Assembly: GCA_951230915.1 (NCBI GenBank)
Contig: OX579639.1
Span: 4,774,001-4,838,000, forward strand
Source: Antitrichia curtipendula
Lineage: Eukaryota; Streptophyta; Bryopsida; Hypnales; Leucodontaceae
DNA length: 64,000 nucleotides
Reading direction: 5' to 3'
The notes under the pieces are model-generated. The model made no database searches, was not told the origin of the DNA, and saw only the letters and a program-made list of their open reading frames with translations. This document shows, one piece after another, positions 1 through 64,000 of this stretch. The translations under genes were made by a program, and so were the position numbers. Within the stretch, counting starts at the first letter, position 1. Each line of letters begins with the position of its first letter.

Positions 1-1336
1 CGTACACAACCAGGTTCTAGTTTTAGTATCATAGTTCTATGCTAAAGGGGTGCCTACACATTGGTCCATTGTGCCTCTCAAGTAATGGATCTTTCTAAGT
101 GTCCTGTAGGCCCTAAATTTGTAAACAAGAGTCAATCGAGGATGAAAATATCAACTTGTAACTTATCTACAAGGCCTAATAGGGCTACGATGATTCCAAA
201 AACAAGGGTCTACAATCCTAATTTATCATTTCTAAGTGAAAGATCAACTTGTGCCATTTTCAAAACCTAAAGTTTGTCAAATTTGGAGACTCCTAGGGGA
301 ATTATGAATAGATGAAGTTTGGACTTAGAGAGGCATTCTAAATTTTATCCATTATTTTCTAGTGATTCCCACTTTCGAATTGACTTGAGATTTTTACTAA
401 GGATCTGTTTTATGGTCTTCTAACTAAATTCTAGAACTAGACTTAGACGGACCAAATCTTCTTGACTTCATCCAATTTTTTCTCTAAACTTCATCCGCCT
501 CTATCTCTCTTGTTTTAACTCCATTTTCTACACGTGTTTTATGTTTTGGAATCTTCTAGTTCTATACTATAAGATTCTAATCTTAAACTTGACCTAAATT
601 CCCTTCCTAATGGTGCCACTTAGTCCTAAGCCTTGGCCCTAAACATTGCTTGCTAATTAGTAATTAAAACATGAAACAGGGGAGGAAGGGATTAGTGGCC
701 TACCTCATATGAAAGGTCACTGATGGCGTTGTCCAAGGCCCCTTGAATGCCCCTCCATCCGCCATTTTTTCCTTGGAAGTTCGTCAATTGATTGAAGTAT
801 TATTGTTTATAAAATTTTGGTTGTCAATACGTAGCGATTGTATTCTAACTTGCCTTCCTCTTTAACTAGCCTCCAATTTTTCCTTCCCCTTTTTCTTTCC
901 TTTTCTTTCTTCCCCTTCTTTTCTTTTGCACTATTCTTTGTAGAGCATTTATAGCACTTACAAACTTCCTTGCTACAAATTTCAAGGCAATTTCAATGCC
1001 CCACCTTCTCCCCTTATACTTGAGCTACCCTCATAATTATCTAATATTCTTCTAATATACAAGAGAGGATTTTCTAGATTTTCTTCTTCCTAATCCTTCA
1101 CCTTCCTAGCTAGATAATCTTCAACTCTCCTAATCTTCACCTCATTCTTCTCCTTGACCTCCACTTCAATATATTGAACTTCTAATTGTTGGTGTATGAG
1201 AGCTTGTGATGTTTGGGTGTTGTAGAGGCTTTGTTGTGAATACTGTGAAGATATTCTTGTTCCTAATTTGCACTACAATCCTTTTCTAATCTACCTCTAC
1301 CCATTTAGTTCTTCTAATTGATTCTACTCTTCCTCC
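1..1336. repeat. LTR-type repeat fragment (same family as the 38.7-42.8 kb insertion)
   Basis: The first ~130 bases match the left end of the insertion that starts at 38,734: both have ACCAGGTTCTA followed by a GGTCCA(C/T)TGTGCC block and an AATGGATCTTT block. Downstream the stretch is rich in short CTCCTAAT-type and pyrimidine-rich runs, as is 39.1-40.3 kb. A TTAA-flanked MITE (1,337-2,274) interrupts it and similar pyrimidine-rich sequence resumes afterwards. No coding region is recognisable. The assignment rests on visual similarity to the other copy. Confidence 0.45.
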
Positions 1337-2274
1337 TTAACCCCTAAAGGTTTTTGACTATGTTTTCACCAAAAACGTTTCAAAACTGCCATTTCTAATA
1401 CAAGTATCAAATTTTAGAAAAAAAACATTTTTGGACACATGTAACCATAGGATCTTGTAGTAAACTTGTTTGAGAAGATGTGGAAAAAATTTCAGAATTT
1501 TCCACTGTGTGGATTGCATGATATTAGTGTTTGAATTGAGAAAAATCCTTTTTTTGTCCCTGCGAAAATCCGGGCAGCTGCACTTCACAAGGTCACATTT
1601 ATATGAAAAAATGTCCAAAACGGTGGTTACTCTTTGGATTCATTTTTGAAGTCAAGTTGGCTATATGCTTGAAAATTTTCAGATCATTTGGATTTGTACA
1701 ACATATAGGAAAAAAACAGTAAGTAGAAAGAAGTAGAAAATAATTCAAAACACTAAATTGTTAAGAATTTAATCATAGAATTACATAATGCCAATCACAA
1801 TGGTTATAATGTTGTAAAAACCTATCTACACCCAATGTTTTTTGTTTTTTTCAAAAATATTGAAAATTGAATAAAATAAAAGACTTCAAAATTTAATTTA
1901 GAGATTCTATAACTACCCTCAAACTAAGAATCCTCATAACTTTTGACTCATAGATCAAAATGGAATGATTCAAAGCTTCTTGCGTATATATAAATCCAAA
2001 GAACCAATTTCAAATTTTTATTTTTTTTAAAAGTAATTTTTAAAGAATTTGTTTTTGCTGCCCGAGCTGCCCACCAAGCATTGAAAATCGCTTATCATGC
2101 AATAACTTTTTACCCATATAATCAAAAGTTATGAAAATTGTTGGACCTTAAAGCTACTCCTCAGGAAAATGTTGTGTGAAAATTTCAAAGAAAAAAAATA
2201 AAATCTCCACTCATAGTGAGCTGCCCAAAAAAGCTATGTTCTCAAAAAAGCATGTTCAGTGCTTTAGGGGTTAA
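1337..2274 (+). mobile_element. TTAA-flanked MITE, CCCCTAAAG family, copy A (piggyBac-like ends)
   Basis: Begins TTAA-CCCCTAAAG and ends CTTTAGGGG-TTAA, a perfect 13-bp inverted terminal match including the TTAA. Flanking TTAA duplication with CCC..GGG termini is the hallmark of piggyBac-type transposition. The interior is AT-rich and non-coding, with family motifs such as CAAAACTGCCATTTCTA, ATAGGATCTTGTA and CATAACTTTTGACTCAT that recur in the other copies. It is inserted in the LTR-type repeat and is the best-preserved copy in the window, about 938 bp. Confidence 0.75.
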
Positions 2275-2580
2275 TCTACCTTTACCTATGTAATTCTCTT
2301 CTAACTACTTCTACTCTCCCCCTCTCCCCCCTCCTCTAATTAGATTTAGACTTAAACATTAGAAAAATAACAACAAAAGATTGAGAGTTGGCTTGAGACC
2401 GTATGGCATAGAGTCCATAGAGCGGCTGAGGACCCCGGTTGGCTTTCTTCATCTACAACTAAACTTGAATTGAAGTTTGAGCTCCTCTTCAATCTAATTA
2501 GTCAAACTCCATGAAATGGTATTGAATTGGGTGTCAAACATATAGTATGCCTAAATTATTCTAAATTACATTAGAACAAC
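2275..2580. repeat. Continuation of the interrupted LTR-type repeat; no gene
   Basis: Pyrimidine-rich sequence (CTCCCCCTCTCCCCCCTCC around 2,320) resembles 1,020-1,330 and resumes after MITE copy A, as expected if the MITE inserted into an older repeat. Nothing coding is recognisable. Confidence 0.35.
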
Positions 2581-2614
2581 TCTACAACTCCACCCGGAAG
2601 CAATATTGTTAAGC

Positions 2615-2652
2615 TTCTACACCATTGATCTTAGAAGATCAATGGTGTAGAA
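2615..2652. repeat. Near-perfect 18-bp palindrome within a longer imperfect hairpin
   Basis: TTCTACACCATTGATCTT, a 2-base spacer, then its exact reverse complement. Outward, GGAAGCA at about 2,597 pairs with TGCTTCC at about 2,670, and partial pairing continues, giving an imperfect stem of some 60-100 bp. It is probably the centre of a small fold-back element. A small-RNA precursor is possible but unproven. Confidence 0.6.
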
Positions 2653-3179
2653 CCCTGATAGTGCTGCTTCCATGTATAACTATGGAGCTACTCTAATTTC
2701 ATCATGACAAACTTAACGTGATATATATAAGTGACATGAGGGTTGAGATTCGTGTAATGTTTCTTAGTGAAACTTTTTTAGGCTCTTGTAGAAAACGTAT
2801 AAGAAAACATTTCCAAAATCCGACCTCGAGATGCTATTAAACATTAATAATTTAATATCCTCCCTCAAATTGAATCACCATGATTGAAATGAATCCTTGA
2901 CACTTGGTTTGATCTGAATATCAAGGGAATGACCTATTTCCAACCACTTAAGCAATTCAACCTATCTGTGGCATGGGGATGATTGAGGGAAAAAAAATCC
3001 CATGTACAGAAGTAGATTTACAAAGGATTTCATAATTTTTGACATTGTTTCCCTCAAAAACAAAATTATCATGAAATTTTTTTGGTGAAGATTCTATTTG
3101 TCCCATTCTCGATTTGTAAGCAAAACCAACTTCCAACCATAGGCTGCTTACAAAACTGATGTAGGTGATCATTGTGATT

Positions 3180-5950
3180 TTCAATGTACATGTCGTGATC
3201 ATTTTATGCTTTCAATGTACACCTCCAGGACATGTCTGGTGCTCCTGATGGCCAAGCTATACTTTACGATGTACGAGCTGCTCCTGTTGGCCAGCTGATC
3301 GGAAATGGAGGAGCCTCAGGGCTCTGTGAAAATGGGATGACGATCAGAAATGGGTCGACCCCTTTAGCAGATGGGGAGAGATCATGGAAAGCGGCTTTTT
3401 GTCACCTTGGGAGCCATCCAAGATGGAAAAGGAAGCCTACTTTCGCAGAAATGGACGTACTTGGCATTGACAGGAGAAGTCTAATCGTACCGAACATTGT
3501 CTTTTTTCCAAGCAGACAAACACTTTGCTTTCCGAAGAACTGAAAGTTAACTAGAAGTTCCGTCTTCAATAGAACTCCTCCTGTCCTCCCTGAAAATGTG
3601 AAGAAGCGCGGAAGTCATCGGTCCTTGAAAATCGCACGATCCGTGACCCATTGAGCTGGAGAATCCCTAGGGAGGAATTTCTTCATTCGGGTTCACAGCC
3701 ATGGTACTATTCACAGCTGATCAGTGACAGGCACCCCATCCCCAACAGCGGGCAGGGATGTCGATGTTCGACTTAGTTTTCCTTCGGCTACGGTGGACCA
3801 ATGAAAACTCGCCATGTTCACACGCACGTCGTCCAAGATGCGAAGCAAGTGCTGGACTCCATTCAGTTGTTGCTCTTTCCGCAGCTCGTGTTCCCATCTT
3901 CACATAGCAAGGGACGCCTCCAACCACCACAACTCCACAAGTGCTGTTGCTGTTTTGCAAGCACAGTTTGCTCAGAAGGCATGCTCTTCATGTACTGAAA
4001 GGCACATCAGTTGCACTTGTCACTTACTTGTATTCCAGACAAATTATTTTATGAACCCTGCACACGTGATTTCATTTAGACCACTTCATTTTCTGATCGA
4101 AGTCTGGGCACGAGGTGAATGTAGCTCATGCATGCCGACTTGCCAAGGATCGAGATCATGACACGGATCTCCTTTCTCTACGTACTGTACTTAGAAATGG
4201 CAATCAGACGAAAAGGAAGGATGGATAATCCGTTCATTGTGTGCCAACAAAAGGGAGGATCGATGAATCGAAGCACTAGATGACGAGCTTGGCTATCGCG
4301 AGTAAATTGGGCGGGTCGGCAACCTCACTTGATGAATAGCGCTGATCAAACAAAAACCAAGGAATGAACGCAATTGCTCACTCTCAAGTTACTGGATACT
4401 AGCTGGTTGCCAGCTTGTCACCGTGTTCACCGTGTTTAGCACCGAGGCTTAGCACCGACAGAAGGAGCTAGCTTCCAGGGAGGAAGTTGGCGTAGCTACC
4501 TTACTTAAAAACTGAGTCACGTAGAGAAAATGGAAAAAAATCCTGAATTGTTTTGCCATAAATCTTTGAATTAAAAAATAATCTTGGATGAAATCACCAA
4601 ATTGTGGATGAAAATAGAATTAGAGACATGTGATATGTGCAAATATGATATTTTTTATATCCAATATGTGGATGAACGCTGAAATTTAGAGCACCACTAA
4701 AACGTTTTATATCGTCACTTTGGCGCTTTATAAAAATTGAAAAATAAGCTTTCCTGTGGGAACCCTCAAAATAGGAGCAAACTAAAATGACAAATCTATT
4801 GAGGCCTTCACAAATACTGTTACAAAAGGAAAAACATGCAATCATGGCCCTCTTAGTCACACCTTCTTCAGCAAGCAAACTTTGCAGTAGAATGAGAAGT
4901 TGGTGAGAGAAAAGAGGAGCCAATCGGCAATAGTTCAGGGTGAAGAAGGTGTGACACCCCATTTGGTGTGTCGGAAAATGAAAAAATACAATAGCAAAAC
5001 TGTGAAACTGCAGTAACAAGACTACGGTAATAAGACTGGACCAATCAGACAGCAACATCAACAATGAAATCGGCAACGGAATTTGAAAGCTTCGCTTGTG
5101 AAAGCTTCTGCACGCCCATTCTTCAACTCCCGAGGAGAATAATCAATGTGTAGAAGATATCGCAAGCTAAGAATATTCTCTTAAGGATCTTAAGGAGAGG
5201 CAATGGGGAGTCACCACCTCCCCAAATCTCCAGAGAATGGGATCGCAATGAAGAAGGTGTGACTACCCTAATGAAGATGTTTCGGGACGACCAGGGAACA
5301 AAAGCTATGTATGTCCATATTGCAGTCCAATGACTCCAGCATTTCTTTTGAATCCATGGAGCAGGCGGAGTACTTCATGGATGCTGCCATTGCCAAACAG
5401 GGTCAGTCTAAAGGCTCTGTGCCACATCAAGACCATGGCAAATCTGATTTCCTCCAAGTACGTACAAGGTTCGTGATTAGAGTTTGCATTGCCGGCTTCT
5501 CTTCCAGCATTAGGCACTCCGTAAGCGGCACACCTAATGTTGATTTACTTTCTGAATTAACGCGATTGTGCAGCATAATCAGGGCATTGAATTGGAAGGC
5601 ATTCTCGTCATGCTGTGGCTGCGTCGGGAGTTTCGCATGTTGTGTACAAGCTGCTAATCTTTCATGGAGACAAGGATGTAGTGTGTGATTCTCAAGGTAG
5701 CAAAATGCAGCCCAAAAGTGACGGCAACCAAGACAGGACGTTGGATGCACACCGAGCGATGTGGCACCAGATCGTAGAGGAGCCTGCCACCAAGGAGCAT
5801 TATGGTACAACCACCCATTACCAACCGGCCATCAATAACCACCGTGTAGGGTGCAGCTATTTCCAAACCAAGGTTGGTACAAATTCCAACCATAGTTTGG
5901 AATGTGATTTTTTCTCTTTTGTAAGGTTGACACTATAAAGTCATGACACA
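3180..5950. other. GC-richer unrecognised stretch, possibly a non-coding or unknown transcribed locus
   Basis: Composition changes sharply from AT-rich repeats to balanced, unique-looking sequence. Several open frames are present: 3,232-3,543 plus (103 codons), 4,594-5,076 minus (160 codons, very hydrophobic, no recognisable family) and 5,311-5,688 plus (125 codons, with a donor-like GTACGT near 5,458). None shows a domain I recognise, and frames overlap on both strands without a clear winner. It could hold a lineage-specific gene, a long non-coding RNA or a decayed gene; I cannot choose. Transcript evidence would decide. Confidence 0.3.
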
Positions 5951-7312
5951 TGTCTTGATTTAGTGAGCAGGAAAGTAGGAAGTAGTGAGTGGGAAAGTAG
6001 TCATGGAATGGTCAAAATTGGAAGACTCTACATCTTGGGTATGGAGTGAGGCCACCTTCTGGCTTCCAAAATTCATAGTAAATTCAGTTAAAGGAAAAAA
6101 ATCATGAAAACTTGGCAATGCCCATCATTTCTATCTTCCTAAGGCAATGTAAATTCACATGGCCTTCTACTGCTCCAGAACATATGCGGAATTGCTTAAG
6201 TGGTTGACTATGAGTGGTTCTAGCATAGATGTGTTTTGGGGTCTGGAGGGTTGTTTCAGGCCTATTCCTAGCATTGTTCCCCTAGCAGTTAAAGAACGGT
6301 TGTTGTCATAATTAATAAATTAAAAAAAAAATTAATCAATTTTTTTTAAAATTGAAAAATTGAAAAAAAATTGAAAAGAAAATTTAGATTTTTTTTTTTA
6401 AGTTTGAAAAAATATAAAAATGACATGGCAATATCTTTGCCACGTCAGGTAGTTGGGGCGGTGCAGTTTTTAGAGTGTGGGAACTCAGGGGAATCCAAGG
6501 GAACTCGCAATCCTCCACATGAGCTGAAAAACATCTAATGGTGGTCAAAATTGTTGGTGACAAATTGTTGTGGTTGGAGGGTCCACAAGTAGAGAACAAT
6601 AGCAATGATCAATTAAGTTCTTATATTTTATGATATTGTACTTGGATTGAAGGTTTGATTTAAGTATATTAATTATTAAAAAAAAATGTCTGATATCTTT
6701 TGCTAATTCAGTTTTGGGATCATACAACCAAATCTACAAATAACATAAACATGGTTTGTCAAAAATCTAGAGAATTCATTAACATTCCAGTGAGTCAAAT
6801 ATCAATCTGTTATTTGACCATCTACCATCAAGAATCTTTTTGATGGCAAAATGAAGTGATTATTGTTTAAACATAGGAATTGTGCTCAAAGTAGAATTAT
6901 TTCATTGACTTTTTGTGAGAATGAAGGGTGGAGCGTTCATTTTTAAAATGAAATTCAATCATTGTTTGTCGTGAATCTTCAAAAGGTATGAGATAATTTG
7001 AAGGTGAGAGCTTGACCACTCATTGTCCAAACAAAAGAATTATTTTGGAAGAAGAATTTCAGACCTCATTTTTTTACCTAGGAACACAATTCCTATTTTT
7101 GCAATGACTTGACTACGAACGGTTGGCCTCCTACTAATCTAAATTTACATATTTCACATGATTATTGGATTGTTTTACCTCCTACTATCCTAATTTTATA
7201 AACAATTTATCTTCTCATTTCTCAACACACATTAAGTAGCTATTGAAGCTATGTGAGGGACTCATTCATGTGGAGAGTAGCCATATTAGGATTAAAAAAT
7301 CTAGTCTAAACT
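5951..7312. other. AT-rich intergenic sequence, nothing recognised
   Basis: Low-complexity A/T runs (for example 6,320-6,420) and short repeated words. No convincing coding region or paired termini were found. ORFs here are short and in A/T runs. Confidence 0.5.
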
Positions 7313-8840
7313 CTAAACCCTAATGTCCCATTGTCTTCTTGGGGGACAAATGGATTCCAAGTAGGTTCCTACGGTCTCAATATTTTTTGAAATTCTTTGA
7401 AATTCTTTGTGAAGATAGAAAAACACATTAGCTTTTCAAAAATATAATATTAATTTCAATTGGTGCTTGGGATCAAAAGTTATAGCACAAAAAGTCTAAA
7501 TTTTAATTTAATAAGCAGAAAAAACTCTCAAAAAAAATTGAATTTATAAAAAATTGAAATTTTATTTTGTGAAGATTGTACTTTTATCTACATGGGATGC
7601 TTTTATTCATTCCATTTGAATTTGTTATGCAAAAGTTATAGACAATCTTATTTTAGGGGCAATTAGAGCATCTTCTTGAAATAATAAATTGTAGGATTCA
7701 ATTCTGATTTCAATTTTCACAATTTAAAAAAAAAAAATCACAAGATTAAGATTTCTTGCTAAATTAATTTCATCGGTGAGATTAGTGTATTTCAATTCCA
7801 TCTTAGAGTTGTTAAGGGTGGTTGCAAAAAAGACCAAACAATTTTTGTAGCATTTTGGCAAAACTATAGTATTTGCACTCAATACTATAAGTACTACAAG
7901 TACTATGAAACAAAACAATTTTAGCCGTTGATTTGAAAAATCAATAGCTATTAGAACCATTGCCTATTTGTAAGTACTGAAAAAGTATTATTTGAAAAAA
8001 AAGACAATTTGTCACAAAAAATAGATATAACTAGGTATAAATTAATAATAATTAGAAAATCATGAACACAAAAAAACAAAAATTGACCATTCCTAAAGAT
8101 TTGATAGTGATTACATTTAATCAAAAAATAGAAGTCAAAACCATCTTCAATGTTCAGAAGTGCATGCGCAAGGAAGCCCTATTTGTACAAATATAGAGGC
8201 CATAAAATAGTGTATTTTTAGATTTCCTTTGATAGGCACATGTCTCCATATCGTGAAAATAAACCACAAAATTTTTAGCTCTAGCTCATTCATTTTGAAT
8301 ACTCCCCAATACTAAAAAAAACTCTAAACCTCAAACTGTGACAAATTAGCTAAATTGAAATTTAATTACAGAATGTTGTTTCAATTTTTTTGATAAAATA
8401 GGAATCCTAATGAATTCCAAGTTAGACATCTCTAATAAAAATTTCAAGTACGTTGGCTTCATTTTCCAAAAGTTGTGGCTAATGGCAACTCCTTCATTCC
8501 AATTGTGATAGAAAACAATACCGGTCTTTCTTGCAAACACCCTTAATGGTTTAGTTTTCCCTTCAATCTTGAACCTACTTCTAGTTAACAATTTCTTAAT
8601 GAGAAAAAACTAGTGTTTTTTTTTTCAAAGTTTTTTTCTAGATCAAGTCTTAACTCAATTCTTCATCATATAAAATTAGAAATTCAAATTTCTTCCATAC
8701 ATTCTTCCACTAGTCTAGTACAAGATCCTCCGGTTAGATATGCAAAAAAAACATTAAATTTTTTTTTGCTCTTTTCTTTAGAAATGACAGTTTTGAGTGA
8801 TTTTTGATGGAAAAAAAATCCTTGGGACTTTAGGGGTTAA
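7313..8840 (-). mobile_element. TTAA-type MITE family, copy B, reverse orientation
   Basis: The right end reads CTTTAGGGG-TTAA at 8,828-8,840. The reverse complement of the next 150 bases follows the left end of copy A (ACTCAAAACTGTCATTTCTA, GGAGGATCTTGTACTAGACT). The left end (CTAAACCCTAATGTCCCATTG) matches the right end of copy D in reverse, including a TAGG(T/C)TCCTACGGT block. About 1.5 kb, longer than copies A, C and F, so it may include an internal insertion. Segment 8,220-8,590 is also shared with the fragment at 61.64 kb. Confidence 0.6.
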
Positions 8841-9747
8841 ATGACTAGTAGCAAGCTTAATTAGATGGATCCCAAAGTATCCATTTGTGTGGATGAAGAT
8901 ATCGTACGTTAGTTTGCAAAATATTTTTGATATTTTTTGAATTAAATGCTTGATTAAAAAAAAAATGTTAAAATGTCAATGCTTAAATCTAGACTTTAAT
9001 CAAATATTCAGCGCCAAAGTGCCGAACCTGCTATCCAAGTACAGTATATCCCATTCGATCTTTCGAGCTCCGTCGTCAGAGCGAAGACTAACAAGCCCTG
9101 CGCAGTTGAAAAGAAATAAAAGAAAGTGTGTTTCTTTTTTACACAGTTCAATTATTCTACGTGCGTTCTGTCCGTTTGGTCATGCTAGCAACAACCCAAC
9201 CTCTCCATCGTTCGCGAGACTCAGATTCCCATCCAGACTTTTGCAACCATGCTTTTGATCAGTAGAGTCAATTTGTCAAATAGGATTAGAAGCAAGTGTC
9301 GAGGGACTTCAAGGCTTCAAGAATCACGGTAAGCATGTCGGGGAGCAGATAAATTAGCGTTTTCGACTGTAACTGTGCACCGATAGTCCGGGCTCTGAGC
9401 TGCCATCCACGTACAGCGCTTGTCAGGTTGAATTGTTGCGATTTTGAATAACTTATGTCCGCTATAAGCAGGACACTTTGAGGACCAGTTCAACAATGCT
9501 TCCCTCGAGGCATTATCACTCGATCATGATTTGACTGAAGAGACGACATGACGTCGAATGTGAATTCAAGAGGTTCGTTGCTTCAGTAGTTCGTGATTTT
9601 ATCATCAGATCGATCGGGGGGAGATGGAAATGAGCGTGCAAGACTTGTTTGTGGCAGTTTTCTGACTTGTGCGTTCGCTTGCTTAGTAAATCCGGCGTTA
9701 GACATCCAGGCAAGCACGCGACCAGCAACCGACTACCCCGATTGGAA
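8841..9747 (+). promoter_or_regulatory. Possible upstream region of the signal-peptide exon
   Basis: From about 9,000 the sequence becomes GC-balanced, with CG-containing words unlike the flanking repeats, which resembles a genic 5' leader. The ORF at 8,950-9,258 (102 codons) has no recognisable domain. I saw no definite TATA box or other element. The role is inferred from position only. Confidence 0.25.
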
Positions 9748-9862
9748 ATGGCGATGACGAAGCCCTTGGTGGCGATCAGAATCTCTCTGTTATTTGCTCT
9801 CGTTGTCTTCAGCAACTTCGTTGATGCAGTGGATTCCAGAATACAGTTACCAGAACTTCAGT
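9748..9862 (+). pseudogene. Orphan first exon encoding a signal peptide
   Basis: An ATG at 9,748 opens a frame beginning MAMTKPLVAIRISLL, a basic N-region followed by a hydrophobic core and an Ala at a plausible cleavage site (FVDA/VDSR). A donor-like GTAAGG follows at 9,863. This looks like the first exon of a secreted or ER-targeted protein. I could not find matching downstream exons before the repeats start near 10.4 kb, so the gene is either truncated by rearrangement or has later exons too short or divergent to see. The upstream Met at 9,649 is less likely because the signal peptide would then be internal. Family unknown. Confidence 0.35.
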
Positions 9863-10498
9863 GTAAGGCTTTTAATTCTCGAATTTCAGACACGTAGCTT
9901 TTGCAATTTCTGTGTTCAGCATGTTTGAGCTTTCACGTTCGCTGTCACTTCTGAAGTCGAGGAGTTTGCTTTTTTCAGAGAGATTCGAAGCTGCTGGTGC
10001 ATGGTGTCAATTTTGGCATCATCCATTGAACCTAAAACTTTATTGCAAATAGGAGTGTTGAGGCTCAAACCTACAGACTAAGGTCAGTAAGGAAGGTAGG
10101 TGTTATGAAATCAAGTTAGTGGTTATGAGTGATAATCATGATTGTATATAGCAAATGAAAAACTACCATTTCCACAGAACGCGTCTAAGTTTGGAATTCT
10201 GAAATGGTGAAGCTATAGAATTCTACATTTGCTGTGTCCTTTTATTTTCAAGAATCTGGTTATGCGCAGTGATGGAGATAGTAGCTGCACTACAAGACCT
10301 TGGCATTTAGAATGAGAACACGCATGATGTCAAGAGTAGTCTACCAGGTTGGGTATGTTTTGATCCCACTATAAGAAACCCACATCTTAGGTGGTATTTT
10401 CTAATTTTTTCAAGCGGATTTTAGGTGACGTCGATAAAAACAATTTGCGTTTTTTTTTCAATAATCACATCCAATATAACATCCAGATGTTGAAAATT
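9863..10498. other. Sequence downstream of the signal-peptide exon, no recognised exon
   Basis: Composition declines from balanced to AT-rich. There is no open frame with recognisable protein character. An intron or 3' remnant of the orphan gene is possible. Confidence 0.3.
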
Positions 10499-10570
10499 AT
10501 TTTAAGGAGTTTAGCTTCCTTGAAAAGGCAATTAGTTCTTAAATGGTTGCTTTAAGAGTAGACTACCTTA
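10499..10570. repeat. Right-end fragment of the AGGTAG (TA-flanked) element family
   Basis: The segment from TTAGCTTCCTTGAAAAGGCA to CTTTAAGAGTAGACTACCT-TA closely matches 36,455-36,526, the right end of a complete copy. The left end was not located, so it is treated as a fragment abutting the next fold-back element. Confidence 0.5.
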
Positions 10571-10577
10571 CTGGTTG

Positions 10578-11180
10578 TACAGTGGGATACAGTTCATTTA
10601 CGAATTTTTTTATCAGTTTTCACTAGAAAGTTTAGCAACTTTAGAAAGCTCTAGCATGCTCAAAAAAGAATCGATTTTGAAATTGCAAATTGTGCTAGAA
10701 TCTCACTGAAGTGCAATTCAACTTCAAAAGAAGTGAAAAATGAATAATTTAAAATTTTAAAACAATTTGGATTCCTTTTATACACTATCTACCATTTCAT
10801 AGAGAACCTTTGGAGGATAGTCAGAGATTTTTTGCATTTGGGTGAAGAACAAGCAAGAAACCATACAAGAAATTCAAGTGGTATGGAAATAAGTATCTCT
10901 AAAGCAATTGTGAAGGTTCATATCTTATATGTACCATTGAATACAAGTTGTAATTTTCACAAATGTTGGCAACACTAGATGGTACATAGTGTATAGAAAA
11001 CATTAGACTCTTTGTATGATTTTCAATTACATATGTGTATTTGTAATGATGATAAAGTAGACTTCAGTGAGATTCCAACGCAATTCAAAATTCAAAATTC
11101 CATTCATTTTTTAGCACATACAAAGTTCTCCTAATCTCATGAGGATCCATAAATTCGTAAATGAACTGTACACCACTGTA
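10578..11180. mobile_element. TA-flanked fold-back MITE with long inverted arms
   Basis: Left terminus TA-CAGTGGGATACAGTTCATT pairs with right terminus AATGAACTGTACACCACTG-TA. Inside, further inverted matches lie in register: AATCTCACTGAAGT (10,700 region) against the 11,070 region, and TATACACTATCTACCAT (10,780) against 10,985-11,000. The whole ~600-bp unit is therefore an imperfect hairpin with arms of about 200-250 bp and a short centre. TA flanks fit a Tc1/mariner-type or similar TA-duplicating element. Non-coding. Confidence 0.65.
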
Positions 11181-12109
11181 CTGTACGATGTCATGGTATA
11201 GTACATTTCTATACTTGTTGGTTCTTTGGACACATTTGCCCTGAAGTGTACAAAACCTTTTCACAATTCATTCACTCAGCAAGCTGAAGCATTCATGAAC
11301 ACCTAGACTCCACATGGATGTCCATGTATATTTCTTCCAGAGGAGATTGACCCCAAAAGTCACGAAGTTGACCAATAAATCAACGAAACTTCATCATCCA
11401 AGCCTATGTATCTTCAATCCAATTAGCTTTTAATCTTCAATCCATGATATACTAGGAATAACCTCAATTGCGCTACTGTATAATGACGCAATTCGTAGCA
11501 ATATTGGGATATTCAACAACACAAATCTCTAAAACCATGACTGCCGTTGATTTAAGTTTCTAAAAGCAAACCTGGACAAGTGCCAGTGTCGTGAATTTCC
11601 ACCAATCTAATAAAATTCACATATTAAGCAAGAATATAGAAACAAAATGTTTTCAACTTCTCAAACTCAATGGGAGCAATAACCCTGAAGCAAAATTTGG
11701 CAAAACAACAACGTCAAGGTGCAATGTAATTTTCAAAGTGAACAATGGCGGCTCTTTGCAGACTTTAGAAATGGCTACCACTGCTCACGCAGCATCATCC
11801 ACGTGCTGGACTAACAGTTTCTGAACATCAGAATGACTGATGAAGTAATGTTCAGCATTAGTGATAAACTCCTGCCCACATGAGAGACCACAATGCTTTG
11901 AACAATGTTTTCACCGCACAAGTCTTTGTGCAAGTCTCCCTCTAAATTACTTTAAGAGAGCAAAAGAACTCTCAATAGTGACTTGGGGATATAAATGATA
12001 ACCCTTAATGTCCCATGGTGATCACAATGGACCCTACAAAAATATAAATGTCTCAAGTCAGTGTTTTATTTTGGAACAATAATCCTTCTCTTGCCCTCCA
12101 TCACAAAGT
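11181..12109. other. AT-rich intergenic sequence, nothing recognised
   Basis: No coding frame with protein character. A 77-codon ORF (11,591-11,824) lies in unremarkable sequence. Confidence 0.4.
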
Positions 12110-12277
12110 TCAGTGCATGCCAATATGGTGCCAATATGGCGCATTGAAATGCTATCAAGCTGATTTGGTGCCAACTTCCGTGCTAGGTCTCATATTGAGT
12201 TTGCATGGAGGTTGGCACCAAATTAACTTGATAGCATTTCAATGCACCATATTAGCACCGTAATGGCATGTCCTGAC
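12110..12277. ncRNA. MicroRNA-precursor-like stem-loop (or small MITE)
   Basis: A 48-nt arm at 12,128-12,175 is the reverse complement of 12,211-12,258 with only four mismatches, with a 35-nt loop between. Pairing continues outward with scattered mismatches for about 18 more bases each side (the GCATGCCA/TGGCATG block). Three of the four core mismatches would be G-U pairs if the minus strand were transcribed. Stem length, loop size and mismatch pattern fit a plant MIRNA hairpin, but a short MITE gives the same picture. No known mature miRNA was recognised, so the ncRNA type is provisional. Confidence 0.4.
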
Positions 12278-13060
12278 TTTCTTGGTGTCACTGCGTTTGT
12301 GCCAAAATCTTTAGAATTTTGACATAGAAGACCAATTTTGGATGCAACAAAGTGTTTTTGTGTATTTGACAGAGAAGGTGCATGAATTGAGGTATGCAAT
12401 ACTGACAAAAGTTGGTATTCAAGTTGAGCCAGATTCAATGAACCATGGCACTCACAATTTGAATCATTATTGTACCTCCTATATGTTTGAGGAGCTACAA
12501 TATGATGATCACATATTCTACTTGTGCATTGTGCATTGTCATACTTGGGAATGACAAGGAGCTCTAAAATTCCAGCAAAGTTGTCCATTTTGCAGTCATT
12601 GAAAACTTCCAAGACACAAAAAGCAAGGCAAAAATTTCAAGATGTCCAACACATTATTCTTTGTCCAAGCTAGTAGGGCTAATTGCTCCTAATTGCAAAC
12701 ATAGTGACATCAGAGAGGACATCAACAAAGCTTTTATTAACCAGCCAATTCAAGCCTCTGCCCAAAAGTTGTCCATCAAATCATGTCCTCTCTCACTACC
12801 AACCTTCTCACCTTCCACTCGACATACTTAGCAAACCATTTTCAGCTAGAAATTGCAAGAGATTTCAATGCCCACAGCCATGGGGCAGAAGTCATCACTT
12901 TGATCACAGTTTTAGGCCCATCCTTCTAGGGTTAAGAAACAAATGAATAGCAGAAGGTAAACAAAGTTACGTTCAGTTACATAAATACTATCAGAACATA
13001 CACCTGGCAATCAGCCCACACACAATCAAAATGAACCCAAAGTTCTGACTCTTTTATTCT
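12278..13060. other. Intergenic sequence downstream of the ARF gene
   Basis: Moderately AT-rich. Overlapping short ORFs on both strands (for example 12,223-12,612 minus, 129 codons, partly inside the hairpin) show no domain. Nothing is supported as a gene. Confidence 0.35.
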
Positions 13061-13908
13061 ACAGTCAGGAACGATTATAAATTGAATTTCTTACATTAGG
13101 CCACTCTTACAAACAGGCCCAGTTTATGTCCAAAAACGTTCAAGTGTCAAGGCACAGACCTACTCCTCACAGCATAAAAGAAGGCAAGGCTGAAATCGCA
13201 AAAACTGTGCACCATTTCCGCTGCGGCAACTCTCTGAGTTCACATATGCATTTGACTGAGCTCACAAGCTCAATCACTGCATCGGATGCCGCTCAGCAAC
13301 CCTTCTGCAAACGCATCAGCAGTGTGCAACCCTAAAACACTCGCAATTTCGAGAGAACCCAAATACTATACCTCGGAAGAGAGCCCCTGTGAACGCCAGG
13401 CTATCAAGTACAACAGCATAAGTTAGCCTCACTTTCATGCAAAGATCTCTTCTAATCTGCCACTATCCAGAAGTTCTCTCATACCTACGCAGTCAGAAGT
13501 TAGCAGCGCCTTGAGCAACAGAGTTGCAAACCCCACCCAAAACTATTTGGGTGCGACAGACAGACACAATTAAAATCTCTCAATATATTGTTTGTTCCGA
13601 CATAACCAACAGTAACGGGGCGTCCACGACTCACTAATTTTGCACTTGAACTGCTGCCGGCCACATGACAATACCGGTATCTCTTTACATTTTTCCCTCG
13701 ATTATAACGGATCAAAAAATTAATAAGAGCTCTTGCAGCTCTTTTCGGTGCAATTTCACCTTCGATGCAAGCGATGGCGCCATGCTCTTCTTCAACTCCA
13801 TGATTGTTTGAGTCTTCCAGCGCCAAGCCCTTGACCACATTGGTCCATGTAAAATTGCAGCAGCATGTATAAGCTTTATTCTTCGAAGATCAAGAGAACT
13901 CTTTTCCT
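13061..13908 (-). other. Probable 3' untranslated/flanking region of the ARF gene
   Basis: On the minus strand a poly(A)-signal-like AATAAA lies 29-34 bases past the ARF stop (plus 13,875-13,880) and another at about 13,049-13,054. The GC-balanced sequence suggests transcribed DNA. The 112-codon ORF at 13,500-13,838 minus has no family resemblance and is taken as untranslated. Confidence 0.4.
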
Positions 13909-16900
13909 TCATCCACCACCAGAATGTCCATGCTCCAAAGACAATGTTGAGGTGTTCACAGGAGACGTTTGCGTACGGGCGTCCTCGGAATTGCTGCACG
14001 TAGGCCTCTGCTGCATCGGGACTGTGTTCAAAATTTCGAGTTGTTCCTGACTCATCTGTAGAATCTCATTAGGTGACAGAATCTTGATGGATCGCACACA
14101 ACCCACGAACTCCCTGCAAACCAACCAACAGCAGCATGTGTGACAAATTAGTTAGAACCTTGGATTCAAGGACAGTCAGGTTCAAAAACTGAAATTTGAT
14201 TTCCATCTGGGCTCAGAATCAAATTGCCGACGAGAACAGACGGTTTCTTGCTAAATCACGAACGCTGAGTCCTCATCCATCCCAGTCAGCTCGGAGAATT
14301 TTTCTATCACCATACACAGCACGTAAGAATTGAATTAGGCTCTGGTCACTTACTCCCAAGGATCGTCCCCAACGAGAAGGGTGTCGTTTTCATTATCTAC
14401 GAACACAAGCTGCCAGCCAGACCTTTGCGGATCATCCAATAAGCCCTCGAGGTTAAATAACCGAGCCAGCTCTGATCGAAGCTCGGTATAATTTTGAAAC
14501 TTCTGTACGTCAATTGACCGACCTACGCTTCCAAGCTTATGAACCTGGATTGCAAGAAATTGCCTTAGTAAGTACGTCTCACTTACATACAGTAACAAAA
14601 TTGGCTGCAACAAAAACAGCTCCAATACTGAAAGCAGCAGAAATCCATTCTTCAAGAACACAATTTCACTGCTATCAGGCATTCAACGACTATCAGCCCT
14701 TCGCAAAACTGCAACTATTTGCATCATGTAGTGAACCCAGGTGTTCAGTCTTACCTTGGTAAAAGTGCGCGGAGGAGCTGGAGACAGTGCTGGCCATGAT
14801 GTGCTCCTTTGAAACATCCCATTTTCATCGAGACCGATACCATTAATGGTAGGAATATCTGAGGTGACAGAAGGACAAAAAGAACCCTGGAGTAAATTGC
14901 TGCCAGTAAAACGACTTTGAGGGTCCTTATTCTTGGCCAATGCATGAGAATGAAGAGATGCAACAGAACTTGAGCCCACCAATGGCTGCTGCTGCTCGAT
15001 TGAGACCCCAAATAGGAGATGACGGTCGGACTGTACTGAATCCTGTTCCTCGCCATTCTCCCGGTAAATGAAGGAAGAGGCTGGTGCTGGCAGACCTGTC
15101 AAGCCAGATTGGCCATTTCCCTCGCTTTGTTGAGTGAAGGGAAAACACCCAGAAACTCTCGAGTTTGGAGATGTATCCACCTGGGTCATACGAGTGGACA
15201 CATCGTGCTGATGCAGATCTCGGTTGTTTGCAAACCAAGATGAAGAAACCTGTTGCGTACAGGGTCAGCAGTTTCACAAGTACTCATTAGAGGATAATAT
15301 TTCGAAGTAAAAAAATCCCTGATCCTGAATGACAACGTTCCCCAAAGTATGCCTGGTGACAAGGAGCTGTCAAAATCATTCCTTTGCGTTACAGCCAACA
15401 TTACTTCACACCTGAGGATTTCGCATAGCTATCCTCTATTGCCAACGTAACTTCATGCACTAAATATTATGAGCTTGCAAGTGAAATTACGAAGAAAATT
15501 TGTAAGAGATTCTTTACATCCACTCACTGCAGAGTCTGATCCAAAGAACATACCCCCAAACATATGATGGCATGTCGAAGTTATTAACAGTGCTGTAACT
15601 AGGAATACCCTTTTGGTGAAACCCGACAACCTTGAATTGCGAAGAATTACCTGCGGCTCACGTACAACACTGCCTCCATGTATTAGGGACACAGATTGAC
15701 TTTGTTGTGCATTGTGGGTTGGGCGCATCATGTGGGCAAGTTGACCACTTTCACACCCAAGATGGGTTCGGCCCAACATGGAGTGAAGAGGGAACGACCC
15801 TGAGGCAGAAGGCGATGAAGCCATGTGAATATCTCCTTCACTGTACCCCGAGCATTGTGCCATGTTTACCCCGGCAACCTCGAGCGGAGACTGAGGGCGA
15901 CTTGATGAAAGTTGGAGCATTGGACCAGAAACGTTGGATAAATGTTGCCCACCATGCTGGCTGGTTTGTGGTGACTGAGAACGGAACTGCATCTGCGAAG
16001 ATGATACGGAAGGTTGAGCATGCGCCATGGAGTGTTTCGAAGTATCTGCACTTCGGAACTCTTGAAGTGCTGCAGCTGCAAGTGCTCGGTAGTACTCATT
16101 TTGCTGCACTGGTAAACCAGGTTGCTGAAGCTGTGTCTGGTTGCGCATCCACGAGTCCATACCAAGATTTCGAAAATTCAGTGCCCCTAGTGCATCACTC
16201 CCATCCTCCCTTGACCAAAAGGATGACTTCTTCAACATCAAGTCCATCTCCTCATCTCCTGCAATCGATGCAATCCTATGCATCAAAATCCTATAACGAA
16301 ACCAGAACCGCCACAAAGACCTAACCATTCAAGACTCCGATTGACGGTCATTTCATAAAGCCCGGGACCAAAGCTTTACCTCTTCCTCCTCTCGGACGTT
16401 TGGATCGGAAAGCCAGAGGTGGAGGGCACAGCAGAAATGGGGCTGTCAAAGGTTCGATCTCCCACAGTGATACTCGCCTTTGCCTCTCACCTGCAGTCGA
16501 CTCGTCCCAACCAACCTGCACAGTGTCATACCGTCAATTTACATCTTTCTGGAACCGTTGCAAGAATATGCAGTCCAACAGTGAGATCCGAACAACATTG
16601 CAGTATAAAGTCATAAAAAAACGGGTAAAACATCATGGCTCAACATTTATAAAATCCACAAGGGTGACAACCTAGTACATCTAACCAAATAGTGCTGATA
16701 AATTTACTGTAATTTGGAACACAGAAAGTACCTTCAAATTGCGCCAGTGCGAATTAGGCCAACGAACTGGATCTAAATCGTCCATGCCTGTAATTGTGCC
16801 CATATATCTGAAGTGCAGACCGTTGTCAGCAAACGAAATCATAACATCTCATCCACGTTGAGCTTTTAAGGACTGAGCTTCCAGAATAACAAAATATTGC

Positions 16901-19900
16901 CAAGGCAAGTTAGCTTCACCTTCGGACGCTGGATTCCTCAGTTTCGAATACCATCCGAAACCGCATCCCAACTGAGACTTGCAAATTGCAGATAGCCTTT
17001 TGGTACTTTGCGACAGGGATGACAAACTCCGATGGGCTTTGTCTGCAATTATGTTTAGCAAAATGGTCAGGACAGGAGCTTCGAAGTCAATGATTTGACA
17101 ATCGAGGAGACGACACGATTCACTGTCAAGTTTGGACTAAAATGAGAAAAAGCCGAGGGAAGAGAATCTGCTGTCTTCATAGATATAATATATACAAACA
17201 GGCAATAGGACCTGCCCAATCTCTCCTGATTGACATTCGAGCTATTAAAAGATCTGAAGTCGTCTTTAAATCAATGATCATATATTGGTTACCATATGAA
17301 AATTTAGATAGTCTGCATTTGGTAATGCGCAAAATACCTTGGATTGTAGAAGATGGTGAAACGGCTACTTGTAGCAGCTGCATGATTTGCAGCCGCTAGT
17401 ACTCCAATGTGCATGCTGTCACTAGATAACATTGAGGACGGCATGACGGTTTGTTGTCTATTCTGTCGGCGAATTCCCAGCTGCAATTGGCCCTTATCAT
17501 CCCTGTGAAGGAATATCATCATTAGCAACAAACATCCGGAGTAATGAATATGAACAGCTGCCGGTGCAAAGACTCCGTAAGGTAGAATTTCTTCCCAAAT
17601 TTGATTGGATTAGTCCTAGTTAGATTCAGATATGCATTAGCCAAGGCAACAAAATCACAGAAAAACAGTTAACCTCACATGTCTACCTGATGAACAAAAC
17701 TGCATCACCAGCTTGAAGCCTTTTAGCACTCACAAAGACACTCCAACCTGTCGTTAGCAAATGTCTTCGTGGTTGACCTACAGCAAACACAGATACAAGC
17801 AAAAGTATAAGATGAGGGCACGCTCTACACGGAGCTTTAATTGTAAGAGACCAAATCAAATATGCTGACATATTATTTATTCCAGATCTCCTTCACATCA
17901 ACTGCAGACCCTAGTTCTTCATCCTTATACATAGGCAAGATTCCAAAAATTTATGCAAGTAGAAGAAGCAGAATAGAAGTCTATAGTCATGGAAATCCTC
18001 AGGTACTGATCCAGAAAATCTGAACTTCAAATGCCATTATACCCCGATATATATGTCGAAAGTGCCACTCCTGATCATGAAGATCCCTCGCCTTTAGTTC
18101 TTGAGCTGGAGGTGTTTGAGTGAAGTCCTGTGTGAAAACAGTTTGTTATAAGAAATTGAACTTCCAAATACTACTGGACTTATAACAAAGTTCAGGAGTT
18201 ATGAGGTAAGATGATGGACGACAGAGAGTAAAATTAATTGTGCAATACCAGCGGAGGAAAAACTTTCTCAGCAGCTCGCCGCGGAATAGAAAAGCCACCA
18301 TGAGTACTGGTGTCACTGGCCGTCAAGGTTTTGCAAAAATACTCTGTTGGTTGCCTACTTCGAATTCCAATATCAGGAGACATAAGAGCTGCCTTCTCAT
18401 TCTGCAAACAGAAAACCACATGCGCGACAAGATTCTTCGGGTGATTACATAGATAAAACTAATATCCACAGGAGTCTCAGAAATAATAATCCTCGGACAT
18501 AAATAAATGATGGAATCACCTTCACCCCTCCTTAACCCTTCCCTTAAGGACCGAGGGTATTCAAAATATCCAAAATTGTGAAGGTGTATTCTAGAATGCA
18601 ACTTAGAAGAAAAAATTAATGATGAGTTTGAACAAAAATTGCAAAATATGATCCACATCATATCCATATGGTTGGATCTAGTACTAGACTACCCAACATT
18701 TATCAATAAAAACTTTAACCAAAAATTCGAAAATCGTTCTAAAATTAATTGTGAATTATATATTTGAAATTTTCAGAAGATTTTTTTCCTTTTAGTTCAA
18801 ATGCTAAGTTCTAGTTTTGGGCGATTTTTCAAGATTTTCACTTTGAATTACTCCGTACTTGATCTTGGAAGGGTCATCTTTTGAACAGAAAAAGGGTTTT
18901 GAATTGAAACATAATTGTACCCTTTGAACTATACAATATTTGAAGAAAAATGTTTTGAATATCCAAGAGAACTAACACGAGACTCTTAACACTAACATGC
19001 GATGGATGAAAAATACAATATTCTATGTGCACCGGACATGTTCATCTATTGTTCAAAATTGTTCATCTATTGTTCAAAATTGAACATCTGATGTGCTTAT
19101 AAGGTTAGAGCACATTACGCAGAAGTTTGTTTCAATTTCACAAGCACTATCAAGCCTAAGGTCATGCAAATATCACTTTGTAAAATGTGATAACAGTTCA
19201 TATCTGGTACGAAGAGCTAGATACGTACAGCAGGAGGCACAGGTATCAACGTCATTTGTGCGTAGACCTCATCCGTCTCGAGATCAGCCTGACGCAAGGG
19301 TGAAAAACACATAAAATTAATGATAAGGAAACAGTAAGAATAACCTTACAGCAGAGAATGAATGCAGTGTTACACTGAAAGTCAAGACTCAGATACCACA
19401 ACATTTTCCAGATTGTTTGCTTAAGAGTCTACTCCGAAATGAACATCGGCTAAAATCATATTAAATGTCTTAACTGTCAAGAACAGGCAAATCCTAAATA
19501 CCATCAAGTATCGAAAGGGTATGAAACCTGAGGGAACGTACATGAAGGGTGACATTCTCAAGTAGGCAGACAAGCCTTGATGGTAAGCTGGGGTAATTAG
19601 GAATATGAGCATCAGCCTCTTTCTGTGTAGATGCTGCTACCTGTAAAAAGAAACAAACGAGTACATAAGCTACACCACCAAGCAAGGGACATGCATCGAG
19701 CTTCTAAGAATAGCTGCCTTAACGTTAGAAAGCTCTCATGCAACTGCTCAAAGTAGTACCTGCTCCGTGTGACCCTGAGGAAAGTACACCACCTGGCTAC
19801 CCACAGGAGGAAGAGAAACCAAGGGTCCGGCACATGCATGCCAGAGCTCAGAGTTGAGCCTCCTTCTTTCGACTGCAAGACGACAAAGTTCAAGTAAGAT

Positions 19901-20151
19901 GGCGTCGCTAATGCATACTGCTCTATATCAAAAGTCCGCTCTTCAATAGCCATCAGTAGCTCAACTACTAGATCCTTTGGTCATCTATAGCAAGAATTTC
20001 GTAAAAATGTAGGAGTCATATTAGAAAAACGGATCACTCATATTCATTCTGTATGTATACAAAGCCCTAACAGATTAATCTTTGATGAACAAAGAACTAG
20101 GAAAATCCACTAAGATCTAGAGAGCGTACCTTGCTCCATAGGTTGAGCCAT
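13909..20151 (-). CDS. ARF: Auxin response factor, class A (activator type), complete
   Basis: Nuclear transcription factor that binds auxin response elements and activates auxin-responsive genes, repressed by Aux/IAA proteins. Coding exons (all minus): 20130-20151, 19760-19872, 19542-19640, 19229-19288, 18249-18401, 18043-18127, 17687-17777, 17338-17502, 16920-17042, 16732-16807, 16380-16515, 15651-16258, 14755-15249, 14354-14544, 13909-14113. All junctions are GT/AG and every phase joins, giving 873 residues. The N-terminal dimerisation region has [13 protein letters not shown]. The B3 DNA-binding domain (about residues 118-225) has [16 protein letters not shown] and RRHLLTTGW. The ancillary domain has [13 protein letters not shown]. 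The middle region (about 375-742) is Q/S-rich with WMRNQ and [13 protein letters not shown], as in activating ARFs. The C-terminal PB1 domain (from 743) has the acidic [15 protein letters not shown] motif. The start MAQPMEQ is the first in-frame Met joined to the conserved exon. No stops or frameshifts were seen. Confidence 0.95.
18532..18989. mobile_element. TTAA-type element inside ARF intron 4
   Basis: An AT-rich block within the intron between coding exons 4 and 5, bounded by TTAA at 18,532 and 18,986. It matches 25,579-26,103 through several blocks, including CATATCCATATG(G/A)TT and (T/C)CCTT(T)GAACTATA. The terminal CTTAACC(C)TT and TTAGGAG-type ends suggest a variant of the CCCTAAAG family. 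It lies in the longest ARF intron and breaks no splice site. Confidence 0.45.
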
Positions 20152-22620
20152 TGAACCCAAACTAGGCCCCAGATTCGGCGGCCTCTCACCACACTGAAAC
20201 ATTCAATACCTCGACAGGCACTAAAGGAGTTCACTTAAATTTTGCCAATACTACTTGGACGGTCAAGGTTCAAACTTCGTCACTACCACACCTTAAGAGG
20301 ATCTCTTCCCAGTTTCGACCTTATGTATCCTACGCGCCGTTACTTCTGGCAATACTTCCATCTCCATATTGCTAATTTGCTGCAAATGAAAAGCGAAGTC
20401 AAACGTATCATTAGCCTCCATCATGCAAGCTTATCTACACTTGAAACACAGATTCTACGCTTCTTAAGATCAGCCAGAACTGCCCGGGTGCGCCTGGCAA
20501 ACACTATTCTGATTTTCCAGGTTAAAAAGACAAACCTTACCAGCATGCATTGATCTTACTAAGATAATGTTCACTTTTTAATGTGCATTGTGTGCCTGTT
20601 GAAATACTCAGCTCGGTTCCACCAACCCGGTCATGATGATGACTGTGAAATCGACCAATGGACATTATTCACAACTCATGCAAAATGGTCACATCGTGAA
20701 TGAGACAGATGGCAGATTGATCGTACGGTGCATCAACATACCGTAAAAAGGAACTTATTCTGATCCCAGTTAACATGAAACGATACATCAAATACTCACG
20801 TGCAGGTCACATCCGCCTACATGATCTCGTTTTCTGACCAATTGGACATACTTACACAGATATGTCAGAATTGACCATTTTAAGCACAACTGGCCGACAA
20901 GTTGCAAGCTGGACTTTTAAAAGACTCACAAGAAAGTCGCGACCTGTAGGAATTGATCGAAGAGGATGTAGCCTACGTACAGATGTCTGCTAGGAGCACC
21001 GACAAATATCAAGGAAAAATTAGCGCCTAATGCGAAGTTGCCAATGCCAACGCCTCCTCGCCTCCAAACGGTTCTAGGAAGGGTTTAGCAGACGAGACGT
21101 CTAGGCTAATTAAGGCGTGACGAATTCCAGAGTTTAAGAGAAGACGACCAGCTGACAGGAAAGATCGTCAGAGGACACGCTGTTTTCATTCATTGAAGCT
21201 GGAACACAAATTGGCCACGCGCTTTCTCCGAACATTATTTCAGAAAATAGTTTCATAACTGGCACACGGAGGTGGAATACAAAACGCCAGCACTTTTTCC
21301 AGCTCAACCTAGGGCTACGAAAACAGCGCACACGCATCTTTTGTAGAGAAACAATAAGCCTTACAGGCGACTAATTAAAGAGGACGCAAGAGTAACCTAG
21401 AGTTTCAGTGAGTAAAACCTCGGCTTATCACTAATTTTCGTCAACTTAAGTTCGTCAAGTGGTACACAACGAGGGTAACGACCGTCCAATCAGGCGAATG
21501 TCTGCACTTCCATACCCGCCCTAGGTCCAAATTGTTCTCTCTTTCACCGCAATGTAATAGAAAGAGAGTTCAACCACGAAACACCCACTGAAGCTCGCAA
21601 CGTAAACATAGAAGCGAGCAACAACATCACTAAGCGCAAGATCCAACTAACGCATTCTCTCATCACCTCTACCCTCTTAACCAGGCATGAGCCTTCCCAT
21701 TTCACGCATCCCGTATTCCAAGAAGCGACACTAACCATCACATACCTCACCTCCGAGAGCAGCATATTATCTCAACGACCTCCAAAGAACACCACTCCCT
21801 CTCTCCTCCCTATCTTTCCAACCAAAACACCTACAATACAATACTACAACAAGCACCCTTACTCACACACTCTCTCACTCTCCACGCGGCCAACGACCAA
21901 AGCGAATCCACACCTGCGCCACTCCAACACGCCATAGCCACCCCTACCCCGCCCCTACCTTGTGCTACGCAACATACGGCGCCACTCCCTCCTTCGCAGT
22001 CACTCCACCTCATCAACACGCATTAATTCACTCTCTCTCAGATAGAAACCTCCGCTCCTGCGAATCCTCCACCACATCCAGCAAAACGAAGGCCATTGTT
22101 TCCGAACAACAAACTTAAGAAGGTGCTATAGTGAATGAGGGGACCTGGGAATCAGAAGCTACCGAAATGAGCAGTGATAGAGATGTCAGACGACTATAGT
22201 GAGATGCTGGAAACCACCGCTGCTCCTGCTCCTGCTCCTGTTGCTGCAAATGTTGGTGACTTGGTGGTAGTGCAGAAAGGACACATTGTAGAGAAAGGGG
22301 CGCCCTCCCACTTCTGATGGCTCTTCGCAAAGGCTGGCTGCCATGGACATCCTCGCCGGGCTGAGGGGGAGCGGAGCCTCGCAACCCTCGGGGCTTGGTA
22401 GGGAAGACGACAAAGCTCGGTTTTGTACGCTTTGTCTGTTGTGGTATAGGATACGAGGTACGGTATCGGCGGTGGATACGGGTACTCGGAGACGTAGTCT
22501 GGTAGTGTCCTGGGCTGGTTCTATGATGACTTGTTACCCACCCAGTTGGGGTTCACGGGTTATGATGGTCGCTTGCGTCGGTGCATCATGCCAGCCTGCC
22601 TGAACGGCCGATGCGTAAAT
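20152..22620 (-). promoter_or_regulatory. 5' leader and promoter region of the ARF gene
   Basis: GC-rich relative to flanking DNA, with CG-containing words, purine-rich (GA) tracts on the gene strand (about 21,780-22,110) and a trinucleotide run GCTCCT at about 22,222-22,243. An acceptor-like TTTCAG at about 20,194 lies 42 bases upstream of the start codon, so at least one 5'-UTR intron is likely. Short ORFs on the gene strand (for example 22,115-22,384) could be upstream ORFs but are not conserved families. I cannot place the transcription start from sequence. Confidence 0.45.
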
Positions 22621-22628
22621 TGTATTTA

Positions 22629-22665
22629 TGAAAACAAAAACAAAAAACAAAAACAAAAAAGGGGG
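22629..22665. repeat. (AAAAAC)n simple repeat
   Basis: About six tandem AAAAAC-like units followed by a G run. Confidence 0.8.
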
Positions 22666-22793
22666 TGACAAAAGCACTAAGTTACACCGATTTGTGATTT
22701 GTCCTGTAAGTGAGGGCGCAAAATTAGTGTCACTATAAAATTTCATTGAAATTCATTGAAATTGGTACGGTAAAATAGTTTTTTAACTTGTTC

Positions 22794-23284
22794 TAAGGTA
22801 GACAAGTCGATGACCACCCTGGTTTGGAATCTAAATATCTTGGGGTCAATTCCAAAAGGTCACATATTTTCTCAGTTGTGCACTTGTTTCACATATCAGA
22901 TTCAAGTGGAATTGTAGTTTTTTTTATTAAAATTGTTTCACATATCAGATTCAAGTGGAATTGTAGGGTTTTTTTTATCAAAATTATAATTTTTGTGAAT
23001 TTTTGAATTGGTCTACCCTAAATTACAAAACCGTTCATACAAATTAATGATGAACATCCCATAAATAAACCATAATCACCTTTCTATGTATCTATTGGCA
23101 CTTAAGTCCCCACCAATTAAAGATTGACACAATATCTATTTTGTCAATAATGCATTGATTTGGTCAGAATCTTAAATGGATTTGGATTTGGAGGGCACAG
23201 ATTTGGATGTTTGAATAAATGGAATTGGGAACAAAAGTAGGGAACAAAATTGGGCAACCAATAAAACTGGGTTGGTCTACCTTA
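22794..23284. mobile_element. AGGTAG-terminus MITE, TA-flanked
   Basis: Left end TA-AGGTAGAC and right end GTCTACCT-TA are exact inverted repeats with flanking TA. Interior about 480 bp, AT-rich, non-coding, with a 45-bp internal direct repeat containing CACATATCAGATTCAAGTGG at about 22,890 and 22,938. The terminus matches the element at 36,221-36,526. Confidence 0.5.
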
Positions 23285-24702
23285 ATTTGATAAGTTTACA
23301 AACAGTGTGACTTTGATCAACATTGCGATAAAACAATATACCTTATTTGCAAGGTTAGGGCTGGTCCTCCCTATGCCCCAAGTCTCAATTCTATAAGTCT
23401 ATGTTGAAGGTCAAATTTTCAACTTTAGAAAGGTCTAGAAGGTGAATAAAAAATATAATGGGAAGCGGGTTTTGGAAATTCATAGTATAAAGACCATAGT
23501 CCAATTTTAAACCCCAAATTTTCTCATGTATAATATTGCATGGTAAATATTTGTTAAAAAAAATGGGTCAGTAAGTCAGAAAAATGTTTTAGAAGATTTG
23601 CAACAAAAAAATCTTTTATTGTTGATACAAACACAACCCGCAAGGATGATTGATTTAGTGTTTTTCTTCTCATATTATATACTCCATACAAAACAATAGT
23701 TGGAATGTGGAGCCCAAGTTATGTCTGTAAGTGTACATTTTTGGTATCAAAAGTTCCAAAAAATGTTGTTATTGACACATTTCTAAGTTTATTGGATCTT
23801 AGGACATAGTGTGAAGCTCCAAGTTTTGATTTTCAACTCCCAGCTAATCACATTTTGAAAATTGGGTCAAACTTGGAACTAGAGACATATTGTGAACCGA
23901 TTGTAAACCAACCTTATAAGCTTTGTGGCACTACAAACATGCAACAAAAAATGACAAAGAATTTTATGCATGTCAATGAATGCTTATAGAGAAAAATGCA
24001 AGTGGTTAGTTGCAATATTTTTTCCTATAGAGGAACAATGAATTAATTGTAAATTTTCAAAGATGAAGGTTGTAGAAGGCTATATAAATAACCCCGGTGA
24101 ATTCAATTTCTATTTGATGTATGCAAAGAGAAGACAACCATAGTATCTAAAAGTTGCCTAAAAAAATTAAATTGAGACATGTTTTTACTAGAAATTGCTC
24201 TATTTCAAATTTCCACTTGGACAATATCATATATAATTATTTATTATCTAAAATGGTTTTCAATTCCACTTTATAGTATTGACTTTTTAAATTTGTCATT
24301 TTAGGTATTTTACTTGTTTGTTTATCATCAACAAATAGAAGTCAAGATTTTATAAGTGTTAATTATCAAGTATAGATATCATGGTTTGTGCCCCAAGATC
24401 TCTTTTATACTACTCAAGTGAATTCAATTGGTGTAACAATTTGAATAGTGCAACCCTTTCTCCCACATTTTACTTTATTTTAAATGAATAAGGTCTAATT
24501 AGTGTGAACTTTTGGATAAATTTCATGTAAAATTTATATAAATGCATATGAAAATGAATAAAAAATAGATGACAATTACACTATTTGAGATAATTTGAAT
24601 ATAGTGTAGATCCCATTGTATGATTTTATCTAAAAAAATATTGGTTTTAATAATAGTACATTTTCCAAATTTGCATGATTCTAAAATCAAAATAAATTTG
24701 TG
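23285..24702. other. AT-rich intergenic sequence, nothing recognised
   Basis: No open frame of note and no paired termini that I could see. Confidence 0.4.
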
Positions 24703-25521
24703 TTAATTCCTAAAGCACTATGATCCCCTTGATGGAAAAGTGATAGTTTGGATATGTCAATTTTTGGCATAGTTTTTTGAAAGTTTTGTTTGAAGAAAAC
24801 AAGATAGATTGTCTTTTAGGAATATAATTGTTATTTTATTTGGTACCCAAATTAAAGAGTTTTGGCACTCTCAATACAAAATGTATTAATCCAAGCAAAA
24901 AAAAAACCTCATTTTATAGAATATATTTATATATGTCAAATTAGCAATGTAAAGTTGTAAAGAGACTTAATTGCAAGCAATCATATGTCTTTTTTTGAAA
25001 ACATTTATATAAAATTTACAAACAAAAATGATTCATAAAGTTAGATTGCTCAGTAGGACAATCTCACCATAATAATTAACATATTTTAATTCCATTGTAG
25101 TTAAAACTATTAATGATCTATTTTTTACTTTCATCTTGTATCTATTTCTATTAAAAATAATAATGAAAATCTAAATTTAATTTTGAGCATTTTTTCCTAA
25201 ACTCTTAACTCAATATTTCAAGATAAGAAACTTTAATTAAGAATACACAATGCAAAAATTTTAAGTTAAGAGGATAGAAACTTTTGTAATCTAACATGGC
25301 TAGGTATAAAAAATATATTTTTTGACTTTATACTCTAACATCTTGCAATCTAAGAGGTAAAAGTTTTTGAAATGTCTTCCACTCATTTTCATACCAATTT
25401 AGTACAAGATTGTATAGTTGCATATGAAACTTTTCATTTTTTCATTTTTTTTCTTTGTAAAAAAAATGATAGTTTTGGAGTGGTTCTTAATAAATCATAG
25501 TCACAAAGATTTAGAGATTAA
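24703..25521 (-). mobile_element. TTAA-type MITE family, copy H, reverse orientation
   Basis: Left TTAA-TTCCTAAAGCAC and right GATTTAGAGA-TTAA. The reverse complement of the right 250 bases follows copy A (CTCCAAAACTATCATTTTTTT, CAATCTTGTACTAAATTGG, then ATTGCAAGATGTTAGAG). About 819 bp, more diverged than copies A and G. Confidence 0.55.
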
Positions 25522-25578
25522 CTCTTACATTTTCAATTAATCATTTTTCAACAATACAGATTTCTCTACTCTAGATGC

Positions 25579-26103
25579 TTAACCTTTAAACCAAAAAATT
25601 GTGCAAATGTCAAAATTGTAAAGATGTACTATTCAATATGAATTAGAATAATAACTTAATGACAACTTTCAAAAATTATAAAATACGATTTCTAGATCAT
25701 ATCCATATGATTTGATCAACTATTACACTAAGCAATCATTTTTAATAGAATTTGAAATCAATGATTGAAAATTCCTTCTAAAATCCAGTACAGATTGAAT
25801 ATTTATAAATTCACAAGAATCTTTTTACTTTGAGTTTAAAATATTGAATTTTATTTATGGTGATCTTTTAAAATCTTTATTTTTTTTAATTTCTTCAAGT
25901 CATATTGAAGACTCAATTTTTGAACTAAAAAAAATAGTTTTTGAGGTCAAATATCCCTCATGAATATACCTATATTCCTTGAACTATAGAAAATTTGTAA
26001 AGAAAAGTTCTAAATGTTTGTATAGTAAAATTGTAAAAACTAACATAAAAATCTACAAATATTTAAATGGGTGAAAATGGTGCTTTAGACATTTAGGAGT
26101 TGA
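25579..26103. mobile_element. TTAA-type variant element, homologous to the ARF intron 4 insertion
   Basis: Shares ordered sequence blocks with 18,532-18,989 (CATATCCATATG, CTTGAACTATA, GTTCTAAATG against GTTTTGAATA). Begins TTAA-CCTTTAAA and ends CATTTAGGAG-TTGA, so the right TTAA is degenerate. Lies directly beside copy H. Confidence 0.45.
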
Positions 26104-26253
26104 TAATGCCACATTTTTATTTACTATTGCAAAATTCATCTAAAATATATAATAAAATAAAATTTTAAAAGTTATTTTCAGACTTGGTGAAGAAGAGGCT
26201 ACTATGATGCTAAGGTTGAGGATTTTGGTAAACAATTGAATTATGATGGAAGC

Positions 26254-26300
26254 TAAGAGCATCTTCAATGGAACCATCTTTTAAGATGGTAACATCATAA
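26254..26300. repeat. Single PIF/Harbinger-like terminus (TAA-GAGCATC)
   Basis: TAA followed by GAGCATCTTCAATGG, with an inner short inverted repeat ACCATCTT/AAGATGGT. It resembles the terminus of the MITE at 36,967, but no partner end was found, so it is a fragment. Confidence 0.3.
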
Positions 26301-26825
26301 TGAAGGGGCAACTCCAATAAACACTTCCAATGCAATCGATATTGGTCTTTCTTTATTCTTGAGTCCATCGTTCTCCTTCCTGAACCTAAGAAGTTAGCAA
26401 AAATGTGAAGGGCCCACAACTTGACTCACATTAGGAAGATTCAAAATTGTCATACTTTTCAAGCATTGTTATGAGTGCCAATAAACTAGACCTTCCATTT
26501 TTTGCATGAAAAGTCTTTTATAATGTTGAATCTTTTCCTCTCCTTTTTATAATGCAGAATATTTATTTGAGGTTTGAATTGTTGGCTTGGTATAGGATCA
26601 TTTTTTTTAATTCATTGGAATAGAATGAGGTCTACAGACCTTCTCTTGAAAATTTTGGTAATGTCCATGTTCCTAGTCATACATATGCACTAAACTTAAA
26701 TTACTAACTTTGTTGATAGTCTGATAAGTGCATGAGAATGTATGCAACAAGGCAACAAGCCCACTACTCTTGAAGGGCAATTATAGACCAAGATAATTAG
26801 CTAACCTTGTAAGGACATAGAGGCC

Positions 26826-27708
26826 AAAAAGTGGTCAATGGATGACTTTCAAGAAATGAAAAATGCACCTATTGGTCCAAAAATCAAATCATTTTTGAGT
26901 GACTACCTTGGCGATAGATTGGAGTTCCTTAAGGGTTAATTTAATTTTAAGAATGTTGCAAACCTAAAAGGGCTGTTGGATGACTTTATTGTTAATTGTA
27001 AAAACAAAGAATGCAATCATTGGTCCAATAATTGGAACATTTTGGCAACTATCTTGGTCATAGGGACCACATCTTTTTATGGTTAAGTAGTAGTGAGATC
27101 TAATATTATTTGTATTGCAAAAAAGAATGTTGGATTTTTAATTTGTTGACAAGCAAGAGCATTGGCTCTACTTGACACTATAAATTCTTTTGTTTTCTTG
27201 GAGGAAATAAAACACACATCCTAGAATAAAAGCAAGTTAAACAAATTGTCTGATTTTGATCATCCATCCATTACTCATTGACAATATTATCTAAAAATAC
27301 TAAACTTCATTCAAATATTGGTGGATCTTATATTTCTTAAAGATGATTTTGGTCATTTCATCTACATTTTCTCTTTTCTTTTAGTACTAAAGGAGACAAC
27401 TCAAAAATCAAGTAAGGTCTTGGTAATGATTCATTAAGAAAAATTTCATTGACTTAGCATGTTGTTGTTGGATACCTTTTCAAATTGGAATAAAATCATT
27501 ATTTTTATGACACGCACACAAAAAATTGTTGGATTATGATGAAATATAGCAAAATGAATAACTTAAATCTATAAAGACATGAAAGGCCTAATGGATAACT
27601 TCATTGTTAAGTGTAAAAACAAAGAATAAACCTATTGGTTCAATAATTGAAGTATTTTGGTGACTACCTTAGTCATGGGGGTTGCTTCATTCTAGGGTTA
27701 ATTATAAC
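26826..27708. repeat. Three spaced copies of a ~125-bp degenerate repeat
   Basis: Copies at about 26,826-26,945, 26,968-27,092 and 27,575-27,708 share, in order, GGATGACTTTATTGTTAA-like, AAAAACAAAGAAT, TATTGGTCCAATAATTG and TTGGTGACTACCTTGGTCAT-like blocks, ending at GGGTTAA. Neighbouring text is AT-rich and non-coding. Origin unknown. Confidence 0.5.
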
Positions 27709-29039
27709 CACCTCTAGAGATCAATTACCACAAACGTTGAAAATAGTCCCTTACATGAAGGTCAAATTCAAACATAATTTAAGTGTATTTTGAAACATCT
27801 AAAGATTTGAAATATTATGAGTGAAATGTCTAAAACATTGCAAATTCTTTCTTTTATATTACCTAATTTGGAGAATACTTAAAAAATTTGTAAAAAATTT
27901 CAAAGAGTAATTATTGACAATGGATGTTATTACTGACATAAAAACACAAGTTGTTTTATTTGACGTCCACTAAAATTTGTCTCCTAAAATCATGAAAATG
28001 TTACATAAAATACAAGCTTCTTATAGTGTAAATATAGTATGAACAAATCTTAAAATTATGTATAGATTTATTTAAAATAATTTTATCATTTAAATTTTGA
28101 CCTTGAATGATCACTCACCTCACTAGGAAAAAAATGAGGGGGGGTTGCAACTACAAAGAACAATTAGTTTTTGGGTTGCAACGGACATTTGTGACTGTTG
28201 AGAATCTGGAGACCTTCAATTGTTGTGGACATGTTGCATGTCAAATTGTAGTCGCAAAGCAAAACATGGTTGTTTTTTATTCAACAACTTACTTGGAACT
28301 TTGTTAATGAACTCTTTTGACATGGTAATTTATGTAGTATTTGTTGCCACATGAGGTTGGTCACTCAATCAATGAGTTGTGCAACTTATAGATTTTGAAA
28401 TCTACAGAATATAAAAATCTATAGATTGTAGAAATCTACAAAATGTATGAATTTTAGAATTCTGTTAGCATAATTTTTACATAAGAGTACAATTAATTAC
28501 AAGTCTTATATGTTCAACTTGATGGTACTCTTGCAACTGATATGGGACAATTGATATAAAACAATCAAAAAATGACTTTAGAAACTAGTAAGAAATAACT
28601 ACAAACCAACTAGGAAACGAATAAGAAATGACTACAAAACAACTAGGAAACGCTATTGTCATTTTACAATTGCAATTGTTGTCTAGTCATTTTCTAGTTG
28701 TTTTGTGCGTGTTCAAATCGACATGGTGGATATCATAGAGTGTAGACTAGTTTACGTTGATAACTGTGATGAATATTGGATGGAAAAAAACTCACATTCA
28801 TTCTAAATTTGAACTTTGTCACAACTCTTGTAATCCCACAATTCATTCTACGACTACTTTGTGGCTAAAACAATGTACTACTGATATAAAACAATGATGT
28901 AAAAATTTGAAGCAAAATTTGGTGCAAATAATGAGAGCTACAGTCTTAGGATAGTTGTATAGGACACTTAGTTGCATTTTAGTTGGTTGTGGTGGACACG
29001 TTTTTCTTCTAGTGCCTTCACCGGAACCGTTGTAAGCCT
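27709..29039. other. AT-rich intergenic sequence with short local repeats
   Basis: Contains small direct and inverted duplications around 28,380-28,450 and 28,570-28,700 (AACTAGGAAACG twice, with an inverted partner). No coding region is supported. Confidence 0.4.
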
Positions 29040-29972
29040 TTAATCCCTAAAGTCTTAAGGCCATTTTTGTGTTGAAAAACACTCAAAACTGCCATCTTTG
29101 TTACTTTTGCCCAATAAAACAGAGAAAATAATTTTTTAAGAATCTAACCATAGGATCTTGTACTTGACTTGTCTAAGATCATGTGATAAAAATTTAATGA
29201 AGTTTGACCATACAGATTAAAGATATTAGCATTCAAAGTTGCAAAAATAATTTTTTTTGAATTCTGGCCTACAATTTTAGATGACTTTGACCCCCATTTA
29301 TGGAATTTATTTGCAGTACACACTTTGAATTAAGAATTTATTATGTTGAAGAATTGAGTTAAAAATCTAGGGGAAAAAATTCAAAGAAAATCCACTTGAT
29401 TTTAATTCTCTAAAAATTTGTTAAATAGAAGTAAATCTAAGATTGAAAGAAGACTAAAGTGATAATACCTCTAAGATGGAACTGAAACACAATAGTCCCA
29501 ATAGTGAGATTGTTCTAGCAAGCATACTTATCCATGTCAAACATTTTTTTTGTGAAAAAATGTGAAAATTGCATTCAAAAATGAATTCTATAAGTTGTTT
29601 TTTCTTGAAGATGCTTAGCCATTGCTCGATAAACAAGATTGTCCATAACTTTTTCAGCACTAATTCAAATAGAATGAATCAAAGCTTCACATATAGACAA
29701 AATATAATATTTTAAGAAAAAAAAATTTTAATTTTAATTTTGAGTTTTTGTGATTTTTTTTTAATGCTGCCCATCGACCTCCATTTTCGGCTAATTGTGC
29801 TATAACTTTTGAAGCGGGCACCAATTGAAATAAAAATTATATTTTCATGAAGCTTATGTGTTTTTTTGCTTTATAAAAAGTTTCAAAAGATCACAATGAA
29901 TATTGAGACTGTGTGAGCCTACGCGAGGTTGCATTTTGGCCCTGGTAGGGCCAATGGGACTTTAGAGGTTAA
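29040..29972 (+). mobile_element. TTAA-type MITE family, copy C
   Basis: TTAA-TCCCTAAAGTC at the left, GGGACTTTAGAGG-TTAA at the right. Interior blocks match copy A (CTCAAAACTGCCATCT, CCATAGGATCTTGTA, GAATGAATCAAAGCTTCA, ATAACTTTTGA). About 933 bp, nearly the size of copy A. Confidence 0.65.
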
Positions 29973-30429
29973 GAACAACCAATGGAAGTTGAACATTTTG
30001 TGCTTCAAGTTGTATGCTTAAAGAGAGTCTAGTGAGCATGAAGAGAGAGAAGAACTCCACCCTACTAGTGATTGGTGTATATGAAGAATCTATTCATTGT
30101 AGAAGGGGGCATAAATAGGTATCATGTGCTTTCAACTTTGAAAATTTATAGAATATTGTGTGAGTATCAAAAAATTACAATCAACTTCAATTGGTTTCCA
30201 CATGATTAGGCTAACATGTATATCCAAAAAAACACAATTTGAACCATGCTCCTAGTAGGAGCAATGAAAGTATTGTTTCCTTTTGCTTCTACCTTAAGTT
30301 AGGAGGTGCAGATAGCAATTGAGCTCTAAAAGCATTATTGAATAAAAAAATACATTTTTCTTTTTCCAATGTACAAATTGCCTTTATTAGTGTATCAACA
30401 ATGAATATATCAAGGGGTGAATGCTTTTA

Positions 30430-30575
30430 GTGAACAATGTGGTTCTAACTTCAAATTTCATGCCTAATTCCTTGGAGGTCAAAATAAATATGAAACAACT
30501 CAAGTTAGATGCCAATTCCATTTATCTTTCAAGAAATATTTATTGAAAAATATTCCAAAGAAGCCACACACACAC
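30430..30575. repeat. Fragment of the AGGTAG element interior
   Basis: Shares with 31,310-31,440 and 36,346-36,480 the order: TTCATGCCTAATTCC, AAATATGAAACAA, GATGCCAATTCCATTT, then AAATATTTATTGAAAAAT. No termini were seen. Confidence 0.45.
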
Positions 30576-31129
30576 AATCTCCAATTTGCAAATCAATTCT
30601 AAAAGGTTTTCCTTATGGACCTTCTAACTTATCACCACTCTCATCTCAATTCTACTTTTATGAACCAAAGTGGTGTATTTCAAACACAAGCATACACTAT
30701 GGATACATGAAGTCAAGATTGAATCTGGGTGGTCATAAGCCTTGGGTGGTCCTAGGCCTTTACTGTTGAGCACTTGAGGATCAAAATTGTGGTAATTGTG
30801 AAATAGGAGGTCCTTAAAGCAACCTTTTATCAATTGAATTGCAATTTGGGGGAATTCGACTTCTTGAAGTATTTTTCAAAAAAGATTACTTTGAAGATAA
30901 AATAGAATTGACATCTAACCAAAGCCAATTCATATTATATAAAACCTTGATGGAACTAATTATGAATTTAGTAACACTTCAAAAATTCATAACAAATTCA
31001 TACTTTGTCAAAATAAAATAAAATTTCAATTGCTAACCCCATTTCTCACAATTATCTATATGTAAAAATAATCATTTAATTATATAATTCTCAACAATGA
31101 CAACAAGGCAAACCAGCCATTATGCGTAT

Positions 31130-31494
31130 CATACGATAGGAGGTTCAAAAAGCATACAGGTTCTAAAACCGACCACCTCCTCAAATGTACACTATTTGTA
31201 CACGTTTCTAAAACCAACCACGTCCTCAAATGTACACTATTTTTTTCATAGCCTTCTACAATGTACAAACAATGTACATTTGAGGAGGTGAGTGGTTTTA
31301 GAGCCCTATGCCATTTCAACTTTAGAATTTCATAACTAATCATACAAAGCTCCAAAAAATATGAAACAACTTGGGTTAGATTTGAATTCCTCTTTTCTTT
31401 CAAGAAAAGTTACTGAAAAATATTTCAAGAAGCTTCACCTCCCCAAAATTCAGTTCCAGCTCTTAAGTGTGCGAATTATGGACCTACTACCTTA
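31130..31494. mobile_element. Rearranged AGGTAG-family element with internal direct and inverted copies
   Basis: The right end CTACTACCT-TA at 31,483-31,494 and the interior match the complete copy at 36.2 kb. In the left part, CCTCAAATGTACACTATTT occurs twice as direct repeats (about 31,172 and 31,224) and once inverted near 31,270, next to TCTAAAACC/GGTTTTAGA, so the left half is locally amplified. Confidence 0.4.
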
Positions 31495-32110
31495 AACTGG
31501 GTGGGTACCAACTCCTCTTTGGAAAGGCTGCCGGTGCCTCCAGCAGTCCACCCTCCCTTCGCCTTCGCCAGTTCGCCCTATCGACAAACCCCACTGCATA
31601 TCTGCACCGAAACTGAATCGGACCCTCCACAAAATCCATTCATCCAATTTAGTAGGTCACTGCTGGAGATGCTCTCAAAGAACCAGCCACTGTACATGGA
31701 ACTGATAATAAGTCGGCTCAGATGAGTACAGTACATACGCCGGAGAGTAACGTACGGCTTACGAACAATTCAAAATACACAGCCCGCATGAGCCGAGTAT
31801 TTTAGTATTGCCGGTGGGGTAGGGTCCTGCACCAACTGTACTGGGTAATTAGTCGACAAGGCGAATACATGTCAGGCATTGTTCCCCCTGAGTGCGCTTT
31901 GTCTGCCGGTCCCCTAAACTGGAGACAGCCCCGGGCCGTGGCCCCCTCCAAGGCCTCCAAGTCTGAATGACCCGGTCCAATGCACACGCCAGTCTCCGAT
32001 TATCCGGCAAGCCGTGGTAATTTCTAATTGGATGACGAAGATCACTTTGACTATGACATCCTCCAGTGCGGAGCCAACATTACCTTGGATTTCGGTACAC
32101 ACCAATACTC
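31495..32110. other. GC-balanced island, no recognised gene
   Basis: Contains short overlapping ORFs on both strands (31,501-31,725 plus; 31,802-32,105 minus) and small palindromes around GTACAGTAC and CGTACG. No family resemblance. It may be a remnant of a former exon or a GC-rich repeat end. Confidence 0.3.
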
Positions 32111-33083
32111 TCTAGTACGAACCCTAAAATTATGTGTCTCCGAAAATCTATCCCATCAAATCATTTGGGGAATTACACCAAAAACAAGAGGGCCAAAAAA
32201 TTGAGAACTCTACCTTTTAGAAGTCCTCTTGTTTGCTATTGAAAAGTCTTCTTTTAGAAATCACGGTGCCATGACTTTTGAATTGGTGTAAACCACCCAC
32301 AAGGCAAAATAACTAAAAAAATTAAAACATGACACTTTTCAAAAGTGAACCTCTGGAATTGCAGTGAGATCTATTCCTTTGAGGTGAGTCTATCTATAAT
32401 TTGGGGGCTCAAAATTTGAGGACTTTTTTGCCTTATGGGGGAAAAGAAAAGTGCATTCCACGTCATTGGACTTTCTTGGAGACCCACGACGTCTCATTTC
32501 ATGGTGTTAATCCATTTTTCAAGGATTTTTTATTTTAGACAATCAAAATGTTTTGAAGTTTTCGCCCTTTGCCTTTGAATCCAGTCCAAACCAAGCCTTA
32601 TTCTATACAAATTCTTTTATCTTGCATTGCATGAACTTTGATTGCATATTTGATCTCAGATTACCCTTGTGCACCAACAACATGGGCTTTGTGTCATTAA
32701 TAAAGCCTTTCTTCCAATCAAGTTTTTAATCAAGTTTTTATTTGTATTTGGTTCCTTATTGTTATGTGCAAAATGGTACATGACAATATGATTTTATTCC
32801 TACATGTCTTCTTTACTATGGTTTGTCATCCACTTTGTTTGAATGAGAAGGTTTAATGTGACTCCACACTTACTATAAGATCATCAGTTGTATAGTAAAT
32901 AACCATTACATTGAACCTTGCTTGATTTTAGTTTAGTTTAAACAATATAGTACACATATATAAGAATCCATCAACATTTTATATTCAACTACTTTTTCCT
33001 TTACATTATAGAAAATTCAAGAATTAATATGAAGTTTTTCAAAACATTTAGGAAAAAACACATCTATTCTATAACTTATGCAT
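32111..33083. other. AT-rich intergenic sequence, nothing recognised
   Basis: Short words recur but no terminal repeats or coding frames could be defended. Confidence 0.4.
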
Positions 33084-33657
33084 TTGAATCTTGGGAAGTG
33101 CACTCATTGTATCTATCCCAAACCACGTGCGAACAAGTGGTGTTTAATAAACTACAATTTTAACCTAAAATTTTGAGACATGTTTAATAAAGACTACAGG
33201 TATCTATTGCCAAAATTTTCAACTCAAATGATATACAAAATGATGTCTAAAGTAGGTTGAAAAATGACCAAAAAAGGCATGTTTTTCAACTAAAATATTT
33301 ATAGAGCACACATTTTGATGACCATTACATCAATACTCAACTCAAAATGACCTTTCAATAAAAAACTATTTTTCGGAATTTTTTGTTCATTTTTTAGACA
33401 ATTTTTTCTTATATAATATAGGGGTGTGAAAGTTATTTTTCAGTTCTGCAGTATATCTATTTACTTCAAATATTTGTAACTAATTATCATTAACAAATAA
33501 ATATATCAATAATTCACAACATGAACTTTCAAAGTAGGAAAATCTATTTAAATTTTTTTTTCTTTTATTTAAATTTTACAACATAATATAGGGGGTCCAG
33601 AATTTTGTTCGCACGTGGTTTGGTATTGATACACTAAGTGCATTCCCCGAGATTTGG
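33084..33657. mobile_element. MITE with ~50-bp terminal inverted repeats
   Basis: The left terminus (about 33,086-33,135) and the reverse complement of the right terminus (about 33,608-33,655) agree at most positions. Both contain CCAAACCACGTGCGAACAA and an upstream TGCACT..TGTATC block. The interior has no ORF. No clear target duplication could be read. Confidence 0.55.
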
Positions 33658-34404
33658 ATACTCATAAATTTGGAAAATGGGTTGAGAATACATAAATAAA
33701 TAATTCAATTTTTTTTATATTCATCTTTCAAAAAATATATAAAATAGAAGATGAAATATGATGAATGAAAATTCTAAATTGCTAATAACTTTGACAAGAA
33801 ATTGAGAATTATCCACCCCAATGGTGAGAATGTATATTCTAGGAAGCAATATATAAATATATATATATATACTTTCTTTTTTTTTTAATTTGGAATTTTT
33901 TATATTTGAGCTCAAATGGACTTTGTATATTTTGCTACTTTTATAGCCCACAAAATAATAGTTACCAAAGTTACTTACCAAAATGAAATGAATCAAAACT
34001 TCACATATAGAATATTATAATAAGGAGATATCCTTTAAAAAAAATTCAAACTAGGTTGCTTAGTTCTTTAATTAGATGTTAACTTTTTCATGTATTCTTA
34101 ATTTATTTCTTCTTTAAAATTATATCACTAATATTTTATATTTTATAAAATGTTGAAAGATAAAACTTCACTTTTGTAATGAATTGAAAATCATAGCTTT
34201 CAATATTTTGGTGTCATGATCTTGCAATTGGTGAGTTTTTTCGTGTTGAAAATTTTAGAGGATATACTTCAACAAATTAAACAAGAACTTTAGCACTTAG
34301 TTATATAAAGAATGTAATAAAGACAAAAAATATAGAATTCTCTTAGAATACAATGTTTTGGAATAGCTTTTATTATTAAACACTCAAAAAACTTTAGGGA
34401 TTAT
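33658..34404 (+). mobile_element. Probable TTAA-type family fragment, copy I
   Basis: Segment 33,740-34,010 resembles copy C 29,430-29,720 (CCAATGGTGAGAATGT, TCTAGGAAGCAATAT, GAATCAAAACTTCACATATAG). A family-like right end ACTTTAGGGA-TTAT occurs at 34,391-34,404. The left end is lost, perhaps through the preceding MITE. Diverged, so boundaries are tentative. Confidence 0.35.
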
Positions 34405-36220
34405 GAACACAAAATTGAGTTCATATTAATAATAATAATAATAATTTTAATTAAAAATTAAAATTCATTGCCTTTTCTAATATCTCTTTGAGATATTTTA
34501 AAAGGTTTTTATCAAGTATCTAAACTTTAAATACAGATTGACAATACTAATCCAAACTTTGACTCATTGAGGTGTAAAATTGTTTTCATCATTGTATTTT
34601 TCCTTTACAAAAAGTTTAATTTATTACTTACGAGCTAAATTTGTAATCCTATTGTAATGCTTTTTAAAAAATGGTTTAACTCCATAATGTCATTTGTATT
34701 TTGAGCCTCCAAAATGCAAAAAATGAACACTTTTGGATCAAGATTTTTTAATGGAATTTTTGTAAAAAATGACAATTATAAAGTAAAATCTTAATTTCAC
34801 CTTCATAAAGAACACATTTAAAAAGTTTGAAATTGAAATCTTTATCATTTGTAATATCTATGCAATCAAAGTAGAAAGGTGTTTTTCTCCATTGCGTGAC
34901 CATGGGTTTATCTGAACTAAAAAAAATTGAGAAGCATTAGAGTATGTGGAATTTAGTTTGAATATTTCAATATGATGTAGATGCTTCAGTGGAGAATTAT
35001 TGCACCAAAAATTAGAATTTGAGTGCACTTCATAGAAGACTCTTACACCTTATATTACCATAATGTCTTTGTGCATGGCAAAACATGAGAAATATTAAGT
35101 TATTCATCCCAATTTTTTTTTAAATATATTTTAGAATCTAAATGACTAATTGTAGTATTCAAAACAATATCAAAATGGAGGGAAATAAAATTTAAAATAA
35201 AATTTTGATGGCCTGCAAATTAGATTTTTTTTAAATTGCCCTCAAGGCACAATTGAAGTGTTATGGTCTTACGTGTAAAAACACCTACCATGTGGCAATT
35301 CTTCACTAGCAATTCTTCAATAATTATAAGAATCAAATTTTTGAGGCCAAAACATTGGATATTTCATAGAAAATGCATCTAACTTTGTATATGTGCCCAA
35401 ATTAAATTTCCGGATTGGCAACAATAATGTGTATTCAAAAAACTAATTTGAGTACGTGAAAAAGTCAAAAGACAAACTACAACAATTGGCCCAGAGCTTA
35501 AAAAAACACAATTTGGTTTTAAATTATTTTAGAGGCTAAACCTTAAAGGAACAAGTTTTTAGCAAACAACCAATTGAAAACTCAGGTATTAATTTCCTTT
35601 ATAGTCAATTTTGAATGGATGTTTCTAAAATTTTGACATAGTTTAGCTCAAAACAATATATAATGCAAGAACATAGGGTTTATAGTCTACATGATAGTAC
35701 CAAGCATTGAATTTTCAACTATCATATAATCTTCAATTATCTACCAAACTTTGTTCACAAATACTACAACAATTGTTTTCACCAAATCTAAGTACACAAA
35801 GGACGTTGAGGACATTTAGTGTCTAATGAATGACAAAGCATCTTTTTATTTGGATGAGAAGGACAATCTCTCATCTTTGGAATTTGTGCAGAAAGGAAAT
35901 GGTCTTCAACCTCCAAATGAGTGATTCTAGTTTGCCTTTTGCTCATGATGCACACAATGACAAAATCTCTCATTTCCATGGAAACTAGCCTGTCCTTTAG
36001 GGATAAAAAATCTACGGTTTCTTAAAACCATGGATGGGAAAGTCTTGTGTTTGAACACACTCCCTTTGGAAATACATGGTGTGAACATAATATCGTTAAC
36101 CTGCGTGCAAGGGATCCCCCTTCTGCTGCCTCCAAATTCAGGAGCCCCCCACAACAATAAGCCAATGACATTCCAACGATGACAAAGCATATACAGTGCT
36201 ACCTTCTGCCAGGGGCACAT
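34405..36220. other. AT-rich intergenic sequence; weak minus-strand frames near 35.8-36.2 kb
   Basis: Contains an (AAT)n run at about 34,428-34,445. Two overlapping minus frames (35,788-35,979 and 35,927-36,220) read fairly cleanly, but the products resemble no family I know. They may be a decayed retrotransposon fragment. Confidence 0.3.
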
Positions 36221-36526
36221 TAAGGTAGTCTACTCTAAAAGTGCTCATGTTCTAAAAGTGATCATGACACAGAGTTACATTTTGCTTTCTTCAATGTACT
36301 AGCAATATACATTTCAGGACATGGTTGCTTCTAGTGACCACTGCATTTCGACTTCAAAAATTCGTAACTAATTCCACGAAGGTTCAAAAAATATGAAACG
36401 AATTGGGATAGATGCCAATTCCATTTTTTTTCCTATGAAAATTTATTGAAAATTGTTTCAAGGACTTTGGCTTCCTCAAAAAGACAAGCAGTTCTTAAAT
36501 GGTCGCTTTAAAAGCAGGCTACCTTA
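36221..36526. mobile_element. AGGTAG-terminus MITE, TA-flanked, complete short copy
   Basis: TA-AGGTAGTCTACTCTAAAAG at the left pairs imperfectly with CTTTAAAAGCAGGCTACCT-TA at the right. About 300 bp. Homologous fragments lie at 10.50, 30.43 and 31.13 kb. Confidence 0.55.
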
Positions 36527-36966
36527 TGCCTCCACCTTGGGGGAGCAAACACAGCCTGTTAACAATGTTATGAACAGCCCACTGGTAGTGCACTGAAGTT
36601 ACTACACTATTTTCCAACCTTCACTAATTTCAAATAGTGTGACTTTGGAAAATGACTGTACTGTGACAGTGTACTTTCAGGGGACATCATGTTTTTTTCC
36701 GTGGGCCAGAGGAAACCAGGAATTCCGCCTTCCAATGCTTATTCCGTAAGTCACCTCGAAGGGAGCACCGTTGTAGGTGTCGTTCGTTGATGCCATTGGT
36801 CCTCTGGTCGTTGCAACTGGGATTCTTTGGGTGTTGTCCAAATTTGGCTTTTTCCCCGATGGGAGATTGGGAGATATAATGTAAAAAAATGAATACATGT
36901 GGCCAATGCTTAGTGGCTTGTGATGGAGTAGGAAAATGTGAAAGTAGTGCCCCTTATGAGAAGTAA

Positions 36967-37326
36967 GAGCATTCACACCCGTCTTGTAAAACGGATGACT
37001 TGTTGCTACCGGCTTGCAAAATTGTCCCACCCATCTTGCATAATGGATGAACTTGTTAAGAGGTCAGGCCAGGCCAAAAGCCTTCGGTGACTTGCAAAAC
37101 CGGGCTCTTTTGCAAGCCAAAGGGCGGCTTGCAAACCGCATGAGACAAACACCTTTTGCACTTTTTCAACAAACAAGGTCTTGATCCGTGAATGTGGATG
37201 TAGCCGATTGGGTGGCGATGGCCTCTTAACAAGTTGTGGGTAGGGCGACCCTTCTTCCCTAGCTTGCAAACTGTGTTGATAGGCTTGCAAATCGGCGTGC
37301 ATTTTGTAGTACGGGTGGTGATGCTC
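36967..37326. mobile_element. PIF/Harbinger-like MITE with TAA target duplication
   Basis: Left terminus GAGCATTCACACCCGT and right terminus (reverse complement GAGCATCACCACCCGT) are inverted repeats, each flanked by TAA (36,964-36,966 and 37,327-37,329). A 3-bp TWA duplication with a GAGCATC-type end is typical of Tourist-like MITEs. Inside, the octamer CTTGCAAA and its inverse recur at least six times, so the interior is highly self-complementary. Confidence 0.7.
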
Positions 37327-37478
37327 TAACATGCCGGAATGGCAAGGGATGTTATTTATCATAATGAGCCTCTCCTTTCACATAATTGGACATGCATAAC
37401 ATTCTTCATTTTGGAATGCTAGGTTGGTCACCGCGGAAATCATTCTTTGGATTATTGTGTGAATCATTCACTTGACCT

Positions 37479-38126
37479 TTAAAATCCCAAGGTCATTTTT
37501 TGGGGGTCAAACTAACCGTTCAAAACTGCCACTTCTATTGCGTTCACCCTCCAAAAAATATTTTTTAACTTATTTTTTGAATCTAATTATATGATTTTGC
37601 CTCAAATCACTTTATCTCAACTCATGTAGTTTGACCCAATATGAATTGGTAGATATAAGCATTCAAAGTTGGATAAAAGTTCCTTTTTAATGTTGCTCTA
37701 CAATTTCAAATGAATTTGGTTGCCATTTGTGGAAAAACTTTATACCACAACTCCAAATTGATTTTTTTTTTATGTTGAAGATTTGAGTTGAAAGTCTTGA
37801 TTTTCATTCTTTAAAAAATTACTTATTGAATGAATCAATTTTTTTGATATAGACAAGATGCTTTCTATAAGAAACAATTTTTTTTTAATGATATTTTGAC
37901 TTTTTGTGATTTATTTGTGTTACCCACCGACCTCCATTTTGGACTTAAGATGGCATAACTTTTGCTTTGGGGCATCAATTGAAATAAAATTATCTTTTGA
38001 AAAAGACAATGCGTTTTCATATCTTCAAGAAAAGTTCAAAGAAATCATGATAAAAATTGAAACCGTAGGAGCCTATCCAAAACCCATTTTGTTCCTTCAA
38101 AGGAACAATGGGACTTTAGGGATTAT
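37479..38126 (+). mobile_element. TTAA-type MITE family, copy D
   Basis: Left TTAA-AATCCCAAGG, then TTCAAAACTGCCACTTCTA. Right end GGGACTTTAGGGA-TTAT. The right 150 bases are the inverted counterpart of copy B's left end. About 650 bp, shorter than copies A and C. Confidence 0.6.
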
Positions 38127-39159
38127 AAAAAATCAAGAGTACTTGTTGGAGGTCAAAGTGTTGTGCAAGACCTCTCATTTTCACACAAAATTTGAAAGAT
38201 AGACATCTTCACTTCTATCTACATGGAAGGATTTTCTATCATCCATTGGATACTTCATATTCACAACAACATTACAAGATTATTTAGAGATAATATACCC
38301 CCCTTGTAATATTAGAAAGAGAGTCTTGTTTCTTGAATTACTTGGAGGAGTGTTAAAGTTTAATTAACCCATAAAGGACCAAGCTGTGTTTTGGGGCTAT
38401 ATAGAAATTTTGGGCAGGTGTGTGTGACTAGAAATTTTTATATTTTTGGCCCAAATTTTGATAAAAGGTGGAGACAAGAAATATCTTTTATATGCACAAA
38501 ATTTCATGACATTTGAAAATAGGAGTCAAAAATTATAGCCTAATATGTTTTTTTTTTTTCATAACTGGGCAGTTTGGGCAGATTAGAAAAAATCACTTTT
38601 TTCAGAAACAAAAATTTGAAACTGGTTCTTTAGAGTTTTATATACAAGTAAAAGCTTTGAATCATTCCATTTTGATTTATGAGTCAAAAGTTAAGAGGAC
38701 TTTTTGTTTGCGGGCAATTTTGGATTCCTTATTTGTGGGCGCAAGATTACCCACCCTTGGTAATCGGGCGAACACCGACCAGGTTCTATGCCTTTATCCA
38801 CCTTTTTAAATATAAGGGGGTCTTGTGAGCGCGGTCCACTGTGCCTTCCAAGCAATGGATCTTTTGTGCTAACGTTCTCTGAGTGTCGTGGATGGCAGCG
38901 AATACTACTAGAATTGCATGTATAACTCGCAAGCAAAGGTGATTGGTAATTCCTACCTCTTTAACTGCCTATCCTATGTATAAGGTTGGCTGGGTAGTTG
39001 GCGTCATTTCTAACGTCCCGAACTATGTGAGCGGGGGACCTTATGTTCCTTCCATAAGTGTTGAATACTAATTTTTGGAGGGTTGACACTTCTCCCGGAA
39101 GTTTCAATCTTACGGCTAACCCTACGCTTAAGTTTTTTTCCTTTAATTCTTGACTTCTA

Positions 39160-39500
39160 AATATAACTCTAAATTTTTATTCCTAAATTTAACTCTAAAT
39201 GGTTACTCCTAATTTTAACTCCTAATTTTAACTCCTAATTTTAACTCCTAGATTTAACTCTAAATGTTCACTCCTAATTTTAACTCCTAATTGTTTACTC
39301 CTAGATTTAGCTCTAAATGTTTACTCCTAATTTTTTAACTCTAAATTTTTACTCCTAGATTTAACTCTAAATGTTCACTCCTAATTTTAACTCCTAATTG
39401 TTTACTCCTAGATTTAGCTCTAAATGTTTACCCCTAATTTTTAAACTCTAAATTTTTACTCCTAATTTTAACTCTAAATTCTATCTTCTACTTCTAATTT
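39160..39500. repeat. Tandem (CTCCTAATTTTAA)n array with ~107-bp higher-order unit
   Basis: Units of 13-15 bp, variants of ACTCCTAATTTTA / ACTCTAAATTTTT / ACTCCTAGATTTA, run for about 340 bp. A block starting ACTCCTAGATTTAACTC at about 39,244 recurs almost exactly at about 39,351, giving a period near 107 bp. Confidence 0.75.
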
Positions 39501-40304
39501 TTATCTTTTCTTGTCACGGTGTACCTTTCACGTGGAAAGGGCTAATTAAGGAGATCAATGCTAGAGAGGAAAAAACACAACACCGAGTATGGATTCAAGA
39601 ACTCACCTCGTCACTTCCGGTGTCGAAAATACGCTCGTCCGCATTCGTGCGTACATTCCCATACTCCATGGTGGCCCTTGGATGGTGGGACCTTTTCCCA
39701 ATTTCACCACTTATGTTTCAAAAATTAGGACCCGTGCAATCTAACCTATTTCTTTCCCTCCTCCTTTCTTCTCTCTTCTTTTCTTTCCCTTCCTTTCTTT
39801 CTACACTAACACTATTCTACCTAAGCTTTAATGGGGTGTCTTACAACTATAGATTCAAACCCCAAGAAGTTTTAATGTTCCTCCTAACCTCTTACACAAC
39901 CTTGTCTTCGTGTCATCCTAATCCTACTTCCTAATGGTCACTATGAATCCTCGAGATTTCCTTTCTAATACCTATTTAGCTAAGCCTAGGGCACTATTTA
40001 TCGTCTCTCTCCCCCTCCTCCTATTTAATTCTATGACTCACTAACCTCCCTCCATTGCGTATAGTTGTGATTTTGGTGAGAGTTGAGAGTTGTTTGATGC
40101 AGGTATGGAGGTGCGACTTATTCTTTCTTTCTACTCCCCCTATTTTCCTCCCTTTTGTGGTTGTTTTCTTTCCCTTGATTTCAACCCCGTTAGTCTTCTC
40201 CTAACCTCCACTAATCCCAACCTTTCTCCCACTAATCCCAACCTTTCTCTTTGTTTTCTTTTCCCTCTCTTTCTCTCCCTCTAGCCCTGGACTCCCTGGA
40301 CCCC

Positions 40305-40600
40305 CTGGACCACTCCAGCGACCTGCCCAGACCACCCAGCGACCTGCTAAACCACCCCAACGACCTGCTAAACCACCCAGCGACCTGCCCGACTACCCAG
40401 CGACCTGCTCGACCACCCCAGCGACTCACCCCGACTCCCCAGCACTGGACCAGACCCCTTGACTCACCCCGACTCCCCAGGGCTCACCCCGACTTCCTTG
40501 CACTGGACCAGACCCCTTGACTCACCCCGACTCCCCAGGGCTCACCCCGACTTCCTTGCACTGGACCAGACCTCCCAGGGACTCAACCCGACTTTTTTGG
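40305..40600. repeat. C-rich satellite (CAGCGACCTGC and ~74-bp units)
   Basis: CCCAGCGACCTGC-like 17-24 bp units at 40,312-40,425 are followed by a longer unit containing CCCCGACTCCCCAG, CACTGGACCAGACC and CCTTGACTCA, present in more than two copies with a period of about 74 bp. Strikingly C-rich within an AT-rich region. The 89-codon plus ORF at 40,251-40,520 is a by-product of the repeat. Confidence 0.7.
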
Positions 40601-40794
40601 GTTCCTTAAGGGAACCCACCTAAACAAATCTAAATCGGATTTTTGGTTAATTTTCCCCGATTTTTGGTGTAGTTTCCTGTTTTACGGACGCCGGCTCACA
40701 AGGGGTGGGGGGACTCTTAACTTAGACTTAATCTCGGACGCTAAACCTTGGACTTTTCCGAGAACGTCTCGGACTCTAGACTTTGGAACGAGAG

Positions 40795-41170
40795 TACATA
40801 AGGGTTCAAAGCTCCGCCGTAGAATTGGTTTTAACACCAACTTTAGGACTTATGATACCCTTGTGTTCAAAGCTCCGCCGTCTAAGGCTTGTTTTTAACA
40901 CGCACTTTAGGACTAAGGCTGGTTACAGGTTCAAAGCTTCGCCGTTCCCCGGGGGGGTGGGCCCACTTACAACCAACAACAAAAAGGACAACTTTGGTTA
41001 GGACTCAATACGGGGGCACACATGCCCGTGTTTATCACATATTTTAGGACTGGGACTGGTCATAGGTTCAAAGCTTCGCCGTTCCCTGGGGGGTGGGCCC
41101 ACTTACAACCAACAACAAAAAAAAAGGACACCTTGGTTAGGACTCAATACGGGGGCACACATGCACACAA
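40795..41170. repeat. Tandem ~138-bp repeat with TTCAAAGCTYCGCCGT core
   Basis: The core GGTTCAAAGCT(C/T)CGCCGT-like word occurs four times, at about 40,804, 40,866, 40,928 and 41,066. The last two copies extend over about 138 bp, sharing GGGGGGTGGGCCCACTTAC and AGGACTCAATACGGGGGC. Confidence 0.75.
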
Positions 41171-43354
41171 GGTCAATGATAACAGGAAAACTCTCATACA
41201 CTAAAGGCCCTCCAAAGCGGCATCGCCAAGATACGGTGGGGGGTGACTTTAGGATTAGTACAAGGCATAAGAAGTCATACAAGTATAGGGGAGACCCGTT
41301 CACTCACAACAAGGATGCAAGGCAAGGTAAGGTAGAAGGATCCAAAAGGACCTCCAAAGGAAGCTTGAAATAGAGCAACAAGGGGAGCCAAAAGTGCTCC
41401 AAAAACACCGTAGAGGTTTCTTGGCTAAAATGCCAAAGATCCCAACATAAGTTGGACCCACGGACCCAAAACAAGATTTGGGGGTGTTCTTGAGAGAAAA
41501 ATGGGGACCTTAAATAGGTTTCCAAGGCCCCACCTTCCCCTCAAGAGTTCTAAAGTAACCTTATCAACTTGGATTTTCATCCTCATCTTCAAAGATTTTC
41601 ATCCTATTCCCTAAAAAACTACTTTTACCTATCTACGCTGGACCAACCTCCTAACTTTTGGAGAATTACTCCAATCGTCAAACGGATTGCGCCATTGGCT
41701 CCAGATTGCTGTGTTTAGTCCAAGACCCCCTTGCCCCCCGTACCGAGGACAAAAAACCATCGTAGGCTAATTTAGTTTAAAAAACTAAATCGTGGTAAAA
41801 TCCTAGATATTGGGGGTCTCCTCTTTTGAGAAATGTAAATAGCTTAGGGTCTCCGGTAGGTGTGAGGGAGTCGGTAAAGACTCTTGGTTGACTTTGTTCC
41901 GCCGTCGTATGGTCCCGGAATGCCGGTCAACGTGGCGGGGACCCCGCCACGTGATTAATTCTCGAGGAATCTCGCCGGTTCGGGTACTTGCCGCTATCGG
42001 AATGTCGCGAAACTTCACGGAGCGCATTATTAACATAAACCAAGCTAGTCTAATTTTTAGTGAGATTTCCTGGCAACCTGGGTAATTTCCATGAAATTCC
42101 CGTTGGAGGTTACCAGGGTTGACCACCTGCAAAAGGTTCTTCTGCAAGTCGGAAGATGACGGGATTTTCCACAAGACCTCTCATGGGGTCACATGAAAGA
42201 TGTGCAGGTGCGTTTCCGTACCTGGCACAATTGGTCAGTGAAGATGAATTGGTCATCTCCTTGAGTTTATCGATGGTGCGGGAATCTTTTGCAGATAGAG
42301 GAATCTTGGCGAATCGATTTCGTCGTTGGACTCCTGGCATGGGATTTACCCTAGGACACCAGCCTTGGGATGTGGATTCCTCCACGGGCCCGGTCTTGCG
42401 TTAGTGGCTCCTGCATACTAACAATCGGGGTTTTGGTGTATTTCTAAACCTAACTCTAGGACACGACCTAGTGGCCTCGTTGTGGATCCCTCGGACCCAC
42501 TTAGCCATGAATTGCCACATTCATGGTGGGATTTAGCCCTTTTGGGCCTATGTGACTTGAACCCTACAAATCCACCCGTTTCGTTCTTTCTACCTATTTT
42601 TGGGTCCGGTTTGGTGGGATTCTAAGTCTAAACACCAATCTAGACCAAATACTATAATGGGTATGTTACAACCCTATTTTGGTTCTACACTCTTTTTATG
42701 GCTTTTTGTATATTTTTCTTAACTTTAAATTGCAGTTTTCCAAAAAAATAATTCTACGAGTCCCAAGTGACAAATTGGGAGCTCACACTATTCTAAAATA
42801 AACTTTGAAATCCCTTCTCTTATTCAATTTTCAATATTTTTGGAAAAAAATAATATCGTAGGATGTAGATTGTTTATTACATCATTGCAACAACTGGGAT
42901 TGGTATTTTTCAATTCCATATTTCAATTCTTAATAATTTAGTATTTTAAATCATTCTCTACTACTACCTACTTACTATTTTTTTCCTATATGTTGTACAA
43001 TTCCAAATGACCTGAAAATTTTCAAGCTTGTGGCCAACTTGTCTAGGAAAATAATCCAAAGAGGCACCACCATTTTGGTCATTTTTCATAAAAAGGTGAG
43101 CTTGTGAAGTGCAGCTGCCCTGTTTTCCTTAGGGCAGAAAAAATGATTTTAGTAAATTTGAATCCTTATATCTTGCAATCTTTGCGGTGGAATGTCTGAA
43201 ATTTTTGTCACATGTTTTTGATACTACATAATACAAGATCCTACGTTTACATATGTCAAAAAAAGTTTTTTTTCAAAAATTTGATACTTGTACTAAAAAT
43301 GGCAATTTTTGAGCGTTTTCGGTGAAAACATAATCATAGAACTTTAGGGGTTAA

Positions 43355-45204
43355 GAAGAACTTTGTCAAGAGTACTTGTGACTTGGGGAGCCACCCACCA
43401 TGTCATGGAGGGCAAAAAGAACCCCAATGAAGGCTAACTAATTTATGTAACTTCATAGTTGATGGTTGAATCTTGGTCAACCATACTCAAGTTAAAGGTT
43501 TTAATGGAGAGCGTTATAATGCTAAAATAATTCTATAGAAAAAAATGTGCTTTTCCATATGAAAGACTATTAGGTGTTGAAATGGGCATCATTGAGGTTA
43601 TCATTGCATGATAACACCTTTATCTTTTGGGCTCTTTAGGTTTCTTTTTCTTAAAAATAGGTACATGATAAAAATTTAGGTTTCAATATGTACTATATAA
43701 TGAGACCTAAGTGAGTTTGGAAATGATGATTTCATGACGAGTCTTTATGAATCATCCAAAGGATCCACAACATCCTCTCTTGCATTTCAAGGTTAACATT
43801 CCAAAATAAAGTATGGCATAGATATCTCAACCACTACGTATTGACCTTTCACTATGATGACCTTCCACTGGTCATGAAATATGATTACCACTATAGAACT
43901 GAAATATACTCAATCATTGGCATCTTTCCTACAAGTGCATTTTAAATGTGACCCTTCATTGTACCTTGACCAGTCATCATATATGATTAATATCGATATT
44001 GTGCATGGTACTAAAATGAAATGAAGTCAATCATTGGCATATTTTATATATATCCAACTTGAATGAGACCCTTCACCGTGCATTGACTAGTCATCATCTA
44101 TGCTTATCAGTATTGTTAGTATATAGTACTAAAATAAAATGTGATCATATACAATTATTAGTACTATTAATATATAGTACTAAAATAAATGCAATGAATC
44201 ATTGGCATCTTTTCTATATGTGCATTTAGAATCATTTCTTGAAATTTATTGAGAACATTCATTTCCAGAGGTGATTTAGGGTGCACATATCTTATCATAG
44301 GAAATGTATCTTTTGGGGCGTAGCATTGTGCTTCAAAATTTGTTACTTTATTCCATTATGGTTTTGTTGTGAATAGTATGAATTTTTTAAACTTTATCTA
44401 TTTGAAATACTTTTTACATATATTGCAACATAGTGATTTCCTTGTTATTTAAAAAGAATCATGGATAGGTGTCATGTTGTTTCATAGGAGTCTCATGTTG
44501 ATGTCTTGTTGTCTTAAAACAATTATAGGGTAGATGTTTTCTTGCCTTGACTTAGAAGGGTAATTGGTGCCCTTTCCACTTTACTGCAAGAAACATTCAC
44601 TGTGCAACATTCGTATGCTTTTACTTTACAAATTGTTAAATGTGAGATTTTTTTAGGTACAACTTTGGGAGTAACAACTTAATGCGGTTGAAACTTGTAA
44701 TGAAAGCAAATATGATAATTTAAACTTGTTTCAATTTATTTTTCTTTACATATGTAGGAAATATGAAATTTTGAATATATGTCAAATATGTGGTTTTGAA
44801 AGTCAAGGATACTATTGCAAATTTAGAATATCAATTTTGAATCTATGATTTAGAATGGATATTCTTTCAAGTTCTTTATGCAATCTTCAAGATCATGAAG
44901 TTTATATGGTATAGAATTTTGCAAAATAGAGGTTTTATTGGCATGCATTTTCAAAGAAAGAGATAGTTATTTTGGTGGTTCTAATGGTGCATAACCATTT
45001 TTATAATATTTTGATGGAAGATTTTTACATTTCTTTATAATTTCTTAAAATTTCCTTAATTTTTCAAATTTGAACATTCAAAATAATTATATTCATTATA
45101 TTTTAGATTTTTTAGATTTTTTTAATATATTATATTATACATTATTATTTTATCTTTTTAGGTGGAATCTTTTAGTAGCCTAAACAATAATTGTTTTTAT
45201 CCTT
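43355..45204. repeat. AT-rich intergenic sequence with a ~119-bp tandem repeat at 43.85-44.23 kb
   Basis: AATCATTGGCAT recurs at about 43,912, 44,029 and 44,187, with shared CCTTCATTGTACCTTGAC-like, AGTCATCAT and GTACTAAAATGAAATG blocks. The third copy is lengthened by an internal duplication (ATATAGTACTAAAATAAA). Nothing coding is recognised in the remainder. Confidence 0.55.
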
Positions 45205-46120
45205 TTAATTCCTTAAGTTCCTTAACTATGTTTTACCAAAAACACTCCAAAACTGCCATTTCTAGTATAAGTACCAAATTTTGAAAAAATATCATTTTTG
45301 GACACATGTAACATAGGATCTTGTAGTACGCTAGATTGAAAAGATGTGAATTTATTTTTAGAAATTTCCACCATGTAGATTGCAAGATATTAGCATTTGA
45401 AGTGGCAAAAATCCTTTTTTTGGCCCTCCAAGAAATTGGAGAGCTTCACTTCACAAAGTCACTATTGTATGAAAAAATGTCTAAAAATGTGGTGCTTCTT
45501 TGGATTCATTCTTCAAGTCAAATTGTCTATATGCTTGAAAATTTTTAGATCATTTGGAATTGTACAACATACAAGAAAAAAAAAATAGAAAATGATTAAA
45601 ATATTAAATTGTTAAGAATTTTTTTATGGAATTGAAAAATTTCACTTCCGATGGTTGCAATGTTGTAATAAACAATCTACATCCTAAGCTTTTATTTTTT
45701 TCAAAAATAATAAAAATTGAGTAAGATAAAGGATTTCAAAGTTTATTTTAGAGTAGAGAGAATCTATAACTGTCCACAAACTAAAACTCCTCATAACTTT
45801 TGACTCATTGATCAAAATGGAAAGATTCCAAGCTTTCTATGTGTATACAAGTCTAGAAAACCAATTTCAAGTTTTTGTTTATGAAAAAATTGATTTCTTT
45901 TATTTACCTGAATTGTCCATTTACAAAAGAAAGTAACATATTAGGCCATAACTTCTTACTCATATTTCCAAATGTCATGAAACTTAGTGCATATGAAATA
46001 TATTCCTTGTTCTCACTTTTTATTACCATTTCAGCCTAAAATATAGAAATCTCCAGTCACATGTACCTGCCCAAAATTTTTATGTTGTCCCAAAACGCAT
46101 CTTGGTCCTTCAGGAGTTAA
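45205..46120 (+). mobile_element. TTAA-type MITE family, copy F
   Basis: TTAA-TTCCTTAAG at the left, CTTCAGGAG-TTAA at the right. The interior follows copy A closely (CCAAAACTGCCATTTCTAGT, GACACATGTAACATAGGATC, CATAACTTTTGACTCATTG). About 916 bp. It lies about 300 bp outside the left end of the large MULE. Confidence 0.65.
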
Positions 46121-46413
46121 ATGGATTGCAAAATTCGAAGACAATATTTTATTTTTTTCTATAGTATATAAAATTTAAAATGATTGAGTTAGTCAATGAA
46201 ATGTAAATTTGAAGTTGATTTATTACAAACCTTCTAATATCCATTGTAGGCAATGATACATTCAATTGTTTGATTTTCACAAACAAACTTGAATGGACAT
46301 TAGAATTTTGGTTGTCACTTCAATTGATCTAGCAACATGGTGTATTGTAAATATAGAATTTCATAGTAATTATGTTCAAAATACTATTTTTTTACATGCA
46401 ATAGTAGAATGTT

Positions 46414-46423
46414 GGTTTGCACA
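46414..46423. repeat. Left target-site duplication of the MULE
   Basis: GGTTTGCACA, identical to 59,558-59,567. Duplications of 8-11 bp (usually 9) are characteristic of Mutator-type insertion. Confidence 0.8.
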
Positions 46424-46470
46424 CAAGGTTGCTATTCTGTGAGCCTGTGAGTGTGAGCGTATGAGCACTC
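46424..46470 (+). repeat. Left terminal inverted repeat of the MULE
   Basis: Starts CAAGGTTGCTATTCTGTGAG and continues with GTGAGC-type words, pairing with the reverse complement of 59,511-59,557 over about 43 bases. Confidence 0.8.
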
Positions 46471-46618
46471 AGTTTTTTGGGATGAAAGTTGATGAGGTAC
46501 CTATTACCGTGGATTTTACTATGATGTTTATATTGCCACATTTTAGGATCCTAAAACATTAATGATCCTTTTCCTAACCTTTTTAAAAAGTAAATCAACT
46601 GTTTTTCATAAAAATTAT

Positions 46619-46640
46619 TTAGGGTTTAGGGTTTAGGATA
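46619..46640. repeat. Three TTTAGGG units (interstitial telomere-like)
   Basis: TTTAGGGTTTAGGGTTTAGG, three plant-telomere-type units inside the left arm of the MULE. Too short to signify a telomere. Confidence 0.7.
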
Positions 46641-47433
46641 CTATGTAATTGTGATTATAAAACTAATATAACCTGAAAATCACCATTGAAGTGAAGTGGT
46701 TTAGGATATTTACTATTGTTTAGGACAATGCCTTCCTAATTCAACATGAACTACTAAAATATAGTTCACAAAATGTAGTTTAGGGTTCAATTCAAAATTT
46801 GGTATGATTATGAAATTTTTGAACTTCTAAGCAATATGAAGTTGAACTTCAACCCATTTAGTAGGCATTTGAAGTTATGACTTACTTATAATTGAATTAC
46901 AGAAATTAACAAGTAATAAACAATATTAAACCCAACAAACACATGATCAATAAGAAAAACGAGTCACATAGAATCAGAGTGGCCACTACTATCAGTGGAC
47001 AAAGTATCTACCTCTGATTCTAGGGCTGTGACATCTACAAACTGTAGAACCCTAGGATCTATAGTTGTAGACTTTTTCCGGCTTGGAAAATTCCTTTGAG
47101 ATGCAAATGTCAAAGCTAAAGCTTCGACATACTCAGGCAATGCAAAGGACTTCTCCGGGCTTGGAAGAAAACTAGATAGCGTAAAAAATGGACGAAGACC
47201 TCCTCCATTAGAAGTCATGCTGCAAAATGGAAACAAATTATTAGATATGTTTTGAATATCACATTCATAACTAAACAAACATGCAACATAGATTCAAAAG
47301 GAGTAAATAAATGAATTAGGAGAGCCTTCACATACAAATAGGAAAACAGTGCAAGCTATGGATAGACTTACTTACTGAAATGGGATTTCTTCACAATGTG
47401 GGGAACAATAACCTCCACTGCATCTTCATCATC

Positions 47434-47587
47434 CATTACAAAAAATTTCAGCCCTGGAAAAGGCTGCTAACAACTCATTTTCGGCACCCCTGTGGTGCAA
47501 TTACAGAAAAAATAAAAAATTATTTTTTTATTTTTTTAATATTATTTTATAAAAAATAATAAAAAATAATAATAAAAAAATAATAAA

Positions 47588-47618
<31 letters not shown>

Positions 47619-47807
47619 AAATTTTAAAAAATTAAAAAAAAATTTAAAAAAATATTAAAAAAATAAAAAAATCTAACAGAACGCTGACGTGGTCGAAATT
47701 CGACCACGTCAGCGATTTCAGTTCAGAAAGGGATTTCTCTCGACTTGCACCAGGGGGGAGGGTTGCATAACTCACGGCCTTTTCCAGGGCTGATATTTTT
47801 TGTAATG
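47434..47807. mobile_element. MITE inserted in the methyltransferase 3' coding region
   Basis: Terminal inverted repeats beginning CATTACAAAAAATTTCAGCC and extending over about 35 bp, with further inner pairing around TTGCACCA and a palindrome GACGTGGTCGAAATTCGACC near 47,688-47,707. The centre (47,515-47,680) is A/T low complexity. Outside the repeats the coding frame reads VDS on one side and DDEDAVEV on the other, in phase, so the MITE splits an exon. Read-through gives about a dozen foreign codons and a stop. No clean target duplication was read. Confidence 0.7.
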
Positions 47808-50800
47808 AGAATCCACTGTGATTGCTGCGGTAGAAGAAGGAACATCTGCAACTGTGCGTATCATTGGAGCCAAAATAGCATCGAAGATTGCCTTGTCCTC
47901 TTCAAGTGCAACTACATGCCTGCTCAAGATCCTACAAGCGTGGATGGAAGCCCCTACCACCAAGAAGACAACAAAGTTAAGTACTAAAGCATTCAAGAAA
48001 ACATAAAAGGAATATGAAAAGTCACAAATACCAAACATAACTTATGAAGGCATCAAAAATTACCCGTTGCAGCAGTGCAGTCAACAACAATATCATTGGG
48101 ATATGTTGATGCTTCTATCAACCTCTGCAAGAACCGGGGATCCTTTTCTCGTGCCCCTCTCCAGGGCTTGAAGTTGCTGTCCATGGTCAAAGTCTCCTTT
48201 GTGAAATTCTGCAGAACATCATCTACAGCAACATGTACCCCTAATTCCTTCAGCTTTGGACATGGTTGGAATTGGAATTTGGAAGGTCCAACCCCAACCA
48301 AATTCCTCACCAATAGCATAACTCAAACGAATTGGGTCTGCAAGAAAGAAGATGTATAAAAACATTTGGTTAAAAACAAATGTGTGGATAAATACTACCA
48401 ACTCACTTGAAAAACCCAAGAAATCAGAAATTACTAATGGAATATAACTGAAAAGAAGAAACAACATTCAAACAATTCAAACAAAAGAAATTGGAAACTA
48501 ACTACTGAAGAATGAAAGCATTTGTCTCATAATAAAAAATTTGATAAGGAAATGAACGGGAAAATGAACATACCGTTCATCCTGTAGAAACAAGTGATGC
48601 GAGATGTAACCAATTCGTTCCCTACCAATCCTTCATCTTTGTAAATGAGTAGGTAGCAACGTAGTTCAAAATGGTTGCCTTTGCAATAGCGCATCGTGGA
48701 TGAATAATTACAATAGCTCCATCATCATGCAGATGCCCATCCGCAAACTCAAATACCGCCTCCAACCATGCAAGTTGAGCCATGTTCCACTTGGGAATAC
48801 TAGTAGCTGGCATGGACAAAGAAGGAACAAGTAGTCCCTCAGGCATATCCGCGATAACTAGGTCAACACGAGGTTTATCACTTCGTTTATCTTTGAAGTT
48901 ATGTTGCTTGACTCCTTTGTGCTGCAACAACATTGTCTCCATCAGTACAAAGAAAAATGACAATCACAAAATATACCTTAGGGAAATCATGAATGACAGT
49001 GAAGCTACTAATCTGATCAATGAAACAGACAAGATCGTCGTAGACCTTGGGGAGAGGATCCGCCAGTACATCTGCAAGAGAATAGTTCAAAATCAACTCA
49101 GAAATAGTAATCTCTGAGTCCTTCAAATAATCCACAGCTGCAGGTCCATGGTGGATTTCATTGCTGCTAAGTGAAGCGTACTCAGCGTCACTCTTGGTGC
49201 CACGGAAAAAAGAACGCTGGTGCTGCGAGCCCTCATCGATGGTTGATGAAGGGGGTTCTAGCTCCCTCTTCTTCTTTCCCTTCATCTTTACAACTGCAAC
49301 GGCACTCTTCGTCTCAAGCAATTTCTGTGTTTTCTTGAAAATCCTCTCTTTGGCTTTGTCCACCGCCTTAGAGTTCTTTTGAGCAATTTTCTTGTCCGCC
49401 TCATCTCTCTGCTTGATAGCTCTGGTTTTGGCATCCTCATCAAGTCTAACAAATTCGTTAATCTCCTCAACAATCTGGTGGGAGTTAATTGGTTTCTTGA
49501 GGTGCTCTTCAGGCAACGGTGTGAACTCTGGTGGACAGTCCAAGTACCACGCTCCCGACTTCAAGTGCAAACTAGTCCACCACTTCAACTGCGACGGAGA
49601 AAACATGCAGTGCTCAGAAGAGACATCTAACCATGTTTTCAGAAACGGAGGAAGATCACGTTTCAGGATCGCATCCTTTGGCAAAAGCTCATACTTGAAA
49701 TACTTGAAACACTAGAGAATACCCGTTAAAAACTTAAACAACGTTTCAGAAACAAATACAAATATGTATCAATGACAACATCCACAAGAATACATACTGG
49801 TATATGACACGTTTCACCACTAGATCGGGGCCCTTATGCTTTCTAAAGTCATTGGACTTCCTGAAGACGTCATGTCCTCTGAATTGGGTAATGAATGCAT
49901 GGTCCCAAACTCAAATTCGCCATCCCTCCAGATACTCCGCAAAATTCTCTGGCTCCATGGGACAATCCATGGCCAAATTCAGCTGGTCCTTCTTAAGAAT
50001 GTTATCAAACATTTCCGATCCAACTTCTTCAATCTGTACATTAAAATTACGGAATTAGCTGCATGCATTTGATTACATTTTGAACTAAGAGAACTCAAAT
50101 TCTTGTAAGGTAGAGTTGAACAAAAATTTATGAAGATCCAAAATGTAACTGCAACTAAATCACTTACCCCTATATACCAACAAGCTTTTGCCAAAAAGGA
50201 CTTCAACTCGTTCTCTCCAACTGGCTTCACTAGATATCTTCTCGCTTCTCTTGTCTGAACAAAATAATTCTACCATCGGAGCTACTTCACCTTATGAAAG
50301 CTACTAATGTTGCACGTTGCAATCAACTGCAACTTCTCTAGAGTCATCTCCGGAGTGACGTTTGAGCTCCAATGGCGCTCAATCTAAAACAAAAGTGAAC
50401 TTCAGTTAGAGAGAATAAGGGATACCAAGGATTAACCAGTGAATATACGAATGTTAATACATACCTCTAGAAGCCAATCAATCCCAAGACTTGGGTTGGT
50501 GATGGTGGTTAACTTGCCCAACTTCTGTATCAATCTCGATGTCTTCTCTTTAGTTCCCAATTTCATTGCAGCAAGTACACCCTCCTCTGACTGCTCCTCC
50601 TCCAAAGTCTCTTCTTTGTATAACCAAACTGCAAGATCGGAAGCGGCAGCAATCTCGTACTGCGGAAGCACAGGATCATTAGTGAACATGGTAAACAAAT
50701 CACTAAAAAATAAAAAAGCAAGAAGCAAATAAACCAGAAATATCAGATAGTATAATTATCCAGAATATAAATGAAGTGAAAACATCAAGCGACATCGTGT

Positions 50801-51834
50801 ACCAACTCTTCCGGAGATTTTGATGGCACTGCAACATCTCACTTTCACTCAAGTGTTCGGAAAACTTCTCAAGTGGTAACATCCCATACTTACGGACATG
50901 ATACAACGTGTATATCAAACTTGTTTTTATGAAGGAATTTTCTGTATGCCTGCAAAGCATAATGGAGTTGATAAGATATTTCTATAGTGATGTAGAGAAC
51001 AAAAAAAACAAAACACAAGGAGATGATCTACTTACTTGTTAATGTCATGCATGGCATGCATGACATCTCCGATTCGGCCCTTTGTCTCAAGAATGATTGA
51101 ATCCACCGAAATATGCCAATCCCTATCACGCTCATGGTGTTTCTTGATGTATGAAATCTACACAAGGAGTCTGTGATTTCCATCACAGACAAAAAATTTG
51201 GACCTCCCAAGATCCTGCAACCCTGGAGTTTCATTCAGAGTGGAGTTGAAGATGTCATTTTCTTCATTCCACACGGGTCCCCAAGCCTCCTTGTCTGCAT
51301 CAAAAACCATCTCCGTCTCCCCTTGCTCGTTAGTTAGCAAAACATAAAAAACACATGAGCCATCCCTGTACTCGTGAACAAACTCTTACTCCAATTTAAT
51401 GAGGTCACATTGAAGCGCTAGCCGAACCATTGGCATCTGAGTAAGACGGCACAAAGGAATCCTGAGACGAGAAATAGAATGTGGTTTCAATTGCAAGTTG
51501 GTAATTGATGCATTCGAATTGACTTTCTGAGCCTTCCTCAATGCGTCCTCAGATTTGAATTCATCTTCAAACTCCTCCTTGTGCTCAGTGACATTGACCA
51601 TGTCGCCTTCTTCTCCGACATTGACTTGTACCTCAGTAACGTGAGTCTGTAAATGGATAACATCGTCCGCCATCTGCATTGGCAAAGGCTCAACTAAGTC
51701 AAACTTCTGAAAGCTCTACTACCCCGACCTTAACGTGCACATGCCACCAATCGCCAACAATAGTGGCAGAGAACATAGCAAAAAAGCCCCAGGTGAGAGA
51801 ATAACAAAAACATGGAGGCTTACCGGCATGACCA

Positions 51835-53215
51835 GACCTCACGGTAGCCCCATCGGCATTGAGGCAGTACCCAGAGGACACCAAAATTGATCCTAAATCC
51901 CCCCAAAAGAGACAAGGTTCGGGGCTTACCTACATCAGTCGACCTCGCAGGGCTCCCATTGGCGCCGAGGGGTGTCTCGGGGGACCCCAACTGATGCATA
52001 TCCACCAAACAAATGCAGCGTGTGTACTGTGGGCGAGTCCCCAAACTAGAAAAAAAAAAGGGTTCGGGCTGACCTGCATCAATCAACCTCGCAGGGCTCC
52101 CATCGGCGCCAAAGGCTGTCTCGGGGGACCCCAAATGATCGCATATCCACCCAAAAAATGCAGCGCGTATATTGTGGGTGAGTCCCCAAACTGGAAAAAA
52201 AAAAGGGTTCGGGGCTAACCTGCATCAGTCGACCTCGCGGGGCTCCTATCAGCGCCGAGGGTTGTCTCGAGGGACCCCAACTGATCGCATATCCACCAAA
52301 GTGACCAAACAAATGCAACGCTTGTACTGTAGGCGAGTCCCCAAACTGGAAAAAGATAAGAAAGGGTTTGGGGCTGACTTGCATCAGTCCACCTCGCAGG
52401 GCTTCCATTGGTGCCAAGGGCTATCTTGAGGGACCCCAACTAATCGCATATCCACCAAAAAATGCAGCGCGTGTATTGTGGGCGAGTCCCCAAACTGGAA
52501 AAAAAAGAAAGGTTTGGGCTGATCTACATCAGTTGACCTTGCGGGGCTCCCATCGGCGCCGAGGGTTGTCTCGGGGGACCCCAACTAATTGCATATCTAC
52601 CAAAGTGACCAAACAAATGCAGTGCGTGTATTGTGGGCAAGTCCCCAAACTGGAAGAATAAAAGAAAGGATTTGGGGCTGACTTGCATCAGTCCACCTCG
52701 TAGGGCTTCCATCGGTGCCGAGGGCTATCTCGAGGGACCCCAACTGATTGCATATCCACCAAAAAATGCAGCGCGTGTACTGTGGGCGAGTCCCTAAACT
52801 GGAAAAAAAAGGGTTCGGGCTGACCTGCATCAATCGACCTCGTGAGGCTCCCATCCGCGCCGAGGGCTGTCTCAGGGGACCCCAACTGATCGCATTTCCT
52901 CCAAAAAAATGCAGCGCGTGTACTGTAGGCAAGTCCCCAAATTAGAAAAAAAAAAAAAAAAGGGTTCAGGCTGACCTGCATCAATCGACCTCGCGGGGCT
53001 TCCATCGGCGCCGAGGGCTGTCTTGGGGGACCCCAACTGATCGCATATCCACCAAAAAAATGCAACGCGTGTTCTGTAGGCAAGTCCCCAAACTGGAAAA
53101 AATAAAAATAAAGGGTGGAGGGCTTATCTGCTTGTGCTGACCTTGCGTGGCCTCCTTCGGCGCCAAGGCTTACTCGAGGGACCCTGACTGATCGCATAAC
53201 TAAGAAAAATGCTAG
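51835..53215. repeat. Minisatellite of ~145-160-bp units in intron 1 of the methyltransferase gene
   Basis: About nine units marked by GCATATCCACC at roughly 51,996, 52,141, 52,287, 52,447, 52,601, 52,750, 52,902 (variant), 53,043 and 53,196 (variant). Each carries GCAGCGCGTGTA, GAGTCCCCAAACTGG, an A-run, GACCTGCATCAGTCGACC and CCCATCGGCGCCGAGGG. Some units have an extra GTGACCAAACAAATG. Strongly GC-rich compared with the rest. Open frames of up to 202 codons on the minus strand are repeat by-products. Related words occur at 57,375 and 57,530. Confidence 0.85.
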
Positions 53216-53436
53216 GGTTTCAATTGATAGACGCTCGGAGCGCAACTCAAGATTCGATCCATTGACATATCTGGATAATGATTTTGGAGTTCTCATACCT
53301 CTGACTCCGTGGCAGTGCGAGAAGACGTGATTTCAATTTCCACTTGTTTTCCTGGGCCGGCATTGCTGTTATTGTTGTGGTTGTCTTCTTGTGTCCCTTC
53401 CATCATTGAGCGTTTAGTTGCAGGTCGTCTTCCCAT

Positions 53437-55009
53437 TCCCTTAGTCAACTTCACAAAAAAATCGCAACTTTGATGAACAAGACTAAGATGTATGGTTTTA
53501 GACACGTAGAATCTTCTAAAGCCCTTTGAGATTTTGGAGTATTAGTTTTCGCACTATGTAGTTCAATTTCTACTCGGGCGTACCAACTGTGTGAAGGGAT
53601 CAAGAATTGCGTGTCTGGTGGTGTCTGTGCGACGAAGGCTATAATTAAGGAGGTCTGTCCGGTCGTTACGGCGCACAAGTTGTCCTAGGGTTTGGGATGA
53701 GATATGGAATTGGTTCCCAACATTGGAAGCCCATTCAATATGCATTAAGTGTCCAACGTCTACAATTGAGTAGATCTAATATAATTATAAGGGCTACTTA
53801 TGTTTCAACTTAGCATAGATGTGCCACTTGGTCATCGCATTAGAAATTGTAAAATCCTAGAGAATAATGGACGATTCAGTAAATGACCAATGAACTAAAT
53901 AACGTAATGGACTTATCGAACTAAGCGATGGTGAATCCAAATTACAATGTTTTAATGGCTCTTTTGCGATGTTGGTTACCATTTGCTCACTCTCGTATGC
54001 AAGGAAATGGAAGTCTTCATGTCCGTGAATTAGATGGCTTGATGATCCCCTGCTAAGAAGTGACTCGCATAATATAGTAGTATTGGTATTTCTAATCCGA
54101 GACCTTTGCAATTGCTTCCTTGATGAGTACAAGAGTTTACCTCTTTTTTTTCTCTTCCTACACTTAGGGCGAGAGTCACAATTGGCTATTCCATCTAGCG
54201 TATGCATAAGACTAAATGTACATATTTTGAAACCAGACTATACACAAATATGTGTACACTTCAGGAGACTCCGAGCATGAGAGAAGAAAAATAGTCACTC
54301 AATATTTTTAACGTTGTCTAACCTTGTGCTGATATACTGATATTTATATTGTAGGGACTATAGATGTGCTTCTCTATGGATGACCTCTTGCAAACCCTTA
54401 TTTGAGGTGTCCTTCATAAAATCCTGAAACTGTGGGCAAAGTACTGTTTAATACTCAAATTTGTTTTGGATAGTACTTTATGATTGTCTAATCCAATCTA
54501 CAAAATAATGATCTTAGAAGCACAGTAAAGGATATTATCTCCTTACATTAGGACCGTAAAAGCTTAATACTGTTGGGCCCTCAATTTTTGAAATTAGTAT
54601 GCAAGGTGGGTGGTCATAATATACCAAATCGTCGGTTATTTACTGATAATAAGAAGTTGGTGGTTACAATGGATGCTTATAGATTTTCCATAATGTCATA
54701 GTGCCTCCATGCATCCAAGGGGCCCATATTTTATGGCTTTTTACATAACTGTTATTCATGAATTAGGTGAGCTTCACTACTGATTAGCGTTGGTAGTGGC
54801 AAGATATTGTAAATCTATAGATTTTGTCATTAATGCGTAATTCATCGATAATGATGACGCTACAGTACAATGACTTTGAATTTCAAATTCATGTTAGTCT
54901 CATGTGTATATTGTGATTTTGAATGCTCACACAAAGTTTAAACAATGTGTGCTTTTTTCATGTTTTCTTTTTTCTTGTCTTACTTTCTGTATTGATTTGT
55001 TTAACTTCT
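53437..55009. promoter_or_regulatory. Divergent intergenic region of the MULE (putative bidirectional promoter)
   Basis: Lies between the minus-strand methyltransferase start (53,436) and the first likely plus-strand Met (55,010). No gene is convincing here: the minus ORF at 53,857-54,207 has a basic patch but no family. If the element's genes are transcribed, their promoters should be here. Inferred from arrangement only. Confidence 0.4.
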
Positions 55010-58000
55010 ATGGCCTCCATTCGTGCGGATGATCATGAGACTCCACTGGTAATTCGTCTAGGAGAAGACGGGTTTATTGTACTATCATCGCATTTTCTTC
55101 ATATTCGGTTCGATTTTATACAATCTAGTGTCTATGTTGAAGAAGAGGTAATGACTAAGTCTGGTTTTTTGAAAGAGACCGTCCACATTCCGTATGTAGC
55201 AGTTGACCTCGCTCATGTCTGGCACCTTCGTTCTGGGCGTTATCAAGCTTATGGCTTACCATGTAGTGTCATGCTACCTTCTACTGAGATTTTGGCTCGG
55301 CAGTCAGAACATTCAACAGTGAACATGCCTCTTACCATCGTGATAGTAGAAATTCTACAAAACGCAAGCATGTGACGAATGCGACTACATCTGTTCAATT
55401 TGTCCGTATAAAGCAAGAGCGTGCTGATTTTGTCATAGATCTGTCTAGTGAGTCCAAGGGAGAATCTCCCAGTCAACCTATTTGTCAAGCAACGCATCCA
55501 AGTAGAGTCTCCAATGATGGCGGAAAGACAACATCTGATGTATTCTGCACGCCTTCCAATAGTTCAGCTCTGTCAAGTCACTCTCGACCATCAACTTACC
55601 CAAGTGGTCCATTGTCAATTAGTATCATTGGGTGCTTAACAAGCTAGCAACGCTTTATAAATCTAAAAATGAAATTGTTGCTTTAAACTACGACTCCTTC
55701 AATCACCAGAAGATGCAATATCTTCCTGTTGAGTTCGATGGTGATGTAGTCTTTGAGTTGCCTTGTCTTTGGGGTTCATCTTCATCATCGGCTGCTGGGA
55801 GCCTACAGGGCATGGATAAGAAATATGATGGACATGCATGGTGTCGGACCATAACGACGAATATTAGCAACGGAGATGGCCTCAAGTTCAAGAAGTCTTC
55901 ATGTGCAAGACATCTGATTTGTAACAACTTGGAATGCGACTACTTCAAGAGATCTTCAAAGCGGAATGAAACTAAGTGGTGTGGTTATACTCTTGTTCCT
56001 TTTCATATTGGCAGAAACCCTCCCAAAGATTTATTTCTTCTGTGCAAGATATACAAATTTCCTCCTCATTGTGTCAATACATGTGATGCTAGAATATATT
56101 ACGTTTTTGGCGATACAATGCAGATGACTAGAGCATGCCTTCACTTTGGGTTTCATATGCATCTTGTAGCTTCCGGAACTTGTAGAGAGTCATTAGACAC
56201 TATTTCCGGCCTCATTGCAGGCAAGGTTACTAAAACACCCGCTGCCACTAACTTTGCAATTGCTCTAGCAGCTAGTAAGCAATTTCTAGACAACCACCTC
56301 ATCCATAGTGGGGAAGGGAAAAAAGAAATGTTGCAGGGGAACTCGCTAGAGGAAGTCATGGACAAGTTTCAGATTCTTAATTCTCCAAACATTCGAAACG
56401 TTATTTCTTCTTTTTGTACTAGTGGGAATAGCGGGGACGCGGGGTTATAGATAGCATCATGAATATGAAACGAAATTTGAGGTTTGAGTATATTCATGAG
56501 TGTCTTTCTTGGACAAGGAAAGGAAAAAGTCTATTTGTTTAAGATGTTGGTAGAAGGTCCAGGCAGTGGAGTGGACTTGGTCACTCGTATGCAACCTGGA
56601 GGAGATTTAGAGAATGCATGGCTTATATTTGACCATGTCAAATGCGTCAAGGATTGGACAACCATGTCTTGCCATGTGTATGATACTGGATGCAGAAAAG
56701 TCATGACAATCGCAGTTTGTGACATGCAATCCGAGGACACGGAAGTACAATGCATCATGTGGAAGTTATTGAACGGGGTCATGAGGCGCAATGGTGTACA
56801 AAATCCAAACTTCAAAGGCTTCATGGCAGATAGTGCACAAGCAAATTGGAATGCTGTGCGTATTGTATGCGGATCAGGGGATTCCAAAGTAGAGATGAAA
56901 AACCGTGAACGAACATGTCTCTTGCATTGGAGTACTTCACTGCATCGCCATACGCAGAAGCTCATAAAATCGGACTTTCAACACCAACATATTCGTCTCT
57001 ATAAACAATACAAGGATTCTAAAAGTATGGATGAAGCTGAATGAGGTACTTGGTGATTCGATCATGGTGGCTATCATCTGGAGCAGCGTCTGAAGATGCT
57101 CTAAGGGAATTAGAGTTGTGGCTTGCATTTTGGCACTTTCAATATTGCCAATGGGACGGATTTATGCAAATGGTGATTCATTCCATGTCATTTCCTTTGT
57201 AGTCTATGTCATGCATTTCATTATTCTCATTTTCAATATTTTTTTTTAATTTTTTTAAACTTCTATTCTATTTCTCTATTTTTTTTCTTCTTGTAATTAT
57301 ATATATATTTCAATTATTTTCTTTTGGGCCCCGTCTAATTATACTATATATCGGTGTTTTTGATCACCTGAAGTAGTGGTTGACCTTCCCTCGGCGCCAA
57401 GGGGACTCTAAGCTAATTTTCATTTAGCTACTTGAAAATTACTAAATGACATTTATGGATTGTAATTTTCCGTGACAGTTTTGCATCTTATTCTTTGTTT
57501 TACTGGTTCCAGAATGTAAGCGTGGTAGTATTTGACCTTCCCTTCGGCACCGAGAGGACTCTACACTGCGTATGCAACAGTTCAGAAGTACTTCATTACT
57601 TCGTCAGTAGTAAATTTTCCGGATTGAATGTCTTAGTGACTATCTTGCATCTTGTTCTTTATCTTGCTTCTTCCAAGATTTAAGCATTGAGGAGATGGCT
57701 GACATGCCATCATGCAATCTATCCGAAACAATCCATAACAGGTGGTTGCAACAATCGGGTAATTGAGGTAATAATCTTTTTGCCGCCACTTCCAATGATT
57801 GCATTCGAGCCTTTATGCAGATGACAAATTATCGTGCTTTCCTTAAAGGCAATATATCAAGGTCAGGGCCATCCAAAGAGGAGTTAAAGTTAAGAGGTGC
57901 TAGACGCAGCGGAGACCCAAAGAAGATTGCCGAGGCTTTGAATGACCTTCCCGGAGCAGCTGATGTCGGAACACGCATTCCGCATTTGGAAGGCGAAGAG

Positions 58001-59082
58001 GTTTTTGGTAGCAGTATGCGCGAGCTTAACCTCCCAACTGGATCGGATGGTGACTCCCATCGTTCAGACAAGGTGAACTTCTCACTGCCACGTGTCCAAA
58101 CACAATCTATACATCTGCCCACAATGGCATCCAATGAAGACTTGGTGGCTGATATTGCTCACGTACCACATGTTACGACAGCAATGGAGAGTGATTGTGA
58201 TACTTTACATTGACACATTGCAAGAATTTCGCACAAGTCTACTTGCAAATGTCACGCCCAACAAAGGGGTTCCAGCATTTGTTGTGTAGCCAAAATTGCA
58301 AAGGGATCTAAAGGCACTCCAGCTCCGACGTATCGTAGTAGAAAAAAACAATATGGTGGAAATAAGGAGATCATCACCAACTTTTGGTTCTGCCCAGATG
58401 ATATTGAATGATGTGTACGAGGCTCTAAACGTGGTTGGGTAATTGATTGGCCTCAAGTACCAGATGTCTGGCCTATATTAACGGATACTAGTTTGACTCG
58501 CCAAGAGACACTGCTACTGCAAGAGGCTGGCTTTCAACTTCAACAGCGACCACTTATGTCACCTTGACGTTTGTTCACAATGTCCAATGTTTTCCATGCA
58601 ATCCCTTATGATCAACCTAGTCCTTTGCATGCGGACACATACCCAACAACTTGAAGAAGCAAGGCTATTTGACGTATTGCAAATGCTCCTACTACAGAGC
58701 ATCGCAATAAATGGAAGAGTGCTGGTAATGTCAAAGGATCCATCTTAGGAGTAACCATGCTCCCCTTTCCACGACTTGGAGCTATAATTTCTCTTCAATC
58801 CGGAACCAAGCCTACACAGAAGGTTTATCGTATTACACTTGGCATGCACTTGGAGTGTAATTGTCCCGATTTGGTAGACATGGCCGTCTCAGCAATTGGT
58901 GGACGGCAGCAATACGTTAAAATTGCAAACATTTGTACTACTTATTTTGTTACTTCTGCAAGATGAATCCTGAAAAAGATAAGTTCATATATTCTCCAAG
59001 CTTCAACTTCAACGAAGTGAAACTCCTTCTCAGTAGGGCTGGTATCATCAAGGTGGCAAATGAGAGTCTTCCAAATGTTTAG
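55010..59082 (+). pseudogene. Mutator-like (MULE) transposase with DDE region and SWIM zinc finger, inactivated
   Basis: Cuts and moves the element. The frame opens at 55,010 (MASIRADDHETPLVIRLGED), passes a basic STKRKH patch, then at 55,632-56,450 shows a zinc-finger-like ICNNLECDYFK followed by WCGY. The DDE region (56,484-57,046) has NAWLIFDHVKC and FMADSAQANW with a following CLLHW. Around 57,110-57,180 LELWLAFWHFQYCQWDG is transposase-like. Then 57,683-58,920 is a single frame (SETIHNRWLQQSGN onward) interrupted only by TGA at 57764, 58211, 58409, 58565, 58652 and 58670. The end is a SWIM finger: ECNCPD, then after a frameshift near 58,918, CKHLYYLFCY. Further frameshifts lie near 55,330, 55,630, 56,455 and 56,520. 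Whether the first 110 codons are part of the transposase or a separate small protein is unclear. The segment 57,200-57,680 looks like an intron. Confidence 0.8.
57200..57680 (+). other. Probable intron of the transposase gene
   Basis: T-rich sequence between coding blocks, containing two copies of a ~30-bp word, TGACCTTCCCT(T)CGGC(G/A)CC (57,375 and 57,532), that resembles the minisatellite in the partner gene. No clear splice sites were assigned. Confidence 0.35.
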
Positions 59083-59510
59083 AGAACAAAAAATGTCAAA
59101 GTGATAGACATATGAGATTGGAAGATTATAGATTGAAGTTAGTTTTATAGCTTTAAAAGCACCGATTTCTATTTGGATGAATACTGTAGTTTTCTGAAGT
59201 ATTCAATACAAACTGTCTTCAAATCCGACTTGCATTTTATGTCCTACAGTTGTTTGCCTTCAAATTATATACTTTTCACCCTTCAACCAATAGGTAAAAT
59301 TAGTGTCACCCTGCAAATAATAAATAATCATAGTAATATGTCCACGGTCATATGTCCACGATCATAGGTCCACGGTAAGAAGTTCTAAATTTTTAATATA
59401 AATAGAAAATAGTTTCAATATTTTTATGATATTGTTAACTTTTTGAAATATGACTGACTTTCCTAAGGTATTTTTTTAATTCACACCTCTATGCTCACAT
59501 ATTCCCCGCT

Positions 59511-59557
59511 CCCCACTCGTATGCTCATGCTCGCAAGCTCACAGTCTAGCACCATTG
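59511..59557 (-). repeat. Right terminal inverted repeat of the MULE
   Basis: The reverse complement starts CAATGGTGCTAGACTGTGAG, matching the left terminus. GAGC-type words recur. Confidence 0.8.
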
Positions 59558-59567
59558 GGTTTGCACA
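59558..59567. repeat. Right target-site duplication of the MULE
   Basis: GGTTTGCACA, an exact copy of 46,414-46,423. Confidence 0.8.
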
Positions 59568-60392
59568 AACTCAAATTAAAGACTACAAATTTTGTAGAAG
59601 TCAATTTATCCATTATTGGCTTGTTGCAATCAGTTCACAAAAAAAAAATCATTTTTGGCTTCTTGTAGTTACATGTGACTCCCCTTTGCAATGTGAGATT
59701 ACTTTTAGAATCATATGACCCACAATTTGGATGGTCAACCATTGTTCATATTTTTAATTCACTCAATCCACCCTATTTTGTCACATGATTCAAATCTGGT
59801 TGGCAACTTGCTTAATGGAGTAAAAAAAAATGCAATAAATACATCCTATACACAATTATTTTATGTCATTATTTGTAGCACTTTCATTTGCATCTACTAT
59901 TTGATCCAAGAAAACTCAATTTATATCAGGATTTGAAAATCGTGGGATTGATGAGGATTGTCGACACTCGTTATCGATACAATGAGCATTTGGGGAGAAG
60001 ACTAAAGGTTTAAATGAAGAACAAATCCCCTCCCAATGTCTTTAAAGGTGCAAGGTGACCTTGTTGTAACTGCTTGGATAGTAATTGTTGTCTCTCCTCC
60101 TTCCTTCCTTAGTTGTCACCAAGTCCCGTTATTATGCCAAAGTCATAACATTACCCTCTCTCTAATTGTGTAAGGTCAAGTTTGCAAGGTGTTTGGTCCC
60201 ACCGCATTGGGATGGAGGCAAAGGAATTCTTTGACTACATCATAAGCATTCACCACATTTTTAGCCAGTTCACAAGAAAAAAATTTTGGTCCATAACCCT
60301 CCTACAAAATGAAATATTGGAGTTTTTCCAATAGCCAAATAGTCGGAAATCTAAAACTTCATGAACTTCTCATTTGATATCTTCCTCGGGAG
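59568..60392. other. Intergenic sequence between the MULE and the gypsy fragment
   Basis: AT-rich, then balanced after 59,940. The latter part probably belongs to the retrotransposon 3' region. No LTR could be delimited. Confidence 0.35.
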
Positions 60393-61510
60393 TCACAATC
60401 GGTAGATTATATTTCTGACGTTGACTTGTGATTGTGTCCTAGCGATATTTCTAGAGGAAGAAATTGTTAAAAAAAAGTTATGGATGCGGAGTATTCTTGG
60501 TAATTTAAGGCGATACACCACATTTGATAGTTTGGATATAATTAGAAATGGACCCCAAGAATTTAGAGGATAGTTTTTGTGATGGCGTTGAGTTGAACTG
60601 ATAAAGAAGTGTTTTGTCGCCAATTTTAAAGGCCGGTTGCAGCCGAACTCCTTGATCATAGTTTTGTTTTGCTTGTTTACTTGCAATCTTGATCATTGTT
60701 TTGACCTCTTCGTGAATTTCTTATAGGTGTCAAATTCTATCCTCGGCTGTTGGGATAGTTGAAGTTGTTGGTGTTGTAAACAATAATGAAGAATGGTATC
60801 CATATGTAGCATAAAATGGTGAGAATCCTATAGCCAAGTGAATTGAGTTGTTGTATGCAAATTTAGCCAGAGGAAGAAGATTAGCCATAATCATCTTTTT
60901 GTGAACATATGTAAAAATTGTTCCAGCACTTGGTTGACCCATTCTATTTGACCATTTGACTTGGGATGGAAAGCCATTGCTGAGGAAGGATGGATGCGTA
61001 GGAGTTCATATAACCGTTTCATAAATTTTGAGACAAAAACGAAGCCGCAATCAGATATTATTTCATTAGATGTCCCATGATGCTTCCATGCATAATGAAG
61101 ATATAATGTGGCCATTCCGTTGGAGTCAATTGTCTCATTTGTTGGAATAAAATGTGCCAACTTTGTATTTTTGTCTTTCACTACCATAATTAAATCATAT
61201 CTTCCACTTTTGGTAATTTAACAATAAAATAATTAGTAATATGTTTTCATGATACCTCAATAGCGGGAATTGGCTGTAGTAAGCCATATCAATTACGGTG
61301 CACGGGTTTAAAACATTGATAGAGGTCGCACCCGTCGATATAGTAGTGAATATATCGTCGAAGCATAGGCCAATAAAAATTCCTTGCCACTAGATCCAGG
61401 AGTTTTGCCCATCCTTGATGCCTTATAATTGGAGCTTCATGCTTGGATTGTATAATTTGTTGTCAAAGTTCTTCATCATTTGGTACAAATATAGTATCAT
61501 TAAAGGGAAG
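60393..61510 (-). pseudogene. Ty3/gypsy retrotransposon pol fragment (integrase), decayed
   Basis: Minus-strand fragments in several frames, ordered as in Ty3/gypsy integrase. A zinc-binding region (about 61,280-61,480) reads LLDLVARNFYWPMLRRYI with paired His/Cys. The catalytic core at 60,891-61,187 reads KDKNTKLAHFIPT, then EIISDCGFVFVSKF and [13 protein letters not shown], which keep the D, D and E positions. A following block [14 protein letters not shown] (60,730-60,942) and a C-terminal KIGDKTLLYQF..KLSSKFLG block (60,505-60,696) complete the order. Stops and frameshifts separate the blocks. Reverse transcriptase and LTRs were not found, so it is a truncated remnant. Confidence 0.8.
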
Positions 61511-61639
61511 AATTATGTCATTAAACTATATATTTGGAACTGTTGTCGGATATCCACTTAAGCCCAATCTGAGCCATTCATAAAAAATGCAAATATTGGT
61601 TCTAGTGTAGCATCTGTGCCAATAGCTGACTTGATGCAT

Positions 61640-61977
61640 TCCAGGATTTGTGCATATATGGGTGATTGCAAGAAAGACAAAAAAACTATTTTTTGTCACA
61701 ATTGCAGTGATGGAGTTGCCATCAGCCATAACTTTTGGAAAATGAAGCAATGTACTTGAATTTTTTACTGGAGATGGTTAATTTAGAATTCATGAGATTC
61801 TTTATTTTTCAATATTTTTGAAAAAATATTCTATAATTAAATTTCAATTTAACTAATTTGTCACACTTTGAGTTTTGGATTTTTTTAGGACAAGGGGGTA
61901 TCCAAAATTAATGATCTAGAGATAAAAATTCTTGTGGTCTATTTCTACAATAGGGAGACATGTGCCTACCAAAGGAA
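61640..61977 (+). mobile_element. TTAA-type family fragment, copy J, interrupted by a second MULE end
   Basis: Matches the reverse complement of 8,220-8,540 in copy B: GGAGTTGCCAT(C/T)AGCCA, AACTTTTGGAAAATGAAGC, AATTTCAATTTA and GGGAGACATGTGCCTACC. The match stops at CAAAGGAA, exactly where the MULE-like terminus starts (61,978). Confidence 0.55.
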
Positions 61978-62030
61978 CGGGGATGCTAGTATGTGAGCTT
62001 GTGAGCGTGAGCCTATGAGCCTATGAGCCT
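61978..62030 (+). repeat. Second MULE terminal repeat (left-type end)
   Basis: CGGGGATGCTAGTATGTGAG followed by GTGAGCGTGAGCCTATGAGC-type words, aligned with both termini of the 13-kb MULE (shared TGCTA..TGTGAGC). It starts at the point where copy J is interrupted. No opposite end or second target duplication occurs within the window, so the element probably runs off the right edge. Confidence 0.6.
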
Positions 62031-63088
62031 CCATTTTTTTGCTCCATTTAGGGTTTGTGAATCCAATAGGAATCTATGACTGTGGAATTAGATGTAAGGA
62101 TCTTCAATCTAAATGAACAACAAATGAATATGGCTCTATGTGATTTTGTACAAAAAAATTGAACTAAAAATTGAGGTATAGTTAAAACAGATAGTATTTA
62201 TAAGCAAATACATGATGATAATAGTAGTGGATAAGTATGTCTCACTGTGAAGTACCTAAATATAAAATTGCAATACATCATAGAGGTGACATTTATGAAG
62301 TCTAAAATTGATGGAGCAACAAATGTGGGTTGTAGACACTAAATATAATTTGGTGATAAACAAAGGCTCTAAACATTACAAGCACTAAATCATGAACAAT
62401 GCTTTTGAAGAATTAAGTGATAAATGTAGTCTTCATCATGGGCCTTCATGTAAATTTAAAGGATGAAAATGGTCCACCTATTTTATTTTATTTTATGTTT
62501 ATAACTATATTTGAAAATAAAAACAAAAATATCTTGGACATGAAATATTTAAAATAAATATAGTAATAATATATTAAGCACCAAATAAATGTACAAACCA
62601 TAAATGACCTAAATAACCATTTTTTTAATCAATGCCCTTTTTTTTAATTGTCTTTTTTTATAATTCTTCTAAATATAATAATAATTTCTAAAAAATAGTA
62701 TATATAATGAATCCAATGGTATTAGTTTCATTGAATTTCAAATTAAACTTTGCTTTGTGGAATTTCATAAAGTTCAATAGTAGAGTGTGATTCAAGGCTC
62801 ATGATTTACGAAAGAATGAAGTATCCCACAACACTATGAACATTGTCTCTACATAATAAAAAAGTAGTGGACAAAAGATCCATACCATGCATCTAAAAGA
62901 TAATTAATAGACATGTCTAGATTAACCACTATAGCATCAAAAAAAATTGTCTCGATAGCTGACTACCATATACAAAATTTAAATTAGAAGAATGCAATGA
63001 TTGAATAAAAAATTTCAAAGAAATAATACTAGTTAAACAATAAAAAGAAACAAGTACTCACCTAAATCCACCATGTAGCTTTATGAAG
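62031..63088. other. Presumed interior of the second MULE, nothing recognised
   Basis: Very AT-rich with no open frame of note. No evident similarity to 46.5-46.9 kb, so the two elements differ in their arms. Confidence 0.3.
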
Positions 63089-63483
63089 CTACTCAAAAAA
63101 GTCTATACCATTGAATTTTGCTTTTGGAAATTTGAAAGTCTTACAATGAGTAGGAGACTTGTTCCACCTCTCTAGCCACTTGATCTTTACAGAAGTGTTT
63201 ATTACTGAAGTTGCCAACATCCAAAGATGATTCAAGGGAATCTTTGGACTTTCATCATAAATTTTATAGTGACACTTCACTTGCTCTAAGAAAACCGTGA
63301 TATACTTAGGATCTTCAATGGAGAGCTACTTCTTCAATTTTGAATGAGAAGCTACCTTCACCTTATCAAGAACTTTGAAGACCCATTCATCAAATGCACT
63401 TGAAGTCTAATATGTTGGATTGTGCTACTTTTCATAAAAAAATTTGAGCTACAGTAGCAGCGTCCTCCAATTCTTGCTGCATG
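63089..63483 (-). pseudogene. Unrecognised degraded coding fragment
   Basis: On the minus strand an acceptor-like CAG at about 63,484 is followed by QQELEDAATVAQIF. After in-frame stops, protein-like sequence (DPKYITVFLEQVKCHYKIYD, LNHLWMLATSVINTSVKIKW) continues to a stop at 63,089. Balanced residue use and a conserved feel suggest a former exon. It lies inside the presumed second MULE in the same orientation as the methyltransferase gene of the first, but I see no similarity to that protein. Family unknown. Confidence 0.4.
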
Positions 63484-64000
63484 AATTAAGTGATGTATAA
63501 GAATAAGGAGAATTGTACATGATGACAAATGTTAAAATGTATAGTAGAGCAACATATTATTAATTCAAATTAACAACAAGAATAAAGGGAAGACCAAAAA
63601 ATTGAAAAAAAATTGAAAATAAAAAATAAAACTTGAGAAATGAATTTGGTATAAGATTCCATTTAGAGCCTAAATAGTAAGAGTAAAATTCTTTGATTTG
63701 ACTTTTGCCTCACTCCAACTATAGCAAGATCCTCTTTGGAGACAAATTTTCTAAAATATGCGAGCGGTTGCCTAACAATACTTTGAATGTGATGAAGCTT
63801 GTGAACAAGATTAATGGAAATATGAGAATTCTAGTTTCTCTTGGCAAAACAAGATTTATTGTGTTAAATATGTGAAGTGAACATCAAACCAAAAAAGGTA
63901 GAATAGTGACAATTGCAATGGTCCAAACCAAGCAAGTTTTAGACTAAGAAGTGAAATGAAATTAAAAAATGATAATGAAATATAAAGGATTATCAATTGA
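63484..64000. other. AT-rich sequence to window end, nothing recognised
   Basis: No defended ORF or termini. Possibly further intron or arm sequence of the second MULE. Confidence 0.3.

What the first reader, a model, noticed from the sequence alone, without database searches (positions are those of the whole stretch)
46424..59557. A plant MULE that carries its own ParB-like/N4-N6 DNA methyltransferase gene, divergent from the transposase
Seen: a 10-bp direct repeat (GGTTTGCACA) and about 43-bp imperfect inverted termini bracket a 13.1-kb unit with two divergent genes. Known: 8-11-bp duplications and SWIM-containing DDE transposases are MULE traits, and some MULEs carry extra genes that counter silencing (VANDAL/VANC) or a ULP1-like protease. 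Inferred: here the passenger is a prokaryote-style DNA methyltransferase fused to a ParB-like motif. An element that writes its own DNA methylation (4mC or 6mA) could mark, protect or time transposition, or counter host 5mC silencing. I know of no described system of this kind.
Basis: partly seen in the sequence, partly recalled or inferred. Interest (0 to 1): 0.92.

Follow-up and report, generated by a model that had tools for sequence, protein, structure and literature searches.

The report
Transposons carrying a ParB-methyltransferase-like gene
A very large family of jumping genes in a plant genome usually travels with a second gene, built from two bacterial-type parts that handle and mark DNA, and with mirror-image DNA sites of its own, which suggests that the transposon makes a protein to recognise and control its own DNA.

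Summary
Element 46424-59557 has an exact 10-bp target duplication, imperfect ~42-bp TIRs and two divergent genes. It belongs to a large family in its own 400-Mb plant genome. Ten of ten other copies fetched carry both genes in this layout; 40 of 40 scored left ends have the methyltransferase-like gene within 4 kb. Within 15 kb, 105 of 150 transposase loci have it divergently, 1 convergently, 1 same-strand. dN/dS is 0.12-0.20 between distant subfamilies. So it is an element gene, not a chance capture.

The N-terminal domain has the ParB/sulfiredoxin fold. The C-terminal domain is a beta-class amino-methyltransferase relative, but its motif IV is D[ML]PE[GD]; 0 of 20 read have [DNS]PP[YFW]. Writing of 4mC/6mA is therefore doubtful, and copies decay like 5mC-methylated DNA. 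This copy is dead.

New: the palindrome TCGGCGCCGA recurs in the elements. Its extended form CCTCGGCGCCGAGG has 262 genome places (backward control 0); 48 of the 50 listed lie at two fixed places in such elements, though none is exact in this copy. I propose self-recognition, working like VANDAL/VANC.

The parts
46414..46423 (.). left target-site duplication GGTTTGCACA
59558..59567 (.). right target-site duplication GGTTTGCACA
46424..46465 (+). left terminal inverted repeat (GTGAGC-rich)
   Evidence: present in the ten other copies
59516..59557 (-). right terminal inverted repeat
   Evidence: present in the ten other copies
51036..51673 (-). exon 1 of the ParB-MTase-like gene: ParB/sulfiredoxin-fold domain with CDGNHR; two stops in this copy
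50784..50949 (-). exon 2 of the ParB-MTase-like gene
50465..50659 (-). exon 3
50168..50383 (-). exon 4
49798..50033 (-). exon 5
48977..49703 (-). exon 6 (charged linker region); its 3' boundary differs in the E1-like subfamily
48574..48921 (-). exon 7: methyltransferase motif IV position, here ADMPEG
48064..48337 (-). exon 8: start of motif I (DCTAATG)
47808..47953 (-). exon 9, first part: rest of motif I and acidic loop (ALEEDK)
47434..47807 (.). secondary insertion with 31-bp inverted ends that splits exon 9 in this copy only among the 11 aligned
47373..47433 (-). exon 9, rest (approximate end)
46964..47219 (-). last exon of the ParB-MTase-like gene, to the stop codon
51905..53198 (.). intergenic tandem array (~150-bp unit) just upstream of the ParB-MTase-like gene; palindrome TCGGCGCCGA exact at 52553 and 53005, decayed in other units
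55010..57172 (+). transposase exon A (approximate; frame breaks in this copy); two conserved D, CxxH and a conserved E read by eye
57389..57402 (.). palindrome-type site in the transposase intron, CCTCGGCGCCAAGG, one mismatch from the 14-bp palindrome; a more decayed one about 150 bp on
57678..59082 (+). transposase exon B (approximate), with a CxC...CxH pattern like SWIM, read by eye
46499..46513 (.). left subterminal word ACCTATTACCGTGGA
59336..59376 (.). right subterminal 14-bp tandem repeats (TCCACGGTC type), a decayed counterpart of the left word

Best explanation
This is a cut-and-paste DNA transposon of the MULE-like kind with two standard genes. One is the transposase. The other, divergently transcribed, makes a protein with a ParB/sulfiredoxin-fold domain joined to a beta-class amino-methyltransferase-fold domain. 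I propose that this protein recognises the element's own DNA at the palindrome TCGGCGCCGA (extended form CCTCGGCGCCGAGG), which lies as a tandem array in the region between the two genes and again in the transposase intron. There it would act as an element-encoded chromatin or transcription controller that opens, marks or times related copies. The ParB-like part would give assembly on DNA, and the methyltransferase fold would serve mainly as a SAM/DNA-binding scaffold rather than a normal 4mC/6mA writer. Shown: two genes inside TIRs and TSDs, the divergent layout, purifying selection, ParB/Srx fold (of a model), methyltransferase homology, a conserved non-canonical motif IV, and an element-associated palindrome at two places. 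Inferred: that the protein binds the palindrome, and everything that follows from binding.
Against: No binding, expression or methylation data. The palindrome could serve the transposase or a host factor. This copy has no exact 14-mer and only two exact 10-mers; E5's intergenic region has no exact 10-mer, and in the near subfamilies the exact 14-mer sits mainly on the transposase side. Tandem arrays and the C1 cluster inflate site counts, and the repeat-unit comparison was anchored on the core, so only flanks are informative. Copies show 5mC-type decay, so any anti-silencing is not lasting. ParB kinship rests on one predicted model with no Foldseek row at E 0.001 or below; no sequence profile matches.
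Confidence: 0.45

Rival explanations
1. The protein is an active DNA amino-methyltransferase with an altered motif IV that writes 4mC or 6mA on the element, for instance on the palindrome array, and so protects or times it.
For: Methyltransferase homology and beta-class motif order; D, second P and Glu of motif IV are each kept in 19 of 20 exon-7 sequences, so the site is under constraint; the palindrome looks like a type II recognition site.
Against: 0 of 20 have [DNS]PP[YFW]; the aromatic position is Glu in 19 and Lys in one. SPPY to APPA abolished activity in rotifer N4CMT (PMC8885841, passages). Motif I is also changed (DCTAATG). No methylation data at hand.
Confidence: 0.2
2. The second gene is a transposition helper (a partner of the transposase, as MURB or VANB may be; recalled) and the palindromes are transposase or host-factor sites unrelated to it.
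For: Frequent co-occurrence with the transposase; palindrome sites also lie in the transposase intron; GC-rich palindromes of this kind resemble some host factor sites (recalled).
Against: ParB/Srx plus methyltransferase folds are not known helper folds (recalled); the subterminal words near the ends, the likelier transposase sites, are a different sequence.
Confidence: 0.25
3. Chance capture of a host or bacterial gene by one MULE, without function for the element.
For: MULEs often acquire gene pieces (PMC6446971 abstract start and passages; PMC13317346 passages).
Against: Present in 40 of 40 scored left ends and across subfamilies with dS 0.8-2.1 at dN/dS 0.12-0.20; a whole multi-exon gene is kept, not a fragment.
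Confidence: 0.02

Closest known systems
VANDAL elements with VANC (Arabidopsis non-TIR MULEs)
   Same: MULE-type element with an added gene; short motif stacked as fast-changing tandem repeats in non-coding parts of its own family (PMC5735166, passages).
   Different: Here the element has TIRs; the added protein is ParB/Srx plus methyltransferase-fold; the motif is a GC-rich palindrome; anti-silencing is untested. No VANC sequence was compared directly.
Kaonashi (KIU, Ulp1-bearing) MULEs
   Same: MULE with a recurrent extra gene (PMC13317346, passages).
   Different: Ulp1 protease domain, not ParB/methyltransferase.
DNMT-bearing retrotransposons of Symbiodinium and Klebsormidium, and DIRS elements with Dam-like domains
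   Same: Transposable elements that carry a DNA-methyltransferase-type domain (PMC5890265, passages).
   Different: Retrotransposons with C5 or Dam-like enzymes; de novo CG methylation shown for retrotransposon DNMTs. Here a DNA transposon with a beta-class fold and a non-canonical motif.
Eukaryotic N4C methyltransferases (rotifer N4CMT; Marchantia 4mC enzyme, name DN4MT recalled)
   Same: Bacterial-type amino-methyltransferase genes in eukaryotic genomes (PMC8885841, passages).
   Different: Those are host genes, with SPPY in N4CMT; this is an element gene with D[ML]PE.
Bacterial/phage DpnA, MboIIA, CcrM and other beta-class methyltransferases
   Same: Weak matches over the motif I region; same motif order.
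   Different: Catalytic motif and part of motif I changed; joined to a ParB/Srx-fold domain and spliced.

Membership tests
Mutator-like elements (MULE) | 8-11 bp target-site duplication | tested here: met
   exact 10 bp in the window and seven others, exact 9 bp in E3, 1 mismatch of 10 in E6, none in E7
Mutator-like elements (MULE) | terminal inverted repeats (or a non-TIR lineage) | tested here: met
   32 of 42 bases match in the window; ends kept in ten other copies
Mutator-like elements (MULE) | MULE/IS256-type DDE transposase | tested here: inconclusive
Mutator-like elements (MULE) | SWIM zinc finger | tested here: inconclusive
   CxC...CxH by eye; no Pfam SWIM match
N6_N4_Mtase (PF01555) DNA methyltransferases | profile match above the curated cut-off | tested here: not met
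   6 of 6 members match at best E 7e-6, but the two scores printed are 26.1 and 23 bits against 26.7; the other members' scores were not printed
N6_N4_Mtase (PF01555) DNA methyltransferases | catalytic motif [DNS]PP[YFW] | tested here: not met
   0 of 20 exon-7 sequences; D[ML]PE[GD] in 17, single-residue variants in E4, E6 and L069
N6_N4_Mtase (PF01555) DNA methyltransferases | beta-class order, motif IV before motif I | tested here: met
   exon 7 before exons 8-9; the placing of D[ML]PE on DpnA's DPPY comes from a stretch that is not significant by itself
N6_N4_Mtase (PF01555) DNA methyltransferases | methylates DNA | not testable with these tools
   needs protein or modified-base reads
ParB/sulfiredoxin superfamily | ParB/Srx fold | tested here: met
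ParB/sulfiredoxin superfamily | sequence-profile match | tested here: not met
   no ParB family in Pfam (A1, A4) or PHROGs (A3); single weak hits to DUF1015, DndB and DUF6551 (recalled as ParB-like) score no better than unrelated chance hits
ParB partition proteins | helix-turn-helix binding of a palindromic parS and CTP clamp | not tested
   an element palindrome exists, but binding and CTP use were not testable
VANC anti-silencing system | VANC protein homology | not tested
   no VANC sequence was compared; no such Pfam domain appeared
VANC anti-silencing system | family-specific motif stacked in non-coding tandem repeats | tested here: met
   that the protein binds it is untested
VANC anti-silencing system | loss of methylation on related copies | not testable with these tools
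   needs methylomes; copies show 5mC-type decay

The most novel reading that the evidence does not exclude
A eukaryotic DNA transposon runs a parS/ParB-like self-recognition system: a ParB-fold clamp joined to a methyltransferase fold loads on palindromic arrays between its own divergent genes and, by binding or by an unusual D-x-P-E chemistry, sets a non-5mC mark or chromatin state that counters host silencing for family members. This would be a kind of element-encoded epigenetic controller that I know of nowhere else.
Probability: 0.15. Interest if true: 0.93.

Novelty: new variant of a known kind. Interest (0 to 1): 0.8.

Why it matters
Plant transposons that carry their own anti-silencing factor are known essentially from VANDAL/VANC (recalled; PMC5735166, passages). 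Here is an unrelated protein architecture in what looks like a very large element family of its host (1347 transposase-exon candidates), with a candidate DNA target already in hand. That makes direct tests simple: does the protein bind the palindrome, and does expressing it change methylation of copies? The protein also offers a naturally conserved methyltransferase fold whose catalytic motif was rewritten, a case for asking what such folds do without ordinary catalysis. No such element appeared in the rows listed by eight literature searches (open-access library only, listings capped, no Repbase), so prior description is not excluded.

Tried and rejected
Chance capture: rejected. Host gene outside elements: no such case seen, but lists were capped (150 of 1142 exon-7 candidates scored, of which 43 had no listed transposase within 15 kb; transposase hits were 150 of 1347), so a host copy is not excluded. 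Whole-protein search of 5.8 billion proteins: 7997 candidates scored, 0 hits, probably because gene calling without introns splits the exons; the ParB exon alone then gave 335 at E up to 10, the 120 listed all at about 1e-66 or below. Viral contigs and prokaryote genomes: no relatives. PDB sequence search for the ParB exon: nothing, and with the 120-row profile only eL24 and a saposin at E 0.57 and 1.8. Rfam on the window: 0 at gathering threshold. Fold search of the transposase: only ISCth4 is meaningful and it is weak. My first pairing counts (73 of 90, 87 of 150), which held hand-picked extra hits and is biased, are replaced.

Mended on re-check: I had written the 14-bp palindrome as if it filled the arrays. 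In the 11 copies the arrays carry mainly the 10-bp core in the form CATCGGCGCCGAGG or like; the exact 14-mer is in 9 of 11 copies (not in the window copy or E4), 8 on the transposase side and 2 in the intergenic region.

Rows dropped: E6 from the ParB-exon dN/dS and alignments (5' part of exon 1 replaced); L063 from dN/dS (my pattern caught only 24 bases of its exon 7); alignments A1, A2, A3 used 5, 6 and 6 of the sequences I had. Ten of the 33 other left ends with a listed transposase were fetched in full.
Full report
The element. The window lies at C7:4774001-4838000 of an unnamed 400-Mb genome. At 46424-59557 a 13,134-bp unit sits between two exact copies of GGTTTGCACA, with ends that match at 32 of 42 bases. 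On the minus strand is a gene of at least ten exons, on the plus strand a gene of two main exons; the 5' ends face each other across 3.3 kb of non-coding DNA. This copy is dead: eight stops in the nine exons checked of the minus-strand gene, frame breaks in the other, and a 374-bp insertion with 31-bp inverted ends.

A family, and a recurrent pair. The first 477 bp of the element find 84 candidate places in the genome, of which 40 were scored. Ten other copies, chosen because they had such an end and a transposase exon in the right orientation, were fetched. Ten of ten hold both genes, divergent, between TIRs, with target duplications in nine (exact 10 bp in E1, E2, E4, E5, E8, E9, E10; exact 9 bp in E3; 1 mismatch of 10 in E6; none in E7). 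Of the 40 left ends (the window's own among them), 40 have a hit to the methyltransferase-like gene within 4 kb and 34 a listed transposase hit downstream; 14 of the 40 come from one cluster on C1 and are not independent. The exon with motif IV has 1142 candidates, 150 scored, down to 52% identity; the transposase exon has 1347, 150 scored. Comparing these two lists, 105 of 150 transposase loci have the partner divergently within 15 kb, 1 convergently, 1 on the same strand, and 44 have none listed (one locus falls in two classes); random placement gives 0.7 on average, at most 4. Both lists are capped, so 105 is a lower bound, but the 44 could include elements without the gene.

Selection. Over exons 7-9, dN/dS is 0.12-0.14 in most of the distant pairs (dS 1.2-2.1, saturated), 0.20 for L061 with L060 or L062 (dS 1.1), 0.14-0.20 at dS 0.8-0.95, and 0.25-0.27 between the two near subfamilies. 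The two youngest pairs give 0.74 (E7-E9, dS 0.03) and 0.70 (L060-L062, dS 0.02); a third young pair, L059-L064 at dS 0.07, gives 0.21. For the ParB exon the ratio of means is 0.19. The pattern fits a gene needed while copies move and freer to decay after, though the last pair shows that this is not uniform. E1 has no stop in the nine exons checked; in its subfamily one extra base near the end of exon 6 leaves that splice site unclear.

The catalytic motif. The exon-7 sequences read (window, ten copies, L059-L064, L068-L070: 20) all lack [DNS]PP[YFW]. Most read ADMPEG, others DMPED or DLPEG; exceptions are E4 (G for D), E6 (K for E) and L069 (L for P). Motif I reads DCTAATG in most, with the acidic ALEEDK kept in the six aligned. 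In rotifer N4CMT, SPPY changed to APPA loses 4mC activity (PMC8885841, passages). So ordinary amino-methylation is doubtful; constrained binding or altered chemistry is more likely.

Host methylation. In the gene region of five close copies (E1, E2, E7, E8, E9), 162 of 195 private changes are C>T or G>A: 38 in CG, 55 in CHG, 69 in CHH, against about 255, 315 and 1352 such sites per copy, so CG and CHG are about three times as mutable (ratios mine). In the older group (window, E3-E6) the share is lower, 327 of 588 (73 CG, 83 CHG, 171 CHH). I infer host 5mC at some time after insertion; no methylome was seen.

The palindrome. The array between the genes is a minisatellite. Two unit types, 107 bp and about 150 bp, share GCTCCCA before and G after the core TCGGCGCCGA; the comparison was anchored on the core, so only these flanks are informative. 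The exact 10-mer occurs in 11 of 11 copies, 0 to 12 times in the intergenic region (0 in E5, 2 in the window) and 0 to 2 times on the transposase side. It is absent from the 50 kb of the window outside the element; a form allowing transitions occurs there 6 times. The extended 14-mer CCTCGGCGCCGAGG is in none of the window's sites (best: one mismatch, at 57389 and twice in the array), and in the ten other copies sits on the transposase side in eight and in the intergenic region in two. In the whole genome it has 262 places, and its backward reading none. Of the 50 places listed, all on C1, 29 lie 4.2-8.5 kb upstream of a transposase DDE exon, where the intergenic region is, and 19 lie 0.3-1.0 kb downstream of one, where its intron is; two have no listed transposase within 12 kb; 1.7% of C1 is that near. 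This holds in distant subfamilies, such as C1:34.09 and C1:39.62 Mb. Eight of the 19 come from the C1 cluster, and arrays are tandem, so the independent number is smaller. The pattern recalls VANDAL elements, whose VANC protein binds a short motif stacked in non-coding tandem repeats (PMC5735166, passages).

Reading. The element carries a second, selected gene whose protein may recognise the element's own palindromes. Whether it demethylates, marks, shapes chromatin or helps transposition cannot be told from sequence. I hold sequence-specific, mainly non-enzymatic control as most likely (0.45, lowered from 0.5), then a transposition helper (0.25), then an active methyltransferase (0.2).

What it is not shown to be. 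The transposase has no Pfam match and only a weak fold match to ISCth4, so I write MULE-like. The host is taken for a plant from the CHG decay and an auxin-response-factor-like gene at 14.3-16.3 kb (the latter recognised from memory, sequence); the species is unknown. Papers: passages only were read of PMC8885841, PMC6446971, PMC5890265, PMC5735166, PMC13317346, PMC9477723 and PMC10952607; all others were seen as search listings.

Noticed in passing
G000:C1:41.44-42.13 Mb and C209: 14 left ends of the element on C1, mostly 40-60 kb apart and in both orientations, whose transposase exons mostly show one TGA and one TAG each: a segmental array (or assembly artefact) that multiplied a broken copy.
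   Followed up: partly
window 47434-47807: A 374-bp element with 31-bp inverted ends (97% complementary) inserted in exon 9 of this copy and absent from the other ten.
   Followed up: partly
own genome, one search hits such as C3:23623798 and C8:17533602: A more distant lineage of ParB-type exons, often with open 222-225-aa frames (150 scored of 1311 candidates); 110 of the 150 have no transposase within 40 kb in the list used, whose query came from another lineage. Its methyltransferase motif was not read.
   Followed up: no
window 46424-46470 and 59510-59557: The TIRs are built of repeated GTGAGC-like words whose number differs between copies, as if the ends themselves undergo slippage.
   Followed up: no
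window 46499-46513 and 59336-59376: The subterminal word TATTACCGTGGA is near the left end in 11 of 11 copies and also near the right end in 8 of 11 (not in the window, E6 and E7), a candidate transposase binding site.
   Followed up: partly
window 14350-16328, minus strand: Exons that look like an auxin response factor (end LVGDDPWE, recognised from memory), supporting a land-plant host.
   Followed up: no
Close relatives of the transposase exon and of the ParB exon are common in metagenome and ENA contigs, so both are probably widespread among plants; source organisms are not named there and pairing was not checked.
   Followed up: partly
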